DNA from: Marinococcus luteus
Lineage (GTDB): Bacteria > Bacillota > Bacilli > Bacillales > Marinococcaceae
Length of the DNA stretch: 64,000 bases
Assembly: GCF_900106595.1 (NCBI RefSeq)
Contig: NZ_FNNC01000005.1
Location: 62,001 to 126,000, forward strand
Direction: 5' to 3'
Both the position numbers and the translations under genes were made by a program. Below the pieces are notes generated by a model. That model worked only from the letters and a program-made list of their open reading frames with translations. It made no database searches and had not been told where the DNA came from. Positions 1 through 64,000 of this stretch are shown here, piece after piece. Position 1 is the first letter of the stretch. Every line of letters starts with the position of its first letter.

Positions 1-12
1 TAAGTTTCTCAT
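1..12 (-). CDS. First codons of a gene leaving the window (partial)
   Basis: An ATG on the minus strand at 12 is preceded by a strong ribosome-binding site (AGGAGGGGCC, ATG immediately after). Only four codons are inside the window, so the product cannot be named. The call rests on the Shine-Dalgarno sequence alone. Confidence 0.35.
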
Positions 13-55
13 GGCCCCTCCTGAAGTTACAGACTATTAATGGATGCCCCTTTCT

Positions 56-69
56 ATTTCCCGGGTAAT
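56..69. other. Candidate Noc-binding site
   Basis: ATTTCCCGGGTAAT, one base from the consensus, near the left edge. Confidence 0.4.
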
Positions 70-111
70 ACTTGTTTTAATTGTATTTTATAAAAAAAAA
101 ACAGAAAACCC

Positions 112-522
112 CTAAGGATTTTCTGCCCGTAAACAATATTTTCTCGATATTTTAAAGTAGCTGACTTCCTGTTGAAGATCTTCCTCCATGGAAACAACCT
201 TGTCATGTGTTTGAATATAGTCATTAAAGGTGTCGAGCATACGTTCTTCGGCCTCAGGATCGGTAAATGATTCTTCGGTGACGAGGTTCGCATAATGGCC
301 GATATCAGCAATTCTTGCGTTCATTTCTTCGTCCACCTGTTGGTTTATCAGACCAACGCTTTCCCTGGCGTTGCTATTCATCTGGCTGCCGACTTCGTTT
401 TTGGCAGACGCGTAGGAGCTGAAGCCGATAATAATACTTGGTACGAGCAGAAACGAGATGTATAATTTTTTCGCAGTGTTAATGATTGCAGCATAGGCGT
501 CCCCTTTTCTGAATAAATTTTT
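112..522 (-). pseudogene. Remnant of a methyl-accepting chemotaxis protein N-terminus
   Basis: An open frame of about 137 codons reads as the start of a methyl-accepting chemotaxis receptor: a basic segment (FRKGDAY..IINTAKKLYIS), one membrane helix (FLLVPSIIIGFSSY), then the first part of an extracytoplasmic Cache-like sensor helix (NSNARESVGLINQQVDEEMNARI). It has no ATG, GTG or TTG start before an in-frame TAG at 523-525. It stops after a short unrelated tail, without the rest of the sensor, HAMP or signalling domains. Intact receptors of this kind have over 500 residues. An internal ATG at 381 could start an 89-residue peptide, but it would lack the membrane anchor. I read it as a decayed gene truncated at both ends. 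Confidence 0.55.
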
Positions 523-605
523 CTATGTAATATACCCTCTACTTTTATTTATCGGCTTACTTTGAAAATTCTTTGGTTGCTGAAATCGTTCTCATCCATA
601 TTTAC

Positions 606-642
606 ATAAAAAAATCCTCCCCGTGTAGACAGGAGAGGATTG
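606..642 (-). terminator. Rho-independent terminator of the ABC exporter gene
   Basis: On the minus strand a hairpin with AATCCTC/GAGGATT arms is followed by seven T, directly after the stop codon of the ABC exporter gene. Confidence 0.75.
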
Positions 643-646
643 CGTT

Positions 647-2365
647 TTATTGATATTCAAGCTGCACACTGTTCAGCGAAGCGAAAACGCCGTTTTTATG
701 GATCAGCTCTTCGTACGTTCCCTGCTCAGCAATGCGGCCGCCGGTCACCACCACAATATTATCGGCATGGCGGATGGTCGCAAGCCGGTGGGCAATTACA
801 ATCGTCGTCCGGTTCTCCGCCAGCTGGGTCAGCGACTGCTGAATCAGTGCTTCGGTTTCCGTATCGAGCGCTGAGGTCGCTTCATCCAAAATTAAAATCG
901 GCGGGTTCTTCAAGAAAGCCCGCGCAATTGCAATCCGCTGCTTCTGACCTCCGGAAAGCTTTAACCCCCGCTGGCCGATTTCTGTTTCATACCCATCCGG
1001 AAGCTCCTCCACAAAGCCGTCCAGATTCGCCAGCCGGGCGGCTTCTTCAATCTCTTCTTCTTCCGCCGTTAAACGTCCGTAAGCGATATTTTCCTTCAAC
1101 GTGCCGTTAAACAAAAACACGTCCTGCTGCACCATGCCGATCTGCGAACGCAGAGATTCTTTTGTCATCTTCCGGATATCTATACCGTTAATAGTCACGG
1201 CACCGGCGTCCACATCGTAAAATCGCGGAATCAGTGAGCTGATTGTCGTCTTCCCGGCGCCGGAGGAGCCGACAAAGGCAACTGTTTTTCCGGCTTGTAC
1301 CGTTACGTTCATGTCCCGCAGCACCGGCTGGCTTTCATGATACCCAAACGTGACATCCTCGAGCTTAATGTCACCTGTAAGCACCGGAGCCTCTACTGCA
1401 TCAGGGTGGTCGACAATATCTTTCTCTGCATCTGTCATCTGCACGAACCGTTTAAAACCGGCCATTCCCTTCGGATACAGCTCTAAAATGGCACTGATTT
1501 TCTCAATCGGCTTGAACAGCACGTTCACGTACAAAATAAAGCCGACAAACTCTCCGTTTGTAATAGCACCTGTGTAAACGAGCCATGCGCCGTAAACAAG
1601 CACAGCCAGAATCATGAGACGGGTTGTTAAGAAAATAGTCGCCGTGGTGTGGCCCATCGTGCGGTAGCCCGACAGCTTAGCCCGGCGGTACCGGTTGTTG
1701 TTTTTGGCAAACCGGTCGATTTCAAAGGCTTCATTTGTAAAGGACTGCACTACCCGCGCCCCGGAGACGCTGTCCTCCACCCGGGCGTTCACGTCACCGA
1801 TTTCTGCATACATTTTTGTCCAGGCTTTGTTCATTTGAATGTTCGTATAGGTAATAAGTGCAATCAAAAACGGCACAAAAACAAGAGCCACAAGGGCAAG
1901 CTGCGGATTAATCGAAAACATAATCGTAAAAGCGCCCGCAAACGTCATAATGGCAATAAACAAATCCTCCGGCCCGTGATGGGCAAGCTCTCCAATATCA
2001 AACAAATCGTTAGTGATGCGGCTGATAATGTGGCCGGTTTTCGTATTATCAAAGAAACGGTACGACTGGCCCTGCACGCTCTTGAACAGCTCACGCCGCA
2101 TGTCCGTTTCAATGTTAATGCCAAGCTTGTGCCCCAGATAATTGACGATATACTGCAGATACGCGCTGAATAGGTAAATAGCAAGCAGGCCGGCTGAGAC
2201 CCACACGACCAGATTCCAATCCTCCTGGGGAAGCAGGGAATCAATAAACCACTGGACCACAAGCGGGAAGACCAGATCCAGTGCTGCAACAGCGATTGCG
2301 CTGAAAAAATCGATGAAAAAAAGCTGTTTATGAGGAAGGTAATAGGAATAAAAACGTTTAAGCAT
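647..2365 (-). CDS. ABC exporter, fused membrane and ATPase domains (YgaD-like)
   Basis: Half-transporter of the multidrug/lipid exporter class that would work as a homodimer in the cytoplasmic membrane. Residues about 15-300 form the six-helix ABC transmembrane domain, including the coupling region around ARVVQSF. The C-terminal ATPase has Walker A GSSGAGKT (about 366-373), a Q-loop, signature LSGGQ (about 468), Walker B with the catalytic Glu in LILDEATSALD, and the H-loop in IAHRLAT. Length of 572 fits the family. The N-terminus (MLKRFYSYY..HK) resembles B. subtilis YgaD. The ATG follows AGAGGAG at good spacing. It stands alone with its own terminator. Substrate unknown; multidrug and lipid export are both possible. 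Confidence 0.85.
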   Translation of the reverse strand: MLKRFYSYYLPHKQLFFIDFFSAIAVAALDLVFPLVVQWFIDSLLPQEDWNLVVWVSAGLLAIYLFSAYLQYIVNYLGHKLGINIETDMRRELFKSVQGQSYRFFDNTKTGHIISRITNDLFDIGELAHHGPEDLFIAIMTFAGAFTIMFSINPQLALVALVFVPFLIALITYTNIQMNKAWTKMYAEIGDVNARVEDSVSGARVVQSFTNEAFEIDRFAKNNNRYRRAKLSGYRTMGHTTATIFLTTRLMILAVLVYGAWLVYTGAITNGEFVGFILYVNVLFKPIEKISAILELYPKGMAGFKRFVQMTDAEKDIVDHPDAVEAPVLTGDIKLEDVTFGYHESQPVLRDMNVTVQAGKTVAFVGSSGAGKTTISSLIPRFYDVDAGAVTINGIDIRKMTKESLRSQIGMVQQDVFLFNGTLKENIAYGRLTAEEEEIEEAARLANLDGFVEELPDGYETEIGQRGLKLSGGQKQRIAIARAFLKNPPILILDEATSALDTETEALIQQSLTQLAENRTTIVIAHRLATIRHADNIVVVTGGRIAEQGTYEELIHKNGVFASLNSVQLEYQ

Positions 2366-2571
2366 CAGGGTCTCCTCTTCTAATCAAATTCACGTGGAAA
2401 TACCTCTTTTATTGTATAGAAATGCTGATGAAATTCAATCATTTTCTATTTGATTATTTCCATATAATTCAAATAACCATGAAATAATATGAAAACAGGC
2501 GCTTATCGGCATGGAAAGCAAATATTAGCTAAAAAACAGCATTAATTATAGATATTCTTTTTTGTGTTTAA

Positions 2572-2685
2572 TAGACAAATGAAGGAAATATGTTACTATA
2601 AATGCACTGAACGTCGTTAGGTATGTTGACCTTCCCGAAAACTTCCTAAGTTTCAGTATACAGCTGTAGAAGCTGTTTTTCTTTT
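2572..2685 (+). ncRNA. Candidate small RNA with a loop complementary to the oppA translation start
   Basis: A promoter-like sequence (TAGACA at 2572, 16-bp spacer, extended -10 TGtTACTAT at 2591-2599) predicts a start near 2606. The transcript would fold with CTGAA (2607-2611) pairing TTCAG (2652-2656) and TTAGG (2617-2621) pairing CCTAA (2645-2649). This leaves a C-rich loop at 2622-2644. It would end at a hairpin ACAGCT-GTAGA-AGCTGT (2660-2676) followed by TTTTTCTTTTT. There is no credible reading frame. The loop is complementary, with few mismatches, to the Shine-Dalgarno region of oppA (minus strand, about 19692-19717). C-rich loops that pair with ribosome-binding sites are typical of Gram-positive sRNAs such as RsaE/RoxS; no homology to those is claimed. 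The alternative is a relic of a duplicated oppA leader. Confidence 0.5.
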
Positions 2686-2705
2686 TATATGCGGCGCTGT
2701 ACGCC

Positions 2706-2746
2706 AAAAAGCCTGAAAGCATTGCTGCTTCCAGGCTCTTTTTTTG
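2706..2746 (-). terminator. Terminator of the choline transporter gene
   Basis: On the minus strand, AGCCTGGAAGCA pairs with TGCTTTCAGGCT and is followed by TTTTTT. The opposite strand also carries seven T, so it may stop transcription in both directions. Confidence 0.75.
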
Positions 2747-2749
2747 ATT

Positions 2750-4387
2750 TTATTTAGATGGCTGTTTTTCTAAAGCTTCATTGTCATTCCGCTCATGCGG
2801 CATAAGAAGCGGCTTCGGAACAGCCTTTTTCTTCGTAGCTTCAGAAACAACAAATATGAGAATAAACGCGATAATCACGATCACCGTACGGAAAGGGAAA
2901 AGTACAATCCCGTCTTCGATCATCGGGTACGGAAGAAAGACCGGCAGGCCGATCGCGGGCTCCCCGCCGCCAAGGCGTAAAAAGACAGATACAACAAATG
3001 CTGTAAGCGAACCGTACACATTCGCATTTTTATAAAACAAGGCCATCGTCAGCTGCGGGAACAAAATACAGAAAATCAAATCTGATGCAAGGTACCACAG
3101 TGTATATACACTTCCAACGTTTAAAGCAATCAACGTCGACGCCGCCCCGATGATCACGATCGAGGTCTTGATCACTTTTTTCAGTTCATCGTGGGAGGCT
3201 TTCGGACGAACCAGCGGGCGGTATATATTCCATGACGCCATCGAGGATGCAGACAGAATTGAGGAGTCCATGGAAGACATTACGGCTGCTGCAAGAGCCC
3301 CGAGGCCGATAGCCGCTACCCATCCCGGCGTCAGATGCTGAAGCACCTCCGGCAGTACCATAGCCGCTGTTTCCGGTGCTGAAGTACCAAAGGACGCCCA
3401 GTCAACGTTGTAGCCAATCATACCAATAAGAACAGCAGGGACAGCCGCAATAATACATACTACGCCGGCAATGATCGAAAACCACATAGCTGTTTTTTCA
3501 TTTTTAGCAGAAAGCACGCGCTGGAAATATACCTGCCAGGCAATGCCGCCGAAAATCAATAGAAAGGCATAATCCCACCAGTTCCAGAAATAGCTGCCCC
3601 ATTCGGGATGGTTCCACCCGTCAAGCGGTGGAAAAAGGTTCGCATAGGTGCCAAGATCCGCCTGATAATCGTTCCAGTTTACGCTCAGGCTGCCGGTGTT
3701 GCCAAAGGCAAACGGCAGCACAAGAAACAAACCGCCCAAAAGCAGAATCATCTGTAAAAGGTCTGTATAGGCAACCGCCCACATACCGCCAAATACGGTG
3801 TAGGCGATCGCAATAATGGCTGAAATGACAATCGACGTCGTAAAATCGATCCCTAAAATAGTACCGAATGTAGTCCCAAGCGCTGTCAGAATCGCGCCGC
3901 TCCAAAACATTTCACCCAGGAGCGCCGGAAGATACAGCAGACCGCCCATTTTCTTGCCAAACCGCTGCTCGAGCGGATCAATAATGGTTTTAAATTCATA
4001 GCGGCGCATTTTTCTCGCATAAAAAATACCGCCAATAATAAGACTAAGGGCATAACCCCACGGTGCCTGGGCCCACACAAGGCCGTCAACGTATGTTGAT
4101 TCTGCGGTCCCGTTAATATAACCGCCGCCTACCCAGGTGGCAGCCATGGTGAAAATCATGATCACAAGCGGGAGGCTCCGTTTGGCCACCATCATGTCGT
4201 CGAGAGAATCAGACTTTTTAGCGGCAAAATAGGCACCGACATAGTACATCAAAGCGTAGAAAACAAGCATGGCAATAAAGCCGCTCCACATGACTTCGTC
4301 ACCAGTAGCAATTATGTAAATCATGACCGCTGCTACCAGAAGGACGAATCCCAGACTCTTCAGTAAGTTTAAATTTTTCTCTATCAC
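2750..4387 (-). CDS. Sodium:solute symporter resembling the high-affinity choline transporter (CHT1) family
   Basis: Integral membrane symporter of the SSS family with about 13 helices. Several blocks recall animal CHT1/SLC5A7: TWVGGGYINGTAE near residue 90, WAQAPWGYALSLIIGG, the GGLLYLPALLGEMFW stretch, FQRVLSA, AAAVMSSMDSSILSASS and FLRLGGGEP. That family carries choline with sodium. The location beside gbsR and opposite gbsAB strongly supports choline as substrate, feeding glycine betaine synthesis. The likely start is the GTG at 4387, eight bases after GAGG; a GTG three codons upstream is too close to that site. The gene lies 72 bases after gbsR on the same strand, so the two are probably cotranscribed. 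The highly charged C-terminal tail is cytoplasmic. Bacillus species usually import choline with OpuB/OpuC ABC systems, so this arrangement is unusual. Confidence 0.82.
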   Translation of the reverse strand: MIEKNLNLLKSLGFVLLVAAVMIYIIATGDEVMWSGFIAMLVFYALMYYVGAYFAAKKSDSLDDMMVAKRSLPLVIMIFTMAATWVGGGYINGTAESTYVDGLVWAQAPWGYALSLIIGGIFYARKMRRYEFKTIIDPLEQRFGKKMGGLLYLPALLGEMFWSGAILTALGTTFGTILGIDFTTSIVISAIIAIAYTVFGGMWAVAYTDLLQMILLLGGLFLVLPFAFGNTGSLSVNWNDYQADLGTYANLFPPLDGWNHPEWGSYFWNWWDYAFLLIFGGIAWQVYFQRVLSAKNEKTAMWFSIIAGVVCIIAAVPAVLIGMIGYNVDWASFGTSAPETAAMVLPEVLQHLTPGWVAAIGLGALAAAVMSSMDSSILSASSMASWNIYRPLVRPKASHDELKKVIKTSIVIIGAASTLIALNVGSVYTLWYLASDLIFCILFPQLTMALFYKNANVYGSLTAFVVSVFLRLGGGEPAIGLPVFLPYPMIEDGIVLFPFRTVIVIIAFILIFVVSEATKKKAVPKPLLMPHERNDNEALEKQPSK

Positions 4388-4459
4388 AAGCAACACCTCA
4401 AGTTTTAATAAAATTCTAAATATTGCGAAAACGTTTCACAGAGAGATAAAGTATGGCTG

Positions 4460-5026
4460 TTATCTCTCTTTATCATCCTCTTCAACCGGAATATATTTAA
4501 ACAGCTCTCCCGTTTCAATAGACTCTACGAGACGACCCAGCCATTTGTAGTACTTAATCGACTGGCTGAGAATTCGCTGAATCTCCCGGGCTTCTTCTTT
4601 TATTGACTCTTCTGCTTCTTCCGACTGAATCAGCATGTCTAATTGTTTCCAGGCGCTTTCGATAGCGCTCAAATTCGTCCGTACTTCCCTCTCCCACTGC
4701 TGGGTAAAGAAGTTGGTGAAAAAACGGAAGAAATCCTTTTCGGCTACGTAGGTCTGCTTTCGCTTTCCGCGCCGGTGCGTTTTCTTTACGACGTTGAACT
4801 CCTGCAGCTTCCGTACACCAGTGCTCATACTCGGTTTACTCATTCCGAGTTTTTCTCTCATTTCATCCAGCGTCATATCGCCTTCAACATACATTGTCCC
4901 ATACAAAGTACCAACACTTCTTGTTACACCGTACAAATCCATGGTCTCTGCAAGGGAATCAATTATAATGTCTTTGGCGCTTTCGAGTGACTCCCTCCAT
5001 TCATCCTGGTGATGAGAATCAGTCAT
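4460..5026 (-). CDS. gbsR: GbsR-type transcriptional repressor of choline-to-betaine genes
   Basis: 188-residue MarR-related winged-helix protein of the GbsR family. The DNA-binding part covers about residues 50-100 (MTLDEMREKLGMSKPSMSTGVRKLQ, then a basic wing HRRGKRKQTYV). An aromatic segment follows (KDFFRFFTNFFTQQW) and then helices for dimerisation. In B. subtilis GbsR senses choline and represses gbsAB and a choline importer; the same role is inferred here because it sits between a choline transporter and gbsAB. The ATG follows AAGGAGG. A possible promoter (TTGACA, 16 bp, TAAGAT) lies about 70 bases upstream on the minus strand, with a TTTAACAAA motif shared with the gbsAB leader. Confidence 0.85.
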   Translation of the reverse strand: MTDSHHQDEWRESLESAKDIIIDSLAETMDLYGVTRSVGTLYGTMYVEGDMTLDEMREKLGMSKPSMSTGVRKLQEFNVVKKTHRRGKRKQTYVAEKDFFRFFTNFFTQQWEREVRTNLSAIESAWKQLDMLIQSEEAEESIKEEAREIQRILSQSIKYYKWLGRLVESIETGELFKYIPVEEDDKER

Positions 5027-5153
5027 GGGCCCCTCCTTTTCTATTAAAAAAATTCAATTTGTTAAATATTTTCTTCACAGTCTCTAATCTTAACGTATAA
5101 AAATTTCTTGTCAAATCCCTAATCAAAAATATTAGCCTGCGAACTTTATGTTT

Positions 5154-5167
5154 ATTCCCCGGGAAAT
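5154..5167. other. Candidate Noc-binding site
   Basis: ATTCCCCGGGAAAT differs by one base from the B. subtilis Noc consensus ATTTCCCGGGAAAT. It lies in the gbsR-gbsA intergenic region. Confidence 0.45.
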
Positions 5168-5282
5168 AAAAAGCTTTCGGGTATATTCGCACGCGCGCGA
5201 GAGAAGCCTGTAAATCTTTTTTAAATTTATTTATTTAAGGGCGGTCTCTTCCTTCATTATCAAAAAATTACACGGCAGGTCT

Positions 5283-5311
5283 TTGACAAGATGTTCGAAA
5301 GCTGTTAGATT
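5283..5311 (+). promoter_or_regulatory. Promoter of gbsAB
   Basis: TTGACA at 5283-5288, 17-bp spacer, TAGATT at 5306-5311: a good SigA-type promoter about 60 bases before the gbsA start. Confidence 0.7.
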
Positions 5312-5325
5312 TAAGTTGTTCAAAA

Positions 5326-5356
5326 CGTTAAATAATTTTTTAACAAAGTTAACGAA
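5326..5356. promoter_or_regulatory. Candidate GbsR operator in the gbsA leader
   Basis: Interlocking inverted repeats (GTTAAA..TTTAAC and CGTTAA..TTAACG) lie between the gbsA promoter and its ribosome-binding site, where a bound repressor could block elongation. TTTAACAAA also occurs in the gbsR leader on the other strand (about 5052-5062). Assignment to GbsR is inference from position and repetition. Confidence 0.4.
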
Positions 5357-5372
5357 TAGGAGGCACACACAT

Positions 5373-6839
5373 ATGGATATTCGCATGTACATCGACGGCG
5401 AGTGGGTGGACGCTGCTAACGGCGAAACCCGGGACATCATTAATCCGCTTGACCAAAGCGTTATTACGCAGGCAGCGGAAGGCTCCCGCGAGGACGCTGT
5501 AAAAGCAGTACAGGCTGCCCGCCGTGCATTTGATAAAGGACCATGGGCCGCTACGCCCGCTTCAGAGCGCGGAGCTTACGTATTAAAGGTTGCCCAGCTT
5601 ATTGAGCGGGATAAAGAAGAACTCGCAGAACTCGAAACGCTCGATACTGGTAAAACAATGGGAGAAAGCCGTGCCGATATGGATGATATCGCCGGAGTGT
5701 TCCATTACTTTGCCGGCCTTGCTGATAAAGACGGCGGCGAATACATTGCTTCCCCGCTTCCGGACTCGGACAGCAAAATCGTCCGCGAGCCTGTCGGCGT
5801 GTGCGGCCAAATCACTCCTTGGAACTATCCCCTGCTGCAGGCAGCATGGAAGATCGCACCGGCTATTGCGACTGGAAACACCATCATCGTAAAACCAAGT
5901 GAGATTACGCCGCTTACGACCGTCAAGGTATTCCAGTTGATGGAAGAAGCCGGTCTTCCGGCAGGCGTTGCCAACCTGGTTCTCGGGAAAGGCACTGACG
6001 TAGGTGCGGAGCTTTCCGAAAGCGTGGACGTGGACCTGATTTCCTTTACAGGCGGTATTGAAACCGGCCGTAAAATCATGCAGTCCGCCACCTCCAATAT
6101 GAAAAAAATCGCACTTGAGCTTGGCGGTAAAAACCCTAACATTGTTTTCGCCGATGCCGATTTCGATCTTGCCGTGGACCAGGCCTTAAATGCCGCTTTC
6201 TTCCACGCCGGGCAGGTTTGTTCTGCCGGAGCACGACTGCTGGTGGAAGAATCCATCCATGACGATTTCGTCAAAGCGATCGTCGACCGGGTGAAAAACA
6301 TTCGTCTCGGCAGCGGCCAGGATGAAGAAACACAGATGGGACCGCTCATTTCCGCGGAGCACCTGAGCAAGGTCGAAAATTATATAGAAATTGGTAAACA
6401 GGAAGGGGCAACAGTTGCTGTCGGCGGCGGACGTCCGGACGACAAAACGCTCCAAAAAGGATTCTTCCTTCTGCCGACGATCTTTACTGACTGCCGCTCG
6501 GACATGAGAATCGTGCAGGAAGAAATCTTCGGCCCGGTACTCACCGTGGAAACCTTCACTTCTGAAGAAGAAGCCGTGGAAAAAGCGAACGACACCGTTT
6601 ACGGTCTTGCCGGCGCTACGTTTACAACAGACATCAGCAAAGCAGAGCGAGTGGCCTCCGGTCTCCGTCTTGGTACGGTCTGGATCAACGACTTCCACCC
6701 TTACTTTGCCCAGGCACCGTGGGGCGGCTACAAGCAGTCCGGCATTGGCCGTGAACTTGGTAAAGTCGGCATGGAAGAGTACACCGAAACAAAACACATC
6801 TTCCGTAACACTAATCCGGAAGCTCTGAACTTTTTCTAA
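5373..6839 (+). CDS. gbsA: Betaine-aldehyde dehydrogenase
   Basis: Oxidises glycine betaine aldehyde to glycine betaine with NAD(P), the second step of osmoprotectant synthesis from choline; cytosolic. The protein has 488 residues, as in B. subtilis GbsA (490). Aldehyde dehydrogenase landmarks: TPWNYPLLQ in the coenzyme fold, catalytic Glu in LELGGKNPNIVF (about 255), catalytic Cys in FFHAGQVCSAG (about 289), and EEIFGPVL. The ATG at 5373 follows AGGAGG; longer upstream frames run through the promoter and are not real. gbsB follows 132 bases downstream. The gene runs against the replication fork, unlike most neighbours. Confidence 0.93.
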   Translation: MDIRMYIDGEWVDAANGETRDIINPLDQSVITQAAEGSREDAVKAVQAARRAFDKGPWAATPASERGAYVLKVAQLIERDKEELAELETLDTGKTMGESRADMDDIAGVFHYFAGLADKDGGEYIASPLPDSDSKIVREPVGVCGQITPWNYPLLQAAWKIAPAIATGNTIIVKPSEITPLTTVKVFQLMEEAGLPAGVANLVLGKGTDVGAELSESVDVDLISFTGGIETGRKIMQSATSNMKKIALELGGKNPNIVFADADFDLAVDQALNAAFFHAGQVCSAGARLLVEESIHDDFVKAIVDRVKNIRLGSGQDEETQMGPLISAEHLSKVENYIEIGKQEGATVAVGGGRPDDKTLQKGFFLLPTIFTDCRSDMRIVQEEIFGPVLTVETFTSEEEAVEKANDTVYGLAGATFTTDISKAERVASGLRLGTVWINDFHPYFAQAPWGGYKQSGIGRELGKVGMEEYTETKHIFRNTNPEALNFF

Positions 6840-6857
6840 ACAACCAGCAAAAAATAC

Positions 6858-6890
6858 GGCGTCCTCCGGTTACACCGGTTGACGCCTTCT
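6858..6890 (+). terminator. Hairpin between gbsA and gbsB
   Basis: GGCGTC..CCGGT and ACCGG..GACGCC form a long hairpin followed by a poor T run (TTCTTAT). It probably reduces read-through from gbsA into gbsB, or protects the gbsA message, rather than fully stopping transcription. Confidence 0.5.
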
Positions 6891-6915
6891 TATAGACACA
6901 AACCCCATAAATAAT

Positions 6916-6944
6916 TTGCACCAAACCCCAACTATTTCTATATT
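6916..6944 (+). promoter_or_regulatory. Possible separate promoter of gbsB
   Basis: TTGCAC at 6916, 17-bp spacer, TATATT at 6939, about 28 bases before the gbsB start. With the hairpin after gbsA it suggests gbsB may be partly independent. Confidence 0.45.
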
Positions 6945-6971
6945 ATGAAGTATTTTAAGGAGGATTTTCTC

Positions 6972-8180
6972 ATGAGCATGAATATGAAAGTCGAAAGCAT
7001 GTTAAGCTATCACACATTTGAAGTACCAACAGCAATCAAACACGGCATCGGTGCCATCAAACATATCGGTGAAGAAATCAAAGCTCTCGGCTCTGACAAA
7101 GTATTACTCGTCACAGACCCGGGCATCCACAATGCAGGCGTAACAAAGCCTGTTATCGAAAACCTTGAAGCTTCCGGTGTAGAGGTTGTGCTCTTCAATA
7201 AAGTAGAGCCGAACCCTCCCGTACGCCTGATTGAAGAAGGATCCAAATTTTACACAGCAGAAAACTGCAACGGCCTGGTCGCTGTCGGCGGCGGAAGCTC
7301 GATGGATACTGCAAAGGCCATCGGTGTTGAGGCTACCCACGAAGGCTCGATTCTCGATTATGAAGCTGCCGAAGGCAAAAAGCCCCTGGAGCACCGCATT
7401 CCTCCATTCATCACCGTACCAACAACGGCAGGAACCGGCTCTGAAGTAACCCAGTGGGCGGTAATCACAGACGAAGACCGCGAATTTAAATTCAACACCG
7501 GCGGCCCGCTCATCCCGGCATACGTAACCATCATCGATCCGGAGCTTCACGTATCCATGCCTCCGCATGTAACTGCAATGACCGGTATTGATGCGATCGC
7601 TCACGCGGTTGAATGCTATACAATGAAATTCGCCCAGCCTGTCACAGACGCAGTAGCCCTTCTTGCGATTGAGTACGCTGCAAAATATATCCGCCGCGCC
7701 TATGCCGACGGTGAAGACCTTGAAGCTCGCTACGGCATGGCCCAGGCAGCTATGCTTGCAGGCCTTTCCTACGGCAGTGAATCTGCCGGCGCTGCGCACG
7801 CCATGAGCCAGACGCTTGGCGGTATCATTCCAGTAGCACATGGCCAGTGCGTGGCAGCTATGATGGGACCGGTAATGGAATACAACTGGAAAGGTGCACC
7901 AGAGCGTTTTGCACGTGTCGCCCAGGCATTTGGCATCGACACGGCACGCATGAGCACCGAAGAAGCAGCTAAAGCTTCTGTACAGTATATGTATGATCTC
8001 GCGGAAGAGCTCGATATTCCTTCTCTTGAAGAGCAGGGCGTAAATCCTGACATGACAGAGCGTCTTGCCAAAGAAGCAATGAACGACCCGCAGACAGAGG
8101 GCAACCCTCGCGACTTGAAAGTATCCGACTACGAGTGGATCTACAAGCGCTGCTTCCATCAGGTGCCAAAAACCGTTTAA
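6972..8180 (+). CDS. gbsB: Choline dehydrogenase, type III iron-dependent alcohol dehydrogenase
   Basis: Oxidises choline to glycine betaine aldehyde, the first step of betaine synthesis; soluble and NAD-dependent. The product has 402 residues, the length of B. subtilis GbsB. Family marks: NAD-binding GGGSSMDTAKA (about 97-107), TTAGTGSE near 145, and metal-ligand segments GIDAIAHAVECY (Asp and His), GAAHAMSQTLGG and the PVAHGQC histidine. The ATG at 6972 follows AAGGAGG; an upstream in-frame ATG at 6945 lacks such a site and overlaps the possible promoter. Together with gbsA, gbsR and the adjacent transporter it forms a complete choline uptake and oxidation module. Confidence 0.93.
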   Translation: MSMNMKVESMLSYHTFEVPTAIKHGIGAIKHIGEEIKALGSDKVLLVTDPGIHNAGVTKPVIENLEASGVEVVLFNKVEPNPPVRLIEEGSKFYTAENCNGLVAVGGGSSMDTAKAIGVEATHEGSILDYEAAEGKKPLEHRIPPFITVPTTAGTGSEVTQWAVITDEDREFKFNTGGPLIPAYVTIIDPELHVSMPPHVTAMTGIDAIAHAVECYTMKFAQPVTDAVALLAIEYAAKYIRRAYADGEDLEARYGMAQAAMLAGLSYGSESAGAAHAMSQTLGGIIPVAHGQCVAAMMGPVMEYNWKGAPERFARVAQAFGIDTARMSTEEAAKASVQYMYDLAEELDIPSLEEQGVNPDMTERLAKEAMNDPQTEGNPRDLKVSDYEWIYKRCFHQVPKTV

Positions 8181-8194
8181 TTTTATCCTTACGC

Positions 8195-8235
8195 AAAAGC
8201 CGGAAAGAGGAGCTGCCTCTTTCCGGCTTTTTTTA
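8195..8235 (+). terminator. Terminator of gbsAB
   Basis: Strong hairpin AAGCCGGAAAGAGG / CCTCTTTCCGGCTT followed by seven T. Confidence 0.9.
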
Positions 8236-8252
8236 TATTATACAGCTCAGGT

Positions 8253-9095
8253 TTAAAACTCTTCATATACCGCCGGGTCCTGATCATTTATGCGTCCGTC
8301 CGGATGATTCAAGGAGGCAAGCATCTCCATTTCCCGTTCGTCGAGCGCAAAGGAAAAGATCGAAAGGTTTTCAATCTGCCGGCGGGGCGACATCGATTTC
8401 GGTATCGGGATCGTGCCCAGCTGATAATGCCAGCGGAGAATAATCTGAGACACCGTTTTATTGTGATTATTTGCTATTTTACGAAGCGTCTCGTCCTGCA
8501 GTACATCGCTCGCCTTTGCCAGCGGACTCCAGGATTCGGTTTGAATATCATGCTTTTCGTGCCATTTTCTTGATTCTTCCTGGTTAAAATACGGGTGCAG
8601 TTCAATTTGATTGATGCTCGGCTTCACGCCTGTCTCTTTTTCAAGATGCTCCAGGTGTTCCGGTAAAAAGTTGCATACCCCGATGGAGCGGACCAGTCCC
8701 CATTTTTGGGCCTCAATCAGCGCCTGCCATGCTTCAACGTAATGTCCCTGCTTTGGGTTGGGCCAATGAATCAAATACAGGTCATAGTAATCCAGCCCTG
8801 CGCGGTACAGCGATTCCTGTATTGCCGGGACAGCCTTGTCATATTTATGATAGCGTCCCGGAAGCTTGGACGTAATCCGGAGCTCCTGCCTCGGGACAGA
8901 GCTGCGCCGCACGGCTTCTCCGACTGTGCCCTCATTCTCATAGTTGTACGCCGTGTCGATCAGTCGGTAGCCTGCATGAATCGCACGGTCCACAGCACTT
9001 GCCCCTTCGTTCCCAATCACCGCCGCCGTCCCAAAACCAATGACTGGAAGTGTCAGGCCGTCATGCAGGCGGATTTCCGGAATTGAATTATTCAT
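8253..9095 (-). CDS. Aldo/keto reductase
   Basis: NADPH-dependent oxidoreductase of the AKR superfamily, a TIM-barrel enzyme reducing aldehydes or ketones; physiological substrate unknown. The catalytic tetrad can be placed: Asp and Tyr in LIDTAYNYENE, Lys in RITSKLPG, His in LYLIHWPNP. The C-terminal cofactor site is IPIPKSMSPRRQIEN. The start at 9095 (MNNSIPEI) follows AAAGGATGAG; a longer form starting at 9125 lacks such a site. It is convergent with gbsAB. About 280 residues is normal for bacterial AKR5-like enzymes. No functional link to betaine synthesis can be shown. Confidence 0.85.
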   Translation of the reverse strand: MNNSIPEIRLHDGLTLPVIGFGTAAVIGNEGASAVDRAIHAGYRLIDTAYNYENEGTVGEAVRRSSVPRQELRITSKLPGRYHKYDKAVPAIQESLYRAGLDYYDLYLIHWPNPKQGHYVEAWQALIEAQKWGLVRSIGVCNFLPEHLEHLEKETGVKPSINQIELHPYFNQEESRKWHEKHDIQTESWSPLAKASDVLQDETLRKIANNHNKTVSQIILRWHYQLGTIPIPKSMSPRRQIENLSIFSFALDEREMEMLASLNHPDGRINDQDPAVYEEF

Positions 9096-9210
9096 CAATG
9101 ACTCATCCTTTCCCTGAAAGCTCAAAATATGGTCATGCTTTTGTTCGGTAGTTCTCTTCCCCTTTTGAGGTGTTTATTAACCTGAGTAAAGACAGAAATA
9201 CCAAGATATA

Positions 9211-9262
9211 AAAAGCCGCTTCAGGCTCCGGATGTACCAGAAGCCTAAAGCGGCTTTTTTGT
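9211..9262 (-). terminator. Terminator of the dnaX-recR-yaaL operon
   Basis: Inverted repeat AAAAAAGCCGCTTTAGGCT / AGCCTGAAGCGGCTTTTT just after yaaL, with T runs on both strands. Confidence 0.85.
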
Positions 9263-9263
9263 A

Positions 9264-9494
9264 TTAATTCCGAATAAACGGGCTTGTTTTTACTTCATAC
9301 CTCTGATGCCTTGCTTCTTTGAGTAAAAAAACATATTTGGCCTGATGAATTTTGAACTGGATCGTAAGTTCTTCCGACGGCTCCACGCTTTTATTCAACA
9401 GCTGCTGGTACTGCTCCATTTTTTCCTTCGCAGCGTAGATATGGTCCTTCAGCCGTTCGAGCTCCTGTTTTTTCAGCTTTTTTTTCAGTGGCAT
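9264..9494 (-). CDS. yaaL: YaaL family protein (DUF2508)
   Basis: Small protein of 76 residues, mainly two helices rich in Lys, Glu and Gln (LKKKLKKQELERLKDHIY, then LNKSVEPSEELTIQFKIHQAKYVFL). Its position directly after recR and its length match YaaL of Bacillus; molecular function is unknown. The ATG at 9494 has AAGGGGAT upstream; earlier in-frame codons overlap the end of recR. In B. subtilis bofA follows; here the operon ends at a terminator and no bofA is seen. Confidence 0.75.
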   Translation of the reverse strand: MPLKKKLKKQELERLKDHIYAAKEKMEQYQQLLNKSVEPSEELTIQFKIHQAKYVFLLKEARHQRYEVKTSPFIRN

Positions 9495-9504
9495 ACAGAT
9501 CCCC

Positions 9505-10101
9505 TTACAGCTCGCGACGTCCTTCAATGGCTTTTGATAATGTTACTTCATCAGCGTATTCCAGATCCCCGCCGATTGGGAGACCATGAGCAATTCTTGT
9601 CACCTTCATACCGGTCGGCTTCAGCAGCTTCGAAATATACATAGCTGTAGCTTCTCCCTCAATAGTCGGGTTCGTCGCAATGATCACTTCCTGAATCTGT
9701 TCGTCCTGCAGCCGGGTTAACAGATCCGGCACGTTAATGTCCTCGGGCCCCACGCCGTCCATGGGGGAAATCGCCCCGTGCAGCACGTGGTACAGCCCTG
9801 AAAATTCCCGCATTTTTTCCATCGCTATAACGTCTTTGACGTCCTGCACGACGCACACGATAGAGCGGTCGCGCTGCTTATCCTGACAGATATAGCATGG
9901 ATCCGTATCAGTAATGTGGTGGCAGACCGAACAATACGTAAGCTCCCGTTTTGCATTAACAAGCGCTTTGGCAAATTCGAGAACATCGTCTTCTTTCATA
10001 TCTAATACATAAAAAGCCAGCCGGCCGGCTGTTTTCGGGCCGATGCCGGGCAGCTTCATAAAACTGTCGATTAATTGCGAAATAGGTGTCGGATACTGCA
10101 C
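9505..10101 (-). CDS. recR: Recombination mediator RecR
   Basis: Works with RecF and RecO to load RecA at gapped or damaged DNA. 198 residues, normal length. Visible domains: N-terminal helix-hairpin-helix ([17 protein letters not shown]), a four-cysteine zinc finger (CSVCHH..CYIC, about 57-72), a Toprim domain (about 80-175, with [12 protein letters not shown] and [14 protein letters not shown]) and a Walker-B-like C-terminus. The start is GTG at 10101 after AGGAG. It lies 11 bases after ebfC. Confidence 0.97.
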
Positions 10102-10112
10102 CTGATCTCCTC

Positions 10113-10424
10113 CTAGAACATTCCGGGAATGTTCATTCCTTTAGTAAATTTCCCCATATCCTGCTCAACAAGCTCATCCACTTTTTTCAGTGCTTCATTC
10201 ATTGCTGCAAGCATGAGGTCCTGAAGCATTTCAACATCATCCGGATCGACTACGTCTTCGTCAATTTCAATGTCTAAAATCTGTTTGTCCCCGGAAGCCA
10301 CTACTTTTACAGCTCCGCCGCCGGCTGTTGCTTCTACTGATTTTTCCTTCAATTCTTCCTGAGCTTTCTGCATGTCCTTCTGCATTTTCTGCATCTGCTT
10401 CATCATATTTGCCTGGTTTTTCAT
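10113..10424 (-). CDS. ebfC: Nucleoid-associated protein, YbaB/EbfC family
   Basis: Small DNA-binding protein (103 residues) always linked to dnaX and recR; called YaaK in B. subtilis. It is Met/Gln/Lys-rich at the N-terminus ([20 protein letters not shown]), followed by the family core ([35 protein letters not shown] shortened here) that forms a tweezer-like dimer. The ATG follows GAGGAGG. It lies 18 bases after dnaX. Confidence 0.95.
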
Positions 10425-10442
10425 TATTAATTCCTCCTCATA

Positions 10443-12194
10443 TTAGTGATCCACGACTTCGACAAATTCAGAGCCAAAGCGCTTCACTGCTTCTTCCACC
10501 AACGGATCCGGCGGCGCTTCCTGCGAATCTTCCGGAGCTTCGGACTCTTCGCTCTCTGCTTCTTCCGTTCCATTTTCCTGCTGAGTCTGCTTATACTCTT
10601 CCTTGATCCTCTCCCATTCATTCGAAAGGATCGTGTATGGCTCCAATTCTTTTCCTGTGATTTCCCGAAGGGCGTCGATAACTTCCTCCCGGAACTTTGT
10701 TTCAATCATGTTGCGGTGCATTTCGTTTTTAAAGGCCAAAAGCACGGCTGTCTCATTCACAATTACTGGTTTGGAGTTGTTCAGCCAGGCATGTCCGGGC
10801 ACGCTTCTCGACCGCATCGCATTCATCACGCTGTCCCATTGGCTCGCCAGACCCTGCAGATCCTGCTTCGTCGCTGTTTTTAAGATCTCTTTGACTTTAC
10901 CCTGCGACGGAGAAGAAGAAGCTCCTTTTTTGGAAGCACGCTTGGCCGGCTCCGGCTTCGGCTCTTCGGCTGCCGGCGCTTCCTGAACCGGAGCTGCCGG
11001 CGGCGCCGGTTTTTCTTTCAACGCTTTTTCAAGTGACGCAATACGGTTTTCGAGACGCGCATTTCTATCATCCGAAATACTGCTTTCTGCCGCCGGGGCA
11101 GTTCTGCCGGCAGAGGTATGGCAGGACTGAATCAACGCCACCTCCAGAAAGATTTTAGGATGGCTCGACCAGCGCATATCCTGGTGAATTTTATTTAACT
11201 GATCAATCATCTGGTAAATCCATTCTGCCGGGACATCAGAAGACAGGGCTTCAAACTCCTGATCGAGTGTAGCCCGGTCCAGCAGCTCCTGCATCCCCGG
11301 AGCCGCCTGGTGCAGCAGCATATCCCGGAGATAGTAGATGATGTCTTCCATAAAACGAACCGGGTCTTTGCCTTCCTTTACCAGGCGGTCGGCTGCCTGT
11401 ACCGCTTCGGCTGTATTCTGCTCCTTCAATGCCCGCACAGTATCTGTCAAAAACTGCTGCGAAACGGCGCCGGTGATAGCCAGGACGTCTTCTGCCTGTA
11501 CCGCTTCTTCAGCAAATGACATTGCCTGGTCAAGCAGGCTGAGCGCATCTCTCATTCCACCCTCCGCCGCCCGGGCAATCAGGTAGAGTGCCTGTTCCTC
11601 CGCCGAGTCCTGCTGCTCATCGAGTATATATTTCATGCGTTCGACCAGCGTCTCCGGCTGGATACGCTTAAAATCAAACCGCTGACAGCGGGAAACAATT
11701 GTAAGCGGAATTTTGTGCGGCTCCGTCGTCGCCAAAATAAAAACAGCATGCTTCGGAGGCTCTTCCAATGTTTTCAGCAGCGCATTGAAAGCCCCGGTCG
11801 ACAGCATGTGCACCTCATCGATAATATACACTTTATAACGGATGTCCCTTGGAGCGGCAATCACGTTTTCGCGAATATAACGAATTTCATCCACACCGTT
11901 ATTGGAGGCTGCGTCAATCTCTATCACGTCAACGACTGAGCCGTCCATGATCCCTCTGCAGGCGTCACACTCGTTACATGGTTCAGCTGTTGGAGCCTGC
12001 ACGCAGTTAATCGCTTTGGCGAAGATCTTAGCGGCACTCGTTTTTCCTGTTCCTCTTGGGCCGCTGAATAAGTAAGCATGGGAGAATTTTTCCTGCACGA
12101 GGGCATTTTGAAGCGTTTTTGTAATATGTTCCTGGCCGACTACGTCTTCAAGCAGCTGCGGCCGCCACATCCGGTATAAAGCTTGATGGCCCAA
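10443..12194 (-). CDS. dnaX: DNA polymerase III subunits gamma and tau
   Basis: Clamp-loader ATPase that places the DnaN sliding clamp and holds the replisome together. 583 residues. AAA+ motor: Walker A GPRGTGKTSAAK (about 45-56), zinc-binding Cys set (NCVQAPTAEPCNECDACR), DEVHMLS Walker B, sensor 1 (LATTEPHKIP). A Pro/Ala/Glu-rich linker (about 400-440) leads to the tau C-terminus. The apparent start is TTG at 12194 after AAGGGGGG. Operon dnaX-ebfC-recR-yaaL lies downstream of SRP RNA, as in B. subtilis. Confidence 0.96.
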   Translation of the reverse strand: MGHQALYRMWRPQLLEDVVGQEHITKTLQNALVQEKFSHAYLFSGPRGTGKTSAAKIFAKAINCVQAPTAEPCNECDACRGIMDGSVVDVIEIDAASNNGVDEIRYIRENVIAAPRDIRYKVYIIDEVHMLSTGAFNALLKTLEEPPKHAVFILATTEPHKIPLTIVSRCQRFDFKRIQPETLVERMKYILDEQQDSAEEQALYLIARAAEGGMRDALSLLDQAMSFAEEAVQAEDVLAITGAVSQQFLTDTVRALKEQNTAEAVQAADRLVKEGKDPVRFMEDIIYYLRDMLLHQAAPGMQELLDRATLDQEFEALSSDVPAEWIYQMIDQLNKIHQDMRWSSHPKIFLEVALIQSCHTSAGRTAPAAESSISDDRNARLENRIASLEKALKEKPAPPAAPVQEAPAAEEPKPEPAKRASKKGASSSPSQGKVKEILKTATKQDLQGLASQWDSVMNAMRSRSVPGHAWLNNSKPVIVNETAVLLAFKNEMHRNMIETKFREEVIDALREITGKELEPYTILSNEWERIKEEYKQTQQENGTEEAESEESEAPEDSQEAPPDPLVEEAVKRFGSEFVEVVDH

Positions 12195-12299
12195 CCATGT
12201 TCCCCCCCTTCTTTTCCGTTTCTTCCTCTATTCATTATACCTATTTATAAAGGTATTTTCAAAACTCAAACGACCTGAGGAAGCATTCGAATATAAAAA

Positions 12300-12327
12300 T
12301 AAAACGATCCCTGAGACGGAATCGTTT
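12300..12327 (-). terminator. Terminator of SRP RNA
   Basis: On the minus strand, AAACGATtcc and ggATCGTTT form a hairpin followed by TATTTTTA, directly after the SRP RNA 3' end. Confidence 0.65.
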
Positions 12328-12342
12328 AGCTGATATGTTTAT

Positions 12343-12633
12343 AGAGCCGTGCACCTTTCTTCGACAATATTTTCATAAGCGTTACCTGCGCAGTTTGCTC
12401 GGTCCAGGCAGCTCTGCGGCACACGGAAGAGTCCGCTTACTGCTGCTTCCTTCCGGACCTGACAGGGTTCGCGGGTTTCCGTTGCGCAGAACCTGGACGT
12501 CAACACCACTTACGCAGGGCAGACCCTACAAAAATAAAGCCTCGGAAAGGGATTCGGTCTTGCTATAGCGGATTGCAAGTACAGGGCACCGCTACCTCCC
12601 CACTTAGCACGGCAAATGGGTTCACTATATTTA
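12343..12633 (-). ncRNA. scr: Signal recognition particle RNA, large Bacillus type
   Basis: RNA core of the signal recognition particle. The minus strand contains the invariant helix-8 sequence GTCAGGTCCGGAAGGAAGCAGC (described in part; rc of 12450-12471 region). The rest aligns with B. subtilis scRNA, including GGGGAGGTAGCGGTGCCCTG near the 5' end and GAAGGTGCACGG-like 3' end. At about 290 nt it is the long form with an Alu domain. It sits between tadA and dnaX as in Bacillus. End positions are approximate to ten bases. Confidence 0.93.
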
Positions 12634-12699
12634 GGCACTTCTTATCGAAGCGCATTAATAAGTATATCTATTTTTTCGGTAATATGCAACCGATGAGGT

Positions 12700-12870
12700 T
12701 CAATCGGCAGACATAGATTTATAGCCGCTTTTACCGACTTCTTTTTCTTCCCACTCGGCAATTTTTTCTTTAATCAGATGAGGCGGTGTATGCATAATCT
12801 GCTCAGCCGGGACATTCAGCTTTTCAGACAGCTTCTGCGCCGTTTCCACGGTAAATTGATTTGAACGCAC
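12700..12870 (-). CDS. Small conserved-looking protein, 56 residues, unknown function
   Basis: A frame opening with GTG at 12870 after AGGGGG encodes a 56-residue protein beginning MRSNQFTVETAQKLSEKLNV and containing PAEQIMHTPPHLIKEKIAEW. It ends in EVGKSGYKSMSAD. Codon use looks like neighbouring genes, with sensible amphipathic helices and no rare residues. The middle resembles a short helical domain, but I do not recognise a family. It lies between tadA and SRP RNA on the same strand. Cytosolic; no signal peptide or membrane segment. Confidence 0.6.
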   Translation of the reverse strand: MRSNQFTVETAQKLSEKLNVPAEQIMHTPPHLIKEKIAEWEEKEVGKSGYKSMSAD

Positions 12871-12956
12871 TGGAAAACCCCCTGTTTATTCAATAATTTT
12901 GTTAAATATAGCACGAACTGCTTCTATATTCCAAATAGAATTAAACGACTGTAGAG

Positions 12957-13481
<525 letters not shown>

Positions 13482-13525
13482 TTAAAAAAAACTGCCGTCT
13501 GGGGCAGTTCTCACTGGTAAATTAA

Positions 13526-13618
13526 TGGCGGAGGAGGAGGGATTCGAACCCCCGCGGGCCGCAAAGCCCCTGGCGGTTTTCAAGACCGCTCCCTTCAGCC
13601 AGACTTGGGTACTCCTCC
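13526..13618 (-). tRNA. tRNA-Ser(UGA)
   Basis: 93-nt type II tRNA with acceptor GGAGGAG/CTCCTCC, a long variable arm, T-loop GGTTCGAATCC, anticodon loop CTTGAAA giving UGA, discriminator G and encoded CCA (13526-13528). Position upstream of tadA matches other Bacillaceae. Confidence 0.97.
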
Positions 13619-13700
13619 GTGCTGAAAAATATGTAGCTTGGTGACTGACAACGATAATCATAGCACAGGCCCAACCGTTGATCAACCCATACAGAAAGAA

Positions 13701-13740
13701 AATTTCCCCGTCCCTCAAAGACTTACGGAACGGGAAAATA
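13701..13740 (-). terminator. Terminator of the opp operon
   Basis: On the minus strand, TTTTCCCGTTCC pairs with GGGACGGGGAAA and is followed by TTTTCTTTC, a few bases after oppF. Confidence 0.75.
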
Positions 13741-13744
13741 TAAA

Positions 13745-14677
13745 TTATACCGGCGCCTGCTGCTGCATCTCTTCAAATTCTTTACTTGTGCACAGCACGT
13801 AGTGATCTTTTGTTACTTCCCGGAACTCAGGCTCTTCGCTCTGGTCATGATCTTCCGGGTTATAAGCAAGACGGCGTCTTGTGCGCTCGTGTACCGGATC
13901 CGGCTGCGGAATAGCGGACAGAAGTGATTTCGTATACGGATGCAGCGGATTTCTGTACAGCTCTTCACTCGAAGCAAGCTCCACCAGCCGGCCGAAATAC
14001 ATGACACCAATACGGTCGCTGATATATTTTACCATGGACAGGTCGTGGGCAATAAACAAGTACGTTAAATCCTCTTCCCGCTGAAGCTTTTTCATTAAGT
14101 TGACGACCTGTGCCTGAATCGACACATCGAGAGCCGAAATAGGTTCATCGGCAATGATAAATTCCGGCTTCACAGCAAGCGCCCGTGCAATCCCGATCCG
14201 CTGGCGCTGGCCCCCGCTGAATTCGTGTGGATAGCGCTCTGCATGCTCCCTGCTCAGCCCCACCGTTTCGAGCAGCTCATACACACGCTGGCGCCGCTCC
14301 TCTTTATCGTTTGCAAGGCCGTGAATGTCAATGCCTTCCGCGATAATATCAATGACCTTCATCCGCGGGTTCAGCGAGGAATACGGATCCTGGAAAATCA
14401 TCTGCATCTGGCGGTTAAACTTTTTCAGCTCCGTCTTGGATTTTTTCCCCTGAACATTTTCTCCCTTGAACAAAACCTCGCCGCTCGTCGCTTCATACAG
14501 ACGGATAATCGAGCGCCCGGTCGTTGACTTTCCGCAGCCCGATTCTCCTACAAGGCCGAACGTTTCCCCTTTGTATATATCAAAATTCAAGCCATCGACT
14601 GCCCGCACGACACTCTTTCTGCCTGTTTTGAAGTGCTGGCTCAGATTTTTGATTTCCAATAATTTCTCATCGCTCAT
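13745..14677 (-). CDS. oppF: Oligopeptide ABC transporter ATPase OppF
   Basis: One of two cytoplasmic ATPases that drive peptide uptake by OppABC. 310 residues from the ATG at 14677 (RBS GGGAGG, overlapping the end of oppD). Walker [10 protein letters not shown] (about 42-50), signature FSGGQRQR, Walker [13 protein letters not shown], and H-loop AHDLS. The OppF-type C-terminus has the [16 protein letters not shown] segment found in dipeptide/oligopeptide ATPases. Last gene of oppABCDF. Confidence 0.95.
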
Positions 14678-14679
14678 AT

Positions 14680-15732
14680 TTACTGTCCTGCCTCCCATTT
14701 CCCGTCCATCTCCTCAATGCGCTGCTGTACTGAGGCGGGTGGTTGTACGTCCGGTGAATTTTCGTGCAGCAGCCATGTCGCTGCGTAATGCGTCTCAGAG
14801 ACCTGAAACATCGGCGGCTGCTCTTCGTAATCAATTTTTAATGCGTACCGGTTCCGGGGAGCAAAAGCATCCCCTTTGGGCGGATGAAGCAGATCCGGAG
14901 GCGTTCCCGGGATGGCAAATAATTCTTCCTCGCGCTGATCCACTGTCGGCATGGAGCCGAGCAGCCCCCATGTATAAGGGTGCTTGGGATTATAGAAAAG
15001 TTCATCGACAGCGCCGATTTCTACAATTTTACCAGCGTACATGACTGCCACCCGGTCCGCCACATTTGCAACAACACCCAGGTCGTGCGTAATGAAAATG
15101 ATCGAGGTTTCAAACTCTTCCTGAATATCTTTCATAATATCGAGAATCTGCGCCTGAATTGTTACGTCGAGCGCTGTTGTCGGCTCGTCCGCGATCAATA
15201 CCTTCGGGTCGCAGGCAAGAGCAATGGCAATGACCACCCGCTGGCGCATACCGCCGGAAAACTGGTGCGGATACTGATCCATTCTTGCCTTCGCGTCCGG
15301 AATCCGGACCAGCTCCAGAAGCCGTACCGCTTCTGTTTTCGCTTCCTCTTTGTTCATTCCGCGGTGCATCCGCAGCCCTTCCATCACCTGCGTTCCTACC
15401 TTCATCGTCGGATTCAGGGAGGTCATGGGATCCTGGAAAATCATCGCAAAATCCTTACCGCGGTATTTGGTCATCTGCTTATCGCTCAGCTTGGCAAAAT
15501 CCTCATCCCCATATAGAATATTGCCGTTTTTAATATACCCCTTCGGTGCCGGAAGCAGTCCCATCAGCGCCTTTGTCGTTACCGATTTGCCCGATCCGGA
15601 CTCGCCTACGATCGCCAGGGTCTCCCCTTTTCCGACTGAAAAACTAATGTCTCTTACCGCCTGAACTTCACCGTTGGCAGTTTTAAAGGAAACACTTAAA
15701 TTTTTCACTTCTAAAATGGTTTCATTACTCAT
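14680..15732 (-). CDS. oppD: Oligopeptide ABC transporter ATPase OppD
   Basis: Partner ATPase to OppF. 350 residues from the ATG at 15732, preceded by GGGAGG. Walker A GESGSGKS (about 38-45), signature FSGGMRQR, Walker [13 protein letters not shown] and H-loop THDLG. The C-terminal part has [12 protein letters not shown] and a Pro-rich segment ([17 protein letters not shown]). The Cys cluster present in many OppD proteins for an iron-sulfur site is absent. Two bases separate its stop from oppF. Confidence 0.95.
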
Positions 15733-15750
15733 GTTCGTTCCTCCCACATT

Positions 15751-16905
15751 CTAATCGCGCATCTTCGGATCAAACGCATCACGCATACCATCAGCCAAAA
15801 TGTTAAAGGCAATCATTAACACCGACAGCACGACGGCCGGGAATATTAATACGTGCGGCGTAGTCTGCAGAGCATCAAAGCCGTTATCAATCAACACCCC
15901 GAGCGAAGCATTCGGCGCCTGGAGCCCCAGGCCGATAAAGCTTAGAAAAGCTTCGAAGAAAATCGCATTCGGAATCGTAAACATTGTGTTTATAATGATT
16001 AAGCCTAATGTATTTGGCACCAAATGCCTTGTAATAACTTTGGAGTTAGATAAACCAAGCGTCTGGGAAGCCAGCACAAACTCTTCATTTTTCAGCTTTA
16101 AGATTTCTCCCCGGACAATACGCGACATGCCGATCCATCCGGTAATTGCAATCGCTAGTGATATGGAAAGAATACCTGGGTCCAGGACAACAATCATCAA
16201 AATTAAAATAACCAAATTCGGTATACCGGAGAGAATTTCGAGTATTCTTTGCAGAATGTTATCCGTCCTTCCACCAAAGAAACCGGAAATACCGCCGTAG
16301 GCGACACCGATAAACAAATCAAGCAGCGTTGCAATCAGGGCAATGTAGAGCGATACCCTTGTACCGTCCCACGTTCTAGTCCACTGATCGCGGCCGAGCC
16401 GGTCTGTACCAAACCAGAAGTTCTCTTCCACCCCGGCTTCTGCATAAGTATCAACACTCGCCTGAACCTGAGCGGACCCTACAGAACCATCGCCTTCACT
16501 CAGCGTTTCATATTCTACATAGTCCCCTTCACCGAAACGGCTCTCAGCGTTCATCTGCGCCTGCTCGGCAGAGATATGTTCAAACACGTATGTTTCCTGG
16601 CCGTCCATATTTAAAAACCCAATGTTTTCTAAAACAGGTGCTTTTGGAGGCAGGTTGGACCTCGATAGATCCTGCTCTCGCGGCGTGTATTCATTCATCA
16701 TTGGGCCAAATATCGCGAGCAGCGTAATTAATACTAAAGCGGCCAGGGAAATCATGGCTGCTACGTTTTTGCGTAAGGCACGGAACGCATCCTGCCAAAA
16801 CGTCCGGCTCTGGCGGTTGATTTTCTCTGTTTCTTCTTCATTGACGTCTGCCGGGGAAAACAATTCTTTATTATATTTTTTTTCTTTATCATTTTCGTGC
16901 TGCAT
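15751..16905 (-). CDS. oppC: Oligopeptide ABC transporter permease OppC, enlarged external loop
   Basis: Membrane permease subunit pairing with OppB. 384 residues against about 305 in B. subtilis OppC. The core from about 180 on carries six-helix BPD_transp_1 sequence with the EAA-type loop near GWIGMSRIVRGEILKLKNEEFV. After the first membrane helix (VAAMISLAALVLITLLAIFG) comes an extracytoplasmic loop of roughly 100 residues, rich in Glu and Gln, before FWFGTDRLGRD. Acidic external sequence fits a saline or alkaline habitat. The ATG at 16905 follows GGAGGG inside the oppB end. Confidence 0.93.
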   Translation of the reverse strand: MQHENDKEKKYNKELFSPADVNEEETEKINRQSRTFWQDAFRALRKNVAAMISLAALVLITLLAIFGPMMNEYTPREQDLSRSNLPPKAPVLENIGFLNMDGQETYVFEHISAEQAQMNAESRFGEGDYVEYETLSEGDGSVGSAQVQASVDTYAEAGVEENFWFGTDRLGRDQWTRTWDGTRVSLYIALIATLLDLFIGVAYGGISGFFGGRTDNILQRILEILSGIPNLVILILMIVVLDPGILSISLAIAITGWIGMSRIVRGEILKLKNEEFVLASQTLGLSNSKVITRHLVPNTLGLIIINTMFTIPNAIFFEAFLSFIGLGLQAPNASLGVLIDNGFDALQTTPHVLIFPAVVLSVLMIAFNILADGMRDAFDPKMRD

Positions 16906-16911
16906 AATATC

Positions 16912-17838
16912 TTATTTCCCTCCATCCAGGCGGATTCTCGGATCGATGATGCCGTAAAGAATATCAATGATTAAAATGATCAGAACGAACAAGAAACTGA
17001 AAAACAGCGTCGTTCCCATAATCATTGGATAATCGTTAGTCGTTACAGCTGTGACAAACTGTTCCCCGATCCCCGGCACCGCAAAGATCTGCTCGATAAC
17101 AAGCGTTCCGGTCAACAGACTGACTGCAAGCGGACCGAGCACTGTAATTAATGGAATCAAAGCATTACGAAGCCCGTGCTTCAAAATTACAGAAGACCAT
17201 TTAACCCCTTTGGCTCTCGCCGTCATAATATAATCCTTATTGAGCACTTCAAGCATCTCTGTACGCATAAACCTCGCACAAATCGCCATAGGGAATATTA
17301 ATAATGCGATTGTCGGCATAATAGTGTGGGCAAATGTGCCCCACGTGGCGACCGGCAATACCTGCCATTGCACGCCTAAGTAATATTGAAGAAGTCCTGC
17401 AAAAATAAAAGACGGAATGGAAGTTCCAATAACCGCAAGCAGCGTGGAACTAAAGTCTAAAATACCATTATGAAAAATAGCAGCAATCAACCCGAGGATG
17501 GCGCCTAAAAAAGAACCAATAATTAACGACTGAATCCCGAGCTGCAGAGACGGGCCAATCCGGTTCTCAAGTATCGATGAAACGTCCCGGTTATCGAACT
17601 GAAAAGAAACCCCCAGGTCTCCCTGGACGAGGCCAAGCATGTAGTCAACATATTGCAGCGGCACCGGCTTGTCCAACCCGTACTGCTCCAGCACAATCTG
17701 CTGCTGGGCTTCGGGTAGGCGGTCGGCAGCGCTCAGCGGTGTCCCCGGCATTAATTTCATAAGAAAGAATGTAATACTGGCGATAATAAAGAGCGTGATC
17801 ACCATGTAGACAATTCTTGTGACAATGTAACGAGCCAT
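16912..17838 (-). CDS. oppB: Oligopeptide ABC transporter permease OppB
   Basis: Membrane permease subunit. 308 residues, normal size; N-terminal helix YIVTRIVYMVITLFIIASI, five further helices, and the conserved cytoplasmic loop MRTEMLEVLNKDYIMTARAKG that contacts the ATPases. The ATG follows AAGGAGG. It is separated from oppA by 146 bases containing a strong hairpin, which probably sets the lower level of permease message relative to the binding protein. Confidence 0.95.
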   Translation of the reverse strand: MARYIVTRIVYMVITLFIIASITFFLMKLMPGTPLSAADRLPEAQQQIVLEQYGLDKPVPLQYVDYMLGLVQGDLGVSFQFDNRDVSSILENRIGPSLQLGIQSLIIGSFLGAILGLIAAIFHNGILDFSSTLLAVIGTSIPSFIFAGLLQYYLGVQWQVLPVATWGTFAHTIMPTIALLIFPMAICARFMRTEMLEVLNKDYIMTARAKGVKWSSVILKHGLRNALIPLITVLGPLAVSLLTGTLVIEQIFAVPGIGEQFVTAVTTNDYPMIMGTTLFFSFLFVLIILIIDILYGIIDPRIRLDGGK

Positions 17839-17916
17839 GTGCTTTTTTCCTCCTTGGAGATTTCATGATGTTTTTCTCTGATGTACAAATTTTGAAATTA
17901 ACAGGAAACAAGGGAA

Positions 17917-17954
17917 AAGAGAGTATAAGCCAATTATCATGGATATACTCTCTT
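17917..17954 (-). terminator. Intercistronic hairpin between oppA and oppB
   Basis: Perfect 11-bp arms AAGAGAGTATA / TATACTCTCTT with a 16-nt loop, followed on the minus strand by TTCCCTTG rather than a long T run. It likely acts as a partial terminator or as a 3' stabiliser of oppA message. Confidence 0.6.
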
Positions 17955-17984
17955 GCCCCCTGAAAATATTATTTTATTTAATTT

Positions 17985-19688
17985 TTATTCTTCTGTCGCA
18001 TCTTCGTTCATGTAGGCCCATTTGTATTCAAAGTCAGGACCGGCAGAGTTTACGATAACACCCTGCAGCGCCGGGTTCCAGAGGTAAGCCGTGGAGCGCT
18101 GATACAATGGTGAAATTGCGGCATCTTCTTCAATAAGAATCTGCTCCATTTGCAGGAAGTTGTCCCAGCGTGCTTCCGGCTCTGTAGCCAGCTCGCTGTT
18201 TGCTTCTTCAAGAAGGGAATCGTACTCCTCGCTTGAGTAGCCCATATGGTTATTTTCACCGTCGGTTTCAAACAGGTTCATGAATGTGTTTGGATCCACA
18301 TAGTCTGGTCCCCATCCGGCAAACTGCATGTCATAATCCATATTCGTGTCACGGTCCAGACGCTCCTGGAAAGGCACTTCCTGGACGTTAACAGTCAAGC
18401 CTTCAAGGTTAGTTTCCAGCTGTTCTTTAATATAGGCATTCGTATTCTGGGCTGTTTCTGTGTCATCTCCCAGGAAGCCAACTTCTACACTGTCAGAGCC
18501 AAGCTCTTCAAGGCCCTGCTCCCAGAGATCCTGAGCTTCATCTTTGTTTACTTCAGCAAGGTTTCCGTTCTGCTCACGGAAGTCTTCTTCACCGTCCGGG
18601 CTGAATACAAAGTTTGCAGGCATTAAGCCTTCAGCAGGAATAGAACCATTGTTCAGAATCGTGTTCGTTAATCCTTCTTTGTCCACAGACATTTGGATAG
18701 CTTTACGGATGTTTTCATTATCGAGGGCTTCGTTGCCTTCCTGGTTCATTTTAAGATAGAAAACAGTCGGCTCCTCTACCGTACGGAAATCCTGCTCCGT
18801 GCTGTATTCGTCCACAAATTCTGCACTAACTCCTGCACGGTCCACTTCGCCGGTATCGTAAAGGTTAACGCCGGTGGATACTTCTTTGACCACCTGAACG
18901 TTGATTTCTTCAAGCTGCACAGCGTCTGCATCCCAGTAGTCTTCGTTTTTCACAAACGACATGCTTTCACCCTGATTCCACTCTTCCATTGTGAATGGGC
19001 CGTTCGTCATCATGCTGTCCGGGCTCAAAGCATAATCATCTTCCTGCTCTTCAATAAATTCTTCATTTAATGGAAGGAAGGTTGGGAATGTAGCTAATGA
19101 TTCAAAGTAAGGCGTCGCTTTTTCAAGCGTTACTTCAAGCGTATAATCATCCACGGCCTCAACGCCCAGCTCTTCCGGATCTGCTTCGCCTTCACTGATC
19201 TCGGTAGCGTTGTCGATAACGCCGCCCATCATGTAAGGACCATATTCAGAAGCCGTTTCCGGATCCACGGCACGCTGCCAAGAATAAACGAAATCCTGAG
19301 CCGTGACAGGGTCACCGTTTGTCCAGGTGGCATCCTCCCGGAGGTTAAATGTATACGTTAGCGCGTCATCACTCACTTCCGGTTCTCCCGTGGCAATCCC
19401 TTCTTCTGTCTCTCCGTTTTCACCCAGACGGTAGAGACCTTCATAAATTTCCCCTGTCCACTGAATACCGTATGTATCTGTGGTGAGCGACGGGTCCATG
19501 GAAGGAATATCGGCAGACTGTGCCAGGTTGACTACCTGCTCCCCGCTTGCCTCGCCTTCGCCTCCTCCGTCACCACCGCCGTTGCCGCCGTCTCCGCCGG
19601 ACTCTCCGCCCCCGCCGCCGGAACACGCTGCGAGCACTGTGCTTGCTGTTAATGCAGAAGCTAATACTGTCATTTTTGTCTTTTTCAT
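17985..19688 (-). CDS. oppA: Oligopeptide-binding lipoprotein OppA
   Basis: Extracellular receptor of the importer, tethered to the membrane by lipid. 567 residues from the ATG at 19688 (RBS GGGGAGG, 12 bases before). Signal peptide KKTKMTVLASALTASTVL with lipobox LAAC (Cys at about 22), followed by a Gly/Ser/Asp/Glu-rich linker of about 30 residues. The mature domain is SBP_bac_5 (NLAQSADIPSMDPSLTTD near the start; GWGPDYVDPNTFMNLF near 435). It is strongly acidic, consistent with a halophile. The ribosome-binding region (19692-19717) is complementary to the candidate sRNA at 2606-2685. Confidence 0.94.
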   Translation of the reverse strand: MKKTKMTVLASALTASTVLAACSGGGGGESGGDGGNGGGDGGGEGEASGEQVVNLAQSADIPSMDPSLTTDTYGIQWTGEIYEGLYRLGENGETEEGIATGEPEVSDDALTYTFNLREDATWTNGDPVTAQDFVYSWQRAVDPETASEYGPYMMGGVIDNATEISEGEADPEELGVEAVDDYTLEVTLEKATPYFESLATFPTFLPLNEEFIEEQEDDYALSPDSMMTNGPFTMEEWNQGESMSFVKNEDYWDADAVQLEEINVQVVKEVSTGVNLYDTGEVDRAGVSAEFVDEYSTEQDFRTVEEPTVFYLKMNQEGNEALDNENIRKAIQMSVDKEGLTNTILNNGSIPAEGLMPANFVFSPDGEEDFREQNGNLAEVNKDEAQDLWEQGLEELGSDSVEVGFLGDDTETAQNTNAYIKEQLETNLEGLTVNVQEVPFQERLDRDTNMDYDMQFAGWGPDYVDPNTFMNLFETDGENNHMGYSSEEYDSLLEEANSELATEPEARWDNFLQMEQILIEEDAAISPLYQRSTAYLWNPALQGVIVNSAGPDFEYKWAYMNEDATEE

Positions 19689-19959
19689 AAGATATGTTGA
19701 CCTCCCCAAAACTTTCGATATTTTGTTGTGTAAAATTTCTGTTATCTCTGTATTTACAAAGTATACAAGATATTGCGAATATTTTCACTAATTTTTTGAT
19801 TTTTTGCGAAAATGAAAATTTATTCGCTTTGTCTATACGAAAAGCATTAATGTTTTTCCACACAGGGCAATTATTCGTAAATGAAATATTTCGTTCAGCG
19901 GCAGGCAGCAGTTGTGCTATAATAATGGGCGTTATAAAATTCCTGAAGGAGTTCCGTCT

Positions 19960-20331
19960 ATGCATTGGAAGCTGAATCTCTCCATATTTGCCGTTAATTT
20001 AATAGCTGCCGGCCTGCTGTTTTTCATTTTTTCTCCGGCCTTTGGGCTGCTGAATGTGATCAATTATGTGTTTTATGTAGGTTTGTTTTATCTAATCATT
20101 TTCATTGCAGCGTTTGTAATGCGCGGAGGATTTTTCGATGCCATTACCCACAGTTTTCGAAAAGTGGCTCACCGCCTTGCCCCCTCCAGACCTTCAACTC
20201 AGGGCTGGGAACAACGGCTTGCGCCTTCTGAGGTCATCCAGACTTCTTTTTTTCGTGTCCTTTTCATTCAGACTACAGCGCTGATTGTCCTGGATCTTCT
20301 GCTGCTTGCTTTATACTACGCAGCAGATTAA
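19960..20331 (+). CDS. DUF3899-type membrane protein
   Basis: 123-residue protein with three or four membrane helices (LNLSIFAVNLIAAGLLFFIF; VFYVGLFYLIIFIAAFVM; LFIQTTALIVLDLLLLALYY). The RGGFFDAITHSFR motif after helix 2 is typical of DUF3899. The ATG at 19960 follows GAAGGAG; the upstream in-frame ATG at 19912 has none. Function unknown. It is divergent from oppA and convergent with the Lrp-type regulator. Confidence 0.7.
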   Translation: MHWKLNLSIFAVNLIAAGLLFFIFSPAFGLLNVINYVFYVGLFYLIIFIAAFVMRGGFFDAITHSFRKVAHRLAPSRPSTQGWEQRLAPSEVIQTSFFRVLFIQTTALIVLDLLLLALYYAAD

Positions 20332-20383
20332 ACTGTTCCGGGTTGAACTGTGCCCGTGATACCACCACCTTTAATGTTTATTT

Positions 20384-20842
20384 TTACTCAGAAGTTAAAT
20401 AAGAAAACGAATCCTTATACTGTTTTAATTCAACATTCACATCGGCGTTCAAAATTCCGTCAATTTGTGCTAAATCTCTGTTAACAAAATTCACTAAGTC
20501 CTCGTTATTTCTAAAATAAGCCTGTAAAATTAAATCATGATTACCAGAGAAAGCACCGACAAACCTTACTTCGGAAAAACGCTGAAGCCTACTCGCGATT
20601 TCGTCCTGCATCCCGAGCTTTGTGCTCAGCCCGATAATCGTCTGCACATCGAGCCCGATTTTGTTCGGATTGGTATGTATGATAAATTCAAAGACATTAT
20701 GCCGGAGCATTTTGTTAATTCTTGAACGGACAGTCCCCTCACTCACTCCCAGGCAGCGGGCAATTTCACTGTATGACTCCTTGCCGTTAGCCTGCAGATA
20801 CCCGAGTATCGACATATCTACCTGATCTAATGAAACACTCAT
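20384..20842 (-). CDS. Lrp/AsnC family transcriptional regulator
   Basis: 152-residue regulator. N-terminal helix-turn-helix (about 10-55, SEIARCLGVSEGTVRSRINKM) and C-terminal RAM/ACT-like ligand domain (about 70-145, GAFSGNHDLILQAYF). The start at 20842 follows AGAAGGG; longer in-frame starts are not supported. Lrp proteins sense amino acids; the lack of a linked target operon on the same strand leaves its role open, although the opp operon lies just downstream. Confidence 0.8.
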   Translation of the reverse strand: MSVSLDQVDMSILGYLQANGKESYSEIARCLGVSEGTVRSRINKMLRHNVFEFIIHTNPNKIGLDVQTIIGLSTKLGMQDEIASRLQRFSEVRFVGAFSGNHDLILQAYFRNNEDLVNFVNRDLAQIDGILNADVNVELKQYKDSFSYLTSE

Positions 20843-21133
20843 TGGCATCCCTTCTCTTTTTCCCATTCTCACCTTGATGACCTTGCATCCTTTATTACGA
20901 ATCACCGAGATAACCACAGCTCACCTTAGTAATTTCGTAACAATTCCCCGGGTGGATTAACGTAATTATAAGTAATTGTTTTTATTATTGCAATATTCGT
21001 GAAAGAATTTTATGAATTTTTTTGTAAGATTATATAACGTTATACGATTCGAAAACAGCCCGAAGATACTTCCCATACTACAATGTAATCGCTTTCATTA
21101 CAATCGCTTCTTCGAAAGTATTTTGCATAACTA

Positions 21134-21170
21134 TAAAAAACTCTGGCCGCCTAAAGCGTCCAGAGTTTTA
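21134..21170 (-). terminator. Terminator of serS
   Basis: AAAACTCTGG / CCAGAGTTTT hairpin with T-rich flank on the minus strand, immediately after serS; symmetric, so it may work both ways. Confidence 0.8.
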
Positions 21171-21181
21171 TCGAAGCCTGC

Positions 21182-22462
21182 TTATTTTGCTGTAATATAT
21201 TCTTTGTTGCCCATATAACCGCGCAGCACTTCAGGAATTTTAATGCTGCCGTCCTCCTGCTGATGGTTTTCCATGATCGCTGCCACCGTTCTTCCCAGAG
21301 CAAGCCCTGAACCGTTTAGCGTGTGCACAAATTCTGTTTTCGCATCACGGTCCCGCTTAAATCGGATGTTCGCACGTCTCGCCTGAAAATCCTCAAAATT
21401 ACTGCAGGACGAAATTTCTTTATAGTCTTCATAGCTCGGAAGCCATACTTCAATGTCGTATTTTTTTGCTGCCGTAAAGCCCAAGTCCCCCGTGCACATG
21501 TTCATCACACGATACGGAAGCTCAAGCAGCTGCAGTACTTTCTCAGCATGGCCGGTCAATGTTTCAAGCTCTTCATAGGAATTTTCCGGCGTCGTAAACC
21601 GTACAAGTTCCACTTTATTAAACTGGTGCTGGCGGATTAAGCCGCGAGTGTCGCGTCCTGCCGAGCCTGCTTCAGAACGGAAGCACGCACTGAACGCCGT
21701 ATAGGCTTTGGGTAGTTCTTTTCCTGCGAGAATTTCTTCGCGGTGCATGTTCGTGACAGGCACTTCTGCCGTTGGTACGAGAAAATAGTCCTCTTCCCGG
21801 ATCTGAAAAGCATCCTCCTCAAACTTTGGCAGCTGGCCGGTGCCGGTCATGCTGTCGCGGTTTACCATATACGGGGGAATCAATTCTTCATAGCCGTGTT
21901 CATCGCTGTGCAGGTCCATCATAAACTGAATCAGCGCCCGTTCAAGACGTGCCCCGGCTCCCTTATAAAACATGAACCGGCTTCCGGTTACTTTTGCAGC
22001 CCGCTCAGCGTCAAGCATATTCAGATCCACGCCGAGGTCCCAGTGCGGCTTCAGAGCAAAATCAAACACCGGTGTTTCTCCCCAGGCTCTTACCTCTTCG
22101 TTATCCGATTCATCTTCGCCGACCGGAACTGTTTCATGTGGAACATTTGGAATGGAAAGCAGAATCTGCTGCAGGCGTTCATCCTTTTCACGGATTTGTT
22201 CATCCAGTTTTTTGACTCTGCCTGATACGTCCCGCATTTCCGTAATCAGTTCATCGGCGTCTTCTTTATTTTTCTTTTTAGCTGCGATTTCATCGGATAC
22301 GGTGTTGCGCCGCTGCTTTAATTCCTCCGTCTCCTGGATCAGTTCCCTGCGTTCGCGGTCGAGTTCTTCAAAGGAATCCAGCTCGCTGATATCTTCGTTT
22401 CGTTTCGAAAGCTGCTCTTTTACTGCATCAAAATCATTTCGCAATCGTTTAGGGTCTAGCAT
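21182..22462 (-). CDS. serS: Seryl-tRNA synthetase
   Basis: Charges tRNA-Ser with serine. 426 residues from the ATG at 22462 (RBS GAAGGAGG). N-terminal antiparallel coiled coil (about 28-105, [18 protein letters not shown] and onward) grips the long variable arm of tRNA-Ser. The class II core has motif 2 ([25 protein letters not shown]) and motif 3 ([19 protein letters not shown]). It is controlled by the T-box leader just upstream. Confidence 0.97.
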
Positions 22463-22494
22463 AGGTGATGCCTCCTTCATAGTAGCTGTTTATA

Positions 22495-22738
22495 TATTAT
22501 AAAAAAGCCCCGCCCCTGTAAATCAGGGACGAGACTTTGATTTCCCGCGTTGCCACCCTCGTTGCAGTAAACGTTACTGCCGGCTTCTTCTCTCATCTGT
22601 TAACGGGGACGAACCGAAAACGGCTACTTAAGTTCACCGTTTTACTCCGGACGGGATTCCTTTCGCATTTTCATCGGTTCACACCAGCCACCGACTCTCT
22701 GAAGAAAAAAGCAAAAGTACTATTGTCCATCAACGCGA
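22495..22738 (-). promoter_or_regulatory. T-box riboswitch controlling serS
   Basis: The minus-strand leader carries the T-box sequence AGGGTGGCAACGCGGG (22544-22559), then a terminator (GTCTCGTCCCTG..CAGGGGCGGGGC and six T, about 22498-22535). Stem I has the conserved AGAGAGTCGGTGG start, and the specifier region reads GGAA-UCC-CGU with UCC (Ser) at 22654-22656. The UGGC bulge would pair with GCCA, matching the G discriminator of tRNA-Ser in this window. Uncharged tRNA-Ser should favour read-through into serS. Confidence 0.92.
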
Positions 22739-22744
22739 TTGTAT

Positions 22745-23335
22745 TTACACATTTACTGCCGCCTGTGCTTCACGTACCATCTGTACGAAATACTGATGAA
22801 ATCTGCGGTCGTTCGTCAGCTCCGGATGAAAGGAGCAGGAAAGCAGATGATCCTGCCGTGCCACCACGATTTCATCTTTATATTCTGCAAGCACTTCGAC
22901 ATTCTGTCCAACTTCCGTAATCAACGGGGCGCGGATGAATACCGCTTCGACATCATCCGCAACTCCGCGAATGGAAAGCTCGGTTTCAAAGCTTTCACGC
23001 TGGCGTCCGAACGCATTACGCTGAACCGTCATATCCATCAGCTCGAGATGACCTTCCGGCTCGCCTAACACGTCAGTAGCCATTAAAATCAATCCGGCAC
23101 ATGTGCCAAACACTGGTTTTCCTGCTTTGGCGAACGCCTGCAGCGGTTCAAAAAATTGATATTTTTCCACCAGCCGCCGCATCGTCGTGCTTTCGCCGCC
23201 TGGAAAGACCAACCCATCAATTTCTTCAAGCTGTTCCGGCCGTTTTACGATAATAATTTCCGTATCAGGGGCCTCTAAACTTTTGACATGTTCACGAACA
23301 GCGCCTTGAAGAGCTAAAACGCCGATTTTCATCAT
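22745..23335 (-). CDS. pdxT: Pyridoxal 5'-phosphate synthase glutaminase subunit
   Basis: Glutamine amidotransferase that supplies ammonia to PdxS for vitamin B6 synthesis. 196 residues, class I triad fold: oxyanion GGESTT near 47, nucleophile Cys in GTCAGLI (about 79), His/Glu in SCSFHPEL (about 170). Start ATG 23335 or the next ATG at 23332. Directly downstream of pdxS (24 bases), forming a two-gene unit. Confidence 0.96.
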
Positions 23336-23359
23336 GAGTAAAAACCCCCTGTATTTATA

Positions 23360-24244
23360 TTACTGACTGCGGTCCTGCATGCGATCAAAGCCTTCAAGCT
23401 GGGAAATATCCATCCCGCTCATTGCAGTACCCAGTCCTTTGGACAGCTTAGCGATCAGCTCATAGTCTTCATAGTGAGTCGTCGCTTCTACGATGGCCCG
23501 GGCAAATTTATCCGGATATTCGGATTTGAAAATACCGGAGCCTACGAATACACCGTCGGCGCCAAGCTGCATCATTAAAGCCGCGTCAGCTGGTGTTGCT
23601 ATGCCGCCTGCTGCAAAGTTAACGACTGGAAGGCGTCCTTCTTCGCGAATTTGAAGCAGCAGTTCATACGGCGCACCAAGATTTTTCGCTTCTGTCATTA
23701 ATTCGTCCTTCGACAGGCCGATCACTTTGCGGATTTGAGACTGGATCAAACGCATATGGCGTACTGCTTCCACAATGTTGCCGGTACCCGGCTCCCCTTT
23801 TGTCCGCAGCATGGAAGCTCCTTCACCAATACGGCGGGTCGCTTCACCAAGATCACGAGCTCCGCAGACAAATGGCACCGTGTACTCTGATTTATCCATA
23901 TGATACACATCATCCGCCGGTGTAAGCACTTCACTTTCATCAATATAATCAGCACCCAGTGATTCGAGCACCCGGGCTTCCACGATGTGGCCGATACGGG
24001 CTTTTGCCATTACAGGAATCGATACAGCGTCCATCACTTCCTGAACAATTGTAGGATCTGCCATGCGGGCTACGCCGCCTGCAGCACGGATGTCTGACGG
24101 CACCCGTTCCAGTGCCATAACAGCTACTGCTCCTGCCTCTTCGGCGATTTTAGCCTGTTCTCCGTTAACGACGTCCATAATAACGCCGCCCTTTTGCATT
24201 TCAGCCATGCCTCTTTTAACGCGGTCTGTTCCTCTCTCTGCCAT
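23360..24244 (-). CDS. pdxS: Pyridoxal 5'-phosphate synthase lyase subunit
   Basis: TIM-barrel enzyme that builds PLP from ribose 5-phosphate, glyceraldehyde 3-phosphate and ammonia in a 12+12 complex with PdxT. 294 residues, full length. Recognisable blocks: [20 protein letters not shown] at the N-terminus, the active-site Lys in [10 protein letters not shown] (about 80), [17 protein letters not shown], and the [11 protein letters not shown] tail. The ATG follows GGAGGG. Confidence 0.97.
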
Positions 24245-24387
24245 ACTTCAGCCCTCCAGCTCCATTATTCTATCTATTGCCACCGATTTTGCGGTGTAAT
24301 AATAACACTCAGTAGCCCTATTGTAACACTATACTATGTCCGGATAAAGCATCTTGTTTGCAACTGAAAAAGCTTTTGTGCCGGTTT

Positions 24388-25662
24388 TTATTTACCAGCA
24401 GCTGCGTGCCGGACGCTGCTGAACAGGTTGCCGATGCTCTGCACAATATTACCAAACCACCCGCGCTCGTCCACTGCTTCCCCTGCTGTCAAAGGTACTT
24501 CTGTGCGGTCCTCTCCGCCCTGTACATACGAGGCTTCGCTGTTTGTGACGACCACTGTCCCGACTTCTTCCCCTTTTTCGATCGGGGCTTCATTTTTGGA
24601 GACAGCAATTTCATATTCCGGTTCTATTTCCTCCGACGAAATCAGCTCCAGCTTTTCTCCAGCTGTCACATCTATGCTTTCTTCCTGGCCGCCGTCAACT
24701 TCAATGGAGGAGTCCCCATCGATTTCTCCGCCTTTTTCCACGAGTGTCCGGCTTTCAAGCTCGCGTTCAGCATAATCGTATAGTTTAGCCGTTTCGGTAA
24801 AACGCGACATTTTCGTTTCTGCGTTCATCACTACCGATATATATCTGTTTCCGTCCTGTTCGACGGTCCCGGTAAAAGCATTTCCAGCCAGATCAGTGGT
24901 ACCTGTTTTCAGGCCGTCCACTCCTTCGTATTCCTGCTCAAGCCCAGGGAGCATTTTATTCCAGTTGATCATATCGATTGGTTCTTCCGTGCCTTCCTTG
25001 AATGTTTTTTTCGGAACACCCGCTACGTCCAGCACTTCAGGATACTCATCCAAAAGATGATAAGCCAAAAGGGCGGTATCGTTTGCCGACATCATGTTTT
25101 CTGCGTTTTCTTCGCTGCCTTCCGGAGCGTAGCCCACCATCGTGGAATTATTCAGCCCGGTCGCATTCACGAATTCATAATTCTCCATGCCAAGCTCTCC
25201 GGCCTGCTGATTCATCCGGTCGGCAAAAGCTTCCTCACTTCCCTCGATATGTTCTGCCAGAGCTATCGTTGCTCCGTTCGCAGAGTATATGGCCATGGCC
25301 TCGTAGAGCTCTTCAACCGTATAGGCTTCGTCCTGGCGAAGAGGCACATTTGATAAATTTGTCTGAAGAGAAAGTTCGCGGACTTTATCGCTGATTGCTA
25401 CTTCATCGTTCCAGCTGATGTCGCCGTCTTCGATTGCTTTGTTTACTATGTATTCTGTCATCATTTTGGACATGCTGGCCGCAGACAGCAGTTCATCGGT
25501 ATTGTCTTCATAAACTACCTGCCCTGTGTCCGCATCTATCATAATAGAAGCATTTGCTTCTATCTCAGGCTCTGCCGCTTGAGCCGGCGTGCTGCCGAAC
25601 GTCCAGATGGCTGCAGCCGCCACGCAGGAAACACCTGCTGTTTTCAACTTATTTCTCTTCAA
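24388..25662 (-). CDS. dacA: D-alanyl-D-alanine carboxypeptidase (penicillin-binding protein 5 type)
   Basis: Trims the terminal D-Ala of peptidoglycan stem peptides outside the membrane. 424 residues. Signal peptide ending at PAQAA (about 30), catalytic SxxK as SMSK (about 63-66), SAN (YSANGA) and KTGT (GLKTGTTD) motifs of class C low-mass PBPs, a PBP5-type beta domain, and a C-terminal amphipathic anchor (WFGNIVQSIGNLFSSV). The start is most likely TTG at 25662, eight bases after GGAGG; a GTG at 25671 overlaps that site. Acidic surface (many Asp/Glu). Confidence 0.93.
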   Translation of the reverse strand: MKRNKLKTAGVSCVAAAAIWTFGSTPAQAAEPEIEANASIMIDADTGQVVYEDNTDELLSAASMSKMMTEYIVNKAIEDGDISWNDEVAISDKVRELSLQTNLSNVPLRQDEAYTVEELYEAMAIYSANGATIALAEHIEGSEEAFADRMNQQAGELGMENYEFVNATGLNNSTMVGYAPEGSEENAENMMSANDTALLAYHLLDEYPEVLDVAGVPKKTFKEGTEEPIDMINWNKMLPGLEQEYEGVDGLKTGTTDLAGNAFTGTVEQDGNRYISVVMNAETKMSRFTETAKLYDYAERELESRTLVEKGGEIDGDSSIEVDGGQEESIDVTAGEKLELISSEEIEPEYEIAVSKNEAPIEKGEEVGTVVVTNSEASYVQGGEDRTEVPLTAGEAVDERGWFGNIVQSIGNLFSSVRHAAAGK

Positions 25663-25770
25663 TCTCTGCACCTCCGTGGTGTTTTGCTATCGAATATTTT
25701 ACCACAGCCCCATTTTAAAACATACCTGCCATTGTTCCTTTTATAAAGCCGCCCGCCTGCACCTGGCAAC

Positions 25771-25804
25771 GCCCAGAGATATTTCCTGGGAAATATCTCT
25801 GGGC
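25771..25804. repeat. Perfect palindrome with 16-bp arms
   Basis: GCCCAGAGATATTTCC, then TG, then its exact reverse complement. The centre ATTTCCTGGGAAAT differs by one base from the Noc-binding consensus. It has no T run, so it does not look like a terminator by itself; it sits just beyond the guaB terminator and before dacA. Confidence 0.8.
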
Positions 25805-25806
25805 AT

Positions 25807-25838
25807 AGAAAAGACGGGAGCCGCCGGCCCCCGTCTTT
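25807..25838 (-). terminator. Terminator of guaB
   Basis: AAAGACGGGGGCCGGCGGC / CCCGTCTTTT hairpin on the minus strand just after the guaB stop, with a short T run. Confidence 0.75.
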
Positions 25839-25843
25839 CGTTC

Positions 25844-27382
<1,539 letters not shown>

Positions 27383-27494
27383 TTATCACGTTTGGGCCAG
27401 TCTCAGAAGTAAAAGGAATATGTTTTATTTTTCCGAAAATTTATAAACAGACGCTAATAATTATGTAAAGGATTTCAAAGCTATATCCACCACG

Positions 27495-28376
27495 CTAGAC
27501 CACATGGTGGATGGCTGACTTTTCATTTAGCTGGATGATCTGACCATCTTTATCAAGCTGAACGAGCGGGTATTCTATCTCCCGGCGGTCCATATGCACA
27601 ATAGAAGCAGAGCTGCCCTCGGCGAGCTGCACCTTCTTTCCGGTCATTACAGTAATGAACTGCTCTGTTAATGTTTCGACTACGGCGGGAGGAAGCTTTC
27701 CAAACACTGCACCGTCAGCTCGCGCATTGCATGAAAAGCCGATTTCCCCTCATTCTCCCGCCGCTCGGCTGCCATGGAGTGGTACATGTCCGCCGCTGCT
27801 AAAAGGCTGCTCAGCACATATATTTTGCCGTTTTTCATCCCGAGTGGATAACTGCTTCCGTCTTCACGTTCATGGTGCTGCAAAATAGCCAGCAATGCCT
27901 CATCACTGAGCGTTCCGGTAGCCTTTGCCATCTGGTAGCTCTGAATCGGATGCTTTTCCGCCTTCTGCCGCTCCGAGCCATTCCTTCCGGCTGCAGCTAT
28001 GCTTTTTAGCCAGCAGCGCAGCCAACAGCGCCACTGATACCGCATGATGACTTTAGTACTTTTCCTGCTCCGCAAACTGATAGCTGGTAAATATATGAGA
28101 AGCGTTTTCTTCGAGATCCTCGATCAGGGGAGCAACAACTGCACGTGCTTTTTTCATTTCGATGGGAGCTCCGGCTGTCCAGGAGCGCCACATGGATTCA
28201 TGAGCTTCCACCGCTGTATCATAAACGTCTTCAAATACCGGCTGATGATGCTCCCTGACTGTCTCAGCCTCTTCGGCTGGAGAAAAGGGATCGCCGTTGA
28301 CAAGCACCGGCTTTACTTCAATTACTTTCACTGTTCTTATGAAGATTTCTAGAATAAAATTCCATTTCTCACGCAA
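27495..28376 (-). pseudogene. Broken HD-GYP domain protein gene
   Basis: Three adjacent minus-strand frames together resemble one HD-GYP phosphodiesterase. Part 1 (from 28376) ends at an in-frame TAA at about 28053 just before SHHAVSVALLAALLAKKHSCSRKEWL, which continues in the same frame. Part 2 (27680-28000) in another frame holds KHPIQSYQMA and LQHHEREDGSSYPLG, the GYP-type half. Part 3 (27495-27707), in a third frame, is the C-terminus (FGKLPPAVVETLTEQF). The metal-binding HD stretch expected between parts 1 and 2 is missing. One nonsense codon, one deletion and one further frameshift make an active c-di-GMP hydrolase very unlikely. It follows the gyrA terminator. Confidence 0.8.
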
Positions 28377-28377
28377 A

Positions 28378-28410
28378 AAAAGCCCGGCCGTTTAAAATAC
28401 GGCCGGGACT
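28378..28410 (-). terminator. Terminator of gyrA
   Basis: CCCGGCCGTATTTTAAACGGCCGGGC-type hairpin followed by seven T on the minus strand, directly after gyrA. It also overlaps the first codons of the broken HD-GYP frame. Confidence 0.9.
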
Positions 28411-28414
28411 CGAA

Positions 28415-30883
28415 CTATTCTTCTTCTGATTCTGCTGGAACATGTTCTTCTTTGGCGGCTTCTTGTTCAATTACAGGGGCTACTGTAGACACGGCTTCAC
28501 CTTTATCAAGGCGGATAAGGCGCACGCCCTGGGCGTACCGGCCGAGTCTTGAAACGTCACCTACCTGCATGCGGATCACCACTCCCTGAATGGTCATTAC
28601 CATCAGGTCGATGTCCAATGGCACCGAACGCATCGCTGCAAGTTCTCCGGTGCGGCTTGTGAGTTTAATCGCTTTTAACCCTTTACCGCCCCGGTTCTGC
28701 TTACTGAATTCTTCAATTGATGTAAGCTTCCCGTATCCTTTGTTTGTCACCATTAGGATCATTTCATTCTCCACTGAAATATCCATACCTACTACTTCGT
28801 CGTCAGCACGAAGCGAAATTGCCTTGACACCTGAAGCAGTACGTCCCATCGAGCGCACGTCCTCTTCGCCGAAGTGAATGGACATTCCCTGCTTTGTGCC
28901 GATGATTAAGGAATCGTCCCCGGAGGTGAGCCGCACGCCGTGAAGCTCATCGTCCTCCCGGACATTAATAGCGAACAGGCCGCCCTTGCGAATGTTCGAG
29001 AAGGCGGAGAGAACGGTTCTTTTCGAAATTCCTTTTTTCGTCAGGAAGAAAAGATAAGCGTTTTCCGAGAATTCCTCGATCGGAATGACTGTGCTGATAT
29101 ATTCCCCTTTATCAATCTGAAGCAGATTAATTAATGGAATCCCTTTAGCCGTACGGCTTAATTCAGGAATTTCGTAAGCTTTCAAACGGTATACTTTCCC
29201 TTTGTTGGTAAAGAAAAGAATTGTCTGGTGGGAATTGGTCGTCAGCAGATGCTCCACAAAGTCATCTTCATTTGTTCCCATTCCCTGAACGCCGCGGCCG
29301 CCGCGACGCTGGCTCCGGTACGTATCAATCGGCATACGTTTAATGTAGCCCTGATGCGAGATGGTGACCACTACGTCCTGCCGCGGAATAAGGTCTTCAT
29401 CTTCGATGGAATTCTCTCCGGCTTCCAGACGTGTCCTCCGGTCATCACCGAATTTTTCCTTCACTTCGGTAAGCTCTTCCCGGATGATTTCAAGCACCCG
29501 TTCTTCGTTAGCCAAAATTTCTTTCAGTTCCCGGATACGCTCCATCAGCTCCCGGTACTCCTGTTCAATCTTGTCTCTTTCAAGGCCGGTTAAACGCTGC
29601 AGGCGCATGTCGAGAATAGCCTGAGCCTGATCTTCACTCAAATCATAGTTCTCCATCAAACCGTTTCTTGCGATTTCTGTGGTTTCCGATCCCCGGATCA
29701 GTTCAATCACCGCATCCAGATGGTCAAGCGCCACCCGCAGACCTTCCACAATGTGGGCACGGGCCTCTGCTTTTCGAAGTTCAAAGGCAGTCCGGCGCTT
29801 AATAACTACTTTTTGATGCTCGAGATAATGATACAGACATTCTTTGAGGTTAAGCACCTTCGGCTGGCCGTTCACGAGAGCCAGCATGTTAATACCAAAG
29901 CTCGTCTGCAGTGCCGTTTGCTTGTATAGGTTATTTAAAATAACGTTGGCGTTGGCATCTCTTCGTACTTCCACGACGACCCGCATGCCGTTACGGTCTG
30001 ATTCGTCGCGAAGATCAGTAATACCGTCGATTTTTTTATCGCGAACCAGTTCTGCAATACGCTCCACCAGCCGGGCTTTGTTCACCTGATAAGGCAGCTC
30101 ATCTACGATGATTGTTTCCTTGCCTTTTTTATCTTCTTCGATGTAGGCGTGCGAACGGATAATAATTGAGCCTTTACCCGTCTGATACGCCTTTCGGATA
30201 CCGGAGCGGCCTAAAATGGAAGCAGCTGTTGGAAAATCCGGCCCGGGGATATATTCCATCAGCTCCTCTACCGTAATATCAGGATCTTCACTCAGGGCGA
30301 GTACCCCGTCAATAACTTCTTCAAGACGGTGCGGCGGGATATTGGTAGCCATACCTACGGCAATTCCGGATGTGCCGTTAACCAGCAGATTTGGGAAACG
30401 CGCCGGCAGAACCACCGGTTCCCGCTCGTTGCCGTCATAGTTTTCCTGATAATCAATCGTGTCTTTGTTAATATCGCGGACCATTTCAAGCGATATTTTG
30501 GACATTTTTGCTTCGGTGTAACGCATTGCCGCTGCTCCGTCTCCGTCCACGGAACCGAAGTTCCCGTGCCCGTTAACGATTGGGTGGCGGTAGCTGAAAT
30601 CCTGTGCCATACGCACCATTGTTTCATAAACCGCGGAGTCGCCGTGCGGGTGGTATTTACCGATAACGTCACCAACGATACGGGCGGACTTCCGGAACGG
30701 TTTTTCCGGCGTCATGCCGAGTTCACTCATTGCAAATAAAATACGCCGGTGCACCGGCTTCATTCCGTCACGAACGTCCGGGAGAGCCCGGCTGACGATA
30801 ACACTCATTGCGTAATCTAAAAACGAGGTGCGCATCTCCTCGCCAATACCAATCTCCGTGACTCTGGATTCGTTTTCTGCCAT
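28415..30883 (-). CDS. gyrA: DNA gyrase subunit A
   Basis: Breaks and rejoins DNA for negative supercoiling. 822 residues. The N-terminal region includes [14 protein letters not shown] (quinolone region, about 82-95; wild-type Ser and Glu) and the catalytic Tyr in AAMRYTEA (about 123). The C-terminal domain has six beta-pinwheel blades and the GyrA-box QRRGGRG (about 530-536). An acidic tail ends the protein. The ATG follows AGGAGG. It follows gyrB by about 120 bases. Confidence 0.98.
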
Positions 30884-30946
30884 TGCAGTAACCTCCTACT
30901 TTCTATTCCAGCAGGCTTCAATGCCTGTTTCTGCTATATTCGATAG

Positions 30947-30983
30947 AAACCCCCGCTTTAATCTTTCGCGGGGGTTTCTTTGT
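30947..30983 (-). terminator. Hairpin between gyrB and gyrA
   Basis: GAAACCCCCGC / GCGGGGGTTTC stem on the minus strand with only three T after it. It may reduce, but perhaps not stop, transcription into gyrA. Confidence 0.65.
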
Positions 30984-31002
30984 TTCACCTTAATGCCGGC
31001 TC

Positions 31003-32985
<1,983 letters not shown>

Positions 32986-33001
32986 TCATCTCTATGTTCG
33001 C

Positions 33002-33286
33002 TCAGTCCTCTTTGGCTGACTGGATTTCTTCATGATATTCATCATATTCTGAAATAATTTGCGATCTGCGCTTCAGCGTTAACGAAGAAATAGGGGAGAA
33101 ATAAACCTTCTCTTTTGTAACCACGACGGACTTTGCTTCGGAATCTGCAATTTGTTCTTTATCATCATTTTCGACTGCCTGCAGGAACTGTCTTGTGATA
33201 CTTGAAGAATCCTGACTGTTGCTGTCTAAAATCGCAATGACGTCTTTTGAACGTATTACGGTGCCGTCGCCTAAATGTATAAACAA
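33002..33286 (-). CDS. remB: Extracellular matrix regulator RemB
   Basis: 94-residue DUF370/RemB protein (YaaB), between recF and gyrB as in B. subtilis. Begins FIHLGDGTVIRSKDVIAILD and continues with SSSITRQFL and KSVVVTKEKVYFSPISSLTL. In B. subtilis, RemA and RemB promote matrix genes. The C-terminal tail is Glu-rich. Apparent TTG start after GGTGG. Function here is inferred from family only. Confidence 0.85.
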   Translation of the reverse strand: MFIHLGDGTVIRSKDVIAILDSNSQDSSSITRQFLQAVENDDKEQIADSEAKSVVVTKEKVYFSPISSLTLKRRSQIISEYDEYHEEIQSAKED

Positions 33287-33299
33287 TGTGATTCACCAC

Positions 33300-34418
33300 C
33301 TACTGTTTTTCCAATTGTCCCTGGCGGGCAGTAAATACGGTTGCCCGCTCGATTGTCTCGTGCTTGATGCTTTCAATGCTTGTGGTTGTAACAAAAGTCT
33401 GTACTTTTCCCTGGATCGCGTCCAGTAAATGAGACTGCCGATGCTGATCGAGTTCAGAGAGTACGTCATCAAGCAGCAGGATGGGATATTCTCCTACGTA
33501 AGAGCGTATCAGCTCTATCTCTGCCATTTTTAACGATAATGCAGCTGTTCTCTGCTGGCCCTGGGAGCCATATGTCTGTACGTCCCTTTCGTTGACCAGA
33601 AGCTTCATTTCATCCCGGTGCGGTCCGGCAAGTGAAAGTCCCCGGCGGATTTCATTTTCCCTGCGGCGCGCAAGCTCTGCCCGGAGCTGTTCAGCGAGTG
33701 CTGAGGCTTCCATTTCCGCATGAATGTTTGCAGAGGGGTCATACTGCAGCTCAAGCTGCTCCCGGCCCTGTGTGATCCGTGTATGAATCTCTGAGGCCCA
33801 GCCTTCAAGCTGCTGCAAAAATCCGTAACGCCGCTGAATTACTTTCACGGCTGCTTCAATGTATTGCTCGTCGATGACCTCAAGTGTTAATTCCTGCTCC
33901 CGGCTCGGCACGGGAAACATGCCCTTCAGCAGCTGGTTGCGCTGCTTAAGAATGCGCTGGTACTTGGAAAGATCGTGCAGGTACACCGGGCTGATCTGAC
34001 CAATCTCCATATCAATAAAACGCCGCCTCATATTCGGCCCGCCTTTTACAAGGTTTAAATCCTCCGGGGCAAACATGACGACGTTGCATGCGCCTATATA
34101 TTCACTTAGCTTTTTTTGTTCGATGCCATTCTTTTTTACTTTTTTTCCTTTAGCTGAAAGAATAACTTCGAGATCAACATGACGATGCTCCCGCTCTACT
34201 GAAGCTTCGATACGGGCAAATTCGTGATTCCAGCCAATCAGCTCCTTGTCTTTGGAAGTCCGGTGGGATTTCGCAAAAGCAAGCATATGAATAGCTTCCA
34301 TCAGGTTTGTTTTTCCCTGGGCATTTTCCCCGACAATAACGTTTACAGTGTTCTCTATTTGCAAAGCAATATCACCGTAGTTGCGATACTGCTTGAGCCG
34401 AATGTTTTTTACATACAC
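33300..34418 (-). CDS. recF: DNA repair ATPase RecF
   Basis: SMC-like ATPase that directs RecR/RecA to gaps. 372 residues. N-terminal RLKQYRNY..., Walker A GENAQGKTN (about 30-38), signature SQGQQRTAALSLK (about 300) and Walker B LLLDDVLSELD. The start is GTG at 34418. It follows yaaA by ten bases and precedes remB. Confidence 0.97.
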   Translation of the reverse strand: MYVKNIRLKQYRNYGDIALQIENTVNVIVGENAQGKTNLMEAIHMLAFAKSHRTSKDKELIGWNHEFARIEASVEREHRHVDLEVILSAKGKKVKKNGIEQKKLSEYIGACNVVMFAPEDLNLVKGGPNMRRRFIDMEIGQISPVYLHDLSKYQRILKQRNQLLKGMFPVPSREQELTLEVIDEQYIEAAVKVIQRRYGFLQQLEGWASEIHTRITQGREQLELQYDPSANIHAEMEASALAEQLRAELARRRENEIRRGLSLAGPHRDEMKLLVNERDVQTYGSQGQQRTAALSLKMAEIELIRSYVGEYPILLLDDVLSELDQHRQSHLLDAIQGKVQTFVTTTSIESIKHETIERATVFTARQGQLEKQ

Positions 34419-34428
34419 AGGCCTGTGC

Positions 34429-34653
34429 TCATCCTTCGCCGGTACCGATAGTGAAGCTTCCGTTTTCTTCGACTTCCACTACGTCCCCTGGATACAGCTT
34501 TCTTCCCCTGCGGGCTTCTTCTTCTCCATTCACTTCCACAGCGAATTCAGAGAGAAACCACTTTGCCATACCACCTGTATCGATGATTCCAGCTTCTTTG
34601 AGGAACTGGCCGAGTGTTATATATTCGGTTGTGATATTAATCGCCTCTCCCAT
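34429..34653 (-). CDS. yaaA: S4-domain RNA-binding protein YaaA
   Basis: 74-residue S4-like protein found between dnaN and recF in Bacillaceae (also called RlbA). The S4 fold is visible: EYITLGQFLKEAGI, then GGMAKWFLSEFAVEVNGEEEARRGRKLYPGDVVEV. The ATG at 34653 follows GGGAGG; an upstream in-frame ATG at 34725 is less likely. Likely involved in ribosome or RNA metabolism. Confidence 0.9.
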   Translation of the reverse strand: MGEAINITTEYITLGQFLKEAGIIDTGGMAKWFLSEFAVEVNGEEEARRGRKLYPGDVVEVEENGSFTIGTGEG

Positions 34654-34807
34654 ATCGATCCTCCCGACGCCGGATATTAAAGCATAATTATTACTTCTGC
34701 CTGTTTCCGAACATATTTCATTCATACTCTATATTTTACTAAAAATAAGCGGAAAATGCCAGTATATCGCACTATTCGTTTCACATTCCCTGTCAGCATA
34801 ACATAAG

Positions 34808-34845
34808 AAAAACGGCCCCCTGTTTTTATACAAAAGGCCGTATAA
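34808..34845 (-). terminator. Weak terminator after dnaN
   Basis: ACGGCC / GGCCGT arms around a T-rich loop, followed by TTTTTCTT on the minus strand. Confidence 0.5.
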
Positions 34846-34856
34846 TTGTTCAATTT

Positions 34857-35999
34857 TTAATACGTGCGTACCGGTGAGAATAAATGCAGCATCTGATCAT
34901 GGTCTGTCGGCCGCACCACAAATGGGCTCATTGCCCCGGTAAATTGAATATGAATTTTTTCACTGTCGATTACTTTCAGGGCATCTGTGATATTTTTTCC
35001 GTTAAACGAAATGCGAAGCTCTTCTCCGTCTATTTTATCACAATCAATATTTTCCGTCACTTTCCCTATTTCGGAAGAAACGGAGTTGATCTCTACCCTT
35101 CCGTCTCCGAGTGTTTTTAAGTTGATTACATTGTTTTTCGTTTCTCTTGAAAGCAGCAGTGCCCGGTCAAGCGACTGCAGTAATTCTTTCGTGGACAGTT
35201 CAACGCCGGTTTTGGTTTCAGAAGGAATCATATTTTTTGTTACCGGATATTTCCCGTCAAGAAGCCGGGAATAAAACAGGAGATGTGGAAAACGGAACAT
35301 TACCTGGGTTTCCGTAATAATAATTTCGACGGTGGCATCATCATCGCTCAGCAGGCGGCTTAATTCATTCAGGCTTTTACCCGGAATAACAATGTTGGAT
35401 AAATCAGGAGCGTCTGAACCTGCTTCGAGATTTGCTTTCCGGAGAGCGAGCCGGTGGCTGTCTGTAGCAGTACAGATCAGCTCTCCGTTTTCACTTTCAA
35501 GGTTTACACCTGTCAACACCGGTCGTGTTTCCTGGGCTGAAACGGCAAAAACCGTCTGGCGGATCATGTCCTTGAGTAAGCTCTGCGGCAGATGAAACAT
35601 ATTTGTATCGTCAAGCTTTGGAAGCCGTGGGTATTCTTCCGGGTCCAGACCGTTCAGGTTAAATACGACAGAGCCGGAACGGATTGTAGTGGCAAACTGG
35701 TCCTGTACGACGACTTCGATTTCTTCTCCCGGAAGCTTTTTTACTATTTCTGCAAAAAAACGGGCCTGGAGCACAATGCTCCCCTGCTCCTGCACCTGAA
35801 CATACTGATTATCGTTTTCCTCTGTTGGAATGAACGTTTCGATGGATATATCAGAATCACTGCCGGTTAATGTTACGCCATCGGCGGCGGCAACGATTTT
35901 AATTCCGGTCAGTATTGGAATTGTCGTTCTGGAGGAGACAGCTTTATTTACGTTTTGTACATGTTGCACAAATTGATCTCGATCGACGGTGAAATGCAT
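34857..35999 (-). CDS. dnaN: DNA polymerase III sliding clamp (beta)
   Basis: Ring-shaped processivity clamp that tethers polymerase to DNA. 380 residues in three similar clamp domains, as usual. Starts MHFTVDRDQFVQHVQNVNKAVSSR and ends in the client-binding segment MSPFVVRPTD..MLHLFSPVRTY. The ATG follows AGGGAG. It lies 146 bases after dnaA, across the dnaN-side oriC part. Confidence 0.97.
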   Translation of the reverse strand: MHFTVDRDQFVQHVQNVNKAVSSRTTIPILTGIKIVAAADGVTLTGSDSDISIETFIPTEENDNQYVQVQEQGSIVLQARFFAEIVKKLPGEEIEVVVQDQFATTIRSGSVVFNLNGLDPEEYPRLPKLDDTNMFHLPQSLLKDMIRQTVFAVSAQETRPVLTGVNLESENGELICTATDSHRLALRKANLEAGSDAPDLSNIVIPGKSLNELSRLLSDDDATVEIIITETQVMFRFPHLLFYSRLLDGKYPVTKNMIPSETKTGVELSTKELLQSLDRALLLSRETKNNVINLKTLGDGRVEINSVSSEIGKVTENIDCDKIDGEELRISFNGKNITDALKVIDSEKIHIQFTGAMSPFVVRPTDHDQMLHLFSPVRTY

Positions 36000-36000
36000 A

Positions 36001-36145
36001 GGTCATCTCCCTTTATATATATTGTTTTTAAAGTAGTAATAGCAGTAGGGCTTGTTAGTAATGTGGATAAATAAGATTTGAACTGCTAAATCGGGCATTT
36101 ACCTCTGTGAATAAGTTGTGCATAACTTCGCAGGGTTATCCACAC
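36001..36145. other. oriC: oriC, dnaN-side part: DnaA-trio repeats and DnaA boxes
   Basis: Triplets TAG-TAA-TAG-CAG-TAG at 36034-36048, a short GC segment, then DnaA boxes TGTGGATAA (36062-36070), TGTGAATAA (36106-36114), TGTGCATAA (36117-36125) and, inverted, TTATCCACA (36136-36144). This order (trios, GC cluster, boxes) matches the known unwinding element downstream of dnaA in B. subtilis. An AT-rich stretch (36010-36033) lies beyond the trios. Function inferred from pattern. Confidence 0.85.
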
Positions 36146-37486
36146 CTATGTGCGTAATTGATCGATGATTCCCTGGACAGTTTTTTGCAGTTCTGTATCT
36201 GTCGACATCAGATTTGATATTTTTTCGTGGGCATGAATGACGGTCGTATGGTCTCTGCCGCCAAAAGCCTCGCCGATTTTCGGCAGAGAGGCATCTGTCA
36301 TTTCCCGGGAAAGATACATTGCGATCTGACGCGGAAAAGCAATGCTCTTCGTACGCTTTTTTGCTTTTAATTCCGGCACAGGCATCTGAAACTGGGTCGC
36401 GACCCGTTCCTGGATATGCTCAATAGTAACTGTCTTAGGCTGGGCGGTAGGAATAATGTCTTTTAAAGCTTCAGCCGCCAGGTCAGCGTTCATATCCTGA
36501 TTGATCAACGAAGAATAAGCGACGACACGGATGAGTGCCCCCTCGAGTTCACGGATGTTTGTATCGATTTGGTTGGCAATATAGAGCATGACCTCGTTTG
36601 GGATATCAAGCATTTCCGCTTTCGCTTTTTTGCGCAGAATAGCGATTCTTGTTTCCAGGTCCGGCGGCGTGATATCAGTGATCAATCCCCATTCAAACCG
36701 GGAGCGGAGCCGGTCTTCAAGCGTTGGTATTTCCTTTGGCGGACGGTCGCTGGAAATGACAATTTGTTTGCTTTCTTCATGAAGAGCATTGAAAGTGTGG
36801 AAAAACTCTTCCTGGGTCTGCTCTTTTCCCGCTAAAAACTGAATGTCGTCGATTAGCAGCACATCGACGTTTCGATATTTGTTCCGGAAATGCACAGCTT
36901 TGTTGTCCCGGATAGCATTAATAAATTCATTGGTAAACTTTTCAGAGGATAAATACATAACTTTGGCATTGGGATTATGATCAATAACGTAATGGCCGAT
37001 GGCATGCATCAAGTGGGTTTTTCCAAGGCCGACGCCGCCGTAAATAAACAATGGGTTGTATGCTTTGGCTGGCGCTTCAGCTACTGCAAGCGATGCGGCG
37101 TGGGCAAAACGGTTCCCGGATCCGATCACAAAAGTATTAAATGAGTATTTATCATTCAGCATGCTCTTTGGAGGGTCCTGGCTGGAACCGGACGGAGCTG
37201 CTTTTGGAGGCGCTGGTTCATTTTCCACCGGAGCTTCAGCCTGCGGGATTACAAATTTCACCTGCAGCGCGGATCCGGTAATATCTTCTAAAGCATCAGT
37301 AATCAGGTTTGTATAACGGCTCTCAAGCCAGTCACGGGCAAACTCGTTTGGTGCTTCAATAACTACGGTATCTCCTTGAAGATCCGAGGCCTCTGTCGCT
37401 TTCAACCACGTTTCATAGCTTGGTTTACTTACTTTTTCCTGCATTAGTTCCAATGTCTGGTTCCATAAATCAGTAATATTTTCCAA
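36146..37486 (-). CDS. dnaA: Replication initiator DnaA
   Basis: Binds DnaA boxes and melts the origin. 446 residues, the length of B. subtilis DnaA. Domain I (about 1-80, [25 protein letters not shown]), Pro/Ala-rich linker (about 88-110), AAA+ domain with Walker [10 protein letters not shown] (about 150), Walker [10 protein letters not shown], and DNA-binding domain IV ending in [15 protein letters not shown]. The start is TTG at 37486 after AGGAG; a longer in-frame ATG at 37546 overlaps the promoter region. It contains a Noc-like site at 36300-36313. Confidence 0.98.
36300..36313. other. Candidate Noc-binding site inside dnaA
   Basis: ATTTCCCGGGAAAG, one base from the consensus ATTTCCCGGGAAAT. 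Confidence 0.45.
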
Positions 37487-37517
37487 TAAGGACGCACTCC
37501 TCTCGTACAGGTTTAGC

Positions 37518-37546
37518 AGTATACAATGGTTTGGCTGGAGACTCAA
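37518..37546 (-). promoter_or_regulatory. dnaA promoter, proximal
   Basis: On the minus strand TTGAGT (37541-37546), 17-bp spacer, TATACT (37518-37523). About 32 bases before the TTG start. Confidence 0.6.
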
Positions 37547-37627
37547 ATCGCTGGAAAGACAGAAAAGGCTTCTATCTTATCATGGTGAAAGAAAGAAACC
37601 CAATAAGTGAATATGCGGGAGTTGCAT

Positions 37628-37656
37628 ATTATATGCGGTATAAAATTATTGTGCAA
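37628..37656 (-). promoter_or_regulatory. dnaA promoter, distal
   Basis: On the minus strand TTGCAC (37651-37656), 17-bp spacer, perfect TATAAT (37628-37633). It lies next to the DnaA box cluster, which allows autoregulation. Confidence 0.65.
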
Positions 37657-37699
37657 TAATAATAAAATTATGTAAAAAAAGAAATACACATAATGCACA

Positions 37700-37966
37700 G
37701 GGCTGTGAATAACATTGTCCAACAGCTGTGGAAAATTATCCACAAAGTTATCAACAGCTGTGGATAAGGTTGCATTGTATGGAATGTTATTAACAGAAAC
37801 TTAATCCATAATAGCAAATAAAAAGATGAATAACAACGGGAACATATTTGTTTATCCACAAACTCAAGAACTTGTGTAGAGAAACTATCCACAGCACTAG
37901 ATTATGTGTACAAGTTGTTCATAACGCTGTGGGCATTTTTTATGTTCGCTTTTGTTTATCCACACA
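37700..37966. other. oriC: oriC, rpmH-side part: DnaA box cluster
   Basis: At least eight DnaA boxes or close variants: TGTGAATAA 37704; TTATCCACA 37736; TTATCAACA 37748; TGTGGATAA 37759; TTATCCACA 37852; CTATCCACA 37885; TGTTCATAA 37916; TTATCCACA 37956. The region 37487-38110 has no gene besides this cluster, the dnaA promoters and the rpmH promoter. Together with 36001-36145 it makes a bipartite origin. Confidence 0.9.
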
Positions 37967-38029
37967 GTAAGGAGGAATTGCTGTGTACAAATGCAGGGAA
38001 AGAAGCCGCTGGTATCGGTCAGGGGGTGG

Positions 38030-38058
38030 TTGACAGTTTTTCTTATTCTCTATATAAT
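38030..38058 (+). promoter_or_regulatory. rpmH promoter
   Basis: Consensus TTGACA (38030-38035), 17-bp spacer, TATAAT (38053-38058), about 50 bases before rpmH. Confidence 0.85.
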
Positions 38059-38110
38059 TTACGGGAATGTTTTCGAACGTTTATTACTCCTTGAGGAGGT
38101 GCGATACACT

Positions 38111-38248
38111 ATGGGAAAACCAACATTTACCCCTAACAACCGGAAGCGTAAAAAAGTACACGGTTTCCGTGCGAGAATGGGAACAAAGAACGGGCGTCAG
38201 GTTTTGAAAAATCGTCGTCGTAAAGGTAGAAAAGTATTATCTGCATAA
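38111..38248 (+). CDS. rpmH: Ribosomal protein bL34
   Basis: 45-residue basic protein of the large subunit ([19 protein letters not shown], then [21 protein letters not shown]). ATG at 38111 after GAGGAGG. First rightward gene from the origin, with a consensus promoter and its own terminator; rnpA follows. Confidence 0.98.
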
Positions 38249-38249
38249 G

Positions 38250-38284
38250 AAGGCCACGGATTTTATCCAGTGGTCTTTTTTTCT
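38250..38284 (+). terminator. Terminator after rpmH
   Basis: GGCCACGGAT / ATCCAGTGGTC hairpin followed by seven T. Some read-through to rnpA is expected. Confidence 0.75.
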
Positions 38285-38349
38285 GTCTTCAGCCGGAAGA
38301 AAAATAAAAATGCCGGCGGTTATTACAGGAAAAAGGGGAGGACCGGGTG

Positions 38350-38712
38350 ATGAAAAAGCACAATCGTTTAAAAAAGAATCACGAGTTCAGCTATATTTTT
38401 GCGCACGGAACTTCCTTCGCCAACCGGCAATTTGTGCTTTATACCTTAAAAAAAGAGGAGCAGGTTCATTACCGGGCAGGACTTACCGTCAGCAAGCGGA
38501 TGGGAAACGCCGTCATGCGCAACCGGATCAAGCGCTACCTGCGTGAAGCTTTATCAGAGCTTGAGCCCCGGATCCCCGGAGGCTATGACCTGATAGTGAT
38601 AGCCAGGAAACCGGTAGCGGATATGGATTACCATGAAACGAAAAAAAGTCTGACCCATGTATTTAAAAAAGCCGGTTTGTTAAACTCAGGGAAAACAAAG
38701 CCTAAAAGGTAG
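38350..38712 (+). CDS. rnpA: Ribonuclease P protein component
   Basis: Protein cofactor that helps RNase P RNA cut 5' leaders from pre-tRNA. 120 residues, with the family basic motif (SKRMGNAVMRNRIKRYLRE, about 50-68). The ATG at 38350 follows AGGGGAGG; the GTG one codon before is possible. After it, a hairpin (38722-38760) and then jag, with no yidC. Confidence 0.97.
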   Translation: MKKHNRLKKNHEFSYIFAHGTSFANRQFVLYTLKKEEQVHYRAGLTVSKRMGNAVMRNRIKRYLREALSELEPRIPGGYDLIVIARKPVADMDYHETKKSLTHVFKKAGLLNSGKTKPKR

Positions 38713-38721
38713 ATAAAAGCT

Positions 38722-38762
38722 GTTTTCGCTTCTGGCCGGCAGCGGCTGGGAGCGAAAAATAC
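38722..38762 (+). terminator. Hairpin after rnpA
   Basis: TTTTCGCT / AGCGAAAA arms around a GC-rich loop, followed by TACTTTT. A possible weak terminator in the 225-base gap where yidC normally lies. Confidence 0.45.
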
Positions 38763-38937
38763 TTTTAAAATAGAGGGATTTCTGCTGGTGCTGAAGAAAT
38801 TATTTACAGGAACCATGCGTAAATGAACTCAGAATCATTTTACACATACACATACGTTCAGCATATGCATATAGATGACCGTTATAAACGAAAAACAGGT
38901 ACGAGGAAACATAAGGAACGAGGAGGGCGGGGTAACG

Positions 38938-39573
38938 GTGAACCAATCGATGAAGGTTTCCGGGAAAACAGTAGAAGAAGCTTTAGATACAGCTGTGCAG
39001 GAGTGGGAAACAACGATAGACCGTATCGAGTACCAGGTGCTTGAAGAACCAAGAAAAGGATTTCTGGGTATTGGAGCGAGACAGGCTTCCGTAGAAGTAT
39101 TCCTTCGGGTCGACCCTGTGGAGGAAGCGGCTGCATACTTAAAAGATCTGGTTCAGGCTATGAACGTAGAAGCAGAAGTGGAAGTACAGATCTCCAGGAA
39201 GCATACTGCGATGGAGATCAAAGGCTCTTCTCTCGGCCTTCTGATTGGAAAACGTGGAAAGACCCTCGATGCGCTCCAGCATCTTACGAATACAGCTGCC
39301 AATAAGTACGCTGACGCCAAACAGCATATTGTACTTGACGCTGAAAATTACCGCGGGAAACGAAAAGAATCACTGCAGCGGTTTGCAGAGCGTATGGCCG
39401 GGAAAGCTCTGCGGGAAACCAAAACAATTAAACTTGAGCCTATGGACGCAGCGGAACGAAAAATTATTCATCAGACCCTTCACCAGCACAAAAACATTGA
39501 AACAACATCGTCAGGAAAAGAACCAAGACGTCACGTAGTAATTACACCCGGTGCAAAAGAAAAGCTAAAGTAA
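38938..39573 (+). CDS. jag: RNA-binding protein Jag/KhpB
   Basis: 211-residue protein with an N-terminal Jag domain (about 1-50, SGKTVEEALDTAVQEWE and PRKGFLGIGARQA), a KH domain (about 85-145, LLIGKRGKTLDALQHLTN) and a C-terminal R3H domain (RHVVITPG region). In Firmicutes it binds RNA with KhpA and affects cell division and envelope growth. The start is GTG at 38938 after GAGGAGGG. It is usually preceded by yidC/spoIIIJ; here it is not. Confidence 0.92.
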   Translation: MNQSMKVSGKTVEEALDTAVQEWETTIDRIEYQVLEEPRKGFLGIGARQASVEVFLRVDPVEEAAAYLKDLVQAMNVEAEVEVQISRKHTAMEIKGSSLGLLIGKRGKTLDALQHLTNTAANKYADAKQHIVLDAENYRGKRKESLQRFAERMAGKALRETKTIKLEPMDAAERKIIHQTLHQHKNIETTSSGKEPRRHVVITPGAKEKLK

Positions 39574-39579
39574 GACAAA

Positions 39580-39612
39580 CTGCCGCCTGGACTGCCGGGC
39601 GGTTTTTTAAAA
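39580..39612 (+). terminator. Terminator of jag
   Basis: CCGCCTGG / CCGGGCGG hairpin followed by TTTTTTAAAA. Confidence 0.75.
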
Positions 39613-39635
39613 AGAAACAGGCAGCTGTACACAGG

Positions 39636-39653
39636 TTATCCACATGTGGATAA
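39636..39653. other. Head-to-head pair of consensus DnaA boxes
   Basis: TTATCCACA at 39636-39644 abuts TGTGGATAA at 39645-39653, a perfect 18-bp palindrome, 138 bases before the mnmE start and outside the oriC clusters. Confidence 0.8.
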
Positions 39654-39791
39654 AAACCTTTTGCGAACTGCTTTCATATGATATTCTATTTAGTTAGAAG
39701 CATATAAGGAAACGACGAAAGCGATGCCGAAAAAGGTGTCGTCCTTTTCGTGTGTCTAATAGATGAAGAAAAACCCAGGGAGGGTTGATGA

Positions 39792-41168
39792 ATGGAAACA
39801 GATACGATTGCTGCTATTTCCACTCCGAGCGGGGAAGGGGCTATTGCGATTGTCCGCCTGAGCGGAGACGAAGCGCTGGATATTGCGGATCATGTGTACA
39901 AGGGCAAAAAATCTCTTCATGACGTGGTAACTCATACTATCCATTACGGGCATATTATCGACCCGGCGGACGGCTCCGTGATTGAAGAATCCATGATTTC
40001 TGTCCTCAGGGCCCCAAAAACATTTACAAGAGAAGATATTGTGGAAATTAACTGCCACGGAGGACTGGTCTCGGTTAATCGTGTCCTTGATAACGTATTA
40101 AGTCAGGGAGCACGGCTGGCGGAGCCTGGAGAGTTTACGAAACGGGCATTTTTAAACGGGCGTATTGATCTGACACAGGCAGAAGGTGTCATGGACCTGA
40201 TCAGGGCTAAAACCGACCGGGCCATGCAGAGTGCTTTAAAGCAGGTTGAAGGAAGGCTTTCCGAACGCATCCGTAAACTTCGCCAGAAGCTTCTCGAAAC
40301 AGTGGCCAATGTGGAAGTGAATATTGACTACCCTGAATTTGATGCTGATGTTGTGACGACGAATGTTTTAAAAGAAAATGTTGCGTTTGTCGGCGAAGAA
40401 ATCGATCAGCTGCTCGTAACGGCCCGGCAGGGAAAAATTATGCGGGAAGGACTCGGCACAGCGATTATTGGCCGGCCGAACGTAGGAAAATCCTCCCTGA
40501 TGAATAATTTGGTGCATGAAAATAAAGCCATTGTAACGGAAGTGCCGGGTACCACCAGAGACGTGCTCGAGGAGTATGTAAACGTCCGTGGGGTGCCGCT
40601 TCGTTTAATTGACACCGCCGGCATACGTGAAACTGAAGATATTGTGGAAAAGATTGGCGTAGAGCGCTCCCGCCAGGTGCTGCAGGAAGCGGAGCTGATC
40701 CTTCTTGTCATCAACAGTGCAGAGCCGCTCTCCGATGAAGACCGAGCATTATTTCAGGCAGTTCAAGGCATGAATGTTATTGTTATAATGAATAAAACGG
40801 ATCTTCCCAAACAGGTGGATGAGGAAGAACTCCGGGAGTATACATCCGGCCGGCCTATTATTGCCGCTTCTTTTCTGAATGATGAAGGCATCGACAGTCT
40901 TGAGGAAGCAATTGCCCACCTCTTTTTTGATGAAGGAGTGGAGGCGGCGGACATGAATTATTTGTCCAATGCACGTCATATTGGGTTATTGAATCAGGCA
41001 AAACGGTCGGTAAATGACGCTCTGGAAGCCGTGGAAATGGGAGTACCGGTAGATATGGTACAAATTGATATTACCCGGGCCTGGGAACAACTCGGAGAAA
41101 TTGTCGGAGAAAACGTGCATGACGGATTAATTGATCAGCTGTTTGCCCAGTTTTGTCTCGGAAAATAG
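39792..41168 (+). CDS. mnmE: tRNA modification GTPase MnmE
   Basis: With MnmG installs the aminomethyl group on wobble uridine 34. 458 residues. N-terminal formyl-THF-binding domain ([20 protein letters not shown]), helical domain, and G domain with G1 [10 protein letters not shown] (about 226), switch TTRD, G3 DTAGIR, G4 MNKTD. Ends in the required FCLGK motif with catalytic Cys. The ATG follows GGGAGGG. mnmG is 46 bases downstream. Confidence 0.98.
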
Positions 41169-41214
41169 ATACATCCGCTGGAGGCGGAGGGTAATACTAG
41201 AAGGAGGAACCGTA

Positions 41215-43095
41215 ATGAGTTACAACGGAGGAAATTATGACACGATTGTCATCGGCGCCGGACATGCGGGCGTAGAAGCAGGTCTTGCTTCTGCACGCAT
41301 GGGAGCCAATACATTGATGCTGACGCTGAACCTCGACGCCGTAGCGTTTATGCCGTGCAACCCGTCCGTAGGAGGGCCGGCAAAAGGCATCGTGGTCCGC
41401 GAAATTGATGCGCTCGGCGGAGAAATGGCTAAAAATATTGATAAAACGCATATCCAGATGCGGATGCTCAATACAGGAAAGGGGCCGGCTGTTCAGGCGC
41501 TCCGTGCGCAGGCTGATAAATTTCTTTATCAGCAGGAAATGAAGCGGACCCTTGAGAACACAGACAATTTAACGATCCGCCAGGGACTGGTGGAGGAACT
41601 GATTGTTGAAGATAACGTATGCAAGGGCGTAGTTACTAACACTGGCGCGAGCTACTACGCTTCATCGGTCGTAGTGACAACGGGTACTTATCTGCGCGGC
41701 AAGATTATTCTTGGAGAACTCGCGTATGAAAGCGGTCCGAATAACATGCAGCCTTCCATCAATTTGTCGGACAGCATTAAAGCGCTCGGTCTTGATATGG
41801 TCCGGTTCAAAACCGGCACGCCCCCACGGGTTAACAGCAACTCCATCGATTACAGCAAAACAGAGATCCAGCCCGGCGACGAGCAGCCGCGGGCCTTTTC
41901 CTACGAAACAGTGGAATTCATTACCGATCAGCTGCCCTGCTGGCTCACCTATACCGGAGCAGAAACGCATGAGCTGATTACAAACAATCTGCAGCGCTCC
42001 CCGATGTATTCCGGGATGATTGAAGGAACCGGTCCGAGGTACTGCCCTTCAATTGAAGACAAAATTGTCCGTTTTAACGACAAGCCGAAGCACCAGATTT
42101 TCCTCGAACCTGAAGGCAGAAATACAGATGAAGTATACGTGCAGGGGCTGTCGACAAGTCTTCCGGAGGACATTCAATTCGGCATACTCAAAACGATCCC
42201 GGGACTTGAAAACGTAAAAATGATGCGTCCAGGGTATGCGATTGAGTACGATGCGATTGTGCCGACACAGCTGTGGCCGACCCTTGAAACAAAAACCGTG
42301 GAGGGTCTCTTTACCGCCGGTCAGATCAACGGAACCTCCGGATATGAAGAGGCCGCCGGCCAGGGAATTATGGCCGGAATCAACGCAGCCTGCAAAGCAC
42401 AGGGCAAGGAAGGCGTCATCCTCGATCGTTCGGATGCGTATATTGGAGTATTGATTGATGATCTGGTCACTAAAGGCACCAACGAACCGTACCGCCTGTT
42501 AACGTCGAGGGCGGAATACCGCCTGCTTCTCCGTCATGACAACGCCGACCTTCGTTTAACTGAGATTGGTCATGAGATCGGACTGGTCCCGGAGGCCCGC
42601 TACGAACGATTTGTGCATAAAAAAGAATCGATCGAGGCCGAGAAAAAACGATTGGAAAGCTTTACCCTGAAGCCGCATGAAGAAATTAATGATATGCTCA
42701 TTTCCCGCGGTTCTACAGCGATGAAGGAAGCAGCTTCGGCGGCCCACCTGATGAAGCGGCCGGAAATCGGCTATGCTGACGTTGCTCCATTTGCAGACGC
42801 CCCGTCATCTATTGCACCGGATGTAGCCGAACAGGTGGAAATTCAGGTGAAATACGAAGGATATATTTCCAAACAGCTTGAACAGGTCGAGCGGATGAAG
42901 AAAATGGAAGAGAAAAAAATTCCAGAGAGTATCGATTACCATTCCATCTCTGGCATTGCGATTGAAGCGAGACAAAAGCTTTCAGAAGTACGTCCGCTTT
43001 CTGTCGGCCAGGCTTCCCGTGTATCCGGGGTGAACCCGTCCGATATATCTATACTGCTTGTGTATATTGAACAGGGCCGTATGGCAACAACGTAA
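41215..43095 (+). CDS. mnmG: tRNA modification enzyme MnmG (GidA)
   Basis: FAD-dependent partner of MnmE. 626 residues. N-terminal dinucleotide fold [17 protein letters not shown] (about 15-31), the [10 protein letters not shown] segment with an active Cys (MPCNPS), second GxG region, and [11 protein letters not shown]. The C-terminal helical tail binds MnmE. The ATG at 41215 follows AAGGAGG; codons upstream overlap the end of mnmE. Confidence 0.98.
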
Positions 43096-43105
43096 CAGTG
43101 CGTGA

Positions 43106-43142
43106 TTAAGCCCCTGCTTACTGAAAGCAGGGGCTTTTTTTC
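43106..43142 (+). terminator. Terminator of mnmEG
   Basis: AAGCCCCTGCTT / AAGCAGGGGCTT hairpin with seven T. Confidence 0.9.
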
Positions 43143-43225
43143 AAGACAACGCCATTTTGCTAAGGTGTAAACACCAGGAGTTCAGGCGTTGTTGTATTAT
43201 CCAGTGAAGGGCAGGAAAGAAAAGA

Positions 43226-43939
43226 ATGAGTAAAGAAACGTTTCCGGAATGGCTTGAAGCCATACATATTTCTTTGGACGATAAACAGAAAAAGCAGTTC
43301 GAGCAGTATTATCAGCTGCTCGTTGAATGGAATGAGCGCATGAATCTGACAGGCATTACTGAAGAAGGGGAGGTATACGAAAAACATTTTTATGATTCTC
43401 TTACCGGAGCTTCCCTGGAGGCCTTTAAGGCGGAAGGCTCCCTGATCGATGTTGGTTCAGGAGCCGGATTCCCGAGTCTGCCTCTCAAGATCTGCTTTCC
43501 GGAGCTCCAGGTTACGATCGTCGACTCTTTAAAAAAACGAATCGGTTTTTTAGAAGAAATCGTCAGTGAACTCGGGCTTGAAGGAGTGACCCTCATCCAT
43601 GACCGGGCCGAGCAGCTAGCGCGTCAAAAGACGTACCGGGATCAGTTTGACGCAGCCAGTGCCCGTGCCGTGGCCAAGCTTCCAGTGCTGCTCGAGCTCT
43701 GCCTGCCGTTTGTAAAGCCGGGAGGTGTTTTCATTGCGTGGAAGGGAGCAAGCGGAGAAGAAGAACTGCATGAGGCGGAAAACGCCCTGGTGAGATTAGA
43801 AGCAGAAGCAGCGGCGCCGAAGAAAATGAAGCTCCCGGAAGAACAGAGCGAGCGGGTGCTTTTAACATTCGAAAAAAAGAAAAAAACTCCAAAAGCGTAT
43901 CCAAGAAAACCAGGGACCCCGGCAAAAAATCCTTTATAA
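43226..43939 (+). CDS. rsmG: 16S rRNA (guanine-527-N7) methyltransferase
   Basis: Methylates G527 of 16S rRNA using S-adenosylmethionine; loss gives streptomycin tolerance in other bacteria. 237 residues. Rossmann-type fold with SAM motif LIDVGSGAGFPSLPLKI (about 73-89), then VDSLKKRIGFLEEIV. The family signature LVEWNERMNLTGI lies near 35. ATG after CAGGAAAG. Ends with a basic tail. Confidence 0.96.
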   Translation: MSKETFPEWLEAIHISLDDKQKKQFEQYYQLLVEWNERMNLTGITEEGEVYEKHFYDSLTGASLEAFKAEGSLIDVGSGAGFPSLPLKICFPELQVTIVDSLKKRIGFLEEIVSELGLEGVTLIHDRAEQLARQKTYRDQFDAASARAVAKLPVLLELCLPFVKPGGVFIAWKGASGEEELHEAENALVRLEAEAAAPKKMKLPEEQSERVLLTFEKKKKTPKAYPRKPGTPAKNPL

Positions 43940-44056
43940 TCACCCACGGCTCATTCGACAACCCTTAGAAACGTGATAGAATGAAAAGAGCATATGTACG
44001 AAATCCACGAGTGAAGCATCAAGGGCCGCAGTTTTTAAGTGAGGTGATATACGGGT

Positions 44057-44899
44057 ATGAAACAGTCGATTCAAAAATGGTTCGGTCTGGGGGACAACCA
44101 GGCCGAAAAAAGCGGCATTAATGAACACGAAGTCAAAATGATTCCTATTCATCAAATCATGGCGAATCCTTTTCAGCCGCGGACCATCTTTTCAGATGAA
44201 AAGCTTTCGGAATTAGCCCAATCGCTGCAGACGCACGGCCTTCTGCAGCCAATAACGGTCAGAAAGCAGTCCGGCGGCTATGAAATTATTGCTGGGGAAA
44301 GGCGCTGGCGCGCTTCGCAGAAGCTTGGATGGAAAGAGATACCGGCGCTGGTGAAAGAATTTAATGATACCCAGACGGCTTCAATTGCGCTCATTGAAAA
44401 CCTGCAGCGGGAAGCATTAACAGCGCTTGAAGAGGCAGCCGCATACGCCAGGCTGCTGGAAATGAACCAGCTCACCCAGGCAAGTCTGGCGCAGCGGCTG
44501 GGGAAAAGTCAGTCGACCATTGCTAACAAGCTTCGTCTGCTGCATTTGTCTGAATACGTTCAGGAGAAGCTGTCAGAAAAAGAAATTACCGAACGGCATG
44601 CCAGGGCGCTTCTGAAGCTGCCGGAGGCGGAGCGCCAGGATCGTATCGTTGATGAAGCCATCGAAAAGGACTGGAACGTGAAACAGACGGAAGATAAAAT
44701 TGCTGCTTTGCTTGATCCAAAGCCGAAAAAGACAAAGCAGCCGAAAAAGCACGTCTCCAGGGATACCCGTATTGCCTTAAATACGATCCGGGAGTCGATA
44801 GACATGGTGACGAAAAGCGGTATGACAATTGATACGGATGAAGAAGACTATGATGGTTATTATCAGGTGACCATTCGAATACCAAAATCGAAGCAGTAA
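44057..44899 (+). CDS. noc: Nucleoid occlusion protein Noc
   Basis: ParB-like CTP-dependent clamp that binds ATTTCCCGGGAAAT-like sites and blocks septum assembly over the chromosome. 280 residues. N-terminal amphipathic membrane helix (MKQSIQKWFGLG), ParB fold with GERRWRASQ and ENLQREALT (about 78-120), HTH (LAQRLGKSQSTIANKLRLL), and C-terminal dimer domain. It is distinguished from Spo0J by the N-terminal helix and its place upstream of soj. ATG after GAGGTG. Confidence 0.93.
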   Translation: MKQSIQKWFGLGDNQAEKSGINEHEVKMIPIHQIMANPFQPRTIFSDEKLSELAQSLQTHGLLQPITVRKQSGGYEIIAGERRWRASQKLGWKEIPALVKEFNDTQTASIALIENLQREALTALEEAAAYARLLEMNQLTQASLAQRLGKSQSTIANKLRLLHLSEYVQEKLSEKEITERHARALLKLPEAERQDRIVDEAIEKDWNVKQTEDKIAALLDPKPKKTKQPKKHVSRDTRIALNTIRESIDMVTKSGMTIDTDEEDYDGYYQVTIRIPKSKQ

Positions 44900-44939
44900 A
44901 TAAGAAGAACAGCATGGAACTGGGAAAGTAGGTGTATCG

Positions 44940-45713
44940 ATGGCAAAAACTGTTGCTATCGCCAACCAGAAAGGCGGCGTTGGGAAAACAACAACAGCAG
45001 TAAACATTAGTGCCTGTCTGGCACATGTAGGACAGCGGGTGCTTCTCGTGGACATTGACCCGCAGGGTAACGCCACCAGCGGGGCCGGCATTGAAAAAGG
45101 GGACGTTGAAAAATGCGTGTATAACGTTCTCGTTGAAGACACGGATATTCGTGATATTGTCCGGGGAACAGCCTTGGAACAACTGGACGTAGTACCTGCC
45201 ACCATACAGCTTTCCGGGGCAGAAATTGAACTGGTCTCCACTATTTCCCGGGAAATAAGGCTGAAAAATGCATTGGAGGATGTGGCTGCGCAGTACGACT
45301 ACATAATAATCGATTGCCCTCCCTCCCTTGGGCTTTTAACGATCAACGCGCTTTCCGCTTCGGACTCGATTTTAATCCCTGTGCAGTGTGAGTACTATGC
45401 CCTGGAAGGATTGAGCCAGCTGCTCAATACGGTCCGGCTTGTGCAAAAGCACTTAAACCATGACCTGGAAATCGAAGGGGTCCTGCTTACGATGCTCGAC
45501 GCAAGGACCAATCTTGGATTTCAGGTTATAGAAGAAGTAAAAAAATATTTTCAGGAAAAAGTATTCGAAACGATTATTCCCCGGAATATACGTCTTGGGG
45601 AAGCTCCAAGCCACGGTCTTCCAATTATTATGTATGACGCAAAGTCTAAGGGTGCCGAGGTCTATTTAGAATTAGCAAAGGAAGTGGTTGCTGGTGGCCA
45701 AAGGTCTAGGTAG
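44940..45713 (+). CDS. soj: Chromosome-partitioning ATPase Soj (ParA)
   Basis: Walker-type ATPase that works with Spo0J in chromosome segregation and controls DnaA. 257 residues. Deviant Walker A KGGVGKTT (about 11-18), switch [12 protein letters not shown], Walker [11 protein letters not shown]. The ATG follows GAAAGTAGG. Its end overlaps the spo0J start by 20 bases. It contains a perfect Noc-site sequence at 45243-45256. Confidence 0.97.
45243..45256. other. Consensus Noc-binding site inside soj
   Basis: ATTTCCCGGGAAAT, an exact match to the published B. subtilis consensus. Confidence 0.65.
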
Positions 45714-46542
45714 AGGATTGAACGCTTTTTTCCCGGAAGAAACAGGCGGCAACGAAGATCAAATCACTGCCGTACCAGTACAGGAATTACGGCCGAACCC
45801 TTATCAGCCGAGAAAACGATTTGAAGAAGAAGCGATTGAAGAGCTGAAGCACTCTGTGGCAGAGTTTGGTGTCCTGCAGCCAATTCTCGTCCGCAAAAGT
45901 ATTAAAGGGTACGACATCGTTACCGGAGAGCGGCGGTTCCGTGCTGCCTCAGCGGCAGGCTTGAAAGAAATTCCGGCGATCGTCAAGGATTTAAGCGATG
46001 AGCGGATGATGGAAGTCGCTTTAATTGAAAATCTGCAGCGGGAAGACCTGAATCCATTAGAAGAAGCCCAAGCGTACCAGCGCCTGGTGGAATCACTCGA
46101 TATTACTCAGGATGAACTTTCCAAGCGCCTTGGAAAGAGCCGGCCGCATATTGCCAACTATATCCGGCTTCTGCAGCTGCCAGCAGAAGTGCAAAAGCTC
46201 GTTGAAACCAAGGAGATCTCCATGGGGCACGCCAGAACGCTTCTTGGGTTGAAAAAGAAAGAGCTGGCGGTGAAGGTAAGCGAACAGATTGTTAAACAAG
46301 CGCTCAATGTCAGGCAGACGGAAGCACTTGTTCAGCAGATGAACGAGGGTGTTCCACGTGAAACAAAGCAAAAACAGCCGGCCTCTCCTTTCCTTGAACA
46401 AAAAGCAGAGGAACTCCAATCGTATTTTGGTACCTCCGTTTCTATTCAGCAGGGAAAAAATAAAGGTAAGATTGAGATTGAATTCTTTTCGGATGAGGAC
46501 CTGGAGCGGATTCTTCAGCTTCTGAGTGAAGAAATAGAATAG
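45694..46542 (+). CDS. spo0J: Chromosome-partitioning protein Spo0J (ParB)
   Basis: CTPase clamp that loads at parS and recruits SMC. 282 residues. Begins [13 protein letters not shown] (Soj-contacting tail), then ParB core with [21 protein letters not shown] and [10 protein letters not shown] (about 77-118), HTH ([19 protein letters not shown]) and dimer domain. The start is GTG at 45694, inside the end of soj. A perfect parS lies in its own coding sequence at 46350-46365, as in B. subtilis. Confidence 0.97.
46350..46365. other. parS centromere site
   Basis: TGTTCCACGTGAAACA, an exact match to the Bacillus parS consensus, inside spo0J. Confidence 0.95.
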
Positions 46543-46583
46543 AGCAAAGGCTTCCGGTTCATTAACCGGGAGCCTTTGCTGAT
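46543..46583 (+). terminator. Terminator of soj-spo0J
   Basis: AGCAAAGGCTTCCGGTT / AACCGGGAGCCTTTGCT hairpin; the T run after it is poor (GATTTG), and it may serve the convergent GNAT gene too. Confidence 0.65.
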
Positions 46584-46619
46584 TTGTATGGTTCGAAGGG
46601 TAGAGTCCGGTGGAAAATA

Positions 46620-47078
46620 TCAGGCGTAGGAAGAGTGACGCTCAAGCACCACCATTGGGTGCCCGTCGGAAAGGCTGAATGTGCGGGAAATGACAAATCC
46701 GAACGAATGGTAAAGGTCGATTGCCGGCTGGTTCTTTTCGCTGGTGTATGCGTAGATTAAAGTGTCGAGATGTTGATTTAATAGATATTTCAGCAGGTAA
46801 GAGGCAAACCCCCGCCGGAAAAAATCCGGGTGGACAACGAGCCGTGTAAGTTGCAGCTTTTTCTCCTGATATTCATAAGCAATAAAAGCACGGAGTTCCC
46901 CTTCCACAAAGTAGCCGACAAAGGTTTCCTTTGATGAACGGATAGATTCCACCGTTTCATTTAGAGCAGGAATTTCAAAATTGTCTATAAGCATAGCTTC
47001 TGTGGAGTAGGATTGCTGCTGCAAAGCAAGTATACTTTTAGCAGTATCGTATTTATGATTGGGTAACAGGACGATCAT
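46620..47078 (-). CDS. GNAT family N-acetyltransferase
   Basis: 152-residue acyltransferase. The acetyl-CoA-binding motif A appears as LTRLVVHPDFFRRGFASYLLKYLL (about 77-100), followed by the DLYHSFGFVISRTF motif B. The N-terminal half is divergent, so the acceptor (antibiotic, amine, protein) cannot be told. ATG after AAGGAGA. Convergent with spo0J. Confidence 0.8.
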   Translation of the reverse strand: MIVLLPNHKYDTAKSILALQQQSYSTEAMLIDNFEIPALNETVESIRSSKETFVGYFVEGELRAFIAYEYQEKKLQLTRLVVHPDFFRRGFASYLLKYLLNQHLDTLIYAYTSEKNQPAIDLYHSFGFVISRTFSLSDGHPMVVLERHSSYA

Positions 47079-47440
47079 TATAATCTCTCCTTAAAATGAA
47101 AGAGGCGGAAAGAACGATAAAAGACATCAGCTACGTAACTTTTGCCGTTTAGGGCAAGCCCGCTTCAGTTCATTTCATAGTAAAATATTTAAAGCCCAAT
47201 TGTTACTGAAGAAAGGCACAGTGATTAAAGGTTGTTTTAGAAAAAAGGGCAGCGCACATTCAGGCGCGTAGTCCATTTTTGAGCAGGAAGGAACAAATTT
47301 GTTCATTCAGGAAGGAATAAAGCGGTATGGAAAATCTCTTCGGTGCTTCTGGCGGCTGGACAGCTGTTTATCAGCGTCCCCTCGGAATTTCTAAAAGGGT
47401 GTATATAGAGAAGTAAAGAAACAAAAGGGAGCGGACATTT
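47079..47440. other. Intergenic region with palindrome and a possible 29-codon frame
   Basis: No established gene. It holds a perfect 14-bp palindrome GAACAAATTTGTTC (47291-47304), the repeated element CAGGAAGGAA (47284 and 47308), and a 29-codon frame (47327-47416) preceded by AGGAAGGA, ending 24 bases before the DUF554 gene. The frame starts MENLFGASGGWTAVYQRPL. It could be a leader peptide or chance. Confidence 0.4.
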
Positions 47441-48151
47441 ATGGTGCTGACAGGAACATTGGTCAACGGAGTGACCATTATTATTGGATCGTTAATGGGG
47501 TTGTTGTTTCACCGTATACCGGAAAGAATGAAAACAACCATTATGCAGGCGCTGGCGCTGGCGGTTGTTCTTCTCGGGATCCAGATGGGGCTGCAGACAG
47601 AACAATTTTTAATTGTCGTGGGCAGTCTGGTAACTGGAGCCTGGGCAGGAGAGCGCCTGCGAATTGAAGATGGTCTGGAATCGGTCGGCCAGTGGGTGGA
47701 AAAACGAATGGGGAGCAGCGGTACAGAGAATACAGTAGCCAAAGGTTTTGTAACTGCCACGCTGGTATATGTGGTGGGAGCGATGGCGGTGCTTGGAGCA
47801 ATGGACAGCGGTCTGCGCCAGGAGCACGATGTTTTATTTACAAAATCAATGCTCGACGGATTTTCAGCGCTTATTTTTACAACAACGATGGGTATCGGAG
47901 TGTTATTTTCGTTTATTCCGGTCGTTATTTACCAGGGGTCCATTGCCCTTTTTGCTGTCCAAATTAACAGGCTGGTGCCGCAGGAGGCCATGGATACTTT
48001 TATTACTGAAATGACGGCTACCGGCGGCGTGATGATTATCGCTATCGGATTAAAGCTGGCAGGTCTGTTAGAAATCCGGGTGGCCAATCTACTTCCGGCG
48101 ATACCGATGGTGGCTTTTTTTGTGTTTATCATCCGTCTGTTCGGCGGATGA
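47441..48151 (+). CDS. DUF554 membrane protein
   Basis: 236-residue membrane protein of the DUF554 (YdfK/YqgA) family with about six or seven helices (TLVNGVTIIIGSLMGLLF at the start; FVTATLVYVVGAMAVLGAMDSG typical of the family; FSALIFTTTMGIGVLFSFIPV). A transport role has been suggested for the family but is not shown. The ATG follows GGGAG. Its 3' end overlaps yyaC on the other strand by 63 bases. Confidence 0.85.
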   Translation: MVLTGTLVNGVTIIIGSLMGLLFHRIPERMKTTIMQALALAVVLLGIQMGLQTEQFLIVVGSLVTGAWAGERLRIEDGLESVGQWVEKRMGSSGTENTVAKGFVTATLVYVVGAMAVLGAMDSGLRQEHDVLFTKSMLDGFSALIFTTTMGIGVLFSFIPVVIYQGSIALFAVQINRLVPQEAMDTFITEMTATGGVMIIAIGLKLAGLLEIRVANLLPAIPMVAFFVFIIRLFGG

Positions 48152-48811
48152 AGCTTCCCGTAGGAAGCGGGCATGGTCGTCGTCATTGTGGAAAGTTACC
48201 GGAGGGGTGGTGGCTTCTTTCTCCTGCAGAACATGCTGCTTTGATATTGACCGGTCGGCAAGAAGGAAGCTTTCGGCTATTAAAGAAGCCATCGTGTCGA
48301 TAGTATACAGCCGGGTATTTTGCAGCACAAAGTATTCCATCATTCCGCTGACATTCACTATGCCGTTAATGTGCATATCTCCAACCATTGGGAGCTTCTT
48401 TTTCATTGCAGCTCCCGGAGTGACTCCTCCTTCATTCAAAGTAACTTTCCCTACATTCTGAAGATAGCCAAGACAGGCATCCACAGCGATAATAAAAGCA
48501 TGCGGATGCTCTGCTGCAATGATGGAGAGCGTCTCCTCTAAATTAACAGCGTGTACCGGGTGTTGGAGAGTGCCATATATATAAAAGTTTTCCAGTTGTT
48601 TTTCAAGAAGCTTGCTTCCGGTTAAAGGCCCGAGAGAGTCTCCAGTCGAGCGGTCTGTTCCAATACAGACAAGGATGATATCTTTATCTGTGACACGCTC
48701 CCGGATATGACCGGCAAGGCAGTCCGCCAGCTCTCCGGCACTTCCGGGTTCATCCATGCTGACGTGACAATGAGTACGATAGGATTCACGTGAAACAGCT
48801 TTTTTCCCCAT
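48089..48811 (-). CDS. yyaC: YyaC, spore-protease-like protein, extended C-terminus
   Basis: 240 residues against about 205 in B. subtilis. The YyaC/Gpr-like peptidase fold is visible: ILVCIGTDRSTGDSLGPLTGSKL (about 44-66), HAFIIAVDACLG (about 104) and GGVTPGAAMKKKLPMVGD. YyaC is related to proteases acting in spore germination, although its own activity is unproven. The C-terminal extension (after about 205) is hydrophilic, His-rich (KHKKSHHRYRRK) and encoded opposite the end of the DUF554 gene, suggesting stop-codon loss and recent extension. ATG after AAAGGAG. A parS-like sequence lies at 48782-48797. Confidence 0.85.
   Translation of the reverse strand: MGKKAVSRESYRTHCHVSMDEPGSAGELADCLAGHIRERVTDKDIILVCIGTDRSTGDSLGPLTGSKLLEKQLENFYIYGTLQHPVHAVNLEETLSIIAAEHPHAFIIAVDACLGYLQNVGKVTLNEGGVTPGAAMKKKLPMVGDMHINGIVNVSGMMEYFVLQNTRLYTIDTMASLIAESFLLADRSISKQHVLQEKEATTPPVTFHNDDDHARFLREASSAEQTDDKHKKSHHRYRRK
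48782..48797. other. Candidate second parS site
   Basis: GGATTCACGTGAAACA matches parS at 13 of 16 positions including the CACGTGAAACA half, inside yyaC. Confidence 0.4.
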
Positions 48812-49019
48812 AGCAGATAACTCCTTTCCAGAATCCTCCCTGAAAATAATTGTATTAGCTTACTATACCCGCGTTTGGTTAAAAATAACTGGTATATTTA
48901 AGCAACAGCCGCCTTGAACACGGAATTGGCAGTTTAATTGAGGTTTTTGACGGAGTACGATAGGATAAAAAGTATCGAATCATTCAGGTGAATTGAGAAG
49001 AAAGGAGAAAACGGGACTC

Positions 49020-49208
49020 ATGGTGGAAAAGCAGCCTTTTGATATCAATAGTATTGTAGAAATGAAAAAGCAGCATCCTTGTGGAGAAAATCGCTGGAGG
49101 ATTATCCGGATGGGCGCCGATATCCGGATTAAATGTGAAGGGTGCGGGCATAGCGTCATGCTTCCGAGAAAAGAATTCAGTAAAAAGGTGAAAAAGGTTC
49201 TTGAATAA
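49020..49208 (+). CDS. DUF951 protein, small zinc-ribbon-like
   Basis: 62-residue protein found beside ychF in Firmicutes. Motifs: DINSIVEMKKQHPCGENRWRI, then GADIRIKCEGCGHSVMLPR. Three Cys and a His could bind zinc. ATG at 49020 after AAGGAG (somewhat long spacing). Function unknown; nucleic-acid binding is possible. Confidence 0.85.
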   Translation: MVEKQPFDINSIVEMKKQHPCGENRWRIIRMGADIRIKCEGCGHSVMLPRKEFSKKVKKVLE

Positions 49209-49362
49209 TTCCGGGAAAGCTGCTCTTGTTGTCGCAAAAGTGAAATTATACTATACTCAAAGCAATATGCTAACGATAAAGAGTCGCTTTTCAGGACAGC
49301 TGCGGTTGTCCTCTTTGTTATGTTTAGAGAAATATTAATTGAAAGAAAGAAGGAAATAATAA

Positions 49363-50463
49363 ATGGCTTTAACAACAGGTATAGTCGGACTTCCAAACGT
49401 CGGGAAGTCAACATTGTTCAACGCGATCACCCAGGCTGGAGCGGAGTCTGCCAACTATCCGTTCTGCACTATCGATCCGAATGTAGGTATTGTGGAAGTG
49501 CCGGACAGCAGGCTCGAACAGTTAACAAATATGTTTCAGCCGAAAAAAACGATTCCTACCGCATTTGAATTTACAGACATCGCCGGTATTGTTGAAGGAG
49601 CGAGTAAAGGAGAAGGTCTCGGCAATAAATTTCTTTCGCATATCCGGGAAGTGGACGCGATTTCCCACGTGGTACGCTGCTTTGACAGTGATGACGTCAC
49701 CCACGTTTCCGGGAAAATAGATCCGATCCATGATATCGAAGTAATTAACCTTGAACTGATTCTTGCAGACCTTGAAACGGCGGAAAAGCGGATCGATAAA
49801 GTGGCAAAGCTTGCCAAGTCCAAGGATAAAGACGCCATGCAGGAGCATGCGGTGCTCGAAAAAATTGTCGAAGCATTGAAAGAAGAGCAGCCCGTGCGCA
49901 GCCTGGAATGGACTGAGGAAGAGCTGAAAATCGTTAAAGGCTTCCAGCTTCTCACGATGAAGCCGGTATTATACGTAGCCAACGTCAGCGAAGATGACTT
50001 AATGGAAGCAGAAGACAATGAACACGTCTCCCGCGTCAGAGAATTCGCTGCAGCTGAAGGGGCGGGCGTAGTAGTTATCTCCGGGAAAATTGAAGAAGAG
50101 CTGGCGGAGCTTGAAGGAGAAGAAAAAAATGAATTTCTTCAGGACCTCGGTATTGAAGAGCCGGGGCTTGACCAGCTGATCCGGGAAGCTTATTCCCTGC
50201 TTGGCCTGCAGACGTATTTTACTGCAGGCGAGCCGGAAGTAAGGGCCTGGACGATCCGCAAAAATACAAAAGCCCCTCAGGCAGCAGGGGTAATTCACAG
50301 TGATTTTGAAAAGGGCTTTATCCGTGCTGAGGTTGTCGGATATGAGGACCTGATGCAGGCAGGTGCAATGAACAGCGCCAAAGAAGCAGGCAAGGTAAGG
50401 CTTGAAGGGAAAGAATATATCGTTAAGGATGGCGACGTCGTTCACTTCCGTTTTAACGTTTAA
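49363..50463 (+). CDS. ychF: Ribosome-binding ATPase YchF
   Basis: OBG-family P-loop protein that prefers ATP. 366 residues. G1 GLPNVGKSTLFNA (about 8-20), G3 DIAGIVEGASKGEGLG, coiled coil (about 125-200), and TGS domain at the C-terminus (RAEVVGYEDLM). G4 is atypical (NVSEDD), as expected for YchF. ATG after GAAGGAAA. It probably has its own promoter. Confidence 0.97.
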   Translation: MALTTGIVGLPNVGKSTLFNAITQAGAESANYPFCTIDPNVGIVEVPDSRLEQLTNMFQPKKTIPTAFEFTDIAGIVEGASKGEGLGNKFLSHIREVDAISHVVRCFDSDDVTHVSGKIDPIHDIEVINLELILADLETAEKRIDKVAKLAKSKDKDAMQEHAVLEKIVEALKEEQPVRSLEWTEEELKIVKGFQLLTMKPVLYVANVSEDDLMEAEDNEHVSRVREFAAAEGAGVVVISGKIEEELAELEGEEKNEFLQDLGIEEPGLDQLIREAYSLLGLQTYFTAGEPEVRAWTIRKNTKAPQAAGVIHSDFEKGFIRAEVVGYEDLMQAGAMNSAKEAGKVRLEGKEYIVKDGDVVHFRFNV

Positions 50464-50601
50464 TTTTTCTGCCGGAAATATTGTAAAATGAAAGTCAAGC
50501 TGATATAATTTTAACTTGCGAGTTAAAAACGGATAAGCGTTTTTTGCTCCTTGTTCTTTTCCACCGGAAAAGAGCCGAAGACCAAAAGGAGGTGACGCAG
50601 C
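50464..50601 (+). promoter_or_regulatory. rpsF operon leader, possible S6:S18 binding site
   Basis: This leader contains TTCCACCGGAAAAGAGCCG just before the rpsF ribosome-binding site. A hairpin with CCG near the start codon that binds S6:S18 is known in rpsF leaders of many bacteria. I see the sequence elements but cannot confirm the fold. Confidence 0.35.
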
Positions 50602-50889
50602 ATGCGGAATTATGAGGTACTTTACATTATCAGCCCGAATGTTGACGAAGATGGTGTCAAAAACACAATCGAACGGTACAACAAAATCTTAACAGATAAC
50701 GGCGCTGAGATTGAAAAAGTAGACGAAGTAGGAAAAAAACGTCTCGCATACGAAATCAATGATTTTCGTGACGGGTATTACGTTGTAACCTATATTAAAG
50801 GCACCGCGGACGCTACCAACGAATTTGACCGTCTGGTTAAAATCGATGATAACGTAATCCGCCACTTAGTTGTTCGTAACGACGACTAA
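50602..50889 (+). CDS. rpsF: Ribosomal protein bS6
   Basis: 95 residues; small-subunit protein pairing with S18 on 16S rRNA. Typical start MRNYEVLYIISPNVDEDGVK, GKKRLAYEINDFRDGYY, and DDNVIRHLVVRND. ATG after AAGGAGG. First gene of rpsF-ssb-rpsR. Confidence 0.98.
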   Translation: MRNYEVLYIISPNVDEDGVKNTIERYNKILTDNGAEIEKVDEVGKKRLAYEINDFRDGYYVVTYIKGTADATNEFDRLVKIDDNVIRHLVVRNDD

Positions 50890-50916
50890 TTTCATTAACA
50901 ATCAGGAGGGGTTTAA

Positions 50917-51405
50917 ATGATAAATCGTGTCGTGTTAGTCGGTCGGCTGACCGCGGACCCTGATCTGCGTTATACCCCGAACGGCGTAGCAGTCGCTAAC
51001 TTTCGCATTGCGGTAAATCGTCCATTTACCAACCAGCAGGGCGAACGTGAAGCAGACTTTCTTAACTGCGTCATTTGGCGGAAGCAGGCAGAAAATGTGG
51101 CCAATTACTTGAAAAAAGGCAGCCTGGCCGGTGTGGACGGACGTATGCAGAGCCGGAGCTATGAAAACCAGGAAGGCCGTCGTGTAACGGTAGTAGAAGT
51201 TCAGGCGGAGAGCGTGCAGTTTCTTGAACCGCGCGGAGCATCCGGAGGCGGAGGTTCTTCGCAGGGAGGCGGCTATTCTCAGCAGCAGAGCAGCCAGAGC
51301 TCAGGTTCAGGCCAGCAAAATCGCGATTCGTCTAATTTAAACGATGATCCGTTTTCGGATAACGGGCAGCCAATCGACATTTCAGATGACGATTTGCCAT
51401 TCTAA
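50917..51405 (+). CDS. ssb: Single-stranded DNA-binding protein
   Basis: Protects ssDNA and recruits repair and replication proteins. 162 residues: OB fold (about 1-105, [21 protein letters not shown]), a Gly/Ser/Gln-rich linker, and the protein-docking tip [12 protein letters not shown] after AGGAGGGG. Between rpsF and rpsR. Confidence 0.98.
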
Positions 51406-51449
51406 AACCCCTGAGAGCATAAACAATCTTTTATAAAGGAGGATAAACA

Positions 51450-51686
51450 ATGGCAGCAGCAGCACGTCGTAGAGGAAAAAGACGGAAAGTTTGTTACTTC
51501 ACAGTAAACAAAATTACTCATATCGATTACAAAGATACTGAACTCTTGAAGAAGTTTATTTCAGAAAGAGGGAAGATTCTTCCACGCCGCGTAACTGGTA
51601 CGAGTGCGAAATATCAGCGTAAGCTGACTCGCGCTATCAAGCGTTCCCGTCACGTAGCATTGCTTCCTTTCGTGCGTGAGCAGTAA
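51450..51686 (+). CDS. rpsR: Ribosomal protein bS18
   Basis: 78 residues, basic ([32 protein letters not shown]). One Cys near residue 13, no complete zinc motif. ATG after AAGGAGG. Last gene of the operon, followed by a strong terminator. Confidence 0.98.
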
Positions 51687-51695
51687 GGATAACAT

Positions 51696-51742
51696 TGAAG
51701 CACCCTTTTCCAGGTTTCAGGCCTGGGAAAGGGTGTTTTATT
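51696..51742 (+). terminator. Terminator of rpsF-ssb-rpsR
   Basis: CACCCTTTTCCAGG / CCTGGGAAAGGGTG hairpin followed by TTTTATTG. Confidence 0.85.
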
Positions 51743-51837
51743 GTAAAAAAATGGCTGTATGTTTAGTCTGCTTCCTCCCCGGGGTATAAATGAAGTAATT
51801 GTTAAAGCGTTTTATATACCGGGAAGGAGGTTTTCAC

Positions 51838-51975
51838 ATGGACGTTCAGTCTTATATTACGAAAATTAATAAACAGCTTGAAGAACTGAAGCAGGATGAT
51901 ATTCAGGCCGCAGATGAAAACATAGAAGCGGAAGTGCTAAACGAATCTTCTTTCAAACTGCCGAATGAAGAATAA
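51838..51975 (+). CDS. Small protein of 45 residues, unknown function
   Basis: ATG at 51838 follows a perfect GAAGGAGG. The product starts MDVQSYITKINKQLEELKQD and ends ESSFKLPNEE; it is acidic (about 11 Glu/Asp), helical, without Cys or a membrane segment. It has its own terminator (52009-52038) and a 95-base upstream gap after the rpsR terminator, so it looks monocistronic. I do not recognise a family. Confidence 0.65.
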   Translation: MDVQSYITKINKQLEELKQDDIQAADENIEAEVLNESSFKLPNEE

Positions 51976-52008
51976 ACAGCAGCCCTGCAGCAGATAAATA
52001 AACGAAAT

Positions 52009-52038
52009 AAGGCGCTGACGGAAGTCAGCGTTTTTTAG
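52009..52038 (+). terminator. Terminator of the 45-residue gene
   Basis: CGCTGAC-ggaa-GTCAGCG followed by TTTTTT. Confidence 0.85.
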
Positions 52039-52225
52039 ATATGAACAGCCTTTGACTATTCGGCTGTTCGTCTTTCTTTTTGAAAAGGAATAAGCTAAAA
52101 TGAACGAATGGAATTTCCATGAATACGAAGGGATAAAGGCAGCACGGGGATAATGTCGGAGTAAAAGCAATCAGGCGGCTGCTGTACATTTATTTGACTG
52201 CCTTTGTAAATGAGGTGAACGTGAA

Positions 52226-53164
52226 GTGAAAAATGCTAGAAGTGTCGCAGAAGCAGCCGTCTTTAGCGCTGTTTTCCTGGTGCTGGTACTGCTGTTGATC
52301 TTTGTGCCGGTCGTGGGAAGTATATTAACGATAGCGATGCCGCTTCCGTTTATTATTTTTGTGGCAAGAAACGGATGGAAGCCGGGCGTTTTTATGTTTA
52401 TCGTCTGTGCGCTGCTTGCGACTCTGTTTACGGGCGGTATTGGTTTTCCGACTGCTTTGATTTTCGGTCTTGGGGGCATTGCAGCAGGTGAGCTTATTCA
52501 TCAAAAGAAGCCGGCTTTTGCCGTTTTTGCTGCAGGAACTGTCGCGTATATAATCGGCCTGGTTTTATTTTATTTGAGTTCGGTTCTTCTGTTTAATATT
52601 GATCCGATCCAATTGATCCAGCAAACATTAAATGACTCTATTGCCCAGGCAAGAAGCATGATGGAGAGCATCGATCAAAATACTTCGAATCTGGATGCCT
52701 TAGCAGAGATGGTCACGCTGGTTCAGTATATCGGCCCGGTGCTCCTGATTGGTACAGGCATTATTCTTTCATTTATAACCCAGGTGTTCGCTCATGTCAT
52801 TTTGAAGCGTGTCCGGATGGACTATCAGCAGTTTCCGGCTTTTCGAAACTGGAATTTTCCGAGGTCTCTCATATGGTATTATTTGACTGGTTCTATATTT
52901 ATTTTGATTGGACTTGAAGAAGGCACAGCTATGTATATTGTTGTTATGAACCTTTTTCCTCTTTTAGAGCTGGCTGTGGCTATTCAGGGCTTTACCGTGA
53001 TCTTTTATTTTCTGCATGCTAAATCTTATCCGAAATACTACGGGGTTCTCATTATTGTCGGGAGTATATTATTATCAACAATAGCATTATTTTTAGCCCG
53101 CATTTTAGGTATAATAGATTTAGGTCTAAACTTGAAGCAACGCATTCAAACCGACACGAAGTAG
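52226..53164 (+). CDS. yybS: DUF2232 (YybS-like) membrane protein
   Basis: 312 residues, about eight membrane helices (AVFSAVFLVLVLLLIFVPVV; KPGVFMFIVCALLATLFTGG; YIGPVLLIGTGIILSFI). Position before gdpP and rplI matches YybS. Start GTG at 52226 after GAGGTGAACGTGAA. Function unknown; the family resembles energy-coupling substrate components only loosely. Confidence 0.88.
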   Translation: MKNARSVAEAAVFSAVFLVLVLLLIFVPVVGSILTIAMPLPFIIFVARNGWKPGVFMFIVCALLATLFTGGIGFPTALIFGLGGIAAGELIHQKKPAFAVFAAGTVAYIIGLVLFYLSSVLLFNIDPIQLIQQTLNDSIAQARSMMESIDQNTSNLDALAEMVTLVQYIGPVLLIGTGIILSFITQVFAHVILKRVRMDYQQFPAFRNWNFPRSLIWYYLTGSIFILIGLEEGTAMYIVVMNLFPLLELAVAIQGFTVIFYFLHAKSYPKYYGVLIIVGSILLSTIALFLARILGIIDLGLNLKQRIQTDTK

Positions 53165-53176
53165 GGGTTGAGTTAC

Positions 53177-55147
53177 ATGCCGAAGTTTTTAATACGGCGG
53201 TGGTACGGCTATCATATCGTCGGATTGTTCATACTAGCCGGAATAGCACTTGCCTTTCTCACCTGGTTTCAATGGGAAATAGGAGCTGTAGGATTTACAC
53301 TGCTTGGGGCTTTGGCTATTTATGTTATCCAGGCAGAGCGTTCATTTGAAAAAGAACTTGAACGGTATATATCTACGCTGACCCACCGTGTGAACAAGGC
53401 AGGGGAGGAAGCGGTTACCGAAATGCCTATCGGCATACTGCTGTATGACAAGAATTATCAGATACAGTGGGCGAACCCCTTCATTCTTTCCTACCTGCCG
53501 AAAGAGTTCATGGGAAAGCCGATCAGTACCGTCTCTGAACGTCTGGCTGCAGCGATTAAGCAGGGGGAAAGCGAAATACACTTAACGATGAGAAATCGTC
53601 ATTATACCGTTTATATTCACCGCGAAGAGCGGCTGCTGTATTTTTTTGATATGACCGAAACGACGGATATACAGGCGATGTATCAAAAAGAGAAATCAGT
53701 CGTTGCATTTATTTATTTAGATAACTTTACCGAAGTTACCCAGGGCATGGACGATCAGACAAGAAGCCGGCTGATGAGTCATGTAACTACCGCTTTGAAT
53801 GAGTGGGCGGGGGATCATGACATTTTACTGCGCAGCATCTCTGTAGACCGGTTTATTGCTATCATGAACCAGGATGCCCTTGATCATCTCGAGCAGACAA
53901 AATTTGAACTGCTCGATTATGTACGTGATATTACGAGTAAAGAAAAGGTGACCATCACCCTGAGTATCGGTATCGGTTCGGGCGAACCATCTCTGCAGGA
54001 ACTTGGTTCGCTGGCTCAGTCCAGTCTCGATCTCGCACTCGGACGTGGAGGAGACCAGGTAGCCATCAAGGATGCGAACGGAAAAGTTCGTTTTTACGGC
54101 GGGAAGTCCAATGCAGTCGAAAAGCGCACCCGGGTGCGCGCCAGGGTTATTTCCCACGCACTGCGTGATTTTGTTCTCGAAAGCGACCAGGTCATTGTGA
54201 TGGGCCATAAAAATCCGGATATGGATGCTATTGGTGCTGCTATTGGTGTGCTTAAAATCGCTGAAGTAAATAATACAGATGCGTATGTCGTCGTTGATCC
54301 GGATGAAATTAATCCGGATGTGAAAAAGCTGATGGAAGAAATTGAAAACCACGAATACCTTTGGTCTCAATTTATTACGCCGTCAGAAGCAATGGATGAA
54401 GTAACGAAGCACACGCTGCTCGTCGTCGTGGATACACACAAACCCTCCATGGTTATCGAGCCGCGGCTGATTGACCGCGTGAACCGTACGATTGTTCTTG
54501 ACCACCACCGCCGGGGAGAAGAGTTCATTGAAGATCCGGTGCTTGTATATATGGAACCGTACGCTTCATCCACGGCCGAGCTTGTAACAGAGCTTCTGGA
54601 GTATCAGCCGAAAAAGCTCAGTATGGATGTGCTTGAAGCCACGGCGATGCTTGCGGGCATTATTGTGGATACGAAAAGCTTCGCCATCCGAACAGGATCG
54701 AGAACGTTCGATGCAGCCTCATTTTTAAAAATGCACGGTGCCGATACGACTATGGTACAGATGCTGTTAAAAGAAGACCTCGATCAGTACGTCGAGCGGT
54801 CGCATCTTATCGAACGGGCGGAGGTGTACCGTGACGGTATGGCTGTTGCCGCCGCTGCGGAAGATGAAATGTACGGCCAGATTTTAATCGCCCAGGCAGC
54901 GGACACCCTGCTTACGATGAATGATATTAAAGGTTCGTTTGTGATATCTAAGCGTCAGGATGATAAAATTAGTATCAGCGCCCGTTCACTTGGTGAAGTG
55001 AATGTGCAGTTAATAATGGAAGCTTTAGGCGGAGGCGGTCATTTAACGAACGCGGCAACGCAGCTGACCGATGTCACGATTGAAGAAGCGGAAAAACGCC
55101 TGAAGCAGGCTATTGATGAATATTTGCAAGGAGGCACATCCGAATGA
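53177..55147 (+). CDS. gdpP: Cyclic di-AMP phosphodiesterase GdpP
   Basis: Degrades c-di-AMP to pApA, affecting potassium and osmotic balance and cell-wall stress. 656 residues. Two N-terminal helices (about 10-50), PAS (about 75-150, [20 protein letters not shown]), degenerate GGDEF (about 170-300; lacks the GGDEF tetrad), DHH (about 335-500: [26 protein letters not shown]) and DHHA1 ([10 protein letters not shown]). The ATG at 53177 follows AGGGG at nine bases; the TTG at 53168 is worse placed. Overlaps rplI by four bases. Confidence 0.95.
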
Positions 55148-55587
55148 AAGTCATACTGAAACAAGACGTAAAAGGCCAGGGAAAAAAAGGTGAAGTTGCA
55201 GACGTGTCTGAAGGATACGCCAGAAACTATTTATTAAAGAAAAACCTTGCCGTGGAAGCAAGCAAAGGCAATCTGAGGGACCTGGAAGCTACGCAGAAAA
55301 AACAAAAAGAACGTGAGCAGGAAGAGCTTGAGCAGGCGAAGAAGTTTAAGGAGCAGCTCGAAAAAACAGATGTGGAGCTTACTGCGAAAGCGGGAGAAGG
55401 CGGCCGTTTGTTCGGAGCGGTTTCCACAAAACAGATTGCTGAAAAGCTGAAAAGCATGAATATGAAAGTGGATAAACGCAAAATAGAAATCGACCAGCCA
55501 ATTCGTTCGCTTGGCTACACCAAAGTACCAATCAAGATTCATCCTGAAGTCACAGCTGTCGTAAACGTACACGTGACGGAAGAGTAA
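55144..55587 (+). CDS. rplI: Ribosomal protein bL9
   Basis: 147 residues with the two-domain L9 shape: N-terminal [20 protein letters not shown], long connecting helix (about 40-75), and C-terminal [20 protein letters not shown] after AAGGAGG overlapping the gdpP stop. Ends at a strong terminator before dnaB. Confidence 0.98.
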
Positions 55588-55603
55588 CAGCTGCGTGGAT
55601 GAA

Positions 55604-55657
55604 TAAAGAGCCTGTTTCCCCGTCATAAACAGAGGGTAAGAACCAGGCTCTTTTTTT
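55604..55657 (+). terminator. Terminator after rplI
   Basis: AAAGAGCCTG / CAGGCTCTTTTTTT arms around an internal smaller stem; long T run. Confidence 0.8.
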
Positions 55658-55683
55658 CAACACGTTCTATAGAGGTGAAAGCA

Positions 55684-57048
55684 ATGAATGATATTTTCAC
55701 AGAACGGGTCCCCCCGCAGAATATTGAAGCAGAGCAGGCTGTTTTAGGTGCTGTCTTTTTAGAGGGAGAAGCACTCATTACTGCCACGGAGCATTTGATG
55801 CCGGAAGACTTCTATCGTCAGTCGCATCAGCGTATTTTTAATACGATGATTGAGCTGTCCGAACGGGGAGAGCCGGTGGATCTTATTACGGTCAGCACGG
55901 AGCTGCAGGCAAAACAGGTGCTCGAAGAAATCGGCGGCCTTTCCTATCTTACCGATCTGGCAAACGCTGTACCGACAGCGGCCAACGTCGGTTATTACAG
56001 TCAGGGCGTATACAGCAAGTCCCTGCTGCGTCGGCTGATACGGGCAGCAACTAACATAGTGAACGAAGGCTACAGCGGAGAACACGATGTAGAGGAAGTA
56101 CTTAACGAAGCTGAAAAGACCATAATGGAAGTGTCGCAGGAGCGTCGTTCGTCGGCCTTCGTTTCCATTAAAGACGTACTCATTGAAACATATGACAATA
56201 TTGAAATGCTGCAGAACCGTGAAAATGATGTAACCGGAATTGCGAGCGGCTTTGCCGAGCTCGACCATATGACTGCCGGGTTTCAGCGCAGTGACCTAGT
56301 GATTGTGGCTGCGAGGCCTTCGATGGGGAAAACGGCCTTTGCCTTAAACATTGCCCAGAACATTGCGACGAAAACCGAGGAAAATGTGGCGATTTTCAGC
56401 CTGGAGATGGGTGCTGCCCAGCTTGTGCAGCGGATGCTCTGTGCGGAAGGAAACATTGATGCTAACCGCCTTCGTACCGGCGCGCTGCAGGAAGAAGACT
56501 GGGAAAAGCTCACGATGGCGATGGGGAGCTTGTCTTCGGCCGGCATTTTTATTGACGATTCCCCGGGTATCCGGGTGAACGACATACGTGCGAAATGCCT
56601 CCGTTTGAAGCAGGAACGGGGCATTGGAATGATTCTGATTGACTATCTGCAGCTGATCCAGGGAAGCAGCAGAGGCGGGGAGAGCCGCCAGCAGGAAGTG
56701 TCGGAGATCTCCCGTAATTTAAAAGCTCTTGCGCGTGAACTCAATGTCCCGGTAATTGCGCTGTCCCAGCTTTCCCGCGGGGTGGAGTCCAGGCAGGATA
56801 AACGCCCGATGATGTCTGATTTAAGGGAATCCGGAAGTATTGAGCAGGATGCGGATATTGTATCGTTTTTATACCGTGATGATTACTATGACCAGGAATC
56901 CGAAAACCAGAATATCATTGAAATTATTATTGCCAAACAGCGTAACGGCCCGGTCGGTACAGCTGAACTCGCTTTTATTAAAGAATATAATAAATTCGTT
57001 AATTTGGACCGGAGACACGATGATAATCAAATCCCACCCGGAGCTTAG
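55684..57048 (+). CDS. dnaB: Replicative DNA helicase
   Basis: Hexameric motor at the replication fork (called DnaC in B. subtilis). 454 residues. N-terminal domain (about 1-105, PPQNIEAEQAVLGAVFLEGEA), then RecA-like motor with Walker A ARPSMGKTAFALN (about 208-220), Walker B LIDYLQLIQG, and arginine-finger region SDLRESGSIEQDAD. The ATG at 55684 follows GAGGTGAAAG. Its stop lies in the loop of its own terminator. Confidence 0.96.
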   Translation: MNDIFTERVPPQNIEAEQAVLGAVFLEGEALITATEHLMPEDFYRQSHQRIFNTMIELSERGEPVDLITVSTELQAKQVLEEIGGLSYLTDLANAVPTAANVGYYSQGVYSKSLLRRLIRAATNIVNEGYSGEHDVEEVLNEAEKTIMEVSQERRSSAFVSIKDVLIETYDNIEMLQNRENDVTGIASGFAELDHMTAGFQRSDLVIVAARPSMGKTAFALNIAQNIATKTEENVAIFSLEMGAAQLVQRMLCAEGNIDANRLRTGALQEEDWEKLTMAMGSLSSAGIFIDDSPGIRVNDIRAKCLRLKQERGIGMILIDYLQLIQGSSRGGESRQQEVSEISRNLKALARELNVPVIALSQLSRGVESRQDKRPMMSDLRESGSIEQDADIVSFLYRDDYYDQESENQNIIEIIIAKQRNGPVGTAELAFIKEYNKFVNLDRRHDDNQIPPGA

Positions 57049-57061
57049 GCTCCGGGCTTTT
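57037..57061 (+). terminator. Terminator of dnaB, overlapping its stop codon
   Basis: CCCGGAGC (57037-57044) pairs with GCTCCGGG (57049-57056), followed by CTTTTTG. The dnaB TAG (57046-57048) sits in the loop. Confidence 0.75.
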
Positions 57062-57201
57062 TGCATAAGCGAACAAATTAAGCAAATAAAACTTTTAATG
57101 TTCGTGTTTTATTGACTTTGTGTGCCGTGGTTGATAGACTATCTAAGGGATTTTCTGCATAATAAAATTCAAACATGAAAACTTTAGATGAAGCCAAGTG
57201 A

Positions 57202-58560
<1,359 letters not shown>

Positions 58561-58568
58561 AAACCACT

Positions 58569-58601
58569 AAGCATCTGCCATAGAGGTGGATGCTTTTTTT
58601 C
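58569..58601 (+). terminator. Terminator of purA
   Basis: AAGCATCTGCC / GGTGGATGCTT hairpin with seven T. Confidence 0.8.
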
Positions 58602-58673
58602 AATGAATCACTTTTTTCATATAAAACTAGTTGAAATTGTATCTCTGACGTGATAATATTACTCATGTTGTCG

Positions 58674-58682
58674 TTATCCACA
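58674..58682. other. Isolated consensus DnaA box
   Basis: TTATCCACA just upstream of the tRNA cluster, far from oriC. Confidence 0.5.
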
Positions 58683-58703
58683 GCGACAATTTCTTCGTAT
58701 CAG

Positions 58704-58779
58704 GAGCCATTAGCTCAGTTGGTAGAGCATCTGACTTTTAATCAGAGGGTCGGAGGTTCGAATCCTCCATGGCTCACCA
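58704..58779 (+). tRNA. tRNA-Lys(UUU)
   Basis: 76 nt, acceptor GAGCCAT/ATGGCTC, anticodon loop CTTTTAA, discriminator A and encoded CCA. First of a cluster of rightward tRNA genes. Confidence 0.97.
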
Positions 58780-58784
58780 TGAAA

Positions 58785-58859
58785 GGCCCGTTGGTCAAGT
58801 GGTTAAGACACCGCCCTTTCACGGCGGTAACACGGGTTCGAATCCCGTACGGGTCACCA
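58785..58859 (+). tRNA. tRNA-Glu(UUC)
   Basis: 75 nt, acceptor GGCCCGT/ACGGGTC, anticodon loop CTTTCAC, T-loop GGTTCGAATCC, encoded CCA. Five bases after tRNA-Lys. Confidence 0.97.
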
Positions 58860-59057
58860 TTTTCTTATCAAGCAGAAAATAAACAGAGCTGAAACAGACG
58901 AAAAGATTCGCAGTGTATTTCCCCCTGCTCGTTTTTGGAAAGAAGACACCAGAAGGTTGAGTATGCCAGGGAGAGAGCAAAGGAACGTACAAAACGTACG
59001 TGACTGTAGTGAACGAGAGCAGCAGACGACAAGGTTCGCCTTGTATTCTTTTTAAAA

Positions 59058-59133
59058 GGGCCTGTGGTGTAGTGGTTAACATGCCTGCCTGTCACGCAGG
59101 AGATCGCGGGTTCAAATCCCGTCAGGCCCGCCA
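59058..59133 (+). tRNA. tRNA-Asp(GUC)
   Basis: 76 nt, acceptor GGGCCTG/CAGGCCC, anticodon loop CTGTCAC, discriminator G, encoded CCA. The 198-base gap before it holds no gene that I can see, only small inverted repeats. Confidence 0.97.
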
Positions 59134-59190
59134 TTTTTGAATTGCAGACGATCAGTCGTTAAAGCAGCATTCAAGCATTTCCTTTAATAT

Positions 59191-59216
59191 GGCCAGGTAG
59201 CTCAGTCGGTAGAGCA
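59191..59216 (+). pseudogene. 5' fragment of a tRNA gene
   Basis: GGCCAGGTAGCTCAGTCGG and seven further bases form an acceptor 5' strand and a D-arm, 23 of 26 identical to the tRNA-Phe gene downstream. The sequence then changes and no anticodon arm follows. The upstream CATTTCCTTTAATAT is also shared with tRNA-Phe, so a duplicated or recombined 5' half is likely. Confidence 0.8.
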
Positions 59217-59350
59217 ACAAGCAATACTTCTCCGAATGTTCTGCGAGTTGTCCGTCCCGAATTGCTTCATCGAATAAGCAAAGAATGAGGGTAAGGACAG
59301 TGGCTCTAAAAGCAAGAGCAGCACTCAAGCAAAAGCATTTCCTTTAATAT

Positions 59351-59426
59351 GGCTCGATAGCTCAGTCGGTAGAGCAGTGGACTGAAAATCCTCGTGTCGG
59401 CGGTTCGATTCCGTCTCGAGCCACCA
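59351..59426 (+). tRNA. tRNA-Phe(GAA)
   Basis: 76 nt, acceptor GGCTCGA/TCGAGCC, anticodon loop CTGAAAA giving GAA, discriminator A, encoded CCA. Confidence 0.97.
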
Positions 59427-59438
59427 TTTTTATAAAAT

Positions 59439-59477
59439 AACCAGCGCCTGGACATTGACGTCCAGGCGCTTTTTTCA
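59439..59477 (+). terminator. Terminator of the tRNA cluster
   Basis: CAGCGCCTGGAC / GTCCAGGCGC hairpin followed by TTTTTTC. Confidence 0.85.
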
Positions 59478-59514
59478 AAGGCCTTAGGCCTCGATAGGAA
59501 CAGATAAAGAGCTG

Positions 59515-59541
59515 TGTTACAATGTGAAAGAGAATTGTAAT
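59515..59541 (+). promoter_or_regulatory. walRK promoter with two WalR-like half-sites
   Basis: An extended -10 (TGtTACAAT, to 59523) overlaps TGTTAC (59515), and TGTAAT follows at 59536, 21 bases start to start. WalR sites are TGTWAH repeats normally 11 bases apart, so this spacing is two turns rather than one. No good -35 is seen. Confidence 0.35.
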
Positions 59542-59653
59542 CCTCTTAAATATTTTGCAATAAACATAAAGAGGCATACCTGGGCAGGGTGTTACTACAC
59601 ATAGATGACTGAATTTATGCCTTTTCACATTTGAGGAATGGAGCGGTGGGAAC

Positions 59654-60364
59654 ATGGATGAGAAAATATTAGTAGTCGATGATGAACAGCCAATTGCTGA
59701 TATATTGGAATTTAATCTTCAAAAAGAAGGATTTCAGGTTGTTTGTGCATATGACGGCGACGAAGCTTTAGAAAAGGTGGATAATTTCGGCCCGGACCTG
59801 ATTCTCCTTGACGTCATGCTTCCGAACAAGGACGGCATGGAAGTATGCAGAGAAGTCCGGAAGCGGTTTGATATGCCAATCATCATGTTAACTGCTAAAG
59901 ACGGTGAAATCGATAAGGTGCTCGGCCTTGAGCTCGGCGCAGATGACTATGTAACCAAGCCGTTCAGCAACCGGGAACTTCTGGCCAGAGTTAAAGCCAA
60001 TCTCCGCAGGAAGCAGCCGGCAGCAGAAGAAGGAAGCACCGAGCCGCAGAATGCTATAAAAATCGGTGACCTTCTCGTAGATCCGGATGCGTATTTAGTG
60101 ACAAAACGCGGTGAGCCGATAGATCTTACGCATCGTGAGTTTGAACTGGTCCTTTACCTCGGCCGCCATATCGGTCAGGTAATGACCAGAGAGCATCTTC
60201 TTCAGGCCGTGTGGGGCTATGATTACTTTGGGGACGTACGTACCGTGGACGTAACGGTGCGCCGTTTGAGAGAGAAAGTAGAAGACAATCCGAGTTTCCC
60301 TGAGTGGATTGTGACAAGACGTGGTGTTGGGTACTACTTAAAACATCCAGAACAGGAGAAGTAA
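59654..60364 (+). CDS. walR: Response regulator WalR (YycF)
   Basis: Essential OmpR-type regulator of cell-wall hydrolase genes. 236 residues. Receiver with DD (about 8-9), phospho-acceptor Asp in [10 protein letters not shown] (about 53) and Lys in YVTKPFS (about 102). The winged-helix output ends with [16 protein letters not shown] and [13 protein letters not shown] after GAGCGGTGGG. Followed at three bases by walK. Confidence 0.98.
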
Positions 60365-60367
60365 TGT

Positions 60368-62218
60368 ATGAAGATTATCGATTTTTTCAAATCGATTCAT
60401 TTTAAACTCATTTTGATCTTCGTTCTGCTGATTTTTGTAGCGATGCAGTTCATTACCGTATTTTTCACGAGCGCCCTTGAAGACACGCTCGTGGAAAATT
60501 TTAATGATACGCTCGCTGAGCAGACAGATCTTCTGGAGTATAATGTGCAGGAAGAACTGACACAGAGTCGAGGAGAAGACGATAATACGGTTCAGGAGGA
60601 TATCGATAGTTTATTAAGCCAATTTGCCAACTCAGGAGCAAACAATGATCCGGGACATTCGAGTCCGGAAGCCAGGGTGATCGGCTCCAACCAAATTATT
60701 TTAGGCACGTCGAACATAAACGAGCAGGATATCGTCAATAACCAATCAAACGATGATCTTGTACAGCGGGCGTTATTAGGGAACACGCTTGAAGAAGTGC
60801 GCTGGGATGCCGACAGCGGGCACAGGGTCAGCTTAATTGTGCGGCCGATCGAAGAAGACGGAGAAATTCTGGGTGTATTGTACGTGCGTTCTGATATGTC
60901 GAGCGTGTACAGCCTGGTAAATGACATCAGCAGTATTTTAATTGCAGCGAGCGTTATTGTGCTGATTTTAAACGCGATCCTTGGTATTTTGCTTGCCCGC
61001 ACGATTACACGGCCTATCGCAGACATGCAGCGCCAGGCGAAAATTATGGGGGAAGGAGACTTTTCCCGCAGAGTCCGCGTGTACGGCAACGATGAAATCG
61101 GGCAGTTGGCCCATTCCTTTAACCAGCTGACGCTGAAATTAAAAGAGAGCCAGGCAAGCACCGAGGACGAACGGAAGAAATTAAGCTCGGTTCTGACTCA
61201 TATGACAGATGGTGTTATAGCTACTGACGAACTCGGGCGCATTATATTAATGAACAAGCGCGCCGAGCAGCTTTTAAATAAAAACAGCGACGAAATGGAA
61301 GGCACATATATTACGGAAGCTCTGCACCTGTCAGAGACGCTGACATCGAGCGATCTGTATGATTACAATGAAGCAATCATGCTGGATTTCAGCAGCGAGG
61401 AACAGGATTTTCTGCTGCAGGCTAATTTTTCAATCGTGCGGAACGAAGACGGACCAGTTACCGGCCTGATTACCGTGCTTCATGACGTCACAGAGCAGGA
61501 AAAGATCGAAAGAGAGCGCCGGGAGTTTGTATCAAACGTTTCCCACGAATTAAGAACTCCGCTGACTACGCTGAAAAGCTACATGGAAGCTCTCGAAGAC
61601 GGGGCTATGCAGGACGAAAATCTGGGTCCCCGCTTTTTACAGGTGACCCAGAACGAAACGGACAGAATGATCCGGCTCGTGAACGACCTGCTTCAGCTTT
61701 CGCGGATGGATAGTGACGAAATCAGCTTAGACTTTTTTACTGTGGACTTGTCTGAAATGATCAATCAGGTGATTGAACGGTTTGAAATGATTAACAAGGA
61801 TAAAAATATTGCTTTTTATAAAGAGGTCCCTTCCTACCCGGTATACGTAGACATGGACAAAGACAGGATTTATCAAGTCTTTGATAATGTGCTTTCGAAT
61901 GCTGTGAAGTATTCGCCGGATGGCGGGGAGATCAGTGTGCAGATGTTTACGCGTGCCGATGCTGTGGATGTTGAAATCAGCGACCAGGGTGTAGGCATCC
62001 CGAAAGAAAGCCAGCACCGTATTTTTGACCGGTTTTACCGGGTGGATAAAGCGAGAGCGAGAAATCTCGGCGGCACTGGGCTCGGGCTTGCGATTGCCAA
62101 GGAATTTATCCATGCGCATGGCGGAAAGATTGCGGCTGACAGTGAATGGAAAAAAGGAACCACTATATTAATTACGCTGCCATATTCAGTGATTAATAAA
62201 GCGGAGGCTGGATCATGA
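60368..62218 (+). CDS. walK: Sensor histidine kinase WalK (YycG)
   Basis: Membrane kinase that phosphorylates WalR. 616 residues. Membrane helix 1 (about 13-33), extracytoplasmic Cache/PAS domain (about 35-180), helix 2 (about 183-205), HAMP (RTITRPIADMQRQA), cytoplasmic PAS (about 265-370), HisKA with phosphorylated His in SNVSHELRTPLT (about 388), and ATPase with N-box (DNVLSNAVKYSPDG), G1 DQGVGIP and G2 GTGLGLAIAKE. The ATG lies close to walR; its end overlaps walH by four bases. Confidence 0.98.
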   Translation: MKIIDFFKSIHFKLILIFVLLIFVAMQFITVFFTSALEDTLVENFNDTLAEQTDLLEYNVQEELTQSRGEDDNTVQEDIDSLLSQFANSGANNDPGHSSPEARVIGSNQIILGTSNINEQDIVNNQSNDDLVQRALLGNTLEEVRWDADSGHRVSLIVRPIEEDGEILGVLYVRSDMSSVYSLVNDISSILIAASVIVLILNAILGILLARTITRPIADMQRQAKIMGEGDFSRRVRVYGNDEIGQLAHSFNQLTLKLKESQASTEDERKKLSSVLTHMTDGVIATDELGRIILMNKRAEQLLNKNSDEMEGTYITEALHLSETLTSSDLYDYNEAIMLDFSSEEQDFLLQANFSIVRNEDGPVTGLITVLHDVTEQEKIERERREFVSNVSHELRTPLTTLKSYMEALEDGAMQDENLGPRFLQVTQNETDRMIRLVNDLLQLSRMDSDEISLDFFTVDLSEMINQVIERFEMINKDKNIAFYKEVPSYPVYVDMDKDRIYQVFDNVLSNAVKYSPDGGEISVQMFTRADAVDVEISDQGVGIPKESQHRIFDRFYRVDKARARNLGGTGLGLAIAKEFIHAHGGKIAADSEWKKGTTILITLPYSVINKAEAGS

Positions 62219-63579
62219 AAGAAACAATCAAATCCTGGACATTATCGATTTTAGTGATAGGCAGCCTGCTGCTTACCTGGCAGAACTGGTCGTTTCAGCC
62301 TGAATACGAAAATGTCAATTCCTCTGAAAGCGTACAGGAAACGACAGAAATAGCAGAAACAAGAGAAGCAGGAGAGGTCGTACGCCCCACTCAGGGAGTA
62401 GTGCGCTCAAATGGAAGCAGTTCTCTTATGACAGAAGATCAGGCTGCTTCTGATTTGGATAAAGTTTACCATCAGCTTGGAGAAGCTGATATTACCGAGA
62501 CATCAGTAACTGATCTGGATCACGATGAGCTCTATCAGAACGCTTCTTCAGCAGAATATTCGGTGGAGCTTGTATTTCCTTCGGCGGTCTCCTGGTCAAT
62601 GGTGAATGAGCTGTTTAGCTTTGAAGATGAAAGTAATGAAGTGGAAGAAGCGCTGGACGGGTCAATTGACCGGATCTTACTAACGGCTTCACCAGGGAGT
62701 GAAGAACTGAACGCTGTGTTTGTTTCTTATGATGAGGGAGTTGTCGTAAACAGCAATACGAACCTTGATAAAAATGAAATAGAATACGAGCAATATCTTG
62801 CAGAGCATGAAAGTATGCTTACCCATGATACCGATCAGGAAGGATACGAAAAGCATATTTATCTTCCGCAAGATCCGGGGGCACGTACTAATTACACCTA
62901 TGCTTCTACAGATTTATCTACAAATGAATTTCAGCAGGTATTGATAGCCGATGAAAATGCACAGAATCTCCAAACCTATACAAGTGATTCCACTGAAGTT
63001 ATTACAGACGGAACGAGAGAGCTGCGGATTAATAATGTCGGGGATTACTTGCGCTATGCAAATCCTACCTACTCTGAACAGACAGATGGAAATGATACAA
63101 GCAGTCTCATTTCTTCCTTTGAATTTGTAAACAACCATGCCGGATGGTCGGATGAATACCGGTATTATTCTTCGAGCACAGTAGACGGAGAAACCACGGA
63201 TACTTTTCGTATGAATAAAGGAGGGCTGCCGGTGTTCCGGGACTCCAACGGCAGTGATTTTGCCTCTATCCAGGTGTCGAATGTAGGCACGCAGACGACT
63301 GGGTATTCACGTCCACTGTTTGATTTGGAAAACAATCCGGTCAGAACGGGGGATGCCGGTGTTTCCACCGATCTTCCCACTGGGGAAGAAACGCTCGATG
63401 CTGTACAGGAGCAGTGCAGTTCTTCGCTGATTGAAGATATACAAATCGGCTACAGCATTTCAAGAAACGGGGAAAATTCCGGCTATTATGATATGGAGCC
63501 CGGTTGGTTTGTCCGCTGTGACGGCAGCTGGTCTCCAGTGGAATTTGGCGGAGACGATAACGAAGAAGGAGGAGAATAA
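62215..63579 (+). CDS. walH: WalK regulatory protein WalH (YycH)
   Basis: Membrane-anchored modulator of WalK in the walRKHI operon. 454 residues: one N-terminal helix (SWTLSILVIGSLLLTWQNW), then an extracytoplasmic domain that is very acidic and Ser/Thr-rich. The C-terminal VRCDGSWSPVEFG fits YycH. ATG inside the walK stop. In B. subtilis, WalH and WalI restrain WalK. Confidence 0.92.
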   Translation: MKETIKSWTLSILVIGSLLLTWQNWSFQPEYENVNSSESVQETTEIAETREAGEVVRPTQGVVRSNGSSSLMTEDQAASDLDKVYHQLGEADITETSVTDLDHDELYQNASSAEYSVELVFPSAVSWSMVNELFSFEDESNEVEEALDGSIDRILLTASPGSEELNAVFVSYDEGVVVNSNTNLDKNEIEYEQYLAEHESMLTHDTDQEGYEKHIYLPQDPGARTNYTYASTDLSTNEFQQVLIADENAQNLQTYTSDSTEVITDGTRELRINNVGDYLRYANPTYSEQTDGNDTSSLISSFEFVNNHAGWSDEYRYYSSSTVDGETTDTFRMNKGGLPVFRDSNGSDFASIQVSNVGTQTTGYSRPLFDLENNPVRTGDAGVSTDLPTGEETLDAVQEQCSSSLIEDIQIGYSISRNGENSGYYDMEPGWFVRCDGSWSPVEFGGDDNEEGGE

Positions 63580-63580
63580 G

Positions 63581-64000
63581 ATGGACTGGGCGAGAACAAA
63601 GACCATTTTTATTATTGTTTTCCTGCTTCTTAATACGTTTCTGTGTTACAGCTATTTAGAACAGCAGATTGAATACCAGGAAAGCTCTGCTTCTCAAACG
63701 GATGGGGAAGAAGCAGAGCAGCGCCTTTATGGTTTTAATGAAGACGATTTACCGGAACAGATTGAGCAGCTTCACCTTGAAGCAAGCTATGTGGATTTTG
63801 AAAGCGGCGGCCGCTCCCAAAAGGTAGAAGACAACTCAAATATTAATGATATTACGTATATATCCAACGAACGACTGATCGGAATGAGCGCCACGCTCGA
63901 GGAACCGGTGGAAATATCTGAGGATAACCGGAACGAGGATCTGGCTGCCTTTTTAAATGATTATGTCTGGAGTGCAGATGACTATGAGCAGGGCCAGATG
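63581..64000 (+). CDS. walI: WalK regulatory protein WalI (YycI), partial at window end
   Basis: 140 codons to the edge. Begins MDWARTKTIFIIVFLLLNTFL, one membrane helix as in YycI, then an acidic external segment (EQQIEYQESSASQTDGEE). ATG after AAGGAGG, one base after the walH stop. The rest lies outside the window. Confidence 0.93.
   Translation, partial: MDWARTKTIFIIVFLLLNTFLCYSYLEQQIEYQESSASQTDGEEAEQRLYGFNEDDLPEQIEQLHLEASYVDFESGGRSQKVEDNSNINDITYISNERLIGMSATLEEPVEISEDNRNEDLAAFLNDYVWSADDYEQGQM

Follow-up and report, generated by a model that had tools for sequence, protein, structure and literature searches.

Analysis of a 64,000-nt stretch of the Marinococcus luteus genome (hereafter, the window) revealed an intergenic element whose predicted transcript is complementary to the translation start of oppA. 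We consider it likely that the element at 2606–2685 is a genus-specific, trans-acting small RNA that blocks the start of oppA translation and reduces oligopeptide uptake. It is a good candidate for a new sRNA, and its target within the window is unusually clear. Computation directly showed that the two RNAs can pair, that the pairing is specific, and that it is present in five genomes; transcription of 2606–2685, repression of oppA, and decay of the oppA mRNA are what we infer. The coordinates of the relevant features are listed in Table 1.

Table 1. Features of the candidate sRNA locus and of the oppA region in the window.
Feature	Position	Strand	Description	Basis
Putative promoter	2572–2599	+	-35 TAGACA, 16 bp spacer, TG-extended -10 TACTAT	9/12 matches, TG before the -10
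Candidate sRNA	2606–2685	+	~80 nt, single copy	
Imperfect hairpin	2606–2657	+	outer stem ACTGAA/TTCAGT, inner stem TTAGG/CCTAA, 23-nt loop	MFE structure
Pairing segment for oppA mRNA	2614–2645	+		duplex prediction
Intrinsic terminator	2660–2685	+	ACAGCTGTAGAAGCTGT + TTTTTCTTTTT	hairpin 2660–2676 followed by a T-run
Separate bidirectional terminator	~2702–2745		boundary between the sRNA and the convergent symporter gene	T-run on both strands, by inspection
oppA	17985–19688	-	lipoprotein solute-binding protein, first gene of oppABCDF (13745–19688)	
oppA mRNA pairing site	19685–19716	-	Shine-Dalgarno sequence (GGGGAGG) through start codon	duplex prediction; leader conserved in five genomes
Possible oppA promoter	19760–19788	-	GTGAAA-17-TATACT, leader of ~65 nt	such sites no commoner than in shuffles

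The candidate locus is located between an ABC exporter gene (647–2365, minus strand) and a sodium:solute symporter gene (2750 to ~4396, minus strand). Any transcript of the element would come from the plus strand and run toward the symporter gene. The element is an intergenic orphan; since no gene follows it on the same strand, it is not an attenuator or a leader. Its start is expected near 2606. Sequence scans recovered both a putative promoter with a TG-extended -10 before the segment and the terminator after it, as the original prediction had described, and the claim that the element has no reading frame was borne out, with no ORF of at least 60 aa overlapping 2605–2685. In the other four Marinococcus genomes, the promoter occurs with the variants TGGACA, TAATAT, and TAACAT, and the TG is kept. 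The proposed stem-loop was obtained as the MFE structure, but its stability (z = -1.18 relative to shuffles) was not significantly above chance, and promoter-like sites in a scan of the locus were not enriched over shuffles; therefore, the promoter, hairpin, and terminator back the presence of a gene without proving it. A covariance model built for the element (R1) and BLAST found one copy in the window's genome. Another strong match to the loop in that genome (G000:C6:318992) was located inside a coding sequence and was rejected. A search of 2400–2780 against all Rfam families with E values up to 10 returned chance matches only.

The sequence TATGTTGACCT occurs exactly on the plus strand at 2622–2632 and 19693–19703, in agreement with the exact match to the oppA leader in the original prediction; it is found nowhere else in the window. 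The pattern GGGRAGGTCAACA has only two exact occurrences in the entire genome (2.9 Mb), one at the sRNA locus and one in the oppA leader; when up to two mismatches were allowed, the genome-wide total was no higher than that of the reversed control pattern. The match between the two sites had been described as containing one gap. The match itself was recovered, but the gap proved unnecessary, as the predicted duplex runs in register: 4 bp are followed, after one mismatch, by a helix of 22 bp and, beyond a 2x2 internal loop, by 3 bp, for a total of 29 bp and an energy of -40.6 kcal/mol. The 22-bp helix is uninterrupted, and some of its pairs are G.U. The duplex covers GGGGAGG and the spacer and, beyond the suggested reach to within a few bases of the ATG, also the ATG itself (19688–19686).

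The strength of this pairing was compared with that of shuffled sequences. None of the 1500 dinucleotide shuffles of the segment reached the energy of the real duplex with oppA (mean -15.5, sd 3.2, best -27.8), and the best shuffle over the 58 genes of the window gave -38.8. With the accessibility costs of both RNAs included, the energy was -26.7 in the window's genome and ranged from -19.6 to -25.9 among the four sister genomes. In an all-against-all scan of intergenic segments and gene starts of the window, the sRNA–oppA pair ranked second by energy, beside G+C-rich tRNA/SRP segments; for this reason, energy within one window is not decisive by itself. Part of the pairing is made up of the generic anti-SD-like CCUUCCC.

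The specificity of the pairing was further explored by a scan of 1240 gene starts from 1.26 Mb of sampled stretches, corresponding to 43% of the genome; the remaining 57% was covered by the GGGRAGGTCAACA pattern search and a BLAST search. Because a simple script assigned the starts from the longest ORFs and an SD score, some of them are wrong. Two outliers were detected, the start of a gene for an Lrp/AsnC-family regulator (-40.8) and that of oppA (-40.6), the latter ~10 kcal/mol beyond the third-ranked start (-31.0). For 120 shuffled segments, the best partner had a mean energy of -32.1 (sd 2.5, extreme -39.5) and the second-best partner a mean of -30.4 (sd 1.8, extreme -37.3). One partner of such strength is therefore unusual, and two such partners were never observed among the 120 shuffles. 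On the question of whether oppA is the top hit, the scan placed it as one of two outliers, with the regulator gene an equally strong predicted partner in this genome.

Both sides of the sRNA–oppA pair were found in all five Marinococcus genomes, with sister loci in M. halotolerans DSM 16375, M. halophilus KCTC 2843, and an uncultured Marinococcus. The other four copies of the element are 94–95% identical to that of the window, and the duplex predicted in each genome has an energy of -39.0 to -42.1. However, the flanks of the locus are ~92% identical between the sister genomes and the oppA leader is conserved over its whole length, so that conservation of the pairing is weak evidence when taken alone. 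The same low divergence within the genus leaves no informative covariation. The changes that do occur are compatible with pairing: the substitution of G2637 by A in the loop of one genome (G015), opposite U, converts G.U to A-U in the ungapped register, and an extra G in the oppA leader of another (G013) gives a longer 3' helix with the energy of -42.1. Among the five genomes, 3 of the 78 columns in 2605–2682 are variable, vs. 17 of 112 just upstream (Fisher p 0.015). In M. halophilus (G012, L005:1660–1849), homology upstream of the sRNA promoter stops near window position 2493, and the contig ends in a possible insertion-sequence end; the sRNA and its promoter are intact there.

The covariance search proposed for relatives gave nothing convincing outside the genus: across 397 genomes of the order, matches beyond Marinococcus scored 25–28 bits and were unlike the element. 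BLAST matches of the RNA in other genera were rejected as covering the terminator only or lying within coding sequence. The exact loop pattern was searched in 84,980 species, where the Bacillota matches comprised three Marinococcus records and one clostridial MAG and the rest belonged to unrelated phyla; for a pattern so short, the matches beyond Marinococcus are no more than chance would give. For the synteny of the symporter, a clear ortholog (79%) outside the genus was present only in G002 and G004, and neither of these genomes had an oppA match at 1e-60. In the nearest oppA from another genus (G027, 67% identity), the leader reads AAAACTGGGGGATTATTTAATG and lacks the pairing site. Since the RNA was not found outside the genus and this leader has no site, the sRNA–oppA pair appears to have originated in the Marinococcus lineage.

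Given the second partner, oppA may not be the sole target. The gene at G000:C8:421894–422349 (L127:11894–12349) encodes a protein with AsnC_trans_reg and HTH domains and, by eye, is divergent to an EamA-type transporter gene. Its mRNA is predicted to pair through TTCGGGAGGG and GCATGCTTGATGACGT, with the Shine-Dalgarno sequence and the start codon covered, and the pairing core is kept in all five genomes within an otherwise variable leader. A real RNA that regulates amino-acid and peptide flux through both oppA and this regulator is on these grounds a tenable reading, although one we put at somewhat less than even chances. Against it, the duplex is weaker in the sister genomes (-30.4 to -36.9, and -7 to -17 with accessibility), and the loop change in G015 shortens it. 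In addition, the leader holds a conserved palindrome, CGAATATTATTCG; this may be an operator through which the regulator controls its own gene and would then provide another reason for the conservation of the core. The second partner is a lead rather than a result; were it real, peptide import would be linked through the RNA with an amino-acid regulator. The proposed role of a trans-acting repressor of peptide uptake agrees with the long in-register pairing, its specificity among the 1240 starts, and its occurrence in five of five genomes, but may describe only part of the function, because the Lrp/AsnC-type mRNA is an equally strong predicted partner.

The similarity of the two sites might also reflect their origin, the segment being a decayed, functionless inverted copy of the oppA leader. 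The best alignment of both sites spans 40 bases with a single gap, which is longer than first described and would suit a duplication; however, no similarity extends beyond those 40 bases, and the departures of the sRNA from a perfect oppA complement are mostly G.U pairs. Moreover, the segment sits in a promoter–hairpin–terminator unit that is less variable than its upstream flank, and pairing with a second mRNA is predicted for it as well. A decayed duplicate might account for the origin of the segment, but for neither the promoter-to-terminator layout nor the second partner, and we regard a functionless copy as quite improbable. Even less credence is given to the binding of a DNA- or RNA-binding protein at both sites with incidental complementarity: both sites are conserved, and their opposite orientation relative to the transcripts would be tolerable for a DNA site, but the sequence is not palindromic, its core has just two exact occurrences genome-wide, and the oppA copy falls precisely over the Shine-Dalgarno sequence and the start codon. 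Finally, the transcript could encode a very short peptide, MLTFPKTS (ATG TTG ACC TTC CCG AAA ACT TCC TAA), and act as a leader. The single variable base within this frame (CCG/CCA) is synonymous; nevertheless, no Shine-Dalgarno sequence stands at a usable distance (AGG is one base before the ATG), and the strand carries no gene further downstream that could be attenuated, which makes this the least credible of the explanations considered. A Marinococcus-specific sRNA whose pairing segment possibly derives from an inverted oppA leader, and which controls oppA and the Lrp/AsnC-type regulator through one segment lying over both Shine-Dalgarno sequences and start codons, would combine several of these elements, and we hold it to be rather unlikely.

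For the preferred reading, repression of oppA by a small RNA, the loop and the inner 5' stem arm (2614–2645) would form a duplex across the Shine-Dalgarno sequence and start codon of the oppA mRNA, which would block binding of the 30S subunit. The long helix would probably be exposed to RNase III, with possible cleavage. The predicted outcome is less OppA, and the candidate RNA probably lowers the uptake of oligopeptides in this way. Exclusion of the ribosome from the oppA start would follow the examples of RsaE and LhrC. In Listeria monocytogenes, LhrC1-5 (RF00616) base-pair to Shine-Dalgarno regions, including that of oppA, and lower expression, with the CU-rich loop shown to be used for lmo0484 (PMC5880928). 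Pairing to the Shine-Dalgarno region of oppA is likewise predicted for the Marinococcus RNA; however, LhrC is a multicopy family with a short CU-rich seed, whereas the Marinococcus RNA is a single copy with one long helix. The LhrC covariance model had no match at the locus (2400–2780, E up to 10); the genome-wide search gave no match in any genome, controls included, and is thus uninformative on the rest of Marinococcus. Initiation on opp3B and opp3A is stopped by RsaE, which pairs across their ribosome-binding sites (PMC3861533). The likeness to RsaE/RoxS of Staphylococcus and Bacillus (RF01820) lies in this pairing over opp ribosome-binding sites, but RsaE is conserved across Firmicutes genera, while the Marinococcus RNA is confined to one genus and is unrelated by sequence. 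The RF01820 model matched neither the locus nor any of the five Marinococcus genomes; the B. subtilis control was matched.

In enteric bacteria, GcvB regulates mRNAs of peptide and amino-acid transporters and represses oppA and dppA, acting through a G/U-rich region with Hfq on a broad regulon. A peptide transporter mRNA is a target of GcvB and the predicted target of the Marinococcus RNA, but GcvB is larger, and it was not among the matches at the locus in the search of all Rfam families. A literature search on sRNAs of Marinococcus found none. The RNA appears to be new, matching neither the LhrC nor the RsaE family, and its way of working is predicted to be of a known kind. Unrelated small RNAs control peptide uptake in Listeria, Staphylococcus, and enteric bacteria; another independently evolved case, in a halophile, would back the view that oppA has been recruited repeatedly as an sRNA target. 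Given its restriction to a single genus and its long, simple pairing, the Marinococcus RNA would be a clean case for studying the birth of an sRNA–target pair.

Several additional features of the window were observed. The products of oppABCDF carry the Pfam domains SBP_bac_5, BPD_transp_1, OppC_N, ABC_tran, and oligo_HPY. The OppA protein (17985–19688) is only 79–80% identical between Marinococcus species, vs. ~92% DNA identity around the sRNA, and the oppA leader is nearly invariant despite this divergence, which suggests a fast-evolving lipoprotein or a recombined gene. Another regulator gene of the Lrp/AsnC family (20384–20842) is located ~1 kb from oppA. In 2750–8180, the sodium:solute symporter gene lies next to genes for a GbsR-like regulator, an aldehyde dehydrogenase that probably acts on betaine aldehyde, and an alcohol dehydrogenase of the iron-containing type; the group resembles a choline-to-glycine-betaine cluster. 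In G013, further partial copies of the symporter gene were present on other contigs. A T-box leader (Rfam RF00230) was found at 22522–22742, directly before a seryl-tRNA synthetase gene.
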